From Ricordea florida (taxonomy: Eukaryota; Cnidaria; Anthozoa; Corallimorpharia; Ricordeidae): DNA of 64,000 nt. Below, one piece after another: positions 1 through 64,000 of this stretch. A program made the translations under genes and the position numbers. A model generated the notes under the pieces. It had not been told where the DNA came from, did not search any database, and worked only from the letters and a program-made list of their open reading frames with translations. Numbering within the stretch: the first letter of the stretch is position 1; every line of letters starts with the position of its first letter. The DNA lies in the NCBI GenBank assembly GCA_949710005.1, contig OX453282.1, positions 4,311,389 through 4,375,388 of the forward strand. Direction: 5' to 3'.

Positions 1-420
1 TGCAATGTTTTCTTTCTAAGAAGTCAATTGTCATAACAACCAACCGAGTCGAATGTTTATAGTTAAGCGTTTGAGAAACGAGTAATCCTTTAAGACGTTT
101 ATGGTAGAGGTGTTCGTGTTTGTTCAGCATTAATGTGTTGTTTAAACAGCTACAGGATAAGAACGATCTCAAAATTATCTGCTCTGATTGTCACTTTTGT
201 CGTTGTTCCATAAACTTTGCTGGAAATTGGAGCAATCTTTTCTCCCAAATTACCGTGGTCGCACATGTATTCAGATTTTCTTGCGTTCCCTTCATGTTCG
301 TTATATCAGTAATGTATGAATGCTGCCGGGTAGGTGGTGATATAACTTACAAACATTTATTTAGAAAAAGCCTCCAGAATAAGCAGATGGTAGAGTAGGA
401 GTCATACTGGAGAACAAATA
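1..420. other. No gene recognised
   Basis: AT-rich sequence with only short unconvincing frames. It could be intron or upstream sequence of the gene whose last exon lies at 1751-2244; no signal-peptide exon could be picked out. Confidence 0.4.
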
Positions 421-645
421 CTACCACAGTACACTATTTCTCAGTAGTTTTCCAAGGAATAGTCACACTGCAGTATGGTTTGATCCACAGATGAAAACGA
501 TAGAACCACACTGTATAGTAAAACAAACAGTACCATAATACAGTACTGTTCAGTAGCTTTCCAAATAATGGTCACACTGCATGGTTTGATCCACAGATGA
601 GAAAGTTAGAACCACAGTAGTAAATCAAACAGCATCGCATAATGG
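421..645 (+). repeat. Two monomers of the 106-bp satellite
   Basis: Two head-to-tail copies of the unit repeated at 2440-3000, marked by ACAGTACTGTTCAGTAGCTT, GGTTTGATCCACAGATGA and ACCACACTGTATAGTAAAAC. They are less regular than the main array (small gaps, first copy more diverged). A further half monomer lies at about 1185-1250. Confidence 0.8.
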
Positions 646-1428
646 TACTGTTGGTTAAGTTTCAACTTTGAAAGAACACTGCGCGATTTTCAGCTCCGTG
701 TAAAAACGGTTTTGAAAGGGTTCCAGTTTTTAATTGTAGTTTGTAAAAGGTCAATCTTTCTAAAAAAATCATATCCGAAAGTTGACAAATCTTCATTTCA
801 TATCAGTTAGAAATGGACGGACAAGTTTACCAGCTGTTACAACAGTTCAACTGAAGCGATACTTAACGTATCACCCTGTTAGTCGATTGCAAACTGTCAA
901 TTTGTTTCGGGCAATAACTTTTCGAATCTATTTGTCATACCTGTGTTTTTATTTTTTAGTGCACAGAGCTCGTACTAAATTAAAACCCAGTACACACTCA
1001 ATCCGCTAAAGCTAGCACGTAAATATGAAACACTTCAACTTTCCATTTTCAAAACAAAAAAAGTAGCGCCTGAAAGAATAAAATATCTTGACTGATAGAT
1101 GGATTTACATCGGTGCGGGGTAAAAAAGGTTAAACCATAGCTTGTATAGATTAGCAAACATTGCCACCGTAATGTAGCTCTAGAGCTACACTGTAAAGTA
1201 AAATAAAACAGTACCACAGTACAGTCAGTACTGTTCAGTGGCTTTCCAACTTTTCTGGCGTAAATTGCCGTTGAGTTGATCCCATTTTGATCGCATGTCC
1301 ATTTTGAATTTACGTCGAGAGCGTGATGGCGTGTCATTGGAATTTCGCTTATGAGATCCATGGATGGCAACCCTGTAAACATTTCATTTTATGGGATCGC
1401 AACAAAAAGACCTCAAGAGATAATGCAT
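646..1428. other. No gene recognised; one satellite half-monomer
   Basis: Nothing coding seen on either strand. About 1185-1250 holds a partial satellite unit (ACAGTACCACAGTACAGTCA followed by CAGTGGCTTTCCAAC). Confidence 0.4.
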
Positions 1429-1612
1429 ATTGCATGTACAGCATGATATATGTTGCATGGAATTCATAATGCATGTTGCTTGCCAAGGAATTATGCATGT
1501 TGCATTGGAAGGCAGAATAATTACCTTTTACGTGCGAAAGTATTACGCTTGTTGCTTTTAAGGCATAATGCAAGTTGCTGGCAAAGGCATGATGCATGTG
1601 GAAATTTGCATG
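1429..1612 (+). repeat. Degenerate 24-27-bp minisatellite (ATGCATGTTGC core)
   Basis: About six imperfect copies of a unit built on ATGCATGTTGC followed by a spacer such as TTGCCAAGG or ATTGGAAGGC. Spacing is roughly 20-27 bp and copies have drifted (ACGCTTGTTGC, ATGCAAGTTGC). It ends about 140 bp upstream of the exon at 1751, so it lies in an intron or promoter of that gene. Confidence 0.6.
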
Positions 1613-1750
1613 CAAAATGAACGATGCAAACTTTGCCTTGGCAGCGACGTATTACATATTCTCGCCGCGCTGCTTGGCACTGATGAAATGTAAGCTGAGA
1701 TGAAAGAAATGCAAAGTCCAAGGCGACCCTTCTTTTTTCTCACATGTTAG

Positions 1751-2244
1751 GCCAGTTGCAACAGCAGACACTGTTTTCAGTTTGGGAGCAAATCAACCTA
1801 ACCCCAGTTTGTTTCCAAGCACGTGGGAAAAAACCGGGCGTTGTACGATATTTAGGAAGTGAGGGAAAGCTACTCAGTGCTGTGAAGCTGGTCCATCGCG
1901 AGGGTCACGTGCGATGTGAAGAAAACAGGGCGTTCAATAGTCGATGGGGCTGCTACCACAACAGGAATTTCACAAGGTTTCCGTTAAACGTTGTCGTAAC
2001 CGACAACAACGACAACCTGATATTTCCACCGGAGAGGTACATCAGAAATCGCGGGCTTTGGTACAATCTTCCATTCACAGATGCGCTTCATTCCGACGAG
2101 CTTGTGTTTACCGAATACGCCCATCCGTTCTACCTAACACCGCGCTCTGAAGTTAAGATCTGGTATGGCGAGGACCTCAAAGAATGGAAAAACTCTGACA
2201 ATGTGGGGAGAGCATGCGTGGATATTTATGCACATCTTCAGTGA
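1751..2244 (+). CDS. Terminal exon of a secreted-type four-cysteine protein (paralogue 1)
   Basis: About 163 codons read without interruption to TGA, then ATTAAA at 2302 as a possible polyadenylation signal. The exon is preceded by a pyrimidine-rich tract and TTAG, and the reading frame enters in phase 1. The ATG at 1744 lies inside the acceptor and is probably not the start; an upstream signal-peptide exon is expected but not found. Counting from that ATG, cysteines at 23, 58, 70 and 158 match those of the paralogue at 7557-8041. Conserved blocks include SRWGCY, FPLNVV.TD, GLWY.LPF, DELVFT.YA.PFYL and KIWYGEDL. I recognise this as a small cnidarian-type extracellular domain but have no secure family name or function. 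Two disulfides are inferred. Confidence 0.8.
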
Positions 2245-2439
2245 GCAGTGACAAACTGTAGACTTTTGTTCGCTATGACTTTTGTTCACTATGATGAGAA
2301 TATTAAATGCTTCAATGTATAAAACTTGCTTTCTCATTCTCTTGACACGTCTTAACCGTTTCTATCCTTAAGGATAGTACATAATTTAATAAATGAAAGA
2401 TCCTCGCAGTTGGATAGTACCGCAATCGTGCGTTGTCTA

Positions 2440-3005
2440 GCTATAGTTTGATTTACAAATGAAAAAGTTGGAACCATGCTGTGTAACAAAAAATAACACA
2501 GCACCACAGTACAGTACTGTTCAGTAGCTTTCCAAACAATGATCACACGGCATGGTTTGATCTACAGATGAAAACGGTAGAACCACACTGTATAGCAAAA
2601 CAAACAGTACCACAGTACAGTACTGTTCAGTAGCTTTACAAAGAATGGTCACACTGCATGGTTTGATCCACAGATGAAAAAGGTAGAACCACACTGTATA
2701 GTAAAACAAACAGTACCACAGTACAGTACTGTTCAGTAGCTTTACAAAGAATGGTCACACTGCATGGTTTGATCCACAGATGAAAAAGGTAGAACCACAC
2801 TGTATAGTAAAACAAACAGTACCACAGTACAATACTGTTCAGTATCCTTACAAAGAATGGTCACACTGCATGGTTTGACCACAGAATGATGAAGAAGTTA
2901 GAACCACACTGAATAGTAAAACAAACAGTACCACAGTACAATACTGCTCAGTAGCTATACAAAGAATGATCACACTTCATGGTTTGATCCACAGATGGAA
3001 TAGGA
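2440..3005 (+). repeat. 106-bp tandem satellite array
   Basis: Five consecutive monomers. The marker ACAGTACTGT (or ACAATACTGY) starts at 2511, 2617, 2723, 2829 and 2938, giving spacings of 106, 106, 106 and 109 bp. Copies are nearly identical in the middle and drift at both edges. The same family recurs forward at 421-645 and reversed at 3330-3490 and 28660-29100. Minus-strand ORFs here only read through the repeat and are not genes. Confidence 0.92.
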
Positions 3006-3329
3006 CACAGATAGGACCAAATTCAATATTGAAGGCATGAAGCGTAGTTGTTTTCAACGGTTCATTCCCAAGTTAAAACCTTGAAAACTTTGATTAAAAT
3101 TTCCCTTAATTATTGATACACCGGTTGAATGACACGTTGATTCATTGTTTTATTGCTTCGGTTTTTTCGTCAATAAAGTTTACCAGGTACAGGTCAAATA
3201 ATTAACATAAACTAACATTAATTACGCAGTGCCGGAATAATAAACACAGTTGAGAAAAACTTCATGAGATTTGAATAATAAATCTGGGGCGGGTTTAACT
3301 TTTTCATCCGTGGATCAAACTATGCATGC

Positions 3330-3490
3330 AATGTGCCTTTTCTTTGGAAAACCACTAAACAGTGCTGCGCCGTAGTACTGTTTGTTTTACTATACAGTGT
3401 GGTTCTAACTTTTTCATCTGTGGATCAAACCATGCAGTGTGACCATTCTTTGTAAAGCTACTGAACAGTACTGTACTGTGGCCCTGTTTA
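3330..3490 (-). repeat. Satellite monomers in reverse orientation, cut by a transposon
   Basis: One and a half 106-bp monomers in the opposite orientation to the 2440-3000 array. The monomer breaks at 3490 exactly where the 3.84-kb element starts; the missing part (TTTACTAT, then GTGGCTCTA) resumes at 7333 on the far side. Confidence 0.8.
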
Positions 3491-3498
3491 TGTAATAG

Positions 3499-4604
3499 AT
3501 AATTACTGATCGTCATCCAAACCCATTGTTTTCTGTCTGCATTATATCATCGAATGCCGAGAGAAAAAAAATGCAAACCAAGTGTGTGAGAAAAACGGGT
3601 GCGGTCTTTTTTGGTAGCAGGGAAATTATCAGGGGTAATCTTACACGTGCTAAATCGACACGCAGCATTATTAAAACACGCAGCATTATTAAACCTATAA
3701 CAAGCTGCATTATTAAAAATAATGCTGCGTGTTTTGGTTTTAATAATGCAGCATGCTTTACATCCGTATATCCACTGCTGAAGCACTTCCTCGTCTCTTG
3801 CCATTCTTTAAAGATATTTAGCGCCCAATTCTACTTCCTTCGACTAGCATCGGAACTGTCTTCAAACCTCCGACATTCGTCAGATGAGATTGGCGCACGA
3901 AATCTTTCACTCCCTAGTAACAACAAGAGAAAATGAGGTAACAACCAATACTCCTCGTTACACAAACAATTAGGACTGAAAATATTTAGAAAAATACATG
4001 ACTATCTGTCTCACTAGAAAACGAACTAACCAAAGTCAAGAACATTTGTGTCCATATCCGCTTCTAATACTTTAATGAATAAAATTATTATCCTCTGATC
4101 ATTTTCTGTGCCCTTCACTCGTCGACACACCCATTCCTGAACAACAATAACAACATCGGGCTACACACAACTAAGCAAAACCAAAAGAACTGTAACGACT
4201 GAGAAAGTACTTACCATCTCATTCATCCGACTTAATAGTAAACGTTGACTGCGTAAGCAACAATTCTTCCTCAGAACTGCTTTCGCAGAAGTTTTCCGCC
4301 ATCATTCCAAACAACGAGTTGACTTTCAGAAAGAACTGTGTTTGTCGAGCAATATGCAAATTGAATCTACCTTGACAAACAAACAGTCAATAACTCGGTT
4401 CTGGTTGCATTTTTCACACGTACATGTCAAGTCATGCTCATGAAAACAATAGCTAATGTGGCCGTTACCTTGAATAAAAAGTATCGATTGAACGCCATAA
4501 ATTGTTTAACTTATTGTTTTCCACAAAAATACAAAAGGACGGTGACATTCGATGATATAATTGCAGACAGAAAACAACGGGTTTGGATGACGATCAGTAG
4601 TTAT
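3499..4604 (+). mobile_element. Non-autonomous TIR element, copy 1
   Basis: This 1.1-kb element has about 50-bp terminal inverted repeats (left CTGATCGTCATCCAAACCCA; matching reversed end at about 4550-4604). An internal hairpin at 3661-3755 is built from repeated GCAGCATTATTA units facing their reverse complement. No own protein: frames in it are shared with copy 2 but broken by indels. Copy 2 (6308-7332) differs by a roughly 50-bp deletion near 6650 and scattered substitutions. Confidence 0.8.
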
Positions 4605-4915
4605 AATAGATAATTATGAGGGCCCGTTCTGGTCAAAATTGCATTAATTATTTTTACCTCTACTGAATTAATAAAACGTGTTGTTCAGTTAATTTTGTGG
4701 TGTCTTATAAATAATTATATCTACTCTTCGAATTATTTTTGCATATTGTACCTTTCACTTTGTACTTCTTCTAAGTCTGGAATTAATTTTACCTGTCTGG
4801 AAATTTTTCATTCCTTTCATCAATTATTTTTTCCTATGCACGAATTTCTTAGCAAATCCCATACGCCATTGCGGGCTGATTGGAGTCCCATACTGCCCCT
4901 GAGGGTAATTCCAAG

Positions 4916-6306
4916 ATGGCGGCCAGAAGCGTTGTTGTTCGAGAGAGAAATGAGCGCGGTTTTCGTAAATTTCTGCAAAATTTGAAGGCAGTGTTTCGGC
5001 TTTTCCTGACTCCTGGGAATGGAAATTTAACAACCGATGCTATAGTTGAAGCAAGACATCATCTGCTAGATGCCAGAGGGACTTTATCTTTGTTGCTAGC
5101 TGAGTTGGAACGAGGTGACCCCAACCCATCAGGGTTACCAACAAGTACTATACAAGCACCCCTTCAGAATTTAAACGAATCTGTGGCTCAAATGATTAAC
5201 ATGTTGCCAGTTGAGATAGAGAGTAGACAGCAGGCTGAAAATTCTGATCAGGGCACTGCTTACTCTACATCTGTGACCACAACGCAGGTTGGACCTGGAC
5301 GGAGACGTTATGACATCTCTAGGGACCAGCTGGAACACTTGCGCTCACTTTTTTCTCTTGGCAAAAAATAGCAAATATGCTGCAGGTGAGTGTTTCTACC
5401 ATCCAGCGAAGGCGCAGGGAGTTTGGGCTCAGTGATGAATTTGAACGATATTCAGACTCAACAGATGATGAATTAGATCAGATTTATGCAAGTGTAACAG
5501 GTAACTCACGTGAAGGCCCCCTGACCCCTAATATGGGAAGGAGGAGGTTCATTGGTGCTTTGAGAAGCCGTGGATTACGAATTCAAAGATGGAGAGTAAG
5601 TGAATGTTTACGCCGTGTTGACCCCATTGGCACTGCTTTGCGATGGAGAATGACAATACATCGTAGAAAATATTTCGTTCCAACTCCTAACAGCCTTTGG
5701 CACATAGATTCGGGGCACAAGCTTATACGATACAAATTGATCACTCATGTTTGCATCGATGGCAAGACCAGATTGTTAGTTTATGTTTCCTGCTGCAACA
5801 ACAACAAGGCTGATACAGTGCTCTCTTTGTTCCAAAATGGAGTGGAACAGTGGGGACTACCTTCACGTGTTCGCTGTGACTATGGAATGGAAAACTTTTA
5901 TGTTGGCCAATACATGATAGAACACCGTGGAGAAGGCAGAGGAAGCATCATCACTGGATCCTCAGTGCACAACTCCAGAGTTGAAAGAGCTCATCGAGAT
6001 GTTTACTCGGGGGTGCTTGCCTCTTATGCACGTATTTTTGAGGCAATGGAAGATGAAAGCATTCTTGACATATTGGATGATGTTCATATATTCAGCCTTC
6101 ACCATGTCTAGGTTCCCAGGATCAATAGATCTTTAAATGAGTTTATTCAGCAAATGAACAATCACCCAGTTTCAACTGAAGACAATCAATCACCCTTACA
6201 GATGTGGGAACGGGGAATGTTAGAGAACATGCATTCTGGGCACAGTGCGCTTTCATCAGAAGAAATTGAGAACTTTGGTTCTGCTCGCCTCAGTAATTAT
6301 CTATTA
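4916..6306 (+). pseudogene. DDE (integrase-core) transposase, broken
   Basis: Likely start is ATG 4916 in a good context (AAGATGG). Codons run to 5371, where the frame is lost at a run of six A; one more A would join it in frame to the 5377-6111 part. That part starts with a helix-turn-helix (STIQRRRREFGLS) and has an integrase-type core. Numbered from Met 5377, the acidic residues are D111 (WHID), D168 (RVRCDYG) and E203 (RVERAHRD), spacing D-x56-D-x34-E as expected for an rve/RNase-H fold. An in-frame TAG at 6109-6111 then cuts the C-terminal helices, which continue in the same frame from 6112. Related proteins are frequent in cnidarian genomes; I cannot fix the superfamily (an IS3EU-like assignment is only a guess). 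Two lesions make it inactive. Confidence 0.85.
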
Positions 6307-6307
6307 C

Positions 6308-7332
6308 ATAATTACCGATCGTCATCCAAACCCATTGTCTTCTGTCTGCATTATATCATCGAATGCCGAGAGAAAAAAATGCAAACCAAGTGTGTGAGAA
6401 AAACGGGTGCGGTCTTTTTTGGTAGCAGGGAAATTATCAGGGGTAATCTTACACGTGCTAAATCGACACGCAGCATTATTAAAACACGCAGCATTATTAA
6501 ACCTATAACAAGCTGCATTATTAAAAATAATGCTGCGTGTTTTGGTTTTAATAATGCAGCATGCTTTACATCCGTATATCCACTGCTGAAGCACTTCCTC
6601 GTCTCTCGCCATTCTTTAAAGATATTTAGCGCCCAATTCTACTTCCTTCGAGAAAATGAGGTAACAACCGATACTCCTCGTTACACAAACAATTAGGACT
6701 GAAAATATTTAGAAAAATACATGACTATCTGTCTCACTAGAAAACGAACTAAGCAAAGTCAAGAACATTTGTGTCCATATCCGCTTTTAATGCTTTAGTG
6801 AATAAAGTTATTATCCTCTGATCATTTTCTGTGCCCTTCACTCGTCGACACACCCATTCCTGAACAACAGCAACAACATCGGGTTACACACAACTAAGCA
6901 AAACCAAAGAACTGTAAGGACTGAGAAAGTACTTACCATCTCATTCATCCGACTTAATAGTAAACGTTGACTACGTAAGAAACAATTCTTCCTCGATCAG
7001 AACTGCTTTCGCAGACGTTTTCCGCCATCATTCCAAACAACAATGAGTTGACTTTCAGAAAGAACTGTGTTTGTCGAGCAATATGCAAATTGAATCTACC
7101 TTGACAACAAACAGTCAATAACTCGGTTCTGGTTGCATTTTTCACACGTACATGTCAAGTTATGCTCATGAAAACAATAGCTAATGTGGCAGTTACCTTG
7201 AATAAAAAGTATCGATTGAACGCCATGAATTGTTTAACTTATTGTTTTCCACAGAAATACAAAAGGACGGTGACATTCGATGATATAATTACAGACAGAA
7301 AACAATGGGTTTGGATGACGATCAGTAATTAT
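6308..7332 (+). mobile_element. Non-autonomous TIR element, copy 2
   Basis: Direct repeat of the 3499-4604 element, with the same ends, internal GCAGCATTATTA hairpin (about 6469-6563) and orientation. High identity suggests both copies are young or were homogenised. Its right end (CAGTAATTAT) abuts the resumed satellite monomer at 7333. Confidence 0.8.
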
Positions 7333-7556
7333 TTTACTATTCCATGTGGCTCTATCTTACCCATCTGAGGTTGACGTCATGTGATTGATGTTATGTAATT
7401 GGAAATCTACTGAACAGAATTGAATGTAAATTTACCTTTTTTTCTTACCCAAGCACGTTGTCGTTTATTCATAAATGTTTGTTCTCTTACTTATGCTTAT
7501 ATTTAAAAAGTGACGTTTTAATTTATTTTATATTTTTCTGTTCTAACGATCCGCAG

Positions 7557-8041
7557 TTGCATCGAATCAAACGGTTGCATTCTGGGCAAAGATTAATCAG
7601 TTTCCAGTCTGTTTGTTCGCTCGCGGACAGAAACCCGGCATTTTTAGTTACCGTGGAAACGGAAAAATGGTTGGCGCCATGAAATTGGTTTACGTCAAAG
7701 GTTCTGTCCGCTGTACACAAAACATGGCATACGACAGCCGATGGGGTTGCTACCATCATCCAAGGAACGAAAATTTCCCACTAAATGTCGTTATAACGGA
7801 CGGCAACGACTTTCTGATTTACCCTGTCTCTAGATATATCCAAAATACCGGCCTTTGGTATTACCTTCCGTTCACCGACGCCAAGTACTCGGACGAGCTC
7901 GTATTTACCGATTATGCAAATCCGTTCTACCTCCCCAAGCACGCGACACTTAAAATTTGGTACGGCGAGGATTTGAAAAATACGAATAATGATGATAATG
8001 GAGGGCGAGTTTGTGTTGATGTATGGGCGCATCTCATGTGA
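7557..8041 (+). CDS. Terminal exon of a secreted-type four-cysteine protein (paralogue 2)
   Basis: About 160 codons to TGA 8039-8041, which overlaps an AATAAA signal at 8041-8046. The acceptor is well formed: a branch-like TTCTAAC, then CCGCAG ending at 7556. The frame enters in phase 1, exactly as in paralogue 1, so the intron is ancestral. The protein aligns with paralogue 1 from QT(V/L) to the C-terminal AHL, sharing PVC, CGxWGCY-type, GLWYYLPF, SDELVFTDYA.PFYL, KIWYGEDL and CVDVWAHL. The upstream exon is not visible; the composite transposon at 3491-7332 may lie in its first intron. Function unknown; a secreted, disulfide-linked domain is inferred. Confidence 0.82.
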
Positions 8042-8129
8042 ATAAAGTATTCGGGTAATAAAAGTTGTCTTTGACATTTCCTCTGAGTGAAATCCCGCGG
8101 GATGCGGGATAGCAATTGACATAATTTGA

Positions 8130-8540
8130 TTAGGTGGATAGATAGATGCTTTATTGAAAATACATTGCAGCCAAGAGGCTGAATTGCGTATAAAGTACAA
8201 AATAATATAAGTCATAATTTCAAAATATAGATATATACAATTAAAACTTAAAAAATTAATTAGTAAAATCTAAGATATGAAAATTATTTACAATATTAAA
8301 ATGTAACATTGACTTAGATGTATTAACGTTAACGCCTGAAGAGAGAATAAAAGTGTTCTTAGCTCTATTGGTCTTTACTTTAGGCACATCAAAAGTTCTT
8401 GGATGTTTTAGAGTATATCTGGTTGATTTATGTAATGGCGAAAGTAAATGATGCAATCTGTTGCTCTTATCGTTAAGAATGTCATTAAAAAGTGCATTAC
8501 ACAAGTTTCTATGATGTTCATTTAGCAAGATTAATTAAAT
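8130..8540 (-). pseudogene. CR1-like LINE, 3' end fragment
   Basis: The minus-strand frame (8256-8528) matches the C-terminal tail of LINE reverse transcriptases: LxxLLSPL, YTLKHPRTFDVPKVKTNRAK, NTFI. The same tail is seen in the LINE at 39301-39954. A short GATA tail (CTATCTATC on the minus strand) at 8135-8145 is the 3' end. It is 5'-truncated after about 410 bp, as is usual for LINE copies. Confidence 0.7.
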
Positions 8541-8608
8541 TCATAGCTAAGAGTGGGGCACGTGATTGCTACTGTCCTCGTCTGTATACGTTCTAGCTTT
8601 TTTCCTTG

Positions 8609-8704
8609 TAGCCTGCAGAACAGGCGTGAATTTTTTGCGTATTTCAGGCGAACAGAAGCGAGTCGCCTGAAGTACGCAAAAAATCACGCCTGTTCTGCAG
8701 GCTA
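8609..8704. repeat. 96-bp foldback palindrome
   Basis: Arms of about 42 bp (left starts TAGCCTGCAGAACAGGCGTG, right ends CACGCCTGTTCTGCAGGCTA) with a short loop around AACAGAAGCGAG. Pairing is almost perfect apart from one indel and a few substitutions. No coding potential; a foldback MITE is the simplest reading. Confidence 0.85.
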
Positions 8705-9860
8705 GTTTCCTTGACATAATGGACTGCGTATGAGGTTCTGTTTGTTGACTATTGATTTAATGATTGACAGATAAGTTTGATTGCATGATTAGGATAAGCC
8801 ACGCGTTCTCAGCTAGCGAGCTAGTTCGATGACACGTTCTCACTGAAAAGACTGTTTTGCTGACCTGCTTTTGCTAACTCGTGTTAACCTGTGTTTTAAG
8901 AAGAACGCTTGTAATTGGACTGGATAGTGTCACAGAAGTAAGTGTAAACACTTAATACTGAATTTGTTAAGTTAATATTGTGTATTCTCTCGTTCAAACT
9001 ACAGTGTAAGATCTAATGACCAAAACTATTGCCTTTCTTTTAGATCGAATAAAATAATCAATTACACGATTCACGAAGTCCAGTTGGTTACATGACATCC
9101 GTTTTCCCGGACCACAGCTCATGAGTCAAGTGCTTTGGTTGGGAGTAGTAGAACACAGGCACGGCATAGTCCAACACAGATCTTATACATGTAGTGTAGA
9201 ACAGCTTTAAATCATCACAACATACCTTGGCCCTTTTTTAATAAAATCAAAAAATGTAGCTTTTTTGATGCTTTCTTTATTACCTCGTATATATGGTCGT
9301 TCCATGATAAATGATGACACTTGCTATGGTTACACCTAATAACTTAACTTGGGTTCATACTTGATCACTAAGTCTGTCTTAGACGCTTTCTAAGTCGACT
9401 TAGTAAAATCATCAGTGTGAACTGCTAAGTCCGAAATGCGTGCACTTTACAGCGGCAAACTCAAAGGGGCTAAGACATTCTTAAGTCTTTTTCAAACACG
9501 ACTTAACGCTTGCTTAGGTAACATGATCGGTTATGATAAGAAAAACTTGTCAATGGGTCAGCAAATTTATCAGTCAAAAGCCCTCGTTCTGGATGCTACA
9601 ACGAGGAAAGCAAGCTTGTATCGCCACTTTGAAGACCATCACTTCGATTTTTCGCCGTATTCCGCAGACTTGTCCTCTTATTCAAAGTGAGTTTAGTCAT
9701 TCTGTTGAGTCCATTTTTTTTCTCAAGACTCAAGGGTTTCCTATCTTGTTTTTAGTCCCGAAGCGCGATTGCTAAGAACAACATGGTTGACGTTAGAAGA
9801 TAAAATTCGTATTCACAAACGGGCATGTAATACTCAGTTTAGTATACAAAGGTTCTTCAA
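8705..9860. other. No gene recognised
   Basis: No convincing exon on either strand. The open frame at 9436-9690 shows no family motif and lies in sequence rich in the motif TTAAGTC/GACTTAG, suggesting a decayed inverted repeat. Confidence 0.35.
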
Positions 9861-9869
9861 CCATTCTAT

Positions 9870-11190
9870 TTATTTATTTATTACAATTTAATAGCAAAAT
9901 CACTACAATAAAATAAAGATGATACTCTAAAAATAAGTTATAAGAATTAAGAGGAAGCAAGAGGAGATAAGTGAAAAGGAAAAAAAAGGAGAGAAAGAAA
10001 GGCAAAGAGAAAGACTGAGATCAGAGATAAAAGAAAGTAAAACAGAGCCATTGGGATTGTCCACAAAAGAGTCGACGACCCCATACAAGACGGACCACCT
10101 GAGAAACCCCTCCTAATAACCATTTACAAACGTAAAGAAATAAATAAAATAACTAATGAAATATTAGATTCGTTACTTAATTTTAGAAGATAAGAAATCC
10201 CTTACATCCTTTTTAAAACTAGAGATACTTAAGGCAAGACGCACAGATAGTGGTAATGCATTCCACATATCAACTATTCTATTAAAAAAACTAAACTTAA
10301 AAGTATTAGTTCTTGCATAGTTCTTCTTCAAGGTAAGTTCTTCCCTTCCCCTTTATAGCTTAGAGAGTACCTTTCAGAGTCTGAATAAAATTCAATATAC
10401 GAAGAGATATCTATGTTGATATACTCATTTAAAATTTTATAAAAAAACAAAACATCAAACAAAAAGCGTCTGTCCTCCTTCAAGGATAACAAGTTCAGTC
10501 TTTCTCTTCTAGTATCATACTCGTCATCTGTCTTCAGTATAAACTTGGTAGCTCTTCGTTGAATTTTTTTCCAACTTGTCAACACATCTAGCTGTATAAG
10601 GCGACCAGACAACAGTACAGTACTCTAGTTGGGATCTTACCAAGGCACAGTACAAAGGTTCTTAAGGTGGCTAGGTCATTCAGACCCCTACATGTTCTTT
10701 TGATGAGGCCTAGAATTTTGTTTGCCTTGCTTGATAATTTATCGACATGGGCATTCCAAGACAGCTTACTCAGAGTAGTGACTAGACCAAGATCACGAAA
10801 TTCCGATATTTCCTCCAAGGTGTTATTGTTGAGCCGAAGGTCAGCGTGAAAAGGCATTTTCTTCTTGGTGATACGCATCAATTTACATTTTTTCACATTG
10901 AAGTTCATAAGATTTTGTTGACTCCATGAGTACAGGTTATCCAGATCAGATTGAAAAACTTGGTGGTCGGATGGACAATTTATCACTCCAGATGTTTTAC
11001 AGTCATCAGCATACAAGGCAATTGTGTTACCAGCCATAACTACATCAGGTAAATCACTGATGGATATCACAAAGAGCAGGGGGCCCAAGAAGGAACCCTG
11101 TGGTACACCAGATGGGATGACAGTCCAGGAAGAACTTAGTCCCTCGATAACAACCCTTTGCTCTCTGTTAGTTAAGTAACTCGGCCTTGC
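9870..11190 (-). pseudogene. CR1/Jockey-like LINE, 5'-truncated reverse transcriptase
   Basis: The minus strand reads GVPQGSFLGPLLF (11060-11110), then YADD at the active site, a thumb/C-terminal region (NAHVDKLSSKANKILGLIKR) and, after a frameshift near 10600, SWKKIQRRATKFI and further C-terminal residues to 10328. The 3' UTR ends in an AAAT-rich tail near 9870. Sequence upstream of RT motif B is missing, so this is a 5'-truncated dead copy. Its tail and sequence differ from the LINEs at 38-40 kb and 61-63 kb, so it is another family. Confidence 0.85.
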
Positions 11191-11309
11191 ACCAGTTCAG
11201 CAGAGTACCAGAGATACAAAGTTACACAGTTTCTGCAAAAGTGATGAAATTTTGTCGAGACAAAGGCGCTGTTCTCAATGGGGCCGCTGAGAAAGGCGCA
11301 ATTTATTAT

Positions 11310-11323
11310 GTAACCATAGCAAC
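11310..11323 (+). promoter_or_regulatory. RFX X-box upstream of CFAP144
   Basis: GTAACCATAGCAAC fits the X-box GTNRCC-(AT)-RGNAAC at every constrained position. It lies about 340 bp upstream of the start codon of a cilium gene, the usual target class of RFX factors. Confidence 0.65.
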
Positions 11324-11585
11324 GGTGATCTTTTCACGTGTGGAGATATCATGTTTTCGCATGAAAGCTCACCTGGTATTTCGTCGGTTTTTATATAATA
11401 AACTCGAATCTTCATCGCCCCTTTTGGATAAATATGAATAAGATATATAATGAAAATATAAAATTCATATTACAGCGACATTTGTTTGCGGGTTAATATG
11501 CTTGCAAAAAATCGCGAAGTCTCACATTGTTTCCCTTCTCAACCTTCGCACCTTCCGAGTATACCAAGGTACTGGGAATGAACAA

Positions 11586-11599
11586 GTTACCATGGCAAT
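11586..11599 (+). promoter_or_regulatory. Second RFX X-box, proximal
   Basis: GTTACCATGGCAAT matches the X-box with one deviation in the last base, 64 bp upstream of the ATG at 11663. Two X-boxes in one short 5' region is unlikely by chance. Confidence 0.65.
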
Positions 11600-11662
11600 T
11601 ACAATAGCTGTTTGGCTGCCATTTTGTTTTCCTTGTATTCTTCGTATGATCGTCTACACGAA

Positions 11663-14118
11663 ATGGCAGCTAAAGGAAGCAACGAGGTGAACTACGTCCA
11701 TCAAAATGCTATTCTCTGCGAAACAATCAGGAAGGAGCAACGAAATCACAAATTATATACTAACTACAGCATCAATCCGTTCAAAAAAAGTGAGTATGTA
11801 ATCAGCATGGTTGGTAACGTTAAGCATGTACTTTTACGATTAATTTTACGTTCTTTCATCAGGGTAGATCCATAGTCGCATATAAATGACAAAATATGTT
11901 CGTCCCGTAACTCTTTTTCAGTGTACACGCTTACTGGGAAGCCCAATTCTTTGCACGATTCGGCAGATGGTGAAGAAGACGGTATGTGATATTTTGTCTA
12001 CTGTGATTCTCTTGTGACTCTACGAAAGTGTAACTCTTCAACGCTGTGCCCATTAGCACTAAGAATATTGTATTTGTGCACGCACGTAGTTCAGTTTTTA
12101 TAATAAAAGATTCGTTGTCTTCCTTATTTGTGAACTCTCTTGATCCTTAGCTTGATACAACTAGTCTTTCAATCAACTAGAAGTCTTATACTTTCGAGTC
12201 CTTTGTTTAGCTTTGTTAATACATACAGGGCAAAGCTAAGATGGAGGATTTACGTTAGCTTGGAAAGGTAATCAGCTTTCCTGTCGAGAATTTACCACTT
12301 TACCTCTGTTTTTAAATGGTGGTCAAGTGAGGTCAAGTTGTATTTTGGGCGTTGGCAAAAAGAATGCCATTGAATAATTAGAAAATTTTTCACGAATTGT
12401 GATCTACAGTATTTCCAAGTTTGGTTACTATATATTGCAAATAGCATCAAAATTTAAGCATGGGCTGATTTCCTTCAAAAAAAATTATGGTGACTTTCTT
12501 TGGCCTTGCTAGGTTATTGTTATGTCCAAGTGAAATTAAATAATGTGGTGACAATTTAGACTACTATGTGACTTGAAATCACAATAGTCAACCTTAAGAT
12601 TTACATGCATTAATCAGGTAATACAAAGACAACCAAGGATTGGATCTCCACATCATCCCATACTTCATTATGCATGCTGTTGCTGAATATGTTCAGGGTA
12701 GCACTCAAACTCATACAAACATTTCTTTGTTTTGTACAACAAATTAGATTACAGCTACAGCAATTGTATAATGAAGTATGGGTACATGATATGGAAATCT
12801 GGATGCAACCAAGTGCTTGACATTCCTTGGGAAGGATCTTTAGTCATAATTTGAATCAGAATATCAGTTCATCATTGTTTTTACTTGCCCTCTTTACAGA
12901 CACTTTTTTAGAAGTTATTAAGAAGTCCAATGAAACACCAGTGAAGAAATTTGACTTCCCACAAACATCTGCACAAGAGATAGGGTGGAACACAGATCCT
13001 CTGGTGGGTTTTGACATTTGATTTCTTGTTTTAGTTTTTTTTTTTTGGTTTTCTTCTTTCATGTAACTTGATTCCTTTTTAACCAGCATCCAATCTCTCA
13101 TTACAATATTCACTGTTCATCAACCATTCAGGTTATGAGAATAACAAAAATGATCACCAAAGAGTTGTATTGGTATTTTAAAAATTTCACCTCACTAGTA
13201 CTGCAAAAAAAATATATGAGAACAGTAACATGTAGGATAAAATGAATTTTGATATTGGGGCTTTAAGGGTTTAAGAGTCTTTGAAGGTTATAAGTCAAAA
13301 AATGTTATGTGGTACTTCTATGTTATGTAGAGCACTGCAGTATACTTAATAATCTATCCTTTGTGTTGTCAAACAAGTATATGTTGTGAGTTAATAAAAA
13401 TGGGAATAAATTTAGCACTTAGCACCCAAAATTGCTATTAATTTTTATCAGAAATCAGTGTATGCTAAATACATGAAGATACAACAGAACTGCTTTCTTT
13501 TTTGATTATTGTTTTTAACACAATTTTTGAACTTCTTTAGGAGCAATTGCAGGATACCCAGCCACTTCATTTACTTGTGTCAGATGCTTTTGAAGATCAG
13601 TGAAGCATATTCAGTATGTAAATGAAGTGGCAGGGCATTCTGTAATCTAGGCCAAGGGGACACTCTCTAAATGCCTTTAAAAATCAAGAGGGGTGTAGAT
13701 ACTGTATGTGCGTGTCAGTGCAAGAGAGATACAATTTATCAGATTATGTATTCAAAGTACATGTAATTATATACAGGGTGTTCATTAGGCATTGGAGATC
13801 GGAGAATTCTCTGCCGACTACAAAGAATTCTCCGGCTACTACAGTGAATTCTCCGGTGAAATTAAGATGGCCTGAGCTAGTTTTAAATTCAGACATGGAG
13901 TGCTTTCAGAATATTCTCTTGTTACTTTACACAATTCTCCTGCTGCTACCATTCTTATTGAAAACCCTGAATTATTTCTGATATTTTTGTGTGCCATTCC
14001 CCAGATTGACAGACTATGGAAAGATCGTCTGGAACATCACATTGTAAATACTGAAATCACTAAGTTTATGGACAAGAAATGGATGGTAAAGGAACAGACA
14101 GAAATTAATATGAACTAA
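11663..14118 (+). CDS. CFAP144: Cilia- and flagella-associated protein 144 (FAM183 family)
   Basis: A complete spliced gene: exons 11663-11789, 11922-11981, 12900-13003 and 14005-14118 (405 nt with stop, 134 aa). Every boundary has GT/AG (GTGAGT, GTATGT, GTGGGT donors; TTTTTCAG, TCTTTACAG, TTCCCCAG acceptors) and the phases agree. The start is the first ATG of the frame, after an in-frame-open but non-ATG stretch. Family marks: RKEQ...KLYT.YSINPFKK in exon 1, TGKPNSLHD in exon 2, KKFDFPQTSAQEIGW in exon 3, VNTEITKF and KEQ in exon 4. CFAP144 is a small microtubule inner protein of motile axonemes, and 134 aa is the length I know for it in vertebrates. Two X-boxes precede it and AATAAA follows at 14478. 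The protein should act inside doublet microtubules of motile cilia. Confidence 0.93.
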
Positions 14119-14477
14119 TCAGTTCAGGTTAAACTGATGTTCAGAGACTAGCTGTGCTATTATATGAGTAACTTGTATATTGTAGATATTAAGTTTAAGT
14201 AAGAGGGAAAAATCTGAGGAAACGAAGTTTTGGAGAAACAAGTTTGTACATGTATGCAGAAACCAATTCCACTAGAACCTTTTTTTCTTGAGGAATGACC
14301 AGCAAGGAAATTCATTCAACCAATCATTTTCCAGCTATCATTGTTTTGGAGTAATTTGCACTAATGAAATTCATATTATGTCACAAAACAGCACTCTTCT
14401 GTCAGAAGCATGTATTTTTTATCATTTTGCAGTGTCAATGTTTAGGTACTTAAGTTCCCAGAAGAAAATCAAAATTC

Positions 14478-14483
14478 AATAAA
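14478..14483 (+). terminator. Polyadenylation signal of CFAP144
   Basis: AATAAA 360 bp after the stop codon, followed by a T-rich stretch. It is the first canonical signal downstream. Confidence 0.6.
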
Positions 14484-14511
14484 ACAATATTTTTTTCTCA
14501 ATTGTGTTGAT

Positions 14512-14706
14512 TATAACCCTATCACTCCCTGGAGTGATCAGATTGAAATTTTTTCTTACAATAACAGGGCACTGATAAATATCAAATATGATAAATTGAT
14601 CAATAGTAATACCAAACTCTCAAAACTGACCCATAACCAAATGCAAAACCAATTCTAGCTTTCACTTACAAGAGTTGCTACTCAGATCTTGGGATTGAAG
14701 GGTTAA
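14512..14706. mobile_element. MITE-like inverted repeat (AACCCTTTCACTCCC type)
   Basis: The left end reads TAACCCTATCACTCCCTGGA and the right end, on the other strand, TAACCCTTCAATCCCAAGAT: imperfect terminal inverted repeats about 195 bp apart. This class of short element is common in corals. It sits just past the CFAP144 polyadenylation signal. Confidence 0.55.
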
Positions 14707-15169
14707 AACAACAAATACAGTTCTATAGCAATGGTGTAGAGTGGTATACCCAAATTCTTAAAATTTTGCTTCTGTTTTACTTTCCTTGTAGAATTCCCAA
14801 AAATTTCAGTTTCATGTAATTCTTTCAAAATTTACCAGTTTGCAGATTTTTGTGGAACATTCCCTGGCTAGTAATTATTACATCTTTTGTGACTTTTTTG
14901 GTCAGGTGGAAAGCTCATAAGGCTACCTCAGTTCTATTCAAGTGTCAATATATTGAACTCTGACTTTCAGTTAGAGTAAGCAGACAAACACAGACCTTAA
15001 GTTTGGCAAACTTTAATTTCAATATATTATTGCATAACTGTTACTTCCTACGCTCCAAACATTTCTTTTGGTGTGGATAAATGACAGAATATATACATTT
15101 AAGTGAGGTACTCCCAAATGTGCTTACACAAGCACAGTCGATGTCTGTTTGGCATAAGTCACCACGTAC
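14707..15169. other. No gene recognised
   Basis: AT-rich intergenic sequence without convincing exons or repeats. Confidence 0.35.
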
Positions 15170-15177
15170 TTTCCAAC

Positions 15178-15728
15178 CCCGGGGGGGTGCTCCCTTATAA
15201 GGGCTTAATGGGGACGTGCGGCCAGCCAGGGTATGTTTTTCGGGATTTTTGTCTTAAACAGGGTATCGAATGTATCATTTTTTGTCTTAATCAGGGTATC
15301 GATTTATCATTTTTTGTCTTAAACAGGGTATCGAATTTATCATTTTTTGTCTTAATCAGGGTATCGATTTATCATTTTTTGTCTTTAACAGGGTATCGAA
15401 TTTATCATTTTTTGTCTTAATCAGGGTATCGATTTATCATTTTTTGTCTTAAACAGGGTATCGAATTTATCAATTTTTTTCTTAAACAGGATATCTTTTC
15501 TTGGACGATAAACAGCAAAATTTTTACAAGCTTCTAATGCTAGTTAATATTGACTTCCGTTGACTTTGGCATTGATACCAGGCACAAGTGTCTTAAACAG
15601 GGTATCAAAAATCGGAATTCTGTCTTCAACAGGGTAGGAAAATCAACGATATTTGTCTTAAACAGGGTCAGGGTATGAGGGGCCGCGCCGCACCTCCCCA
15701 CCCAGGGATATATCGAGTACCCCCCGGG
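15178..15728. mobile_element. hAT-like MITE with perfect 8-bp target duplication
   Basis: The element is bracketed by identical TTTCCAAC at 15170-15177 and 15729-15736, the 8-bp duplication expected of hAT transposition. Ends are C/G-rich inverted repeats (left CCCCGGGGGGGTGCTCCCTT, right strand CCCGGGGGGTACTCG) and subterminal GGGGACGTGCGGCC pairs with GGGGAGGTGCGGCG. The interior is a minisatellite (15261-15495) and carries no transposase. A truncated relative lies at 18850-18960. Confidence 0.85.
15255..15495 (+). repeat. 32/33-bp minisatellite in 65-bp dimers inside the MITE
   Basis: GGGTATC occurs at 15261, 15294, 15326, 15359, 15391, 15424, 15456 and (as GGATATC) 15489. Half units alternate AAACAGGGTATCGAAT and TAATCAGGGTATCGAT, so the true period is about 65 bp. 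The plus-strand frame through it is not a gene. Confidence 0.88.
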
Positions 15729-15979
15729 TTTCCAACACCGTCTGGATTCTCTTATTTCCCATCTAGAAAATGATAACAATACAATCAATGGCCGGGGTAG
15801 TACTAAAGGGGTATGGCTTGCCTTGCCCTGCACTCAACGTAATCTGGCTTAAGGGCGCTAAATGGCTGGAAAAAATGTTTTGTGGCCATGTTTTCGCTTG
15901 CCTGAGAGACGCGTAATTCAGAGCGGTAAACAGTAGCTTAAAAGCCCGGGTATGTTTCACGTTAAAAGCTGCGTTCTTG

Positions 15980-16084
15980 TTACTGTACATTCTGCAGTCT
16001 GGACGGGTCCCTGTTTAACATCCTGGCGTTCACATCAGCCAACAGACAAATCAAGACCACGGAGAAGATCAGTTTCTTCGCCAT
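15980..16084 (-). CDS. Small ORF with signal peptide (34 aa or first exon)
   Basis: From ATG 16084 (G at -3 and G at +4) the frame encodes MAKK, a hydrophobic core FSVVLICLLA and a likely cleavage site after DVNA, then a short polar tail ending NVQ before TAA at 15980-15982. This is a textbook signal peptide. It may be a very short secreted peptide or, more likely, the first exon of a longer secreted protein; a weak donor (AAT|GTACAG) exists near 15988 but no next exon was identified. No family recognised. Confidence 0.42.
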   Translation of the reverse strand: MAKKLIFSVVLICLLADVNARMLNRDPSRLQNVQ

Positions 16085-16169
16085 GTCTTTTCTCCGGTTC
16101 TGAGCTAAAAAAGTCAAAGTTAGAAAGTACGCAGGGTGGGGTAGGATGAAGGAACAAGCTATATTTTCA

Positions 16170-16275
16170 AGTATTGGGGGGGGGGGGGTAGTTTCTAAAG
16201 AAACTGTCGCTCCGTCGGTGGGGAATTAAAACACAAGAAATTGGGATTATCAAACAAGTTGATTAAGTAAGTCAT
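16170..16275 (+). repeat. Fragment of the TTTCTAAAGAAACT foldback repeat
   Basis: AGTTTCTAAAGAAACTG, then ACACAAGAAATTGGGAT and CAAACAAGTTGATTAAGTAA match the elements at 31863-32085 and 58941-59172. A 13-base G run (about 16175) precedes it. Confidence 0.7.
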
Positions 16276-16650
16276 ACCACCGGTGGTATAACTTACTTTA
16301 TTACACCCATTTTGAAATCACAGGTGGTCCCTGCAATTTGATTGGCTCATAGCAGTGTGATTTATTCACAAATTGCACCGTCTTTTGCTCTAAACCACAT
16401 CATTTTGAAAAATTTACTTTTCTTCAAAAACCGGGCTTCCTGAAGTGGATAAATAAATAAGTAGTATTGACAAAAAACGGTGACTGTATAAATGGAGTGG
16501 TAATTGAACTTCTGGTCGTGCAATGTTGGTCTGAAATCATACTTGTGATTGCAAATCGAACTCGCGCTATGCGCTCGTGCGATATTTGAAATCACGCCTA
16601 TGATTTCAGACCAAATTGCACTTCACTCAGTTTAATTACCATTATTAATC
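16276..16650 (+). repeat. Dispersed repeat, forward copy of an inverted pair
   Basis: About 370 bp that reappears reversed at 20045-20395 (landmarks GATTTCAGACCAAA, CAATTTGATTGGC, CCGGGCTTCCTGAAGTGGAT, GGTAATTGAACT). It contains a smaller inverted repeat of TGGTCTGAAATCATA. No coding sequence. Confidence 0.8.
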
Positions 16651-17691
16651 TACTTGTTTAATAATCCCAATAGCTATGTTTTCAGTCTTTTTAGGGTTAC
16701 CTTAACCCAGTTTTCTTCCAGCGTATATAACCGAATCCTGTGCTGAAGGCGGGCAATCAAGATCCCTGCTATTGAGTCTAATCTTTATGCCATGTTTAGC
16801 AAGTCTGAATGGGGTTAAATGTTTGGTGTTATTTTCCCATAATTTTTAGTGTTTGCTGTTTAATTGTCCAATTTCTTAATGTTTACTGTTTCCGAAGAAA
16901 ATACTGTTAAGTGTTTGGACGATTCTTCGGCAATGGTCGGACCTCTTCGTTAGTCTTCGAAAATGTTCGACAGTTTTCGGAAATGTACGGCAGCCTTCGG
17001 AAATATTCTGGAATAGATCGGAGTCATCGTAAAATGGCCAAAAACGCCTTGATAATATTAAAAAATAATATTGGACTTTTTGGAGGCGTTTTTGCTTCTT
17101 TCGGGAAAAAAAATTACAGTTTTATAGAATTTTTTAATGTTAGTGTTAAAATGCCTAAAATTTAACTGTTTTATGTTACTAAGCCAAAAAATAAAGTGTT
17201 ATCGAGGTACCCCATTCAGCACCTCTATTTATAAAACGTGTACCAAAAAGGCTGCATATATTAGAGAGCCCTCTTTGTTTTAACAAATGATATTATCAAC
17301 TGAACATTACCATGATAAGACCTATTTGCGATAAAATAGTTATCGTGAAAAGAAATCCGGTATTTCTAAACGATGAGTAACAGTCATTAGCAACCCGGGG
17401 TTAAAGTGAAATCTCTATTACTTTCTACATCTCATATATAGTTGATTTTTTTCTCCATTCCCCTCGAAAACAGATCAATTCTTTGTCCTCAGGAAGTCAG
17501 AGGGGCAAGCGTTTTTCACTGAGTGGGGTACTCAGGCCAAACGAAATAGAGTTTTCTCCGGGTAGTCCGATTTTCCCTTCTCCGCAAAAACCAACATTTG
17601 ATTTGATTTAATTTAATATGATTTGACTTCATTTGTGCCTTACAGTGTCCTCAATTTGTATTGCGGTGCTAGATACAGTTGACACTCAAAT
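16651..17691. other. No gene recognised
   Basis: No exon seen. Around 16910-17010 there is a loose run of TTCGG/TTCGA motifs at 20-30-bp spacing (CTTCGGAAATATTC and similar), giving an ORF that I regard as repeat-derived. Confidence 0.35.
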
Positions 17692-17694
17692 TAA

Positions 17695-17734
<40 letters not shown>

Positions 17735-17742
17735 TATCAGCC
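17692..17742 (+). repeat. (ATT)n microsatellite
   Basis: About 15 uninterrupted ATT trinucleotides, immediately before the repeat at 17757. Confidence 0.95.
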
Positions 17743-17756
17743 GTTCTTACTCAAGA

Positions 17757-18022
17757 ATTTTTTATTACCTCCGCCAAGGAGGTTATGTTTTCACGCCTGT
17801 CTGTTTGTTTGTCTGTCTGTTAATCGTTTTACGCAAAAAACTAATAAACGGATTTGCACCAAATTTGGTGGAAAGGTCGCAAATATACCCAGGATCAATA
17901 GATTAAAATTTGGGATTTATCCGGATTAGATTCCGGATCTCATATCCAGATGAGTGTAATATCAGGTGTACATATGTGGCGGGGCGGAGGTATGCGCTCT
18001 ACCGAGTGCCCTTCTAGTTTCT
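17757..18022 (+). mobile_element. Widespread invertebrate short repeat (CCTCCGCCAAGGAGG type)
   Basis: Starts ATTACCTCCGCCAAGGAGGT with TATGTTTTC and the CTGTCTGTTTGTTTGTCTGT tract, includes GGATTTGCACCAAATTTGGT, and ends GGCGGAGGTATGCGCTCTAC, GAGTGCCCTTCTAG. The ends are partly inverted (CCTCCGCC and GGCGGAGG). I recognise this element from many marine invertebrate sequences; it is non-coding. Confidence 0.7.
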
Positions 18023-18849
18023 TTCTGAAATTGCTATGAATGCACCTCATTTTAAAAACCCAACAACTTCATATATAACTGAGTGGTTACACAAAGACAA
18101 ACAGTAACACAAAGATGCACCAGTTAAATTACAGTGACACAACTGGAATGCCCAGCTGAATAACAAACTGCTTACACTAGATCTGAGACACGGAGCAACT
18201 GAAAGCAAGCAAGTCAAAGGAAGAAAAAGAAAGTAACATGCTAATCTCGATAGAACCGACAGAAAGAGGCGTATCCAAATAATTCAATCGAAATTCAACA
18301 AACATGTAGGCTCCGTTCGTTTCAAAGTGCTCGGCGGCTCGATTCAGCCATAAGAGTGAATTATATCTGCGGTAGGTACTGGGTTCGAGGCGTGGGATGG
18401 CTCTCGATATGGGTTGGGGACGGGCTATCCCACCCCCTTGGCTTTTCCACGATGGTGTCTGGGAATTGCTCACCATCTGGCTTGGGGACTGGGTAATTTC
18501 ACCCCTCCATCCCCAAGTTTTTTTTTCTCTCTTTGTATTTTTCTTATTCTAAGTTCAAGAACACAGGCAAAGAAATAAAAACACTGTCGAAGGGTTCCTT
18601 TTTTCCTTCCTTTTTCTTCAATGTGAGCATTTGCTGGCAAACAAAGGTGTGCTGTAATAATGAAGTTAAGCGTCATATCAGCAATATTTAAAGCGTTGAA
18701 ATGTTTACTTTAATACAATCCGTCTGGGATTTAACGTTGGCCAAGTCAATTAGGCTGGTTTGAGGGGCAGCTGACAACAGCAGCGATTTTTTAGGTAACA
18801 ATCTCAAGTCAAGTGAAAACATTAATGAAAATACTGCATATGATAACAT
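18023..18849. other. No gene recognised
   Basis: No exon or clear repeat. The minus-strand frame 18177-18476 shows no recognisable domain. Confidence 0.3.
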
Positions 18850-18965
18850 TTCCGGGGGGTACTCCCTTATTTGGGCTATACGGGGACATGCCGCTGGACA
18901 GGCTATGGTTTTATGGCCTCGCTGTCCTGAACAGGGTATACAGTTTTATATTCTAATTCGCTCCC
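18850..18965 (+). mobile_element. Truncated relative of the 15178-15728 MITE
   Basis: CCGGGGGGTACTCCCTTATT followed by GGGGACATGCCGC and GAACAGGGTATA reproduces the left end and first internal unit of the hAT-like MITE. No right end found nearby. Confidence 0.6.
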
Positions 18966-19086
18966 CGCTCAAACGAATATAAAACATTTACCATGTAATA
19001 AACAACCATTTGTTGGGTGTGTCCACACGGGCCGCGTGCGCCCTCTTTATCAGTTATGTCGCTACAATCATTTAACATGAATCTTG

Positions 19087-19235
19087 CAAATACTTGGTTT
19101 ATGTTCGGTGTAAAACGCACCAGTGACGTAGCAAAAGATTACAAAGAAAATTCAAACAATGAAGACCACGACAAGAATAGCCTAAAACAAAGAAAATCTT
19201 CACACCGTTTTACACCGAGCATAAACCAAATACTT
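19087..19235. repeat. Inverted repeat with 31-bp arms
   Basis: CAAATACTTGGTTTATGTTC... at 19087-19117 pairs with the segment at 19205-19235 with one mismatch; the loop is 87 bp. The plus-strand frame across it is therefore probably not a protein gene. Confidence 0.8.
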
Positions 19236-19271
19236 GATCATGAATGCAGTGACTTTTCTACAAGGAAATTA

Positions 19272-19751
19272 AGGTTGCGTTCGATTGACCCTATTCCGGA
19301 ATAAGAATTCATTCCGGATTATTCCAGAATAGCCATTCCGTCCGCACGTCAATAAAACGATTACCGTTTCTGGAATAATGGCCCGCGATATAACGATGAG
19401 ACAGCGGCTATCCGTAGGAAAATACAAATTGTTGCAGAATTTGCAACAAACATGGCCGAAACATTAGATGTTGTTGTTTGCTGTATTTTGGCAGCTGTGG
19501 TAGAATTTTTTGTTGACTAGCTTCTGTACCGCTTGCAGCCGCCATTTTTGTTCAGTTGCTGTGCAGATGTTGCGAAGTGAAGAGGACGTGACGTCATTAT
19601 TCCTGATTATTCCAAACATTCTGCTACCTGGAGCAGAATGCTTGGAATACATTCTGCGTATTCCGGAATCGGAATAGTGACTCAATCGAACGGACATTCT
19701 ATTTTATTCTGTTTATTCCCATTCCGGAATAGGGTCAATCGAACGCAACCT
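19272..19751. mobile_element. MITE with 31-bp perfect terminal inverted repeats
   Basis: Left AGGTTGCGTTCGATTGACCC...ATTCCGGAAT and right its exact reverse complement ending at 19751; 480 bp. Internal copies of CATTCCGGA occur near both ends. The ends resemble Harbinger-type MITEs, but flanks (ATTA and AAAT) do not give a clean 3-bp duplication. Confidence 0.85.
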
Positions 19752-20044
19752 AAATACGTCGCTAAGTCTAAATTTAGATAATGTAGTTTCCACGGGTTGA
19801 AAAACATGGTACGAAGGAAACTTTTAAACGTTACGCGAGATTAAGCTGGTTGTTTTAACAACGAACATTAAGTACAAGGTAAGTAAAGCTATATGCCCCT
19901 TCTTCATTGGGTATTTAATGTTCAGGACGATGAGGCGGACGATTGAAGGTCAATGCCAAACTACGCATTTAAAATATGTTCTCATGCTAATGAGCTGGTG
20001 TCAAACACGTGCATTCCTGATAACACCCCAAATGAACGGCTGCA

Positions 20045-20395
20045 TAACCCGTGTGATATATAATGGTAATTGAACTGAGTGGAGTGCCATTTGGTCTGAA
20101 ATCATACGCGTGATTTGAAATATCTCAAGTATGATTTCAGACCAAAATTGCACGACAAGAAGTTCAATTACCACTTTATTACACTCATTTTGAAATCACA
20201 CAGCTTTTTGTCAATACTACTTATTTATTTATTTATCCACTTCAGGAAGCCCGGTTTTGAAAAACAGTCACTTTTTTAAAAATGATGCGATTTAGAGAAA
20301 AAGATGGTGCAATTTGTGAATGAATCACACTGCTATGGGCCAATCAAATTGCAGGGATCACCTGTGATTTCAAAATGGATGTAATCAATACATTT
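20045..20395 (-). repeat. Dispersed repeat, reversed copy of 16276-16650
   Basis: Reverse complement of the first copy with shared landmarks (ACTTCAGGAAGCCCGGTTTT, GGCCAATCAAATTGCAGGGA, AAGTTCAATTACCA) and small indels. The pair could form a 3.4-kb loop. Confidence 0.8.
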
Positions 20396-20399
20396 ACTG

Positions 20400-21845
20400 G
20401 CCTCTCCTAATGGTCAGAATCTGTCCTAAACAGGACATGGTATTGCGAGCCATTACGCGCCATTACAAGGCCATCAATCAACACTGATCAGACCATTTTC
20501 TGGACAGGAATTCTATTGTTGTCGGTATCCTTTAATTAAGTTATTTTTCCATTTATCAGTATCATAACTAGCGCGCATTGACAGAATAGATCGTGCCAGT
20601 AGGTCTAGTTTCTTTAAGTTGGGTGAAGTGATAAAAGGAAGATGTCAGTGTGTCGCACAGGCAGGAGTGCACCCCAATGTACATGATATTGTTCAGGGAT
20701 ATTTTTCTCTGTAGAAGTTCTACTAGTTTTTTAATCGAAATAAAATGAACCTCAAACAAGTTCAACTCTATTTTAGACGCATCATGATTTCCCTGATTGG
20801 AAGAGTTTAAATTCCTGTAAAACGAGAGTGTGTATTTTGTCTCTTGTCCTAAACAGGGTCTTAAAATAGAGGGTGTTGTACTACACAGGGAAGGCTTTTT
20901 AGAGTATTTTGTCCCAAGCAGGTTCAAGATTTCAAACTCTATCCTAGTGAAATCAGGCCATCTGGTTCGGATGGAAGAGAAACGAATACCGAAAGCCCTT
21001 TTCTATGGTGAACTAACAAATGGACAGCGACTAAGAGGTGGGCAATACAAGCGATACACGGATTTTTTAAAATCGAATCTTAATGCATGCCGAATCCATC
21101 TAAAACCTGGGAGCAACCAGCTCAAAGCCGGCTCGCCATCTGCCATTCTGGTGAAGAATTTGAAAGTCAACGTATAGAGAAGGTGAAACTACGACGCGCC
21201 ATGTGCAAGGCGGGTCATACAGAAGACAAACAGCAAGCTCTGAGATGGCATATAATTCATGGTAGGCCACCATATATAGTGTTAACATAACATAACATAA
21301 TTAGTGTTAACGTCACAGCAGCCATATTGGTGTTCCAAAACAATGAAACGGCGACCATGTTGGTGTTCCAAACTAATCCTCTGGGAGTTGAACTCTTTTC
21401 TTATGTAAAAATTTTCTTTTGTTCCAAAAAATTTGCATGGCTGCTGGCCACGTGAGTGAAAACGCTCTATACAAGGGTTTACAAAGGTATATCCTTCTAA
21501 ACCCTTGTCATCACATTTCTTTACAAAAAGATAATATTTCCCTAATAATATTATATGATTCAAGATGAAAAATCCATCTTCTATGTCAAACCTCCCGAAA
21601 ATTACTTTAATTAGATTCATGGACATTATACAAATATGATTGTCTTTAAGTCAGGACAAGACGTGTTACTTTTTTTTATTTTTAAGAACATATTAATCAT
21701 TGTTTGCCCCGAAATCACCTAGGCTCATCAGGGGGGCACACAATAATAAAAGATTTTAATGAGGCTCACACACAAAACAGACAGACACAAAAAAACACAT
21801 AGTTAAAACGAAATTTACATAACTAGAGATATAACAAATCGAATG
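20400..21845. other. No gene recognised; decayed repeats
   Basis: GTCCTAAACAGGG motifs at 20409 and 20846 recall the internal units of the 15-kb MITE. A tandem AACATAAC and short (CATAA) run is at 21284-21300. The two overlapping plus-strand frames at 20830-21290 have no recognisable domain. Confidence 0.3.
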
Positions 21846-21849
21846 GGGA

Positions 21850-22155
21850 TTAGCGTTGTCTATACTCTTATCGACAACGAGTACGCGTCATCACAGTGGT
21901 CAAAATGTTGTGGACTCACGAGGCCCAGCCAAGTGAGTCCACGACAATACCCACGTTAAAAAACTTCAAAGAAAATGCTTTTTTCAGAGCGTGACCAAGA
22001 TCGTGACACAAAGAAAGAGCAAGCGTTGTCTATAACTTTCTCTCATCTGATTGGTTTATTCTTCAAAATGAGCGTTTCTGATTGGCTATTGCTTTGCGTG
22101 ACACTTTGACGCGAGCAGCGTTGTCTAGACTCTTATCGACAACGGCAAATTAGCC
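21850..22155 (+). repeat. Pair of AGCGTTGTCTA..CTCTTATCGACAAC repeats
   Basis: GCGTTGTCTATACTCTTATC at 21852 and GCGTTGTCTAGACTCTTATC at 22120 with GACAACG after each, about 270 bp apart, plus GCGTTGTCTATAACTTTCTC at 22024. A short degenerate element family; no coding. Confidence 0.55.
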
Positions 22156-22243
22156 AATCAGATTTCGAAATTAGTAGCAATTGTGGTAAAAATATTAATT
22201 TAACAAACAGACAGTGGCCAAAGAAAAGTGATTTGTACTTTAT

Positions 22244-22276
22244 TAGTAATTAATTAATTAATTAATTAATTAGTAA
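22244..22276 (+). repeat. (AATT)n microsatellite
   Basis: About seven TAAT/AATT tetranucleotides in the palindromic setting AGTAATTAATT...AATTAGTAATT. Confidence 0.85.
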
Positions 22277-22335
22277 TTACATGGCTAAAGATATATTAAT
22301 CTAACAGTCAAACAGTGGCCATCAAGAAGCGATGA

Positions 22336-22652
22336 TGATTCAGGATTTATATAGCGCTTTATCCCAAGGCTCAAAGCGCTTTACAACACTTTTTGTGGGG
22401 GACTTTGTCAGACTGCTTATTAAGGCGCAAATTGCAGCCACGCAGTTCACAATCTTATCAGAGTGAATAGTAGGATACACAGGTGCCCCCATAACAGAAT
22501 AAGTGATAGACCATCACACCGGGGACTACGTCCCCTACTCTTTCCGAACAGTGTGTGGGTTCTTTAACATCCCACACCAGTACTGTGAGACGGGACCTAC
22601 GTTTATCGTCCTTATCCGAGAAGACTAGAAAGTCTAACCATTTGGAGGTGTC

Positions 22653-22685
<33 letters not shown>

Positions 22686-22784
22686 AAAGACCCTGAGTGT
22701 TGGTCCGGTCGAGGATTTGAACCCACGACCTCCCGCACGGTAGTCCGGTGCTCTACCAACTGAGCTAACCGGTTGAGCGTTTCT
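22336..22784 (-). mobile_element. tRNA-derived SINE, about 450 bp
   Basis: Read on the minus strand it starts with a tRNA-like head: box A TAGCTCAGTTGGTAGAGC and box B GGTTCAAATCC (22709-22775). A long unique body follows, and a tail AAAGCGCTTTGAGCCTTGGG, then AAAGCGCTATATAAATCC, of the kind shared by V-SINE and L2-type LINE 3' ends. GAAGCGATGA flanks both sides (22326-22335 and 22785-22794), a 10-bp target duplication. Transcribed by RNA polymerase III and moved by a partner LINE; not a functional tRNA gene, since acceptor and anticodon arms do not pair into a standard cloverleaf. Confidence 0.85.
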
Positions 22785-22794
22785 GAAGCGATGA

Positions 22795-23330
22795 GTAATA
22801 ATTATTTAACTCTGGAACTATGAAATAAAGCACAGTCAATCTCGTGTTTCCAGGAATCAGATGAAATTTCGCTGAGGAAGAGCAAATGCTGGATGGATTC
22901 TGGTTCATCGTGACAACATGTACAATTCAGCGACTGCACCAAGCCGAAATGAAACAACATATCATTGGTGAAAATTATATTATTAAGAATCTTGTATTGA
23001 AACTCTCTGAGTTTTGACTCAAGCGTAACTCGGAATGGAAGGGAGTAAATATTTCTCCAGTTTAGCCCTTTAACCCTAAGGAGTCTTAAAATCTATAAAG
23101 ACACTATTGGGGGCTCTGTTAGGGTTTTAAAATTCCGACAAGCGACATGGCCTTGAAACGGCGACACGAAGGAGCTGAAATGACGACGAACGACGAGCCG
23201 CTCACGCGAAATTACAACAGCGACCTCGAACCTTCCGAACTGATTGCGACGTGAAAAGATTTGAAAAGATTTGAAACTCAGACGGGCGACTTAAAGAAAC
23301 CCCCCCCCCCCCCAACAGGGCCTCGATAGT
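22795..23330. other. No gene recognised
   Basis: Intergenic. Contains a half copy of the CCCTTTAA repeat near 23066-23105 and a 14-base C run near 23295. Confidence 0.35.
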
Positions 23331-23333
23331 TTT

Positions 23334-23437
23334 TAACCCTTTAAGCCCTGAGGGGTCTCCCTGTGACGAATAAGATAGTCTGGCGTTAGCCAGAGTAAAA
23401 TCTATAAAGTCACTCTTAGGGCTTAAAGGGTTAAGTC
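23334..23437. mobile_element. Short MITE, AACCCTTTAAGCCC ends
   Basis: TTAACCCTTTAAGCCCTGAG at the left, and CTTAGGGCTTAAAGGGTTAA at the right: inverted ends about 100 bp apart, with ATCTATAAAGTCAC internal, as at 23090. Confidence 0.65.
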
Positions 23438-23793
23438 AATTTCTGGGTACCTCGTTGATAATTTTTGTCTCTGAGCTGTTGGCGAAGTTTGTTTTTCTGA
23501 CACAAAGGACTCGTAAATCTTTTTGGGTGGCATCATTAACAGGAATCACACCATTTGTCAGTTTTAATGTTGGAGAAGAGGGAATTGGATCCATTACTTT
23601 TTTATCACTGGTACACTTACATCAAGTGGTACACTTAATAATTCTTTTCCATGATACTGGAAAAAAATGAACAACTTTCATTAAAAAAAAACGTTGTTCG
23701 AAAGACAATTCAATGTTTTGCACTTTGTATAGAAAAACATTATTCTCAATTAGGTCACCTACTCTTCGACAGAGTTAATTCGATACAGCGATT

Positions 23794-24105
23794 CAGGGGC
23801 AGATCCAGGATTTTTTAACAGGGGGTAGTGATGTCAATCGACCAAGCCTCGTTTTGAAATTGCAAATTTGCATAGTTTTAAATTCATAAATTTCTATGGC
23901 AGTAGATGTAAAAACAATTACCAGGTATAAATGGCACCGTACGTATTTCGGACATATTTCTAGTTTATAAGATTTTTTTTTTCTATTTCTATTATTATGT
24001 CATTGTTTTGTTTTATCTACTTATTATCATTTATTTTTTTTTTCCTGGGATGTTCTAATGGTGGGTGATTAGCTACCCAATCCACCCTGCCTGGATCCGC
24101 CCCTG
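23794..24105. mobile_element. hAT-type MITE (CAGGGGCGGATCCAGG family)
   Basis: Ends CAGGGGCAGATCCAGGA and, reversed, CAGGGGCGGATCCAGGC, about 312 bp apart. GCGATT occurs at both junctions, a partial target duplication. The CAGGGGCGGATCC terminus is typical of metazoan hAT MITEs. Confidence 0.75.
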
Positions 24106-25087
24106 CGATTTTTTTTTAATACACAAAAGTTGATTGTTCCAAATAATCTCGTTCATAAAGTCATGTTACGTTGCCGGTGCCCTACCGTGCAGGATGGACC
24201 ATGCTTGCCAGACATTCTCTATAATATTTCGGCAACTGTATTTTCAATTTATTAGTATCAGAGAAGAATGAATGTCTCACCTACTGGTGAACTATAGCTT
24301 TTAAAGATTCCTTTCTAAGTACAGTCGATGTCTTCCAATAATTTCTTAAGGCAAATAATGCGTTTTGCACTTATAAGGGATTCGATATCCAGCATTTTCA
24401 GCCCACCATTTTCAATATCAGAGATAAGACAAGAGAAAATGAGGTTTGGATGAGAGGACAACGCTTAATCAGGTCTTTTCCATCCAAATAAAGTTAAAAA
24501 TGACCGAATTAGCTTTATTGATGGGCTCGTTAAGTATCGGAATTACTGATGCTCTACACAAAATTTTTAGAATGGCAAAGGCTTTAACAATTTGAATTTT
24601 TCCCAAGAAAGTTCTTATCATGTCTTAAATGTTTTAAGAACTAACTTGTTCAAGTTCTTATCCCACTGAATTTATGACATTGTAAATAGCCAATATTTTG
24701 ATTTTGTCCTCTAATACTTTAAGAAATATCTTTATATATTTTTTTTACTATTCCTGAGATTTCTATTTATTTCGCGACAATTTTATGAAGACTGGTAACA
24801 CAGCTCCTATAATATGTAACAGAAATTGCAGGCAAATGTACTGAATCATTGACTTGCAAAATAGCCACTAATAATTTATTCATTTTTTTCTGTCACCTTC
24901 CCTTGTGGAGAACGAAACAACGTGCTTCTTGCCTTGGATGATTTTGCCACCAAAAATAGCTCTTAAAAAGCACTGTTTACAGCTTGAATAACGGTTTTCT
25001 GGATGGAATTAAGAAGGGGAACCTACACGTCAATTTTGCATGCTGTGCGTTGAATTTCTGAGGAACGAAGGCGACTTAAGGAGCACG
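24106..25087. other. No gene recognised
   Basis: AT-rich with no exon, RNA gene or clear repeat seen. Confidence 0.35.
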
Positions 25088-26488
25088 ATGCCCGAACAGC
25101 CATCTTGGCGGAGCAAGTCGTTGAACAAGGAATCAAGTTGCTTACTCTGCTCTCCAGGTATATCTACCAGAATATTTATTATTCATTTCTTTGCAGTTGT
25201 GAGAAAATTTTAGTTTCTGTCAGGTTTATTTTTACTGTTTGCGTGAATTTGCTATTATGTGCACTTAAGTCGTTGGCTGGTCATATAAAGTCGCAGTATA
25301 CACTGGCTCTTTCATTTCAATCATTGGACGAAATAATGTTAAATGATCAGAAATAGGAAAGATCATATCTCATTTGTTATCTGAGTATTTCATGGAATAT
25401 AGTTTTCCAGTCTTCCTGTGAATATATAAATACTACCGTTGTCTTGGAAGAAAGGGAATTTTAAATGTTACAAAACATTTGCAAATGTTCTGCACCAAGC
25501 ATAATTGGAACTTTCGTTCTCGCAAGGTTCTGGAGCATACATTGTCAGTTTATTTTTATACAAGTTGAGTTGCATTTTGGGGAGAGTTATAATACTAATA
25601 AATAAATAGTGGATATTGTATGTGAGTGTTTTTTAAAGGTGCAAATTCAATAGTATCAATGACGATTCTTGTCAGTAATAAGATCTTGTTGCTGAATGTT
25701 TGTTTGCGAAGTGCAATCAAAAATAAAGCTTAAAGTTACTGAATTTGTGTACACTGCGATACTGCCTTTTGAAGAAAATGGATTGTTAGATAAATCCTGA
25801 ATATGTATTCGAAAATTCATCTATTTATTTCTATATTTCTTTCTCTATATAATTTATTGTTATATTAAGCAAGTAGTTTTTCCGTCTATACCTTAATATG
25901 AAATGTATGTTGCACGTTATGGAAATTTTGTTAAATTTTTCATGTCACATCTGAATTAAAGTAAATTGTAATATTCCCCAGCTGAAACGATCTTATGTTT
26001 AAATCTATCTTAAGGTCGAATTCGTCGCTTAATCAACTTTTTCCTCCAGTTCTGTGCAGCAAATTTCAGTGAGTGCCATACATTTAGTCATATGTTAGTT
26101 TGGAGAATTTAGTATCAGTTTCATTCAATAGCCTTGAGCTGGTAATGTTCTAAATTCTCACCAACTGTTTGCTTGAAAGTCAAAGTATTCTGTAAGGAGA
26201 ATTTGCATGTTGGTCACGCAGGGAGAGTAAGTATTAGCAATTGGAAGTAGGATACCCTGGTGTATTTTAAGCAAAATTTTTCAGACTTAAAAATTCTTAA
26301 ATTAGAAGATATTGCTTGGGTAAATAACTAGAATGATTAAGATTGTATTTTACTTAACCGAGCAGTGTTGTAATTGTAATATTGTTTTATTTCACAGTTG
26401 CTGCATGAATGAATGTTGGACAATGATGATCAACAAGAAGAGAAGCACGGAACACTAATTTGACTGTACACTGCTTTGACTTCAATAA
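25088..26488 (+). ncRNA. Possible two-exon transcript, little coding
   Basis: A start codon at 25088 opens a 70-nt segment ending CTCCAG|GTATAT (donor after 25157). A good acceptor (ATTTCACAG, ending about 26398) is followed within 90 bp by AATAAA at about 26483. Joined, the frame closes after about 26 codons, so if transcribed it is probably a long non-coding RNA. This rests on splice-like signals alone. Confidence 0.2.
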
Positions 26489-26624
26489 AGCTTGATTGAA
26501 TGGAACAGAGTGTGCAAACTTTAAACCAGTGAAGCAGACGCTGCCTAGTCCAGCTTTTACTAGCACCAGTTGCTGACATTTGGAAAGGAAAAATGCTCCT
26601 TGCCGCTTCTTATAGAGGGGTATT

Positions 26625-26740
26625 TCTTCGGAAAAATTTCGAAAAAATACTAAGTCTCTATTTTGGCTAACTGCGCATGCGCGAAAAAAAGTTCGAAAAA
26701 ATACTAAGTCTCTATTTTGATCAACTGGACATGCGCTAGA
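26625..26740 (+). repeat. Tandem duplication of a ~60-bp segment
   Basis: TTCGAAAAAATACTAAGTCT followed by CTATTTTG occurs twice, at about 26636 and 26692, each followed by CAACTG or TAACTGCGCATGCGC. The minus-strand frame over it contains the repeated QNRDLVFFR block and is not considered a gene. Confidence 0.75.
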
Positions 26741-27077
26741 ATTCACTGGTTTAATCAGATTGCAGTCTCTGGTTGTCAACTCATTTCCTCATTTGCATAA
26801 CTAGTCTTCCTACTAGCACTCTGTTCAAATTGGTCAAATTTTCCCGCCAAAACACTTAGAAAAATACGGCGTGCCAAATACGCATGCGCCGTTTTTTTTT
26901 TTTTAAAATTCAAAGGTTGATCTTCATTAAAATACAACTCATTTTCTTCTCTTTCATTTCTTTATTTGCATCTCATGTATTCTTAGTACTTGTTTACAAT
27001 GTTGATTACTTAATAAAGCAGCTAATTTACATGACTTGTGTTATTCTTATGCGTCCTATTTATAAAGCTTCTGAATA

Positions 27078-27955
27078 ATGTAAAGTGACAAGCGTTGCTT
27101 TGTCTGCGAGCCAAGTGAAGTCCTCAATTCACACTGGAGCCTTTGTTGCCGCTAACACTCCAGCATGAATTAAGGTTTGACTTGACTCGCAAACAAAGCA
27201 AAGCTTGTACTTTACATTTCTAAGTCTGCAAGCCAAGTGAAATCCTCAATTCACACTGGAGCTTTTGTTGCCGCTAACACTCCAGCATGAATTAAGGTTT
27301 CACTTGACTCGCAAACAAAGCAAAGCTTGTACTTTACATTTCTAAGTCTACAATGCGATAACACTGAGCTCCACTTAGCACGCCAAGATAAATTCTCAGT
27401 TTACACCAGACTATTCTTTTCCTTGAAGTGCTGTTTGCCTTCAAGTACGCAGGCATAAATTGAGGCTTAACTTGGCTCGCAAAACAACGTGAAGCTTTGC
27501 AACTCCTATTTCTAAGTCTACAGCGGGATAAAAAGTTTCACTTCCTCTGCTCGTCAAGTCAAATTCTCAATTTAAACTGGAGTTTGTTATTCTCGACTCG
27601 TGATCTTTCGACCACACTCCAGTGTAAATTAAGGTTTAACTTGGCTCACAAACAAAGTGAAGCCTCCATGGCGCCTACATTTCTTAGCTGAGACGCCAAA
27701 CTTTACTTTGTCGACCTTTCAAGCAAAATCCTCGATTCGCAGACAAAGCGAAGTTTGTACGTTACAGTTTTAAGTCTACTGCGCGATGAGAAGCCTTACT
27801 TCGCATCCATGCCATGTAAAAATCTCAATTTACACCGGAGTTTCAACACTGTATTTTAATTTGCTGTTATCTCTTCCAAATACGTTGTAGGTTTCGAGAA
27901 CACTCCAGTATAAATTGGGATCTTATTTGGCTCGTAAACAAAGTTGAGCTTCCAC
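27078..27955 (+). ncRNA. Tandem cluster of hairpin-forming units, candidate RNA hairpins
   Basis: Five units, each an imperfect stem of about 40-55 bp around a 20-70-nt loop, plus one collapsed unit: 27078-27217, 27224-27316, 27364-27500, 27534-27666, (27690-27755) and 27789-27955. The 5' arm carries CTCAATTYACACTGGAG and the 3' arm CTCCAGTRTRAATTRAGG, then CTTGRCTCGCAAACAAAG. Units are joined by TTTCTAAGTCTAC. The inner stem position is C:G in units 1-2 (AATTCAC with ATGAATT) and T:A in units 4-5 (AATTTA with TAAATT), so pairing is kept while sequence changes. No ORF. Could be a hairpin-RNA source or a foldback-repeat array; expression is unknown. Confidence 0.55.
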
Positions 27956-28659
27956 CTTAATTAAGTTACTTTCCAAGAGTACGAATCTGTGGGATTCTTC
28001 CACGCTGCGCGAATTTGAGCTGCGACATTGAGTGCTTAAAATAAAAATTGCAAATTCTGCCAAACGAAGCGCCATAAAACTAAGACACTACGCACTATAT
28101 AAGGCGACATTACTTCCGCAACAAAAGACGCAATCCCTGAAAATAGGTTTATGAAAGAAATTTAGAGCGCATTTTTAGCTGCACGTTCAATGAGAATGCT
28201 GCTGAAACCGTGGAAGAATCCGCTGGATTTCGCTATTAAATATCACAGATTAAGAAATAACAAGCGGTAACCTCAAATTAGAAAGGCCACTAAAACTTAA
28301 CACTTTCAGTAAAAAAGATTTTAGATATTTTACTTTGAAGTGTAATATGCCAATCCAGCTAACAGAAAAAAAAATTAATATCTAAAATTCAAGTTGTTTT
28401 TATGGCAAAATGGTGTGAGGTTTCCGTCTTGATTTCTTAAAAGCTAAGTACAATGAGTTAAAGCTGTAGTGTTAAGGCGCGCCACGTAAAAATCGCTGTT
28501 TACACTATTTACCATCCTTACACAGAAATGAAACATTCGCACATTGAGTTGCACAATAAAGCTATCACTGCAGATAAGAGTTTGGTATGGCAAGTGTCTT
28601 ATCGAAAAGGCGTTGTTTTAAATTTTCTATCTTTGAACGAGCTGCCGCCAGATATTGGA
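27956..28659. other. No gene recognised
   Basis: Contains a small inverted pair (GGGATTCTTCCACG near 27982 and CGTGGAAGAATCC near 28210). No coding sequence seen. Confidence 0.35.
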
Positions 28660-29100
28660 AAGCTATTGAACAGTACTTTGGTACAGTGTGTTTAACTATA
28701 TAGTGTGGTTCTGACTTTTCATTTAAGTATCAAACAGTGTAGTGTAAATATTGTTCGAAAGCTAGTGAACAGCAATGTAGTGTGGTACCGTTTATTTCAT
28801 TATACAGTATGCTTCTAATTTCCATCTGTGGATCAAACCATGCAGTGTGACCATACTTTGGAAAGCTAATGAACAGTACTGTACTGTGGTACTGTTTGTT
28901 TTACTATACAGTGTGGTTCTAACTTTTTCATCTGTGAATCAAACTATGCACTGTGTTTATTCTTTGGAAAATTTGCTGAACAGTTCTGTACTGTGGTACT
29001 GTTTGTTTTACTACACAGTGTGGTTGTAACGTTTTCATCTGTGTATCAAACCATCCAGTGTGACTATTGTTTGGAAAACTACTTAACAGTTATATGCTGT
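28660..29100 (-). repeat. 106-bp satellite, reversed array
   Basis: About four monomers in reverse orientation (CAGTACTGTACTGTGGTACT, ACTATACAGTGTGGTTCTAA, CATCTGTGGATCAAACCATG), more diverged than the 2440-3000 array. It ends about 700 bp after the hairpin cluster. Confidence 0.88.
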
Positions 29101-29688
29101 GCGTATAGACTACATACTGCAGGATTAAAGGAGAATAGAAAGATAACAACATTGCGCAACTCAAGTTTATCGCGCGTTTTTAGCGCACTTTTCGTGGGGC
29201 ACCTTGACACTCAAATGTGTCACCTTTAAGTAACGTAAGCCTCAAGGGTTTCATATGAATTATCCCTAAACATACTCTTATTTTATCATCCAAGCGCAAT
29301 GATTTGGCTGCAGTAACGAGAACATAAAATGGGAGAATTTTCTTACTAAAGGACTAAATTTCCATTCAACGTCAGCCGTTTTTAGTGCATTATAAACATT
29401 TTCCTACATGTAAGTTTAAGCATCTTGTCTAAATCGTTTCCAGCCTTTTGGTATAATAATGCTAATTTGTCTGGTGTGAAATCTCAGTGCGGGTATTCAT
29501 TTGTCACCCTTGAGGCTACGATAATCACAATATATTATATAGTAGTTTTTACAAGGTTTTCTAGCAAGGAACGTTTAAGCAAACACGACGGAGCTAGGCA
29601 AAATTGCCGGCCCGGTTTATTACATTGCAATAGGCTTGGCGTAGGTCACATTGTGGAGCCCTTTTTTGCCTAGATTTCATCTTTTAGC
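29101..29688. other. No gene recognised
   Basis: No coding or RNA gene seen. The open frame 29425-29673 has no recognisable domain. Confidence 0.3.
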
Positions 29689-31069
29689 GTTACCGTAGAC
29701 CTTCGCGGAGAAAATTATAAGCGCGCTGTTTTAAACGCAACCACCACAAACTATATATCAATACAAAGCTTATGGAATGTACTATGCGATAAAAAATATT
29801 TTGCTTTAACTTTGTCTTGCCATAAGAAGAGCGCGTCCTTAAAGCCCAAAACGACTGATTTTTCTTTGAGGGAATTTATCGTGTATCAAATTCCACCGGA
29901 TACTTGAATCTACTGCATAATATCAATCACAAAGCATTGACTTAAAAACTCGTATTTAAGGCTTTTTCTATATTCTTACAGCTTGCTTTGAAACTTCTCT
30001 GTCAAATTTACGCCTAACGTCGGAGGCCACTGCGGGGGACTGAGTTTGAAAAACGGGGTAATACATTCATGTCCTATAAACATTTAAAGCATTGTGACTC
30101 TTCTGCTTTTCAAGATATCTTGCTGAAAAAATTCATGTAAACAAAGCATCAAGTTAGAAACAACGTGTAGAAGTATAAGATTTTTTTGCTGTCAACGTTT
30201 TCGTGTAATTATCGATTGAAAACTCAAACAGGTCTGGAAGAACAGCTCCAAAATATAGGACATAAATGTATTACCAAAAACAGAAATCCTTCACATTGGT
30301 GTTTTGGTTCTTTTTGTTGGTATCTTGGGAGTCTTAAAGCCAAATTTCCAGCCAATCCGTTAAGTTTTCATACCCTATTGATTAACTCAAAGTGGGTACA
30401 CTTGCACAAAAACGAAGTAAGTTTTTTTCGTTTCCAAAGTTTTGCAAACCGGTTTGACACCTTTTGGTGACTAGATGACCAAATATGTCAACACTCTGAA
30501 TATTACAAATGCTGGGAGCCAATAGAAATACAGAGGCAGTCTTATGGAGTCTCCGAAGACTCCTTATTGAAAACATATTTTACAGGAAAATGAAAGTTTG
30601 AGCGGCTTGAGCTTGCCATGGTAGAACTTGTTATTTATGGCTGCTGATCGAGTGTGATCGCCATTCTTCGCCGAATTGTTTATTTGGCTTTCTATAATCC
30701 TCTTCGTTTTTTCTTGTTCCCCATTCACACTCAAATTTTGGACAGTAAACTGATTGAAAAGACAACCACCTGCAACCAAAATCATAAGGTGCTTATGGGA
30801 CAGAGAGACCCCTTTGAAAGTCAGAGATTCCGGCTGTTTTTACCGCAAAAAATATCACGGGAGTCAGTTCTGTCAACACGTCCTAATCGGACTTTCATAC
30901 TAGCGGGCCAAAGAATTAAATTTGAAAATCGGTTTTTAACATTTAACTCATGCGCGTTTATATATTTTATGATTTTTTTTTTTTTGAAAATGTGGCTAGA
31001 ATTGTAATGTTTAGTTTGACGTGAAAAACGGGATTTGCAAAGAATTGGCCCACGCAGGTCTACGGTAAC
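29689..31069. mobile_element. Possible 1.38-kb element with 14-bp inverted ends
   Basis: GTTACCGTAGACCT at 29689-29702 is matched by its reverse complement at 31056-31069; homology extends imperfectly inward (TCGCGG against CGTGGG). No clear target duplication and no transposase; the frames inside carry no motif I recognise. Confidence 0.4.
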
Positions 31070-31344
31070 CTCACTACGGCAACTAAATCAGGTTCTGAGT
31101 CACGTGCTGCGTACTTACTAATTTTTTTGCGATCCAAGAGAAGTAGGCGCCCATTCAAAACAAAAGCTTTCCGCCACTGAGACCAGAACTGAAAGTTTGG
31201 CTTCGTGATTGTGAAAATATGCAGCTTGGCGCTGTACGTTACTCACTGGTCGCACCTTAGATAACACTATGCCTTAACTGTCATCATTGTTTGCTTAAGT
31301 TCCTCTTTTAACATCAAATTTCTAAAAAACAATTCTACCTTTGA

Positions 31345-31448
31345 AGACACTAGTTAGATTTTTGTCTGTGACCAGAAGGGAACACCATGACTCTTGTCTT
31401 TTGTGGATAGCGTATCGTCTTGGGAGGGATTTTCACAGGAGCTCTGAT
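31345..31448 (-). other. Possible terminal exon, minus strand
   Basis: After an acceptor ATTTCAG at 31449-31455, a frame runs about 33 codons (SSCENPSQDD, KDKSHGVPFW) to TAA near 31347. It lies downstream of the 32.5-33.7-kb duplicated segment, but phases do not join cleanly to the upstream candidates, so the parent gene is uncertain. Confidence 0.25.
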
Positions 31449-31862
31449 CTGAAATGAAGATAATAAAAAATTAAGTTAAAAATGTTTTGTCTCAAATTTG
31501 CTAGTAATATTTTTCACTACGTCATTTGTCAGTAACACAAAAGTTAAAATAACAGCTCTCCATTGTTTATGGTGACATCACTAATTAGCATACTTAACAG
31601 AGTCCAACAAAGAGAGACAGGTTCCCTTGGGAATTAATTTTTTCGGGCAGAGTTTCACCTCTGGATTTTTGTGCTCCAAATTTTTGAAGAGGTACCATTT
31701 GAATTCAGGGCATCACAGAAAATAGGGTTTAGCAGCTTTAATTAAGATTGGAAAAAGTTTAGAAAGATTTTAAGTGATGTTTGGGACACGAAAATTTTAA
31801 AACTGTGAAAAGATTAAAATAACTTCGGATCAGGAGACCTCTACGCTAGATTGCAGAATATT

Positions 31863-32085
31863 GTTGGGTAGTTTCTAAAGAAACTGGTGCTGCGTGAGTG
31901 GGGAATTGAAACACAAGAAATTGGGATAATCAAACAAGTTGATAAAGTAAGTTATACCACCGTAAGGTAAAAGACGGGGGGGTGCTGACGTTTCGAGCGT
32001 TAGTCCTTCGTCATTCGCTCTGAAGAAGGACTAACGCTCGAAACGTCGATCAAATTGTTTGATTATCCCAGTTTCTAGATTGCAG
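31863..32085. mobile_element. Foldback element with GACGTTTCGAGCGTTAG hairpin
   Basis: AGTTTCTAAAGAAACT, CAAGAAATTGGGATAATCAA and ACCGTAAGGTAAAAG lead into TGACGTTTCGAGCGTTAGTC, whose reverse complement follows at about 32028-32048, and then TTGATTATCCCAGTTTCT. The same family occurs at 58941-59172. It is a common cnidarian repeat. Confidence 0.75.
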
Positions 32086-32454
32086 AATACCCGGCCCACT
32101 AAACAAATTTTTTGCCTACGCATGATCTTACTTCATTCAAAATCGGGCTAGATTTCCGTACCAGCCCACAATTCATTTTGCATATTATAACTAGATTGTT
32201 AAAGTTAACAAACGTGCAAATATTTCTTGTTTATGAAGAACAAAACAGCACGGTAACATCCTGCATAGTGAAGTATGAGCTGATATGGAAATCTAACGTA
32301 GTAGCGTGCTCCTTTTAAACTCAAGAGCGGAACGCGAGTGTGAAAACCTTAACAAATTCGTGGAAAACATTCAGTTGGCAAGAACAAACCTTTGGGAGAC
32401 ATACGAATACATACACGTAACGGAAATTGTTTAAACTCAGTGGACTAACCTTGT

Positions 32455-33690
32455 CTGGTAGCTTTTTTTCTTCTCCCTTTCAATCCTCCACACTTCTGAT
32501 GACCTCACGCTCCTGAACTGCAAAAGTATACATAACATTTATCAAATAACATGTCGAATAGAAACTTGAGCGATTCAAGTACAACCGTTATGTTGGGCAA
32601 TTCTTGAAACTTCTGATAGTGAGCCGAACACTTTTCAAATTTCGTCCGCTTCAAACAAAATTTTATTTCAATAAAATTTAAACTTATGTAACACTCGCTC
32701 AAAATAAACACTTGTTTTAACTCAAAACGCCACAATTTCAACTTACCCTCCAGAGACGAACGTTTTTCAAACACATGCATGCATGGCTTCTTTGCCTCTT
32801 CTCTCGTAAAAGGTATTTTTCTTCTTTGGAAGCTGTGGCCTCTTTCGACACTTCTGTTCTCGAACACTTCTTCAGGGAAGCTTTGGAACTTTAAATTTCA
32901 AACCAGGAAAAATCGTTTCTTCTTGCTCAACTTGAACAGCTACGTGTCTCAGTAGAAGCATGTGCGATAGCAAAGGTGCGAGTAAAAAACAGCATGAATA
33001 ATGAATTAGGAATATTTGAATTTCAAATTTCGCGCCAAATGAAAAGCATTAACACAGAGTAATCTGATCAACTGTTGTGCTTTCAAGAGATATTTTAAAA
33101 AGAATGAATAAAAATAGCTACTTTAGTTGTTTCCTTGTTTATCATATGAAATATTTTAAGGAATCTCTCTACGAAAGATTAGGATGCAGATTGTGAAGTT
33201 GGTTCTTTTAAAGTTTGCTATAGCGATCTTGTTGATGTAGTAGGCAAGAATAGAGAATCAGACAGAGAGTTATACTATCATCTTTATGGCTGTGCACTTA
33301 TTTACAAGCTTACCAAATCACTCCATGTCCAGTGCCCTGTTTTATGAAAGAAAGATTGGGTAACTATACGGGCCCGGAACTCTACTTTAAGTCGCTGTCA
33401 AAAGAACGTTTTCCTAGTTCGTAGCGTACTAACAATCTAAACTTGCAAGTTGATTGAGAATTGCATCGTTTTACTTTGAAAATCAACGAAGTTGAAAATC
33501 CTGTTTCAAAAATTGTGATTATAAAATAGTTTTCCGGGCACTGTAAGTGAACGAGCCTTTCTAGAAACAGGCACCAGGAATAAATGATATTTTCAAATTT
33601 GAGTTTATATCATGTGTTAAATCATTCTTAATAGCCGAAGAGTACTACGTGTTTTAAAATACCTATGGCTGCCGCAAGCATGGACACTTC
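32455..33690 (-). repeat. Segmental duplicate of 52090-53320
   Basis: A 1.2-kb segment shared with 52090-53320 in the same orientation (AACCTCACGCTCCT-type start, CATGTCGAATAGAAACTTGA, AGAAGCATGTGCGA, ending ATGGCTGCCG then ATGGACACTTC). It includes a minus-strand exon-like frame ending at a GTAAGT donor (exon edge 32747; FTREEAKKPCMHVFEKRSS) and a following acceptor TTTTGCAG. In the other copy the P-element transposase lies directly beyond; here it is absent. Confidence 0.75.
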
Positions 33691-34289
33691 CAAGTTTAGT
33701 TTATTTTTCATGGATTACTAAAAGCCACAGTGTATCGTTGTGGTAGAAGTTAGTAGACAGCGCACAGCTCTTAGAAACCCTAAAACATCGCAGCACCTTT
33801 ATCAAGGTAGGGACAGCCTTGATCCCAGGGCACGTTTTTAGTTGATTCGTCCACTCGAACCTAGAAAAGGGCCCCGAGATCGAGACTGGGGTAAAGCACT
33901 TGTTTGTATTGTCTGTTTGGTTGAGATGGGTTGTCTTTGACCAATGATGGAGGGATGCTTGGAGTTCTGCATGCTGACTCAACTTCAGGACAACTTAAAC
34001 TCCCCTGGGGACATGGGATGTCCCTGAGCTTTCCCCACATCACCCGTCCCCTCAGTAGTTTGCACCCTGCAAATGTTTTACTTGCTCGTTCCTCCTTAAC
34101 TTTCTCAACGAGAGCATTGTGGTCTCTTGATCAAAGAGTCCACTCAAATTTTCAAATTCACTTTCCTTTTATTACAATGATAAAAACAAGTGCATTTTTT
34201 CTACATTGTCTAAAACTTTGGTTTCAGTCCTATGCTAAAGTAAACTTTGGATTCGTTACAGTTAAGTTTTTCATTTTTTTCTAGTGAAC
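33691..34289. other. No gene recognised
   Basis: Region between the duplicated segment and the stop codon of the 34.3-42.8-kb gene. No exon, no clear repeat; no canonical AATAAA on the minus strand within the first 100 bp after that gene's stop. Confidence 0.3.
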
Positions 34290-37200
34290 CTAATTCTGGC
34301 AGCCATTGTCGTTCTGTGAGAAACGCCGTGGTTTCCTGATTGTCCTTCCACATCTGGATCTCTTGGTGGCAACGGCCGGCTGTTCTGATTCTTTCTCTTC
34401 TTCTAATTTCCTCTTTCTTGTGTCTTTGCAAGGCTGGGAATCCTTTATACAAAAATATTATTCGAAAGAGTTAAACTCTAAGTTGAAAAATAATCTTGAT
34501 GGTGTAATGAATTTTTAAAAGCGATTACTTAGTGAGTGTCATGACGTGTAGTCACATGACTATGAATGGTTTATTTAGTAAATGTTCCTTACGTCAAAGT
34601 GAGGTGTTCCCACTGAGCTTGGCCCAGCCTCTTCTGTCACTGCCAATTCACAGTTTAGAGCATGAAAAGACTGGCTCTCTAAAAACCTCTTATCAAAATT
34701 AACAAATATGGTTCTGCTAAACAGAAATTAATTATAGGGTAGGTGACGTGGTAGTCACATGACTATAAATGCCATTTTTAGTAATTGTCCCTCATCCCAA
34801 AACTGCGATGATCAATTACTGTTATTACAATGCCTAGTGTGTTGTAGCTTATCTCAAACTGAGGTTGGTAAACTATGCCTGGCCGAGCTTCTTCTGTTAC
34901 CACCAGTTTAATATTGTTCATCTTTTCAGATGGTTGGCACTTCAAAGTAACATATGATATCAAAATAAATTACTATCATTGTAAGAAAGATTGCCCACTT
35001 TAATGAATTTCTTTCTCAAAAAGGAATTAAAATAGTGACATAACGAGGTAGTCACATGACTATAAGTGCCATATTTAGTAATTGACCCTCATCAATGGAT
35101 CTAGCGCAGTAGGGCCACCTCACTTTGAAGAGAGGGGCAATGTGAACCGCTGGTTTTCCAAACTTCCAAAGCTTTGACTCAAAGGCTAAAAAATATCATT
35201 TGCATTAAAATTGGTTGCGTAACAGTGCGTAAGACTGCTTACTTAATTGAATGTTTTACGTCAAAGAATAATCAATAATAGGGTGACGTAACGAGGAAGT
35301 CACATGACTATAAATGCCATGTTTTGCAATTGTCCCTCATCTCAAAGTAAAATAGACCTAGCGCGGTAGGGGAACATGACTTTGAGGAGAAGGACAATTT
35401 GATCTGCTGGTCTTCCATTAGCTTGGACTTAAATTATAATTATATAAAAATATTTATGATAAATTATATGTTACAAAAGTATTACTAAAATTGGTTTGCA
35501 TTAAAGCGGGTAAGTCTACTTAAATAATTGAATGTTTTATGCTAAAAAGAAATTAATATTAGGGTGACGTAACAGGGTAGATCCACGACTATAAATGCCA
35601 TATTTAGTAATTGTCCCTCATCTCAAAGTAACATGGCTTCTGTCCTCGTATACCGGTACACGTGGGAATAACCATTGTATTTTCTTTGTTTAGGAGTCAT
35701 TGGTTAGCCGTATTGTTTGTTTTTTTGTACCGGCTCTTGTGTACCGGTACTCGAGGACAGAACCGTGAAATGGACGTACCGCAGTAGAGCCACCTCACTT
35801 TGAGGAGAAGGACATATTGATCTGCTGGTCTTTCAAAGGCTTGGACTTTTCAAAATGTCATAAAAATATTATTAAAATTGGTTTGTATTGAAGCGGGTAA
35901 GACAGCTTAAATAATTAAATGTTTTATTCTAAAAAGAAATTAATATTAGGGTGGCGTAACGAGGTAGTGACATGACTGTAAAATCCATATTTAGTAATTG
36001 GCCCTCATCTCAAAGTGGAATGGACCTAGCGCAGTAGAGCCACAGCATTTTGAGGAGAACGACAATTTGATCTGCTGGTCTTTCCAAGGCGTGAACTTAA
36101 AAGTAATTAATAATTAAAATTCGTTTGTGTAAAAGTGCGGAGCACTGCTTACTTTATTTAATGTTTGATGCTATCATAGAATTGATAAAAGTTGACGTAA
36201 CGTGACACACGTGACTATGAATACCTTAGGGACGGACCATTGGAAAAGTGATGGGGTGGGTGGGGAATTTTCAGCTTGCACGAATTTTTTTTTCGCTCAC
36301 TGCTTGTGCAGGAATTTTTTTTTTTCAGGTGAACCCCTCTGCACGAATTTTTTTTACTACGTGTGAAAAGTCACAATTGGACCTTCCTTCTGCATGAATT
36401 TTTTTTTACCTTCTCCTTAGCATGAATTTTTCTTCTTGGCATTTTCCCTTGCATGAATTTTTTTTAGGTTTTTTCCCCACCCCCCCACCCCCATCACTTT
36501 TCTAATGGTCCGTCCCTTATTTAGTAGTTGTCACTTATTTCAAAGTGAGGTTGGGATGCTGTGCTCGGTCCAGCCTCTCCTCTTGCTACCAACTTTGTGT
36601 TCATCTCCTCGGAGGGCTGGCACTTTTATTTTAAAATAATATCTATAATAATATCTATAATAATATCTATTATATAAACATTGATTTATACAACTGTGCA
36701 GAAGACTGCCCACAGATATAATGCTACCTCTTATGCTAACGACAATACCCTGTCACGTAAGGACGAATCCATTGTAAATGGCGTGACGAGGTAGGTATGT
36801 AAGTATGAACAGCCCAGCTGTCACTCACCTCAGTGCGAGTCACGCATTCTTCGCTTTTGCTGGCTGCTTTCTCTTCTTTTGCTTGTTTCAATTTTCTTTT
36901 CATTCTTTCTTGGCAAATCTGGCATTTCTAAGAGCCGAAAAATTATTCCAACAAGTTACATTTGTACAGACTGTATCTTGTTTAAAATAACCAACACTGA
37001 TCTTTTTAACATAAAAAGAATTAGGGTAGCTAGGTAGTCACGTGGCTCCACGTGATTAAACGTGTCTAATTTGGTAGCGGTATCTTACCTTGATATGTTG
37101 TTTGGACTTTTTTAAGTGATACCACCTGACTAAACAGTCTTCTCTTGTCTAAAAAGAAAGAAAAATAGGAGCTTTAAACGGTTGCATTAGACTCAAATAT

Positions 37201-40200
37201 ACCAAGTATTTAGACAACTAAGCATGCACAGAGCAAACAAAATGTATGCAGTTTTACTGGTACCTTATTTTCCATCATCCGTTCTGTCTCAGCAAAATTG
37301 TACCTGTTCTTTTTAAGCCTATAAAATTTAATAATCAATTTGAAGTATTAAAGTGGTTTTGAAATAACTCTTATTTTAATGTAACTTTTCTCGGGTTTTG
37401 CACGAATACCACACGTGATTGAGTAAAGAATCACGTGCCAATCTATAAGCCAATAAGAAGTAAAAATAAAACCCATCGTGAGCGGCATGCACTCTGGCAA
37501 TATTTATTCGCGTTGAGTTCTGATTGGCTCGTTGTACTGAGTGCATTTGTCGTGATTCAGAAGTGTATCTATAAATACTTTGTTTGAGTTTGCTGTATTG
37601 AAAAAATGTTTTTTTATAATTGATTGATCAAAGGTGTCGACTTTAAATAAAATGACATTTTCCTGGCTTGCTCATGCTCTAAAACTCATGGAATTCCATC
37701 CACTGATTGCCAATGGATCGTTTTATCTCAAATATCACTAATGTTGGTTACAAAACGTCACGTTTGTCGGCACGTGGCAATGTAAACTTTTATTATTATG
37801 GTCTATACCAGGTGTTCCCGGTTTATAACCTTTCATCAAGAGTTCCTTTTTTCATTCTCCACGTAGCAAACAATCTGTATGTATAACTTTTGTCTCTGTC
37901 ATTAGTTTTCAGTCGTTTTCTTTATTTATTTCTGTCTTTTTTATTTTTTGTAGTCGAACCGCTTAATCCCAGAACGCTTAATAACAGAACTCTCGATCCT
38001 CAAACGCTCGATCCTCTTTAATTTTTCACTTTTATCTTTCTACGATTGCTCTTTGTCGATTACGGTATATTAAACGAGTTCAAGATTACTGTTGACGTGA
38101 GTTGATTAACAGTCTACAACTTACACCATGCAAAGTTGCAAGTCTTCCACTGCTGTCCATCTACATGTTTCTCTCTCTACCTGTTCTCGACCTGAAAAAG
38201 GACTTAAGACCAGTCTCTCTAACACCATGCGTATCTAAGGTACCCGAGGGGTTTGTGGTGAAGGACTTTGTCAAGCCTGCTATTCGCGACATGGCCGGCA
38301 GTGACCAGTATCGGGCGATTCCAAAGTCCTCTACCACTATGGCAGTTATAAGCATGTTGCATGCTTGGGTTCTAGCTGACTGATGGGAACGGGGCAACAG
38401 TGAGAACGATGTTGTTCGATTATCGCAAGGCGTTTGATTTTATTGACCACAGGATTTTTATCAACAAGCTAAGTAGGTTGGCCATTCCCCGGAGTGTTGT
38501 GAATTGGATTATTGATTTCGTTTTTAATCGATCACAACGAATCAAGTTAGCAAAAGGCTGTTACTCCGAGTGGGGTCCAGTCCCCACCGGGGTACCACAG
38601 GGTACCAAATTGAGCCATGGTTATTCATATTATTTATCAACGATTTGTATGTGTAATCAAATGGTGACGAGTGAAATTAGTGAATAATTTCACGCGCGTT
38701 TTGTCCAAATCCTAATAATTTCCCGAGCCTAAAGGCTCGGGAAATTATTAGAATTTGGACAAAACGCAAGTGAAATTATTCACTAATTTCACGAGTTCAC
38801 CATTTGATTACCTATTAATATCATGGGTGACGAATTACGTTAGCAATCGTGGATTTTTGACATGTTTATTCTGGATCGTATCGATCAAGAACTGTACTCT
38901 CTCAAATGTTTAGACCTTAAATTTGGCTTATAAAGTTCAGAATTTTTCAGAATTTTTCCGCAAAATACCTGTTAGAATCCTTCTTGATGTTCTCTTGTGT
39001 GTTCATGTTTTCTAAAACGTCTTTTTGTGCCCTGACATCTTCATTCACGACATTTTAAAACTTCGTCGCCATCTTGACACTGAGACGTACGGAAGGGTTG
39101 CTATGGCAATTTTGTAATTTCACATGTGAAATTACAAATTAACGCTGAAATTTCGCGCCAAAATTAAGGAGTAATTCGTCACCTATGATGTTAGGATATA
39201 AATTCACCACATTTATGGAAATTGGTGGATGATACCACGGCCTCGGAGGTAATTGATTAAGGAAGTATCAGCAACGCTCAGGGTATGACGGATCAGATCA
39301 TTGAGTGGTTCCGCGAAAAATAGAGTTGTTCTTAACCCTGACAAGTGCAAAGAAATGCGAATATCGTTTTCCCGCAATCCCGAATGCTTCGATGCCATAA
39401 CTATCGATGGCAAAGCGCTCGAGGTTGTGAAAAGTGCAAAATTGTTAGGATTAATAAGCGATAACCTGACGTGGAACGCTCATGTGGAGGAGGTAGTCAA
39501 GAAGGCTAGCAAGAAGTTGTACTTTCTTGTCCAACTAAAGCGGGCTCGACCGCCTCCTTCAGACTTAGTTCTTTCCTATAAGGCCTGTGTTCGTTCGTGT
39601 TTTGACTATGCTGTGCCGGTTTTTTATAACGCCCTGCCGCAGTACCTAAAAAATGAGCTTGTGCATATCGAAAAAAGGGCGTTTTCGATAATTTTGCCTC
39701 GCACGAGCTACAATAGTGCATGCGGTTTCTTGGGCATTACGCCTATTACGGAGCACCATATTCGACTGTGCAGTAAGCTGTTTGATGAGATTTGCTCCGA
39801 GCCAAATCACAAACTGAGCAGCTTACTACCACCAAAGAACGAAGCACGATATAATCTTCGCAACCATCGCCCTTTTGCCCTCCCGAATTTGAAAACAAAT
39901 GGAACGAAAAACACCTTTGTGTACGCAATGGCCCGAAATACGATCCAAACATAGGTTAGTTTTTAGTTTTATACGACAGAGTTTCTAATTGATTGGCTGC
40001 GGTATGAATGGGTCTTAATGATGTATATCTCCTGATGTATATCTCCTGATGTATATATATTGTTTTAATATTTTTATCGTTTCCTTATTATTATTTTCAT
40101 TTTTTTATTTAGTATTCATATAAACATAATTCATGTAAATAGTGTTAGATTCAAATTGTTATGTAAAAGTTGTACAAATTCCTTAATTCAGCCTCTAGCC

Positions 40201-40226
40201 TGCGATGTGATTTTTAATAAACTATC

Positions 40227-40311
<85 letters not shown>

Positions 40312-42837
40312 GTACTCCGTCAGCCAAGGATGCCTTGCACGATCGTGTTATAAAAGATAAAGCAACCACATGTGAATTTTTAATTGGACTCACAAAATTG
40401 TACTTTAAGCTGCGAGAGCCTTCTAATCTCTCGTGTATTTTGTAAGCCATGTTACGCGCGGCAAGCTTAAGAATTTCCTCGGACTCGAGCGCAAAATAGG
40501 GAAGCGAGGGGTGGTAGGTTATTTTTGTTTTTCTGGACTCCACCCACCCCACCCCTATTTTACTGATGTTTTGATTCTTTCATGGTGAGAGAATAGAAAG
40601 GCTACAAACAATGTAAACATATCACAATCGTGGAAATTAAAAGTAACTTTCCTCCTTTGTCTTTCTCGCTTTCTATTTTTCCCCTAGCCCCTCCCCTGAG
40701 AGGTCGAAACTTTAGCTGGATCGTGGATGGTATAAGTTTTACTCACCCTCTCTTAGTCGCTCATTTGATACAGCTCTTGCTCTCTCTGCACAGCCCATCA
40801 TGCAATCAGGTATTACTGCAATGTTTTCTGAGATATCCTGCATTGAAGCACGTAACCATTCAAAGTCAATCAAAAACTAATTATCCAAACATTGTAGTGA
40901 AACCTCTCCACACAGCTTGTGATTTTAGCTGAGTTTCAGAAATTCATGTCGTTTTGCTATCAGACCCAATTATCATCGCATTCTAAGCAAGTGTGCCGTT
41001 GTTATAATAATAATAATAATAATAATAAATGTTATTTAGCTAGGGTTATCTCTTCAGCATAAAATGCTGCTATCAATGAGGGTCCTGGAAAAATATATAT
41101 ATACATATATATCTATATAAAACAAGCCTAAATTACAAGTAACTAAAAAACTTTTGATCTATATAATTCCAAAATACGAGTTTTAAAAATCAGAACTGAC
41201 TTAGAATCCTTCATTTCACTTGCAATATTATTAAAAAGTTTTGATCCATTAAAATAAAAAGACTTCCTTGCCGTTTCAGTTCTGACTTTGGGGAGCAGCA
41301 AGTCGTGCCCACTTCCCCTCGTGTTGTGGACTGTTCTAAAAACCTTAAAATAATCTTTAAAAAACATTGGATGCGATCCCTTCAAGCATTTAAAAGTAAA
41401 ATTAATAGTGTGCATATCACGCCTCATAGACAAGGGAAGCCACTTTAAATTCTTCTCTGCATCTGAATCTTTGGTCTTCAAAACAATCTTAGCTGCCCTT
41501 CTTTGTGCTCGATCTAACTTATCACGTTCTACTTTCCCAATGCTGCTCCAAGCAACATCGCAATAATCCATAACCGGCAGAACAAGAGACTGATAAACTT
41601 TATCGGCTGCATCGACAGTTAGATTGCTTCTAATTCTTCCGAGGACACTGATTCTCTTGGAAATCTTAACCAATATCTTATCCACGTGCTGTTTGAAATT
41701 GAGATTTGCATCTATTAGCACACCAAGGTATTTGTAATGTTGCGCTTGATTTATCGGCTTATCCCCGAGGAATAAGCTAACTGGCCCATCTGAAAGGGTA
41801 GCCAAAGCGATTCGTTGTTGGGTGCCGAAAAGAACGTATTCGGTCTTCACAGGGTGAATGCACAACTTATTAAGATGGGTCCAGGACTGCAACTGTTTTA
41901 GATCTTTATTCATATTTATTCTTATTTAGATCTTTATTCATTTATTGAGTGGTCGGAGAAAACGTGGCATGCAGTTGTTTGTAAGAATTGTTTCAAGGTT
42001 GTAATTAAATTAAATTCATATTGATAAATTAAGTAATTTAAAAGTATTTGCATTCTTGATGTGGTCAGGTCGAGCTTTTCCATTTTACACCTGTTAGTGA
42101 TGTAAAACTTACGTTCCATCTCATTGTAGCAACATCTTTCTCTCTTTTGTCTGTCGGATCTATTCTTTGTAACCTGTATATTTTATTTCCCTCAGGTAAA
42201 GGAGCAGTTGGAAACAACATGTCATCCAGTTCATTCAGGTCAAACCTGTTTGTTACAGACAAACGTATGGAGAAGTCGTTCTTTGTGGGCGTGGTTAAAT
42301 TAGATTCTACTCAACGAGAGAGCCATGCCACCCTCTCCCTACTCCCCTCCTAAACCGACAATGTGCGCGCTGTATTTACAGTCCGTATTGGGAATGGCAT
42401 TTTGCTTGTGTGATATAGCACAAATAGAAATCGCACAAAAACACTTTCATAGAAGCATAACTGTCTTTGCATAATTAATTTGTGCGAGAAAACACTTTTA
42501 TTCCCGGCTCTTATCAACAAAATATCCTTTGCAGTGGTCAACAGGGCTGGCGGGAAGTGAACTGCTAAACCTGCAGATTCAAAGAAATTTCCCATTCTTT
42601 TGGTAATATTGCACATTTAACAATAGTTGAGCTCCTGTTCCTGTATAGATGTGTTCTCGTGGGGAAGACTTGCTTGAATCGCTAACTGATATGATTTTTA
42701 AACAGCGATAAGATGTTAACATGTTGGGCATTTGATAACATGTTGACTATTCTCATTTGCGCTCAAAACACTCTCAGACAATTTTGATTTTACCTTTTTC
42801 CTCGTGGCCACCGTGTCACCAGCACAAGATCCCCCAT
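34290..42837 (-). CDS. Uncharacterised multi-exon gene, copy A (disrupted)
   Basis: Minus-strand exons, 5' to 3': 42794-42837 (ATG), 42113-42245, 40747-40837, 37264-37308, 37089-37148, 36829-36927, 34593-34676, 34290-34433 (TAG). All but the first junction (2+1) are phase 0 and each has a GT donor and AG acceptor. About 232 aa. Visible features: FDLNELDDMLFPTAPLPEGN, DISENIAVIPDC, WYHL, a CQIC motif followed by a Lys/Glu-rich helix, and a basic tail (KRSRCGRTIRKPRRF). I do not recognise the family; a nuclear protein is a guess. Copies B (55632-57215) and C (57542-58302) keep exon lengths in multiples of three, evidence for coding. In this copy a 3.4-kb insertion splits exon 3; splicing it out leaves one extra base, so the product is probably truncated. 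Confidence 0.6.
35638..35766. mobile_element. Foldback MITE inside an array unit
   Basis: TCTGTCCTCGTATACCGGTA at the left and TACCGGTACTCGAGGACAGA at the right are inverted ends; it splits the exon-like segment at 35622-35845. Confidence 0.7.
36229..36516. mobile_element. Harbinger-like MITE with TTA duplication
   Basis: GGGACGGACCATTGGAAAAG and its near-exact reverse complement bound 288 bp, flanked by TTA on both sides (36226-36228, 36517-36519). The interior has about six copies of GCATGAATTTTTTTT or GCACGAATTTTTTTT at irregular spacing. It lies within the exon-7 array. Confidence 0.85.
38653..38811. mobile_element. 159-bp near-perfect palindrome inside the LINE
   Basis: Arms of about 77 bp (GTAATCAAATGGTGACGAGT at one end, its complement at the other) meeting at CCCGAGCCTAAAGGCTCGGG. 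Only one or two mismatches. Lies between LINE codons INDL and VDDTT. Confidence 0.9.
38820..39189. mobile_element. 370-bp MITE inside the LINE
   Basis: ATCATGGGTGACGAATTAC and, reversed, ATCATAGGTGACGAATTAC bound the element. An internal TTTCACATGTGAAA palindrome is present. It abuts the 159-bp palindrome, so the two inserted close together or as one. Confidence 0.75.
40222..40312 (+). repeat. (TATC)n tail of the LINE
   Basis: About 22 TATC tetranucleotides directly after the LINE 3' UTR (TTTTTAATAAACTATCTATC). Such tails are the 3' termini of this LINE type. Confidence 0.95.
41010..41935 (-). pseudogene. CR1/Jockey-like LINE, 5'-truncated, C-terminal RT
   Basis: An open 256-codon frame (41143-41913) covers the RT thumb and C-terminal region: NKLCIHPVKTEYVLFG, HYKYLGVLIDANLNF, MDYCDVAWSSIGKVERDKLD, AQRRAAKIVLKTKD. 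The 3' end is an (ATA)n tail near 41005. The catalytic core is absent. It is inserted in the intron between exons 2 and 3 of the copy A gene; copy B lacks it at the matching place (about 56525). TTAGATCTTTATTCAT is repeated at its 5' end (41898 and 41927). Confidence 0.85.
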
Positions 42838-43054
42838 TTCTCAAAGTTTTAGTGGTGGTTAACGTTTGTTTGAACGTTTAAAAGCAGCTTATGTCTTCGT
42901 GTTGTAAATGTGTCTGACGCAGGAAACTTTTATTACTAAATTAAAATACAATCGCAATGACATACCCCAATTCAGTGCAACGGTGATTTTTTTGCATTAA
43001 TACGGAACCGATGGAGGGGATGGTGGTGACAATGACAATACATCATAGCGCATA

Positions 43055-43249
43055 CTAACGATACTGGGAACTGGGATAAGCGAATTTGACGTTTTCTTCT
43101 TCTTTATCGCAAGCTGGTGTAAATTTTTTAAAAAGCATGTTATCTCTTACAGTTATACCCTGGAAAATTGATGTTTCAACTGCTCCCCCAATATCCCCTC
43201 CCTCCTTGTCATCAAGGATCCGGGGGGAAAAATGCTTTGTACACTGCAT
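43055..43249 (-). other. Conserved frame upstream of copy A, possible 5' exon
   Basis: 64 codons including VRDNMLFKKFTPACDK and VKFAYPSSQ. The C-terminal half is repeated with one substitution at 55319-55411, and with a 1-bp deletion at about 58520-58620. A donor-like TATC|GTTAGT lies at its end. It may be an upstream exon or untranslated leader of the 34-43-kb gene. Confidence 0.3.
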
Positions 43250-43358
43250 ACTTTATTAGGCTTTTGATCACGTGACAATGATCTGCCTGAACAAATTTTT
43301 ATTCAGAGAACTGAGAAGACCACGTGGATGATGAAAGCTTACCTTTATTTCTCTTAAG

Positions 43359-43433
43359 ATGGTCGAAAGAGCCATAAATTCCGATGACGAGTTAGAAGAA
43401 GTGGAAAACCAGTTTGATTCTGTTTGGACAAAT
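43359..43433 (+). CDS. First exon of a divergent gene (25 codons)
   Basis: ATG in context TTAAGATGG opens MVERAINSDDELEEVENQ and ends DSVWTN|GTAAGC, phase 0. An inverted copy at 55041-55115 has the same length and only four residue changes. It starts 522 bp from the ATG of the copy A gene on the other strand, so a shared promoter is likely. Later exons were not found: a LINE begins at 43797. Family unknown. Confidence 0.5.
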
Positions 43434-43796
43434 GTAAGCTTGATTTCTTGTTTTCGTTATATCGACTGGAATCGTTCACATTACCGAACATAGTCTGTAC
43501 CGAAGAATTGCACGATTATATACCATAAGCTTAACCTAAATTACTACTGAGTTATAAAAAACAAACTGAGTACTCGCTGTAGCGCATAATTCTTTGTAGA
43601 TTGAGACGAGGTTTGGATTAAAGTTTGACGTTTTTGAAATGTTATGTTGCAAGCTTAAATTGTTCTCATGAAACCTTATCAACCTTAAGCGTGTTTTCAG
43701 AAGAAAAATGTTGATTAGTTTAATGTTTTCAAAGGGCAAAACTACAGAATAAAGGGCCACTTCATTTACATACTGTTTAATTACATTTGCATTGCA

Positions 43797-44060
43797 GCCA
43801 ACAACATTTTCTTGTATTATGTGTGCAAGGTACCCTTGAATAGCAATTGCATTTGCATTGTAGCCAAACTATTTTAAAGATGTGTCATGTAAGCGCCGGT
43901 TACGGCTGCATGCGTTCGAAACTGTTCCGCAGAAATTATATTTTTCAGCCTCACAAGCCAATATTATGCTCGCTCATTCTCAAGACCAAAAGATCTATGG
44001 CTAGGCTATAGCGATGCGTATGCTATAATCGTCGGCAGTCTATTTTGGATTAGCTATTGG
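43797..44060 (+). pseudogene. LINE copy 1, 5' part (continues at 48831)
   Basis: Matches LINE copies 2 and 3 from GCCAACAACATTTTCTTG to GGATTAGCTATTGG, where a 4.77-kb TIR element interrupts it. Codes for the start of the frame best seen at 59113-59784. Confidence 0.8.
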
Positions 44061-45859
44061 CAGGAGGGAGGGGGTGACTCTATTGTTTTCGAATGTCTGT
44101 CGGCGACCGACTCATCACTGCCAGTGTGACGTCACATAGCAACAAGTCAAGGCTTCGTTTGGCTTGCTCAATTAAACGTCGGGACGGCATTGAATCGAAA
44201 CGAAAAGGAGGATAATACAAGCTATTATAGCGCTATTATTCACTAATTTGTCATAAGTGTGCAAGCTTTGTTGTGGTATTATCTGTGAGTAGAACTGTTT
44301 GTTGTTTTGTGCGCGTTTTTGTTCCAAATTTTATTGAAAACAAATCGGGTAGACCGCCATCTTGACTTCGGGTTGAGTAAAAGCCACCCAAAACGCCCAC
44401 CGTTTTTTCATCAAGTTTTTAACAGAAGGACCTCATAATAGGAGGTTTTGTTCCTTTTTAATATACCTTTTTAGCCATTGTTAGTTCTTCTTAATGTGAT
44501 GAGCCATTCTGCTCATCAATCCTTTTGAGTGCGAGGGTGTCGTTTTGATTTCCCGCGAGTTAAACTTTGTTGGCTTGATGAAAGGTCAAGACTCTATGTT
44601 TACTAGCTGTTAGCTGGTTGAATGCTGGTATTTTTATTATTATTATTTTTTTTTTTTTTGGGGGGGGGGGGTAGTTGACGGCCTGTGTGTCTAAACTGTG
44701 CTAATTCGACTGCCTGTGTTAAATTTTGTTGGCTGTTTGGTCTAAATTCTGTTGGCATTTTGATTGTCTGTGTTCAAATTTTGTTGGCTTTCTGTCTCTG
44801 CATTTAGGGGCTTACATGGTGGCTCGTTTATTGCCTGTCTAAAAAGAATTGCTGCCTTGTTGGCTGCCTTGGTATAAAACGTTTTGGTGGCTGTTGACTT
44901 TCTGGCTAAGTGGTCTAAATTTTGCGCCGATCTTTGACTGGCTGCATTCAGATTTAATTGGTGGCTTTTATCTTTGTGTCCCAAGGTATTTGTTGGCTGT
45001 TGACTGCCTGTGCATAAATTGTGCTGGCTAATGCTGTCTTTTTGATCAAATTCTATTTAGTTAATAATATTAAAAATTAATTTAGTGTAATAAAACAATA
45101 ATTTTATAATTGAGGAAAAAATAATAGAAAAATAAGTTTAAAAAACCTTAAGTAAAAAAAGTAGTGTAGTAAAAAAAGGTGCATTGTTTTAGTATAAGGT
45201 AGGAGGAAAATTATAATGATGAATGAAAGTATGGTATTGTGTATGTATTTGGTGACAGGCTTGTTGCTGTATGATTTACTATTTGACATTTCTTGGCTTT
45301 GTAGCCCACAAATTCATTATTTTGTGCTTCTTGTGATGGCTGCCCTGCGTGCTCATGCTGTGTTAGCAGTCACGTTGCTTACTTTCCCAAGCCTTTTGAA
45401 ACTGCCATGTTCCCTCCATATCCCTTCCAAATCTTATGAGGAAAAAATAGCTCACTCCCCTTAGGCATCAAATGTACATGATTTGTTCTTCAGTCAAAAT
45501 ATGGATGTACCAAAAATGGTAGTCTCTTTCATATTGTCTATTTTTTAATACAGTACAAAGTAAGGCTTTTTCAAAACATTTACATGTCAAACCTCTTTAT
45601 TTCTATTTTAGCCTTGACATGTATTATCCTTACAATTATTTTCCTGTTTTACTGCAATGTACTGTACAGGATTTGCTTAAGGCTAATGGTTAAGTACAAT
45701 ACATTGTTGAATTGGGTGCTGGAGATACTGCTATTCCCTGCTGTTATTATTTTGAGAGTATTTTTTATCTTTGCTTGATCCACTTTATAAAGTTTTGTTA
45801 CACATAAAGCCACAAGTCAAATTCTCACTTGTACATTATTTCTGGCATAAAAAATCAAA

Positions 45860-46681
45860 GTGTTTTCTTTCCAGTCTAATTTGTGCCTTCTTGTTTTTCA
45901 TGGTATTTTGTTCAACCTTGGTACAACCCATAATTTAGTATTAGACTGCGAGTTTCATTCCGCTCCTGTTTACTTGTTGGCTGTTGCTATTATTTTGACC
46001 ATATCAGCCCTACCATATCCATTTCTTGTGGGCTCATATGTTGTGTCGGTAATGGCACTGGGGGAGAGCTTTGATGCTAACTCTAGACAATGTTTAAAAT
46101 TGCCACTGTTTTTTCCCATTTTGTATCTTTGCTTTGGTGTACTGTTAACTTATCCCTGTGAAAAAATGGTTGAATTACACCATCCAGGTTTTGTATTCAG
46201 CACGGTGATAAGGCCAAAAAGGTTTGTGAAAACCATGTCAGTAATTGATATAACAGGTAAAGCCCACATATTTACGTTTGCACCATATGGAACTGTGAGA
46301 GATTTAAGATCTCAAGTAAATAGCAAATTCAAGATAACAACTGATCTATATTGTTTGTCATGTCGTGGCAAGCCATTGTGTGATTATTTACCTTTGAATG
46401 AAATAACTGGAAGAGTGATCATGGATGGACGGTTGATTGGAGGTATACAATGCTATTTAAAGGGATGTGAAAATGATGTTGGTTCTCGTAAGTTTGATAG
46501 TATGATTGGGCAGTATGAAATGAAATGTACCCCTGAGGACATAACATCTGATTTTGAAATTGTCAAGAATCTTAGAGTATGTGATAAACATTACGCCAGT
46601 TTACCACCTAGAGGGCAGTCAAGCCTACAAAGGGAAAAAGTTCCTCAAGACCACGCAGTGATGTCCAGCGAGGTATTCTGA
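45860..46681 (+). CDS. Ubiquitin-like domain fused to a THAP-like C2CH zinc finger
   Basis: A 273-codon frame. Residues 1-125 are very hydrophobic and T-rich at DNA level and may be intron or a membrane region; Met126 (46235) is a likelier start. Residues 126-195 align with ubiquitin: DITGK, TVRDLRSQV, CRGKPLCDY, NEI and a C-terminal RLIGG, about 64 residues from TGK to GG against 68 in ubiquitin. Then C198-x4-C203-x37-C241-x2-H244, ending VCDKHY, fits the THAP C2CH spacing, though other THAP residues (W, P) are not evident. The frame then ends TAG-side at VF after a probable frameshift; another frame from 46699 continues with CSQCNNKVC. Such a fusion inside a TIR element is unusual. Function inferred only: DNA binding plus a ubiquitin-type tag or adaptor. 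Confidence 0.55.
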   Translation: MFSFQSNLCLLVFHGILFNLGTTHNLVLDCEFHSAPVYLLAVAIILTISALPYPFLVGSYVVSVMALGESFDANSRQCLKLPLFFPILYLCFGVLLTYPCEKMVELHHPGFVFSTVIRPKRFVKTMSVIDITGKAHIFTFAPYGTVRDLRSQVNSKFKITTDLYCLSCRGKPLCDYLPLNEITGRVIMDGRLIGGIQCYLKGCENDVGSRKFDSMIGQYEMKCTPEDITSDFEIVKNLRVCDKHYASLPPRGQSSLQREKVPQDHAVMSSEVF

Positions 46682-46698
46682 AATCAACACCATGTATT

Positions 46699-47015
46699 GT
46701 GACATGCTCACAATGTAACAATAAGGTTTGCCTAACCAGTGATGTTCCCTGCAAGAAACATAACATAATTATTTTTAATAACCAGTTTTCAGTGGCTTGC
46801 AACTTTTTGTATGAAATAAATAATAATAAGACAGATTTACACAATGTGCAGATACTTGCAATGGATCTAGTACAGACTATATATGTATGTCATGTCAGCC
46901 TTTCCTTTGGCAACCCATTAAAATAGAGAATGAATACAAAAAGGCTCAAAACATGTTTCAACAAAAACAAGGACGTGCAACTTCCACAACCCAGTCAAAT
47001 TCAGACAATTCTCAA
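46699..47015 (+). pseudogene. Cysteine-rich continuation, frameshifted
   Basis: TCSQCNNKVCLTSDVPCKKH in one frame, then, after a shift near 46870, YICMSCQPFLWQPIKIENEY and a Gln/Ser-rich stretch to a stop near 47020. Two CxxC pairs suggest a second zinc-binding unit following the C2CH finger. Confidence 0.4.
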
Positions 47016-47251
47016 AAGTAGGATTTATCTGAAGATATTATTGACTCAATCCCACATCTATTTGATTCCTTTTCAAAACTAGATAAGCAAGGTGATATAG
47101 CAGAAAAGGCAAAAAGCTGGAACACCCAAACAAAGTCATGACCCATATGCTACTAGCTGGGCAAATAAAAGCCAGCCCACTGTTAAGGAACCTAAAAATA
47201 AGTCCTTTAAAGAAACAATTAATGTTATCCACAACAGTAATATAGATTCAA

Positions 47252-47748
47252 GTGACGGTGAGGATGACTTCATCCACAGACTTGTACTTTGATACACTTC
47301 ATGAACCTACAGATAGTGAAAAACAATCTGTACAGGCTAAATTGTTTTTGTCTGATTCCTTTGATTACTTGTTTAAATTTCAAATGGTAAAAACACAAGA
47401 CCTATGGGATTATAAGGAATTTGACAGATCAGTAACACCAAAATCTGGAAATAATTTAATTATCATGACTATCTTGATCAAGTCAAGCATTTCATTTTGA
47501 AAAATGGCTTTCAGGAACCAATAATTATCTCTTGTGATCTGCAAGATGGAAAGATGGAAGGAAACCATCGTCTCTGGGTGGCCCTCAAAGAAGGAATACC
47601 ATTTATACCATGTTGTGTGATTCCTCACTGGTTGCCACCTCATGCCTCCTACATAAACCTTGATATTGATGTTGCCAACTTTAAGTTCAAGAAAGTGATT
47701 CTTCCAGAACATTTGGGATTAACTGTTATACAAACTGTGTTCAATTAA
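47252..47748 (+). pseudogene. ParB/sulfiredoxin-like domain, frameshifted
   Basis: A first frame (47252-47455) reads KTQDLWDYKEFDRSVTPKSG; the second (from about 47455) reads DYLDQVKHFILKNGFQEPII, DGKMEGNHRLWVALKEGIPF and CVIPHWLPPH to TAA 47746-47748. The GNHRL motif with a preceding DG and a following ALKEGI..IP matches the ParB/Srx fold. A 1-base shift near 47450 separates them. Eukaryotic ParB-like domains are rare outside mobile elements. Role unknown; nuclease or NTP-binding activity is only suggested by the fold. Confidence 0.5.
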
Positions 47749-48311
47749 AAAATTACTTTATTATTCTGAATAGTAATAATTCTCTAGTTTTGTAAGCAAG
47801 TTTTCAATTCTTTTTATTATTCAGTGAACTGGAATATATGACAGTATAATTTATTTATCCAGTTTCGTGACTAGTAGCGTAAATATGCCATTTTAGACAA
47901 GACTCAAGTAAAGGTAGTGCCATCAAAAGCATTGCTGACAGTGTACATGTACCACATCTATTAATGTTTGTAAGCCACAGAAATCAGTTATCCAAATAAT
48001 TTTTTTCTGCAGAGACTTTTCTTGACCACATAAACATAGAAATTTTACAGTGACATTGTGGATGACATCCATATCGTACAATTTCAAACCTCTCAACCGT
48101 AGCATAAGAGTTTGTTTTGCCAGGGTAAGGATAGACCTAGATAGACCTGGATAGCAGAACTTAAAAACAAAACAATCTACTTCTGAATAATTCTGAACTA
48201 TAGTAAAGTTCATTTTCCACTCAAGGGGTGTTTACTGGTGTATTTCTGAAACAAATCTTATATATTGGTATTGCTACTATTAAAAGTAAGTCAAATAATT
48301 TCAAAACTTAC

Positions 48312-48411
48312 CGCTAGGCCTAGGACGGCTGATGCCAAGTAGCTGTTTCTTCACGCCGGCTTCTCCAAAGGCCACTCCATTGACTTTGAAGGGATTGATG
48401 AGACGAACCAT
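48312..48411 (-). CDS. First exon near the right end of the TIR element
   Basis: ATG 48411 opens MVRLINPFKVNGVAFGEAGV and KKQLLGISRPRPS, ending CTAGCG|GTAAGT in phase 1. Low-complexity is absent and the donor is strong. Following exons on the minus strand (candidates near 48213 and 47990) do not join in frame convincingly. Family unknown; it suggests the element carries a gene on each strand. Confidence 0.4.
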
Positions 48412-49939
48412 AAGCACTGAAGAATTAATTATTGGCACAGAGCAAACTTAATATATGATGTACCAAACCTCCTATTCTGGGATCAGAACATCTCCGCATT
48501 TCTGCGTGGGCTCCGGGAAAACGTTATCAACCCATTAAAGTTTGCCGACGTCTCCGCCACTTGTTAGTATGTTTCTAACCAAAATGCGAGGCCTTTGAAT
48601 AATTCATCGTACCGAAAATTACTTCAAAGAAGTCTTTCATATATTTTGATTCCTGGGTAACATTGAATAAAGTAATTGAATCATCAAAACGTTAGAAAAT
48701 TCGACATATCTTTTTGTTAACGAACAAAAAAATTTGCCCGCCATATTGAAAATCACCGATGTATGACGTGACGTCACACTGGCAGTTATGACCAAACCAC
48801 CGATTTGCCTGGAGACGCCCCTCCCTCCTGGGGTGCTTTAATTTTGCTCAATCAAACCCGCTCAGCCATCACATTCGTCGGTGGCTTCAAATCCAGATTA
48901 CGTGTGTTTTCCTCAAGTGGAAACGAATCAGTGTGTCACCCAGCTACAAGCTCTCGATCACCAACCTGTCGGTCAAGAGGCAGAAGAACCGGCTTGAAAA
49001 CTAGGGCCCAAGAATCAAGGAAAATATCCAACATTCCTGTGATTACTTCGCCGAGGGTTTTTTATGCAAGTTCGAACTCTGAACGAACAGCGAATGCGAA
49101 TACTTTAATTCCTATTCCAACAAGAAAACCCACCGATCAAGCTACAGCAGGAACTCATTTTGTTCCAGCGGTTATACGCTCAAATCCATTTGACCCTGAT
49201 GCCGAAATTGAGCGAAATTAAGGAGCTTAGAACTACTGCGGGAAAAAATCCAAATTGGATGTATCGTCGAGTCTTGGCTAAAACATCATATTAGCGATTC
49301 AGTTGTAAACATTGAAGGCTATATTTTAGTACGCAAGGACCGCCTGTCACCCGATCACGGAGGAGTATGCATTTACATCGAGGACATAAAGTACCAACTC
49401 GTTGAAAATTCGACATGTTATGACGACCACGTGATTATCTGGGTCACGCTTATGCCCACTCGTTCTCCCCGCGGGGTCTCTTGTGTCCTGTTAGCAGTTG
49501 TTTACTACCCTGGTCAACAAGTCCAGTTGACTCCGATGGACAAAAATTACTGACTCATCTCTTCGATAGTATGACAGCGGTCGAGGCCATGTTTCCCAGC
49601 TGCTGGTTAATAATAATTGGTGATTTAACCGTCTGCACACCGGCCGTCTGTAAAACCATTTGAAGCTAAGGCAGCTAGTAAAAGTTCCAACAAGAGGCGA
49701 TGCAGTGCCCGACCTTGTTCTCACAAACATGAGCGAACATTTCTCGTATGTGAAAAAAATTACTGACTCATCTCTTCAATAGTATGACAGCGGTCGAGGC
49801 CATGTTTCCCAGCTACTGGTTAATAATAACTGGCGATTTTAACCGTCTGCACACCGGCCGTCTGCAAAACCATTTCAAGCTGAAGCAGCTTGTAAAATTT
49901 CCAACAAGAGGCGATGCAGTGCTCGACCTTGTTCAATAG

Positions 49940-50150
49940 CAATAACTACTAAAATAAACTATTAATTATTAAATATTTAATTAATTATTTAATAATTAAT
50001 TATAATTATTAATATAATAATAAAATTAATATTAATATATAATATATAAAATATATAATAATTATATAATTAATATATGTATGATATTAATATATTTAAT
50101 TATTTATTAATTATAATTATTTTTTTCAATATTATTTAATTAATTAATTA

Positions 50151-50181
<31 letters not shown>

Positions 50182-50200
50182 TATTATTATTATTATTATT
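49940..50200. repeat. AT-only low-complexity tract
   Basis: Almost pure A/T (TTAATTA, ATATATAAT and a final (ATT)n run) inside the LINE, between two duplicated endonuclease segments. Confidence 0.9.
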
Positions 50201-50846
50201 CAATAACTGGCGATTTAACCGTCCGCACACCGGCCGTCTGCAAAACCATGTCAAGCTGAAGCAGCTTGTAAAATTTCCAACAAGAGGCGATGCAGTGCTA
50301 GACCTTGTTCTCACAAACATGAGCGACCATTTCTCGTCTCCCCAAAGTTTTCCACTCTTTGGCCTTTCACTGAGACCACTGTCTGTACAGTCATAGTCCA
50401 GCCCAAATGCAACCAACACACAAGGAAACCATCACCATCAGGGATACTAGAGACAGCAAGAAGATCTGCCTTGGTCGGTATTTCAGTAACATCGATTGGA
50501 CCGTTGTCACCAACCAGCCCACCTGCCAAGAAAAATTTAAGGCTTTTTACTAGGTAGTCGACATCACCCCTTAAGTTCTATCGTAACGCAGTTAATAAGG
50601 AAAGGAAACGGTTCAAAGCAAACTATTGTGCGTCCAAAGTGCAAGACCTCAAAGATGTTAACCTATGTCAGTGGTGTACTTAGTTCAAGCGGCTTAGCGG
50701 CTCAAAAAAGCAAGACGCGTCCCTGTTCTCCTCCCTTAACTTTCCCGAATACAACAGCATGTCTGCAACTGAGGTCGCCAACTCCATCAACGACGCTCTC
50801 TTAAGGCCCCTTCAAGCCTATACGAACCCATCGAAAGCGGGTGTGA

Positions 50847-51020
50847 GCTCCTATGCCTACCCCTGAAAGACAACCCGCTCCTATGCCTACCCCTGGCAGA
50901 CAACCCGCTCCTATGCCTACCCCTGGCAGACAACCCGCTCCTATGCCTACCCCTGAAAGACAACCCGCTCCTATGCCTACCCCTGGAAGACAACCCGCTC
51001 CTATGCCTACCCCTGGCATG
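50847..51020 (+). repeat. 30-bp minisatellite, six copies, in the LINE ORF
   Basis: Unit CTCCTATGCCTACCCCTGGC plus AGACAACCCG, in frame as PAPMPTPGRQ. Copies differ at two bases (GGC/GAA/GGA). LINE copy 3 has a single copy at the same place (60757-60790), so this is local expansion. Open in all frames, but not a CRISPR: no spacers. Confidence 0.92.
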
Positions 51021-51317
51021 GAAGACAACACAGAGGTATTGGAGGTACCAGTCCACCGAATGTATAACAACTTAACTTATCTTAACAAGAATAAAGCCCC
51101 GGACCTGATGGTCTGTCTAACTAAGTACTAAAAGAATACACCGAATTCCTTGTCTAGCCCGTCCAAAACATCTTGAATACCTCATGCAACGTTCCACCAA
51201 AAGAGCGCTGTTCTTTTGGGGGAACTTTGCGTCACATCCAAAAAGAAGCTGCGAGGGAGCGAGACTAAAGCCCCGTCGATAGTCAAAGTATTCTTCCAAA
51301 CTTAACAAACTCTCTCA

Positions 51318-51437
51318 GGCCCGTTTCAAACGTCGAACTTTTCATCTGCTGAATCTAATGCAAATTACTTAGAACAAACGATTTTCTTAATTAGCGTTGG
51401 ATTCGGCACATGAAAAGTTCGACGTTTGAAACGGGCC
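51318..51437. mobile_element. 120-bp MITE, TCA duplication, copy 1
   Basis: GGCCCGTTTCAAACGTCGAA and its reverse complement bound the element, flanked by TCA on each side. The same MITE, in the same context, is at 61070-61189, so it predates duplication of this block. Confidence 0.85.
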
Positions 51438-51488
51438 TCAGTGAATACATATTCAAAGCTTTCATGCAGTAAGAGACCTACTGTCTGT

Positions 51489-52115
51489 ACCTTCAAGTGA
51501 ATATGTGGTTATTTTAAATCCCTAAAATGTCTGCCACGAAATAAACATCTTGGCTTTTGCAGTTGATGTGAAGTTGTTTCCACTCTGCTGGATGTTTTTT
51601 TTCCATATCTGAAGATAAGACAAAACGTCAGTTTGTAGCCAGTTTAATCTATCGTCATTGACACCTGAGCAAGGTTTGACATCAGGATTGTTTCTCTTTC
51701 TGTGTTAATTAATCAATCGCACATTCATGCAGTCCAAGAATGTGTTCATTTCACAGAGCATACTAGTTTCACTTGCTTCATCTCCGATCAATTGACGCAT
51801 GCGCATAGCTAGTGCCATACTGTCACTGAGGACTTGTACAGCTAATTTTACTCTCATGACTGAGTATGAATACAGGAAAATGCGGTCTGCAGACAATTTT
51901 GGAAGCATGTGTAACCCATTTTCTAGGTCGTATTTGTAAACATCTACAATATGCCGCCAAAGAAGATATTTTTCATTTTTCACATATACCTGGCAAAACG
52001 ACCACTGCCTGAGTTGAATTGAACAAGGAATTTCTACTGAGGTTTTGATGAGAAGAGGCACATCTGAAGAGAAGTAAATTTTATGATCTGGTCTGAAGAT
52101 GGTAGCTTTTTTCTT
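51489..52115 (-). pseudogene. P-element-like (THAP9-type) transposase fragment, copy 1
   Basis: Minus-strand frame: FRPDHKIYFSSDVPLLIKTS, LWRHIVDVYKYDLENGLHML, SVMRVKLAVQVLSDSM and CEMNTFLDCMNVR, the order found in P-element/THAP9 transposases (DVPHLIK block, MRVKLA.QVLS block, FD.LN.R block). The frame stops at 51705 (TTAATTAA), while the homologue at 61271 continues with EHRKRNNPDVKPC. N-terminal THAP domain and the remaining catalytic parts are not here. Next to the duplicated 52.1-53.3-kb segment. Confidence 0.8.
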
Positions 52116-53320
52116 CTTCTTTTTATGAATCGTTCACACCTCTGACAACCTCACGCTCCTTAACTGCAAAACTTTACATAACATTTACCAAAATACCATG
52201 TCGAATAGAAACTTGACTTGAGCTCTATCTTAGGCATTTCTTGGAACGTCTAGTCATTGTTCTGATAGGGAGCCGTACACTTTTCAATCAAGTTTTCTTC
52301 GCTTCAAGAACATTTGTACTCGAAAAAAAATCTAAAGTTATGGAACGCTCTCTCAAAATTAACTCCAGTTTGAATTCAAAACGCCACATTTCAACTTACC
52401 TTCCAGAGACGAACGTTTTTCAAACACATGCATGTATGGCTTCCTTGCCTCCTTTCTCGTAAAAAAGATATTTTTTTCTTCTTTGGAATTTAAATTTCAA
52501 ACCAGGAAACATCGTTTCTTCTTGCTTAACTTGAATCGCCACGTGTCTCAGAAGAAGCATGTGCGACAGCAAAGGTGCGAGTAAAACACAGCATAAATTA
52601 GGAATATTTAAATTTCAAATTTCGCAGCAGGTGAATAGAATTAACAACGAGTAATCTGACTAACCGTTAGTCTGTCTTGTCTTTAAGAGATACTTTAAAA
52701 AAGAATGAATTAAAATTAAATCAGCTGCTTTAGTTGTTTCCTTGTTTCTCATTTGAAATATTTTAAGGAATCTCTCGACGAAAGATTAGGAATAAGTACA
52801 ATGTGGATTGTGAATTGAAGGTGGTTCTTTTAAAGTTAGCGATCTTGTCAATGTAGCAGGCAAGAAAAGAGAATCAGACAGAGCAAGAGTCATACTTGTC
52901 TATCAGTCGTGTTTTATGGCTGTGCACTTATTTCCGCAAGCTTACCAAATCACACCGTGTCCAGTGGCCTGTTTTACGAACGAAAGATTGCGTAATTTTG
53001 CGAGCTCCGAACTCTGCTTTAAGTCGCTGTCAAAAAAACGTTTTCCTAGTTCGTAGCGTACTAACCACCTAAAATTGCAAGTTGATAGAGAATTGTATCG
53101 TTTATCTGTGAAAATCAACGAAAATTAAAAATCCTGTTTCAAAAATTGTGATTATAAAATAGTTTTCCGGGCACGGTAAGTGAACGAGCCTTTGTAGAAA
53201 CAGGCCTCAGGAATAATTGATATTTTCAAATTTCAGTTTATATCATGAGTTAAATTATTCTGAATAGCCGAAGAGTAAGTGTTTTGTAATACCAATGGCT
53301 GCCGTAAACATGGACACTTC
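52116..53320 (-). repeat. Segmental duplicate of 32455-33690
   Basis: Second copy of the 1.2-kb segment. The exon-like frame with its GTAAGT donor (about 52402; TRKEARKPYMHVFEKRSS) and the following TTTTGCAG acceptor are both conserved, suggesting a real ancestral exon pair upstream of the transposase piece. Confidence 0.75.
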
Positions 53321-53324
53321 TTCT

Positions 53325-54655
53325 TTTGCAATCGATGTTACTGAAATAACGACCAAGGCAGATCTTCTTGCTGTCTCTAGTATCCCTGATGGTGATGGTT
53401 TTCTCGTGTGTTGGTTGGGCTGGACTATGTCTGTACAGTGGTCTCAGTGAAAGGCCAAAGGGTGGAAAACTTTGGGGAAACGAGAAATTGTCGCTCATGT
53501 TTGTGAGAACAAGGTCGAGCACTGCATCGCCTCTTGTTCGAACTTTTACAAGGTGCTTCAGGTTGAAATGGTTTTGCAGACGGACGGTGTTTTGACGGTT
53601 AAAATCGCCAGTTATTATTAACCAGGAGCTGGGAAACATGGCCTCGGCCGCTGTCATACTATCAAAGAGATGGTTGAGTAATTTTTGGCCATCGGAGTCA
53701 ACTGGACTTGTTCGACCAGGGCAGCAAACAACAGGACGCAAGAGAACCCGCGGGGAGAACGAGTGGGCATAAGCTTGACCCGGATAATCACGTGGTCGTC
53801 ACAACATGTCGAATTTTCAACGAGTTGGTACTTTATGTCCTCCTTGATGTAAATGCATACTCCTCCGTGATCGCGTGACATGCGGTCCTTGCGTACTAAA
53901 TTATAGCCTTCAATGTTAACAACTAAATCGCTAATATGATGCTTTAGCCAAGACTCGACGATACATCCAATTTGGATTTTTTTCCGCAGTAGAAGCTCCT
54001 TAATTTCGCTCAATTTCGGCATCAGGGTCAAATGGGATTTGACCGTATAACCGCTGGAAAAAAATGAGTTCCTGCGACAGCTTGATCGGTGGGTTTTCTT
54101 TTTGGAATAGGAATTAAAGTATTCACATTCGCTGTTCGTTCAGAAGTCGAATTTGCATAAAAAACCCTCGGCGAAGTAATCACAGGAATGTTGGATATTT
54201 TCCTTGATTCTTGGGCCCTAGGTTTCAAGCCGGCTGTTCTGCCTCTTGACCGACAGGTTGGTGATCGAGAGCTTGTAGCTGGGTGACACACTGATTCGTT
54301 TCCACTTGAGGAAAACACACGTAATCTGGATTTGAAGCCACCGACGAATGTGATGGCTGAGTGGGTTTGATTGAGCAAAATTAAAGCACCCCGATAGCTA
54401 ATCCAAAATAGACTGCCGACGATTATAGCATACGCATCGCTATAGCCTAGCCATAGATCTTTTGGTCTTGAGAATGAGCGAGCATAATATTGGCTTGTGA
54501 GGCTGAAAAATATCATTTCTGCGGAACAGTTTCGAACGCATGCAGCCGTAACCGGCGCTTACATGACACATCTTTAAAATAGTTTGGCTACAATGCAAAT
54601 GCAATTGCTATTCAAGGGTACCTTGCACACATAATACAAGAAAATGTTGTTGGCT
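53325..54655 (-). pseudogene. LINE copy 2, endonuclease region
   Basis: Best preserved endonuclease: LLRKKIQIGCIVESWLKHHI (catalytic E), DRMSRDHGGVCIYIKEDIKY, LIITGDFN (catalytic D and N), RGDAVLDLVLTNMS and RDSKKICLGRYF. Frames shift at about 54030 and 53740. Truncated at 53325 by junction with the 52.1-53.3-kb segment. Upstream frame 54028-54516 equals that of copies 1 and 3. Confidence 0.85.
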
Positions 54656-55040
54656 GACATTACCGGGGTCTCAGACAACGACAGGAAGATGTTATGGCAG
54701 AGCATCTTCATGCTAGTAAATCAAACGTTAAGAGAAGGCGGTTTGATAACAGCGAGTAACTTTCCACTCCACCTTGAAAAGAAAGTTTAATACTTCTTAG
54801 GCCTGGGTGGATAATTTTATTTTTGGTTTAGGAGTGTCTCCGCTTGTAATGGCAGAGATGAATAGAGGCATATTTCAATGGACTCCATTGATATAAATCA
54901 GTATGTAAATGAAGTGGCCCTTTATTCTGTAGTTTTGCCCTTTGGAAACACTAAACTAATCAACAATTCTTCGGTACAGACTATGTTCGGTAATGTGAAC
55001 GATTCCAATCGATATAACGAAAACAAGAAATCAAGCTTAC

Positions 55041-55115
55041 ATTTGTCCAAAGAGAATCAAACTTGTTTTTCACTTCTTCTAACTCGTCATCGGAATTTAT
55101 GGCTCTTTCGACCAT
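55041..55115 (-). CDS. First exon of the divergent gene, inverted copy
   Basis: ATG 55115 opens MVERAINSDDELEEVKNK and ends DSLWTN|GTAAGC: same 75-nt length and donor as 43359-43433. Four amino-acid changes. It lies 516 bp from the ATG of gene copy B on the other strand, preserving the divergent arrangement. Confidence 0.5.
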
Positions 55116-55631
55116 CTTAAGAGAAATAAAGGTAAGCTTTCATCATCCACGTGGTCTTCTATTTCTCTGAATAAAAATTCGTTCATGCAGATCATTGTCA
55201 CGTGATCAAAAGCCTAAAATAGCATCTTGTGCACCAGAACGAGGCAGAAAATTCGACTTTGTTTCTTGTTTCTCGTTTCTCTTCGTTTCTTGGTTACGTT
55301 TTTCAACACTCATATGTAAGAGATAACATGCTTTTTAAAAAATTTACACCAGCTTGCGATAAACAAGAGGAAAACGTCAAATTCGCTTATCCCAGTTCCC
55401 AGTATCGTTAGTATGCGCTATGATGTATTGTCATTGTCACCACCATCCCCTCCGTGTTCTGTGTTCAATGCCAGTCCGAGCGTGGATAATCGAACTCCTC
55501 AATTGGCAAGTTTTTCTTTTCCTGATTTTACAAATAAAAGTTTCCTGCGTCAGACACATTTACAGTACGAAGACATAAGCTGCTTTTAAACGTTCCAACA
55601 AACGTTAACCACCACTAAAAAACTTTGGGAA

Positions 55632-57215
55632 ATGGAGGATCTTGTGCTGGTGACACGGCGGCCACGAGGAAAAAGGTAAAATCGAAATAGTCTGAGACAG
55701 AAGCCCATCACCCTAGGCTCCTGTCTGAGAGTGTTTTGAGCGCAAATGAGAACAGTCAACATGTTATGAAATGCCAACATGTTAACATCTTATCGCTGTT
55801 TAAAAATCATATCAGTTAGCGATTTAAGCAAGTCTTCCCCACGAGAAAACCTCTATACAGGAACAGGAGATCAACTATTGTTAAATGTGCAATATTACCA
55901 AAAGAATGGTAAATTTCTTTGAATCTGCAGGTTTAGCAGTTCACTTCCCGCCAGCCCTGTTGACCACTGCAAAGGATATTTTGTTGATAAGAGCCGCGAA
56001 TAAAAGCGTTTTCTCACGCAAATTAATTATACAAAGACAGTTATGCTTCTATGAAAGTGTTTTTGTGCGATTTCTATTTGTGCTATATCACACAAGCAAA
56101 ATGCCATTCCAACTACGGACTGTAAATACAGCACACACATTGTCGGTTTAGGAGGGGGGTAGGGAGAGGGTGGCATGGCTTTCTCGTTGAGTAGAATCTA
56201 ATTTAACCGCGCCCACAAAGAACGACTTATCCATACGTTTGTCTGTAACAAACAGGTTTGACCTGAATGAACTGGATGACATGCTGTTTCCAACTGCTCC
56301 TTTACCTGAGGGAAATAAAATATACAGGTTACAAAGAATAGATGACACAGATGTTACTACAATGAGATGGAACGTAAGTTTTACATAACTAACAGGGGTA
56401 AAATGGAAATGGTCGACTTGACTACATCGAAGACTTTTAATTTATTAAATTTATTAATTATAAGGAAATTACAACCTTGAAACAATTCTTACAAACAACT
56501 GCATGCCACGTTTTCTCCGACAACCGGCAACAACGGCACACTTGCTTAGAATGGGATAATAACAGGAGCATAGCAAGCCGACATGAATTTTTGAAACTAA
56601 GCTAAAATCATAAGCTGTATGGAGTGGATTACTGAATGTTTGTATAACCAGTTTTTGACTGACTTTGGTATTTACGTGCTTCATTGTAGGATATCTCAGA
56701 AAACATCGCAGTAATACCTGATTGCATTATGGGCTGTGCAGAGAGAACGACAGCTATATCAAATGAACGACTGGGAGAGAACAGTTACAATTTTGCTGAG
56801 ACCGCACGGATGATGGAAAATAAGGTACCAGTTAAACTTCATACATTTTTGTTTGCTCTTTGCATGCGCGCGTTGTCTCCTATTTTTCTTTCTTTTTAGA
56901 CAGGAGAGAGGAACTGTTTAGTCAGGTGGTATCACCTAAAAGAGTCCAAACAACATATGAAATTAAGAGACCGCTACAAATAAGACATGTTTAATCACGT
57001 GACTACCCAGTTGCTCTAATTCCTTTTAAGATTAAAAATGAAATGTTGGTTATTTCAAACAAGATATAATATGTAACTTGTTGGAATAATTTTTCTGCTC
57101 TTAGAAATGTCACATTTGCCAAGAAAAATTGAAGAGAAAACAGAAGGGAAAATTGAAACAAGCAAAAAAGATCAAAACAGCTGGAAAAATTAAAGAAGGT
57201 GTGACTCGCACTGAG
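55632..57215 (+). pseudogene. Uncharacterised gene, copy B (inverted, incomplete)
   Basis: Exons 55632-55675, 56256-56373, 56690-56824, about 56900 onwards, and 57105-57215, matching copy A exons 1-6. The third is unbroken here (45 codons) where copy A is split. Exon 2 is five codons shorter and the CHIC exon four codons longer than in A, both in frame. The donor after HLKESKQHMK is lost (ATGAAATTAAG in place of ATCAAGGTAAG), and exons 7-8 are absent because the inversion junction follows at about 57440. Confidence 0.6.
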
Positions 57216-57541
57216 GTGAGTAACAGTTGGAGTGTTCACACCTGCGTGACTAACTTGTTACACCATTTCTACTGAATTCGTTTTTACGTGATAGGGTATT
57301 GTTGTTAGCATTAATGTTATTTGGTATAAATACTCAGGTGATTATACAAAACCGCGCGCTCTGATTGGTTCGCTATCTCGGATTATCAGCCGATAATCAC
57401 CTCGACGAACAAAATGGCTGCCAGTCGTTCGCGCGTACAAGAGTAATTTCCTTATAATTAATAAATTTAATAAATTAAAAGTCTTCGATGTGGTCAAGTC
57501 GACCTTTTCCATTTTGCACTTGTTAGTTATGTAAAACTTAC

Positions 57542-58302
57542 GTTCCATCTCATTGTAGTAACATCTTCTTTCCTTCTTTTGTCTGTCTCATCTATTCTTT
57601 GTAACCTATATATTTTATTTCCCTCAGGTAAAGGAGCAGTTGGAAAGAGCATGTCATCCAGTTCATTCAGGTCAAACCTGTTTGTAACGGAGAAACGTAT
57701 GGAGAAGTCGTTCCTTGTGGGCGTGGTCAAATTAGATTCTACTCAACGAGAAAGTCATGCCACCCTCTCCCTCCCCCACCACCCCCCCCCCCCCTTCTCC
57801 TAAGCCGACAATGTGTTTGCTTTTATTTACAGTCCGTATTGGGAATGGTATTTTGCTTGTGTGATATAGCACAAATAGAAATCGCACAAAAACACTTTCA
57901 TAGCATAACTGTCTTTGTATATATAATCATGATAATTTGCGCGAGAAAAAGCTTTTATTCCCGATTCTTATCAACAACTTTTTAGTGGTCGATAGGGCGG
58001 CGGGCAGCGAACACGAAGACCTGAAGATTCAAAGAAATTTCCCATTCTTTTGGTAATATTGCACATTTAACAATAGTTGAGCTCCTGTTCCTGTATAGAG
58101 GTGTTCTCGTGGGAAAGACTTACTTGAATCGCTAACTGATATGATTTTTAAACAGCGATAACATGTTAACAATGTAAAATGTAACCGAACATTTGGTAAC
58201 ATGCCAAGTGTTTTCATTTGCGCTTAACTAAAAGACTCTCAGATTATTTTTATTTTACCTTTTTCCTTTTGACCGCCGTGTCACCAGCAAAAAATCTTCC
58301 AT
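57542..58302 (-). pseudogene. Uncharacterised gene, copy C (first two exons)
   Basis: Exon 1 is 58259-58302 (MEDFLLVTRRSKGK, 44 nt) and exon 2 57542-57677 (45 codons, ending MRWN|GTAAGT). It lies tail to tail with copy B; the two share the intron end TTAAAAGTCTTCGATG in inverted orientation. Nothing beyond intron 2 is present, so this is a fragment. Confidence 0.6.
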
Positions 58303-58853
58303 TTCTTGAAGTTTTGATGGTGGTTAAAGTTTGTTCGAACGTTAAAAAGCAGTCTTCTTTCCTCGATTTGCAAAGATCTCTAAAACTTACTACTTAGACT
58401 TGTAAATGAACACGAGTCTCCGTTGGTTCCTTAATTCCTCTACCTCTGTTCCTACCTACCTACGGGGAATATTGGAACATGGAGGGGCTGGTGGTGGCAG
58501 TGACAATACATCATAGAGCATACTAACGATACTGGGAGCTGGGATAAGCGAATTTGACATTTCCTTTTGTTTATCACAAGCTGGTGTAACCTTTTCAAAA
58601 AGGACGTTATCTCTTACAGTTATACCCTGGAAAATTGATGTTTCAACTTAATGCTTCCCCACTATCCCCTCCCTCCTTGTTGGTAGAGAGAACTGCAATA
58701 ACATCACTAACGTAAGTTCTTTTTGGCGTTTGGTCTTTGGTCTTAACAATAGGTGGTCTTCACGGTATTCGATCTGCCAAACGCTATTTCAACTGATTAG
58801 GCATTTTTGCCAGTAACATCTTCCTGACGTTTTCTGGGACCCAGGTAATGTCG

Positions 58854-61069
58854 GCCAACAACATTTTCTTGTATTATGTGTGCAAGGTACCCTTGAATAG
58901 CAATTGCATTTGGATTGTAGCCAAACTATTTTAAAGATGTACAAGAAATTGGGTAAATCAAACGAGTTGATTAACTAAGTTATGCCACCGTAAGGTAAAA
59001 GGGACGAGCTGACGTTTCGAGCGTTAGCCCTTCGTCGGAGCGAATGCACCTCCCTTTTACCTTACGGTGGTATAACTTACTTAATCAACTCGCTTGATTT
59101 ACCCAATTTCTTGTGTTTCAATTTCCCACCGACGCAGCACCAGTTTCTTTAGAAACTATCCCCACAATACTTATTTTAAAGATGTGTCATGTAAGCGCCG
59201 GTTACGGCTGCATGCGTTCGACACTGCTCCGCGGAAATTATATTTTTTATGCTCGCTCATTCTCAAGACCAAGAAGTCTATGGCTAGGCCATAGCGATGC
59301 GTATGGTATAATCGTCGGCAGTCTATTTTGGATTAGCTATTGGGGTGCTTTAATTTTGCTCAATCAAACCCGCTCAGCCATCACATTCGTCGGTGGCTTC
59401 AAATCCAGATTACGTGTGTTTTCTTCAAGTGGAAACGAATCAGTGTGTCACCCAGCTACAAGCTCTCGATCACCAACCTGTCGGTCAAGAGGCAGAACAG
59501 CCGGCTTGAAAACTAGGGCCCAAGAATCAAGGAAAATATCCGACATTCCTGTGATTACTTCGCCGAGGGTTTTTTATGCAAATTCGAACTCTGCACGAAC
59601 AGCGAATGTGAATACTTTAATTCCTATTCCAACAAGAAAACCCACGGATCAAGCTGCCGCATGGACTCATTTTGTTCCGTCACATATGCTGTCAAATTCC
59701 ATGTCCCTGGTGCCAAAGTTAAGCGAAGTTCAGGAGCTTCTACTGCGGGAAAAAATCCAAATTGGATGTATCGTCGAGTCTTGACTAAAACCACATATTA
59801 GCGATTCAGTTGTAAACATCGAAGGGTAAAATTTAATACCCAAGGACCGCCTGTCGCGATCACGGAGGAGTATGCATTTACATCAAGGAGGACATAAAGT
59901 ACCAACTCGTTGAAAATTCGACATGTTGTGACGAATACGAAATTATCTGGGTCAAGCTTATGCCCACTCGTTCTCCCCGCGGGGTTTCTTGTGTCCTGTT
60001 AGCAGTTGTTTACTACCCTGGTTGAACAAGTCCAGTTGACTCCGATGGCGAAAAATTAGTCAACCATCTCTTCGATAGTATGACAGCGGTCGAGGCCATT
60101 TTTCCCAGCTGCTGGTTAATAATAACTGGCGATTTAACCGTCTGAACACCGGCTGTCTGCAAAACCATTTCAAGCTGAAGCAGCTAGTAAAAGTTCCAAC
60201 AAGAGGCGATGCAGTGCTCGACCTTGTTCTCACAAACATGAGCGACCATTTCTCGTTTCCCCAAAGTTTTGCACCCTTTGGCCTTTCACTGAGACCACTG
60301 TACAGTTATAGTCCAGCCCAACCAACACACGAGGAAACCATCACCATCAGGGATACTAGAGACAGCAAGAAGATCTGCCTTGGTCGGTATTTCGGTAACA
60401 TCGATTGGACCGTTGTCACCAACCAGACCACCTGCCAAGAAAAATTTAAGGCTTTTTGCGAGGTAGTCGACATCACCCCTTAAGTTCTATCGTAACGCAG
60501 TTAATAAGGAAAGGAAACGGTTCAAAGCAAACTATTGTGCGTCCAAAGTGCAAGACCTCAAAGATGTTAACCCACGTCAGTGGTGTAGTGAGATCACTGA
60601 AGCGGCTTAGCGGCTCAAAAAGCAAGACGCGTCCCTGTTCTCCTCCCTTAACTTTCCCGAATACAACAGCATGTCTGCAACTGAGGTTGCCAACTCGTTC
60701 AACGACGCTCTACTCGAGCCCCTTCAAGCCTATACGAACCCATCGAAAGCGGGTGTGAGCTCCTATGCCTACCCCTGGAAGACAACCCAGAGGTATTGGA
60801 GGTACCAGTCCACCGAGTGTACAACAACTTAACTCATCTTACCAAGTATAAAGCCCCGGACCTGACGGTCTGTCAAACTAAGTACTAAAAGTTAGTATAC
60901 GCCGAATTCCTTGTCCAGCCCGTCCAAAACATCTTGAATACTTCACGTTCCCCCAAAAGAGCGCCGTTCTTTTCGGGGAACTTTGCGTCACATCCAAAAA
61001 GTAGCTGCGAGGGAGACTAAAGCCCCGTCAATAGTCAAAGTATTCTTCCAAACTTAACAAACTCTCTCA
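58854..61069 (+). pseudogene. LINE copy 3, 5' region and endonuclease
   Basis: The longest clean 5' frame, 59113-59784 (SLWLGHSDAYGIIVGSLFWI, GGFKSRLRVFSSSGNESV, then IQIGCIVES), followed by shifted endonuclease remains, RGDAVLDLVLTNMSDHFSFP (60203-60262), RDSKKICLGRYFGN and the RT-linker VPVHRVYNNL..., KAPD to about 60870. A foldback element with 13-bp flanking repeats is inserted at 58941-59172. Confidence 0.82.
58941..59172. mobile_element. 232-bp foldback element with 13-bp flanking duplication
   Basis: Flanked by ATTTTAAAGATGT at 58928-58940 and 59173-59185. Arms: ACAAGAAATTGGGTAAATCA with ACCGTAAGGTAAAAGGG, then the reverse set; TGACGTTTCGAGCGTTAGCC and CTTCGTCGGAGCGAA lie between. Same family as 31863-32085. 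Confidence 0.85.
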
Positions 61070-61189
61070 GGCCAGTTTCAAACGTCGAACTTTTCATCTG
61101 CTGAATCTAATGCAAATTACTTAGAACAAACGATTTTCTTAATTAGCGTTGGATTCGGCACATGAAAAGTTCGACGTTTGAAACGGGCC
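61070..61189. mobile_element. 120-bp MITE, TCA duplication, copy 2
   Basis: Same ends, interior and flanking TCA as 51318-51437, in duplicated surroundings. Confidence 0.85.
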
Positions 61190-61270
61190 TCAGTGAATAC
61201 ATATTCAAAGCATTCATGCAGTAAGATACCCACTATCTGTACCTTTGAATATGCGGTTATTTTGAATCCC

Positions 61271-61597
61271 TCAAACGTCTGCCACGTAATAAACATCTTG
61301 GCTTTTGCAGTTGATGCGAGGTTGTTTCCACTCTGCTAGATGTTTTTTCCATATCTGAAGATAAGACAAAACGTCAGTTTGTAGCAAGTTTAATCTATCG
61401 TCATTGACATGTGAGCAAGGTTTGACATCAGGATTGTTTCTCTTTCTGTGTTCATTAAGCAATCGCACATTCATGCAGTCCAAGAATTTGTTCATTTCAC
61501 AGAGCATACTAGTTTCTCTTGCTTCATCTCCAATCACTTGACGCATGCGCATAGCTAGTGCCATACTGTCACTGAGGACTTGTACAGCTAATTTTAC
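61271..61597 (-). pseudogene. P-element-like transposase fragment, copy 2 (3' part)
   Basis: VKLAVQVLSDSMALAMRMRQ, CEMNKFLDCMNVRLLNEHRK, NPDVKPC and NDDRLNLLQTDVLSYLQIWK, the THAP9/P-element order. Longer at the C-terminus than copy 1. The 5' part continues at 63718 on the far side of a LINE insertion. Confidence 0.82.
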
Positions 61598-63717
61598 ATA
61601 CATACATACAAATTTTATTAACCCTTCCCTGATGAGGCTTTTCAGAGTTAAATAAATACATATACTTAAACCTATAAATACATATTATAAATATACTATA
61701 GATATAATAAAAATTAAAGTTAATTAACGTAAGAATTCCGTTAAAAGTAGACGCTTCAAGGATTGTTTAAATTCTCTCTGAGATTGGCAAAGTTTAAGTT
61801 CGGGTGTCAGAGAGTTCCAAAGACTAACAACCTGATAATAAAAGGTTTTCTGTCCACTGGCAGATCTAAATAGTGGGATATCAAGAGCTTGTGCGTTTCT
61901 AGTAGAGCGCTTTGACACGTCGGAGCGTTTAATGAACTGCTCAGTCAAGTAACCTGGGGCACTCCCTGTCATCCACTTAAAGCACATGATTGCTTGACGA
62001 TAGTAAAGTTGGTCTCTGACTGGAAGCCATTGTAAACGCTTCAGTATCGGTGTAATATGATCGAATTTTCTGACTCCGCTAATGATGCGACACGCAAAGT
62101 TCTGAACCGCTTGGAGTTTATCAAGATTACGTTCGGTTGTGTTGCTCCATACATTAGAAAAGTAAAAAAGTTCGCTGAAAACTAAGGAATTAATAATTAT
62201 AATCAATGCACGTTGGTCAAAGGCATGTTTCACCCTGTTGATCTGGCCAAGGCGTTTCATACATGCAGAGACGGTGGTAATTATGTGCTCGTTGTATGTT
62301 AAGTTGGAGTCTAATATTATACCGAGGTCTTTGACTACTTTGACTGGCACAAGTTCCTTTCCTAATAAACTAAGACGAAAATCTTCGACTTTAGTGGCCA
62401 TCTGGCGACTACCGAATATTATAAGCTTTGTCTTGTCCGGATTAAGGAGTAATTGATTATCAAAACACCAGTTTCGAATTTTGAGTAGGTCTTTGTTTAT
62501 CTTGTCCATTACATTTGATTGGTCCTGAAGGCGGAATGACATCAGAAGTTTAATATCGTCCACATAGCACTGGACTGCACAGTGTTCTGGCACCAAAGGA
62601 AGGTCATTAACATAAATGTTAAATAATAGAGGGCCAAGGATGCTTCCTTGTGGTACCCCGCTGGCCACTGGTAGACAGTCTGATAAAGTTGTGTTAATGC
62701 GAACGACTTGATATCGAGAAGATAAATAACTATAAAACCAGTGTATCACAGGTGGAGAGGCGCCAACATCCTGTAGTTTTTCCAGGAGGATTTGGTGGTT
62801 TATGCTATCGAATGCTTTACTCATGTCAAGTAGAACAACTGCGGTTAATTTTTTTTTGTCGATTGCGGACAAAATAGTATCAGTTGTGTACATCAAAGAT
62901 GTTTCAGTAGAATGCCACTGTTTGTTTCCGCTCTGTTTACAAGACAGATGATCTCTTGACAGTAAATAAGAGGAAAACTGATTGTGCGCGACCCTTTCAC
63001 AGACTTTAGATAACACAGGCAAGAGTGATATAGGTCTATTATTATTATTCGGGACTTCATCGTTGCCTTCTTTAGGAATGGGTGTGACCACAGCAATTTT
63101 CCACATATTTGGGAAAGTAGCACTCTCAAAGGTGGCGTTAATAATAGAAGTTATTGAAGGTAATATGGCAGGAAGGCAATCTTTGATGACCCGAATAGGG
63201 ACTTTATCTATGCCAGGTGCTTTGTTTGAAGCCATAGACTTCACAATTGACTCTACTTGGTTGTGTGATACTGCGCTAAAGGTGAACTGGTCTGGCAAGG
63301 AATAGTTTTTTGGAACAAAGGGGCGTTTGACCAAGTTGTAATTAGCTTGTCTTGCCAATACTTCGATCTTCTTAATAGTATTGTCACCGACACTTGCGAA
63401 GAAGCTGTTAAACTCATTAGCGACGGTCTTGTCATCTTTGCTGTAATTCCTTTGGGATGCTGACTTCTTTGGTATGCATGTTCGGATCGCTTTCCAAATG
63501 CTGTTGGTGTTGTTTTTATTATTTATGATCTGCTCTGTGGCGAATTCTCTCTCAGCCATTCTGATTTCACGTTTTACTTCGCGGTGGAAATTTTTATATG
63601 CCGACCAATGGAGGGGGTCTTTTGACTTCCTAGCTTTTGCCCTCCAATAGTCCCTGGTTTTCATGAGTTCTCGAATCTCGTCCGTTACACATGCATTTGC
63701 TCGCCCGCGGATTTTAA
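61598..63717 (-). mobile_element. 5'-truncated CR1-like LINE with 9-bp target duplication
   Basis: Bounded by TAATTTTAC at 61589-61597 and 63718-63726, within the transposase sequence MRVKLA. The 3' tail is CATACATACATA. Insertion is later than the P-element relic and probably later than the block duplication, since copy 1 at 51.8 kb lacks it. Confidence 0.92.
61724..63664 (-). CDS. LINE reverse transcriptase, open 646 codons
   Basis: Uninterrupted frame covering the endonuclease-RT linker, the whole RT and the C-terminal region of a CR1/Jockey-group ORF2. RT motifs: KAPGID (149-154), VTPIPKEG (193-200), VVLLDMSKAFDSINH (276-290; catalytic D280), ASGVPQGSILGPLLF (334-348), CYVDD (366-370; catalytic D369, D370) and LLLNPDKTKLIIFG. 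The thumb holds VKDLGIILDSNLTYNEHI. The frame is open upstream of Met 63664 to the truncation point (RANACVTDEIRELM), so that Met is probably internal. The endonuclease is missing, so the copy cannot move alone, but its intact frame says it inserted recently. Confidence 0.93.
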   Translation of the reverse strand: MKTRDYWRAKARKSKDPLHWSAYKNFHREVKREIRMAEREFATEQIINNKNNTNSIWKAIRTCIPKKSASQRNYSKDDKTVANEFNSFFASVGDNTIKKIEVLARQANYNLVKRPFVPKNYSLPDQFTFSAVSHNQVESIVKSMASNKAPGIDKVPIRVIKDCLPAILPSITSIINATFESATFPNMWKIAVVTPIPKEGNDEVPNNNNRPISLLPVLSKVCERVAHNQFSSYLLSRDHLSCKQSGNKQWHSTETSLMYTTDTILSAIDKKKLTAVVLLDMSKAFDSINHQILLEKLQDVGASPPVIHWFYSYLSSRYQVVRINTTLSDCLPVASGVPQGSILGPLLFNIYVNDLPLVPEHCAVQCYVDDIKLLMSFRLQDQSNVMDKINKDLLKIRNWCFDNQLLLNPDKTKLIIFGSRQMATKVEDFRLSLLGKELVPVKVVKDLGIILDSNLTYNEHIITTVSACMKRLGQINRVKHAFDQRALIIIINSLVFSELFYFSNVWSNTTERNLDKLQAVQNFACRIISGVRKFDHITPILKRLQWLPVRDQLYYRQAIMCFKWMTGSAPGYLTEQFIKRSDVSKRSTRNAQALDIPLFRSASGQKTFYYQVVSLWNSLTPELKLCQSQREFKQSLKRLLLTEFLR

Positions 63718-64000
63718 TAATTTTACTCTCATGACTGAGTATGAATACAGGAAAATGCGGTCTGCAGACAATTTTAGAAGCATGTGTAACCCATTTTCTA
63801 GGTCGTATTTGTAAACATTTACAATATGCCGCTAAAGAAGATATTTCTCATTTTTCACGTATACCTGGCAAAACGACCACTGCCTGAGTTGAGTAAGGAA
63901 TTTCTACTGAGGTTTTGATGAGAAGAGGCACATCTGAAAAGAAGTAAATGTTATGATCTGGTCTGAAGATAGTAGCTTTTTTCTTCTTCTCTGTAAGAAT
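63718..64000 (-). pseudogene. P-element-like transposase fragment, copy 2 (5' part), runs off window
   Basis: Homologous to 51845-52115: minus-strand blocks for the bipartite DVPLLIKTS region, a shifted LWRH..-type block (here CGILQM-frame damage from a TTG to TTA change) and GLHMLLK...LSADRIF up to the LINE insertion point. Truncated by the window end. Confidence 0.7.

Follow-up and report, generated by a model that had tools for sequence, protein, structure and literature searches.

DNA transposons of the P superfamily combine an 8-bp target duplication with terminal and internal inverted repeats and a THAP-type zinc site, and truncated P-element proteins are able to bind their own ends or act as regulators. 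THAP domains follow the spacing C-x2-4-C-x35-50-C-x2-H, and the hAT superfamily has the terminal consensus YARNG. Here we describe a transposon found in the window (the whole 64,000-nucleotide stretch of Ricordea florida DNA that was analysed) whose inverted ends enclose a gene related in sequence to ubiquitin, to THAP domains and to phage ParB-like proteins.

The first-pass annotation had proposed that positions 44061..48830 are an element with terminal inverted repeats (TIRs) inserted into a LINE. Copies with identical ends were recovered from the 538-Mb eukaryotic assembly, confirming a whole TIR DNA transposon copy of 4770 bp (no strand assigned); its boundaries are exact, because the other genomic copies start at query position 1 and stop at query position 4770. 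The outer end CAGGAGGGAGGGG lies at 44061 with its complement at 48830, the 5' outer TIR being CAGGAGGGAGGGGG (44061..44074, plus strand) and the 3' outer TIR (48818..48830, minus strand) having a run one base shorter than in most other copies. Further in lies a 24-bp inverted repeat with 96% complementarity, formed by a 5' inner TIR with CACTGCCAGTGTGACGTCAC, which contains the palindrome TGACGTCA (44112..44135, plus strand), and a 3' inner TIR (48768..48791, minus strand). Genome-wide, this inner repeat gave 36 matches at up to two mismatches, all of them in this transposon family or an old relative, against 1 for a backward control. A 5' subterminal block (44429..44525, plus strand) is an inverted copy of the 3' subterminal block (48389..48484, minus strand), with 61-65% identity across 100-127 aligned positions in all three copies compared, and the 3' block is still recognisable in the old relative (L038).

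The proposed empty site was also borne out, as the joined flanks match repeats at 54391 (minus strand, 197/200) and 59343 (plus strand, 190/197). This comparison leaves only 0-1 extra G, so the window copy lacks an 8-bp duplication. The related repeats thus provide the empty site, but the LINE label is that of the first-pass annotation: the 54-kb repeat copy had endonuclease Pfam matches in two frames, both weak and below cut-off (E 0.064 and 0.23), and the tested frames of the remaining two repeat copies gave none.

A target duplication was nevertheless present elsewhere in the family. Among the ten copies with both ends read it is a perfect 8 bp in seven and matches at 7/8 bp in one, and it is absent from two, the window copy and L026. 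With inverted repeats (the outer ones of 13-14 bp) at common ends and a duplication of constant length, as expected of TIR elements, this is a low-copy transposon family of the cut-and-paste type. The closest copies, L004 and L005, differ by a K2P distance of 0.005 and have different 3' flanks, and L002 and L004 differ by 0.014, indicating that movement was recent. The old relative, at 59-62% nucleotide identity, has kept its inner repeats on both sides, its right outer end and a decayed gene; its left outer end was not found.

A search with the outer end returned 98 matches (28 exact, 70 with one mismatch) compared with 23 for the backward control. At the sites read, which include a minority of those with one mismatch, these ends were not seen on any other family. 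Near-matches with CAGGGGGGAGGGGGTG were considered as a possible second family and dropped: 9 of 22 such sites were read (L040-L046, L048, L049), and among them only L045 and L048 are alike. In the ends-only copies L029-L037 the opposite outer end was not found within the stretch examined (up to four mismatches), and L039 was compared by BLAST only. The interiors of ends-only copies are different or masked (L034 and L005 include masked stretches). Longer copies were considered as an autonomous form and rejected, since their extra DNA (L009, L012/L013, L014, L016-L019, L021/L022) is mutually unlike apart from small pieces and ordinary internal repeats. The inserts of L009 and L018 contain frames that we take to be DDE-transposase-like; each occurs in a single copy, at differing positions, and they were therefore regarded as nested elements.

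The plus-strand gene probably begins with a 5' leader interrupted by intron 1 (44285..46200), for which a GTGAGT donor is found in 10 of 11 and an ATTCAG acceptor in 13 of 14 copies shown. Met 46235 had been suggested as the start; 3 of the 14 copies shown have it, against 13 of 14 with an ATG at 46202, which opens a conserved start reading MVIRPKRFVKT in other copies (46202..46234, plus strand) and is ACG in the window copy. Further downstream, a 139-nt GT...AG segment (47018..47156, plus strand) with AAAAGTAGGAT in all 15 copies covering the region is probably intron 2, or else a shared lesion. Of the 13 copies in which both ends are read, 11 have this segment at 139 nt and the other 2 at 137-138 nt; its removal takes out a TAG and a frame change. 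The shared TAG could be read as proof of a dead founder, an argument that we dropped since an intron of 139 nt accounts for it just as well. Damage in the window copy includes a 2-nt insertion near 46618, a 20-nt gap near 47275 and more indels around the ParB motif, and none of eight copies spliced in silico contained an intact gene. Codon changes common to at least three copies, scored between the ATG and the TAG and over a 75-codon ParB core, comprised 23 nonsynonymous and 5 synonymous changes, with 5.9 synonymous expected without selection. These changes look neutral, which suggests amplification without visible dependence on the gene.

The gene lies inside the ends of the long copies examined, and whole-genome protein searches did not place its coding pieces elsewhere. 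The ubiquitin-zinc part had 44 of 45 matches in this transposon family or its relative (the remaining one at E 9), the ParB part had 41 of 41 in the family, and the assembly yielded no host copy. Scans of IMG/VR with both protein halves detected no relative. AlphaFold models of the two halves were of very low confidence (mean pLDDT 33 and 29; 28.9 for the ubiquitin-bearing half).

As first described, a ubiquitin-like frame runs directly into a C-x4-C-x37-C-x2-H motif. The ubiquitin-like domain (46235..46445, plus strand) ends in RLIGG and is supported by PF00240 and by comparison with PDB ubiquitin and ISG15. PF00240 matched four of six family members, with E 2.2e-5 for the L014 copy (24.6 bits, 0.8 bit short of the 25.4 cut-off) and E 0.0024 for the window frame. 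In the same frame follows the THAP-like C2CH zinc site (46451..46591, plus strand), whose spacing agrees with the THAP pattern. Aligned with 12 THAP domains of the same genome by hhalign, it scored a probability of 92% (P 5.5e-7), compared with 0.2% for a reversed and 0.1% for an unrelated control. No Pfam THAP match was obtained, and of 1343 PF05485 candidates the 150 places listed do not include the element. THAP-ORF families with open frames of 501-546 aa are present in this genome. A second cysteine cluster (46704..46895, plus strand), read as CxxC...CKKH...CIDPC...ICMSC in L002 and broken in frame in the window copy, matched no Pfam family above chance.

The frame at 47455..47748 (plus strand), noted originally for a GNHRL domain, was confirmed; it contains EGNHRL and comprises a ParB-like domain with EGNHRLWVALKEGIPFIPCCVI and the 3' end of the gene. 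ParB-named PHROGs matched all four copies tested, the best at E 8.5e-6; in the window copy the ParB-named phrog_620 scored E 0.0034, and phrog_498, named a DNA methyltransferase, scored E 1.5e-4 in a match close to its N end. Exact reversal and a hand scramble each matched 0 families, and eight exact shuffles matched no ParB family (best chance E 0.023). Pfam gave no match to this part and PF02195 none in the whole genome, and NCBIfam returned only LIC10775_fam (E 0.0074, one of four copies). A single match to phage records (E 0.6) was disregarded.

The reported absence of a standard transposase held in the frames scanned, where no DDE/D, P-type core or hAT family was recognised; short exons could be missed by such a search. 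The last scan added 10 of the 26 frames of at least 90 aa listed for four copies. Matches to DUF5402, DUF678 and RIG-I_C-RD, and those in the added frames, were below cut-off and taken as chance. With no DDE/D transposase of its own recognised in these frames, the element would be at most non-autonomous, or else of a new kind. A separate exon on the other strand had also been suggested. The candidate, VRLINPFKVNGVAFGEAGVKKQLLGISRPRPSG (48312..48416, minus strand), has splice-like ends, and its peptide matched at 15 places, all in this transposon family (weakest E 0.42). It is a possible exon, but the same stretch belongs to the subterminal inverted repeat and may instead be a cis-acting subterminal site. 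A motif similar to this candidate exon is present in L038.

We favour the view, to which we would give an even chance, that this transposon carries an accessory gene for a DNA-binding protein and would be mobilised in trans by a separate transposase. A promoter near the 5' end would probably drive one spliced gene, whose product would join the ubiquitin-like domain (RLIGG being a possible cleavage point), the THAP-like zinc domain, the second cysteine cluster and the ParB-like domain. By analogy with truncated P-element proteins, this product would most likely be accessory or regulatory and use its THAP-like domain to bind the ends of the element that encodes it; the ubiquitin-like part may set its stability or release, and a transposase of an 8-bp-duplicating class would perform cutting and joining in trans. 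Consistent with such a system are the exact ends and 8-bp duplications, the recent movement, the retention of the gene with the inner repeats, the near-confinement of gene and inner-repeat matches to the family and its relative, the three domain matches, the lack of a transposase family in the frames scanned and the neutral codon changes. However, we found no trans partner, which would normally be expected to have the same ends; it could be hidden, since the interiors of ends-only copies are different or masked and most one-mismatch outer-end sites lie outside those read. Moreover, the long copies carry the gene and resemble one another, a pattern closer to that of an autonomous element than to that of a deletion derivative; the neutral codon changes also fit trans-complementation among copies of an autonomous element, and the DDE-transposase-like frames in the L009 and L018 inserts, though regarded as nested, count against this view. 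It is rather unlikely that the family instead descends from an internally deleted two-gene element, which kept the plus-strand gene and lost a minus-strand transposase with its first exon at 48312-48416. The open minus-strand stretch close to the 3' end, with its splice-like borders, its 15 places in the family and the similar motif in the old relative would fit this history, but the stretch has an inverted counterpart at the 5' end, as suits a cis-acting site, and we found no larger copy with additional sequence belonging to the element, the inserts being mutually unlike beyond small pieces.

The protein might itself be the mobiliser, its THAP-like part recognising the ends and catalysis falling to its ParB-like fold or to an unrecognised core. 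It is the product of the only sizeable gene seen between the ends apart from nested inserts, remnants of that gene persist in the old relative, all inner-repeat matches in the assembly belong to the family or that relative, and movement is recent. Nevertheless, we consider this unlikely, as none of the eight spliced copies has an intact frame, the codon changes look neutral, and we know of no ParB-fold protein that carries out strand transfer with an 8-bp duplication. A little less probable still would be a class of transposon that lacks an RNase H-type (DDE) transposase and where the THAP-like part would recognise the ends, the ParB-like part would be a switch or nuclease and the ubiquitin-like part would control lifetime. 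Pack-type capture of a host gene as passive cargo would account for the apparent introns and the neutral changes among copies, but it is very unlikely given that the protein search of the assembly found no host copy and that gene and inner repeats have been together long enough to diverge to ~60% identity. Finally, the very low-confidence AlphaFold models, the Pfam scores under curated cut-offs and the neutral codon pattern could be read as chance open frames in non-coding filler; that three domains are matched separately, against null controls, and follow one another in frames that can be linked makes this highly improbable.

The suggestion that this is a little-described or cargo-bearing DNA transposon is thus supported by the ends, the 8-bp duplications, the gene inside the ends and the three domain profiles. 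One eukaryotic transposon here ties a THAP-like zinc site to a ubiquitin-like and a bacterial-type ParB-like domain, a set for which we found no precedent in the literature searched (without Repbase). If the gene is regulatory, it would add a new case in which a transposon polices itself or its host via protein stability; if its product is the mobiliser, the transposition mechanism would lie beyond those known to us. Because the ends, the duplication length and the likely gene boundaries are fixed, related genomes can be searched directly.

Compared with ubiquitin and ISG15, the transposon protein shares a sequence pattern with RLIGG where RLRGG stands, but the similarity is distant and the domain is fused at the protein N end. 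Its likeness to the THAP domain (PF05485) lies in the C2CH pattern, with RVCDKHY in place of RVCSxHF. Four invariants of the 12 genome THAP domains are lost: the FP proline, the Ser after Cys, the Phe after His and the Trp between the zinc halves, which is present in 12/12 of those domains and absent from the element-family alignment rows. The AVPTIF box is represented at best by a weak STPCIV ~33 residues past the His, outside the hhalign alignment. The element sequence NGFQEPIIIS...DGKAYITEGNHRLWVALKEGIPFIPCCVI fits the profiles of phage ParB-like proteins (PHROGs 620, 723, 8071 and 1033; phrog_498), but its domain lacks a Pfam match and sits in a eukaryotic transposon. With hAT elements the transposon shares an 8-bp duplication and ends starting CAG, yet these read CAGGA, the fifth base being A instead of the G of YARNG, the zinc site is THAP-like instead of BED, and no hAT transposase was recognised. 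With the P superfamily it shares the 8-bp duplication, the terminal and internal inverted repeats and the THAP-type zinc site; it differs in having no recognised P-type core and in its terminal bases, and it adds ubiquitin-like and ParB-like domains.

The window spans C11:4311389-4375388 of an assembly of 538 Mb in 48 contigs, which holds at least 74 pieces matching the element at window positions 44061-48830, with query bases 1 and 4770 as the start and end points common to copies; left-end and right-end queries matched 18 and 21 places, respectively. Both outer ends were read in 10 copies, two of them across nested inserts. Perfect 8-bp duplications flank seven of these (GGCCAGAC, GCCCTGAT, GTCGAGTA, ACCAACCA, CCTATACC, GTTTACAG, AATGAATG), an imperfect one (7 of 8 bases matching) flanks another, and the window copy and the copy at locus L026 have none. 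The empty site of the window copy was seen in two other repeat copies within the window and limits its duplication to at most one G. Median pairwise K2P was 0.055 (169 pairs from 19 aligned copies or part copies), the smallest value being 0.005 for the pair L004/L005. The 3' flanks of these two differ, so they are separate insertions and the element has moved recently. A further copy (L024, C11:4388619-4393635) lies on the same contig, ~28 kb from the window copy.

One repeat occurs three times within 16 kb, in both orientations (window 43861-49230, 53993-54590 and 59172-59739), and one of its copies is split by the transposon. The first-pass annotation had described insertion into a LINE: the empty site bears out insertion into a repeat, and the LINE label is that annotation's own, Pfam giving only sub-cut-off endonuclease matches. 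The window also contains tandem arrays at 15246-15495 (33/65-bp units) and 50847-51016 (30-bp units).

The gene is on the plus strand. Its leader exon runs up to a GTGAGT donor at 44285 in 10 of the 11 copies shown, and from sequence we infer splicing to an acceptor at 46200, just ahead of the start codon at 46202, which reads ATG in 13 of 14 copies and ACG in the window copy. This replaces the initially proposed start methionine at 46235, which is found in 3 of 14 copies. The frame encodes a ubiquitin-like (Ubl) domain with RLIGG at its end, followed by a C2CH site and then by a second cluster of cysteines. It meets a TAG at 47019, around which the sequence is identical in all 15 copies covering it. 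A candidate plus-strand GT...AG intron at 47018-47156 (139 nt in 11 of the 13 copies with both ends read, 137-138 nt in two) would excise this TAG and join the ParB-like frame in phase; alternatively, the region may be a lesion common to the copies rather than an intron. None of eight copies spliced end to end in silico had an intact frame, and that of L002 is unbroken as far as the TAG. Between ATG and TAG, synonymous changes numbered 5 of 28 common to at least three copies, 2 of 23 in exactly two copies and 45 of 161 in single copies, against 5.9, 5.5 and 39.8 expected without selection; in the ParB core they were 4 of 12 shared changes, against 2.7. On these small counts, nothing in the codon changes points to purifying selection while the family amplified.

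PF00240 was matched by four of six family members, and the L014 copy scored E 2.2e-5, 0.8 bit below the Pfam cut-off. The Ubl profile found ubiquitin and ISG15 in the PDB, where top scores are sums over polyubiquitin repeats and the best short ISG15 chain gave E 1.6e-5. A Pfam search of the gene product for a THAP domain gave no match. In a single comparison with a profile of 12 THAP domains picked from this genome's top hits, the C2CH profile, itself nearly without diversity (Neff 1.1), reached probability 92% and P 5.5e-7, and all four zinc ligands align. The longer profile of the Ubl and C2CH parts together (Ubl-Zn) reached 80%, and the controls 0.2% (reversed profile) and 0.1% (ParB part). 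The Trp, FP proline, Ser and Phe invariant in the 12 genome domains are absent from the element, and we therefore call its domain no more than THAP-like.

For the ParB part, Pfam gave no match, PF02195 found nothing across this genome, and NCBIfam returned one weak match under another name. ParB-named PHROGs were matched by four of four copies (best E 8.5e-6); for the window copy's 97-aa frame the best match was phrog_498, named DNA methyltransferase (E 1.5e-4), and the best ParB-named family phrog_620 (E 0.0034). Neither the exactly reversed frame nor a hand-scrambled one matched anything in PHROGs, and eight exact shuffles matched no ParB family (best chance match E 0.023). Structure prediction of both protein halves yielded no usable model.

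The element has outer inverted repeats of 13-14 bp, inner inverted repeats of 24 bp containing the palindrome TGACGTCA, and a weaker inverted block ~350-490 bp inward from its ends (61-65% identity). Allowing two mismatches, the inner repeat had 36 matches genome-wide (backward control 1), all at places already assigned to the family or to a single old relative. For the 16-base outer pattern, 28 exact matches were found genome-wide, adding just one place to those known (C6:7526604, a solo end fragment), and 70 with one mismatch; the backward control gave 23 overall, exact and one-mismatch. No second family bearing these ends appeared among the one-mismatch sites read, a part of the 70. Similar sites at L045 and L048, starting GCGGATCCAGGGGGGAGGGGGTGGATTG, resemble the end of another repeat family.

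The relative, L038 (C13:9585814 to about 9587600), is a compact decayed element with 59% identity across 906 aligned positions and 62% across 476. Both inner repeats are still present in it, as are the outer end on the right, the subterminal block on the 3' side and vestiges of the Ubl-Zn gene; the left outer end and ParB-like part are not recognisable, and its DNA as query matched the element's family only. Gene and inner repeats have thus long been carried together.

Polinton-like elements lie inside or beside copies at L012/L013 (C1:13858200-13875400), L029 and L037, with peptides that we take to resemble protein-primed polymerase, integrase, capsid and packaging ATPase. At L011/L013, element bases 4147-4152 flank the insert on both sides, a 6-bp duplication. 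Single-copy inserts with DDE-transposase-like frames, at L009 5355-9713 (presumably ISL2EU-like, with a YqaJ-like frame) and L018 2393-4791 (presumably pogo-like), are taken as nested elements.

Nested inserts of single copies apart, none of the frames scanned showed a recognisable DDE transposase family, in agreement with the earlier report of no standard transposase motif. The likeliest mechanism is that the element would be moved in trans by a separate 8-bp-duplicating transposase, the Ubl-THAP-ParB protein probably serving as an end-binding or regulatory accessory factor. Alternatively, the Ubl-THAP-ParB gene may itself be the mobiliser: apart from nested inserts, no other gene of any size was seen between these ends, and the inner repeat accompanies nothing else in the assembly. 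THAP matches genome-wide (150 listed of 1343 candidates) include many that score equally and have open frames 501-546 aa long, which is a sign of young THAP-bearing transposon families that could be trans partners.

At the level of titles and abstracts, we recognised no published account of a Ubl-THAP-ParB set within a transposon. P elements combine THAP, an 8-bp duplication and truncated repressor proteins. The link of the element to them is one of analogy; membership fails because no transposase was recognised in the frames scanned.
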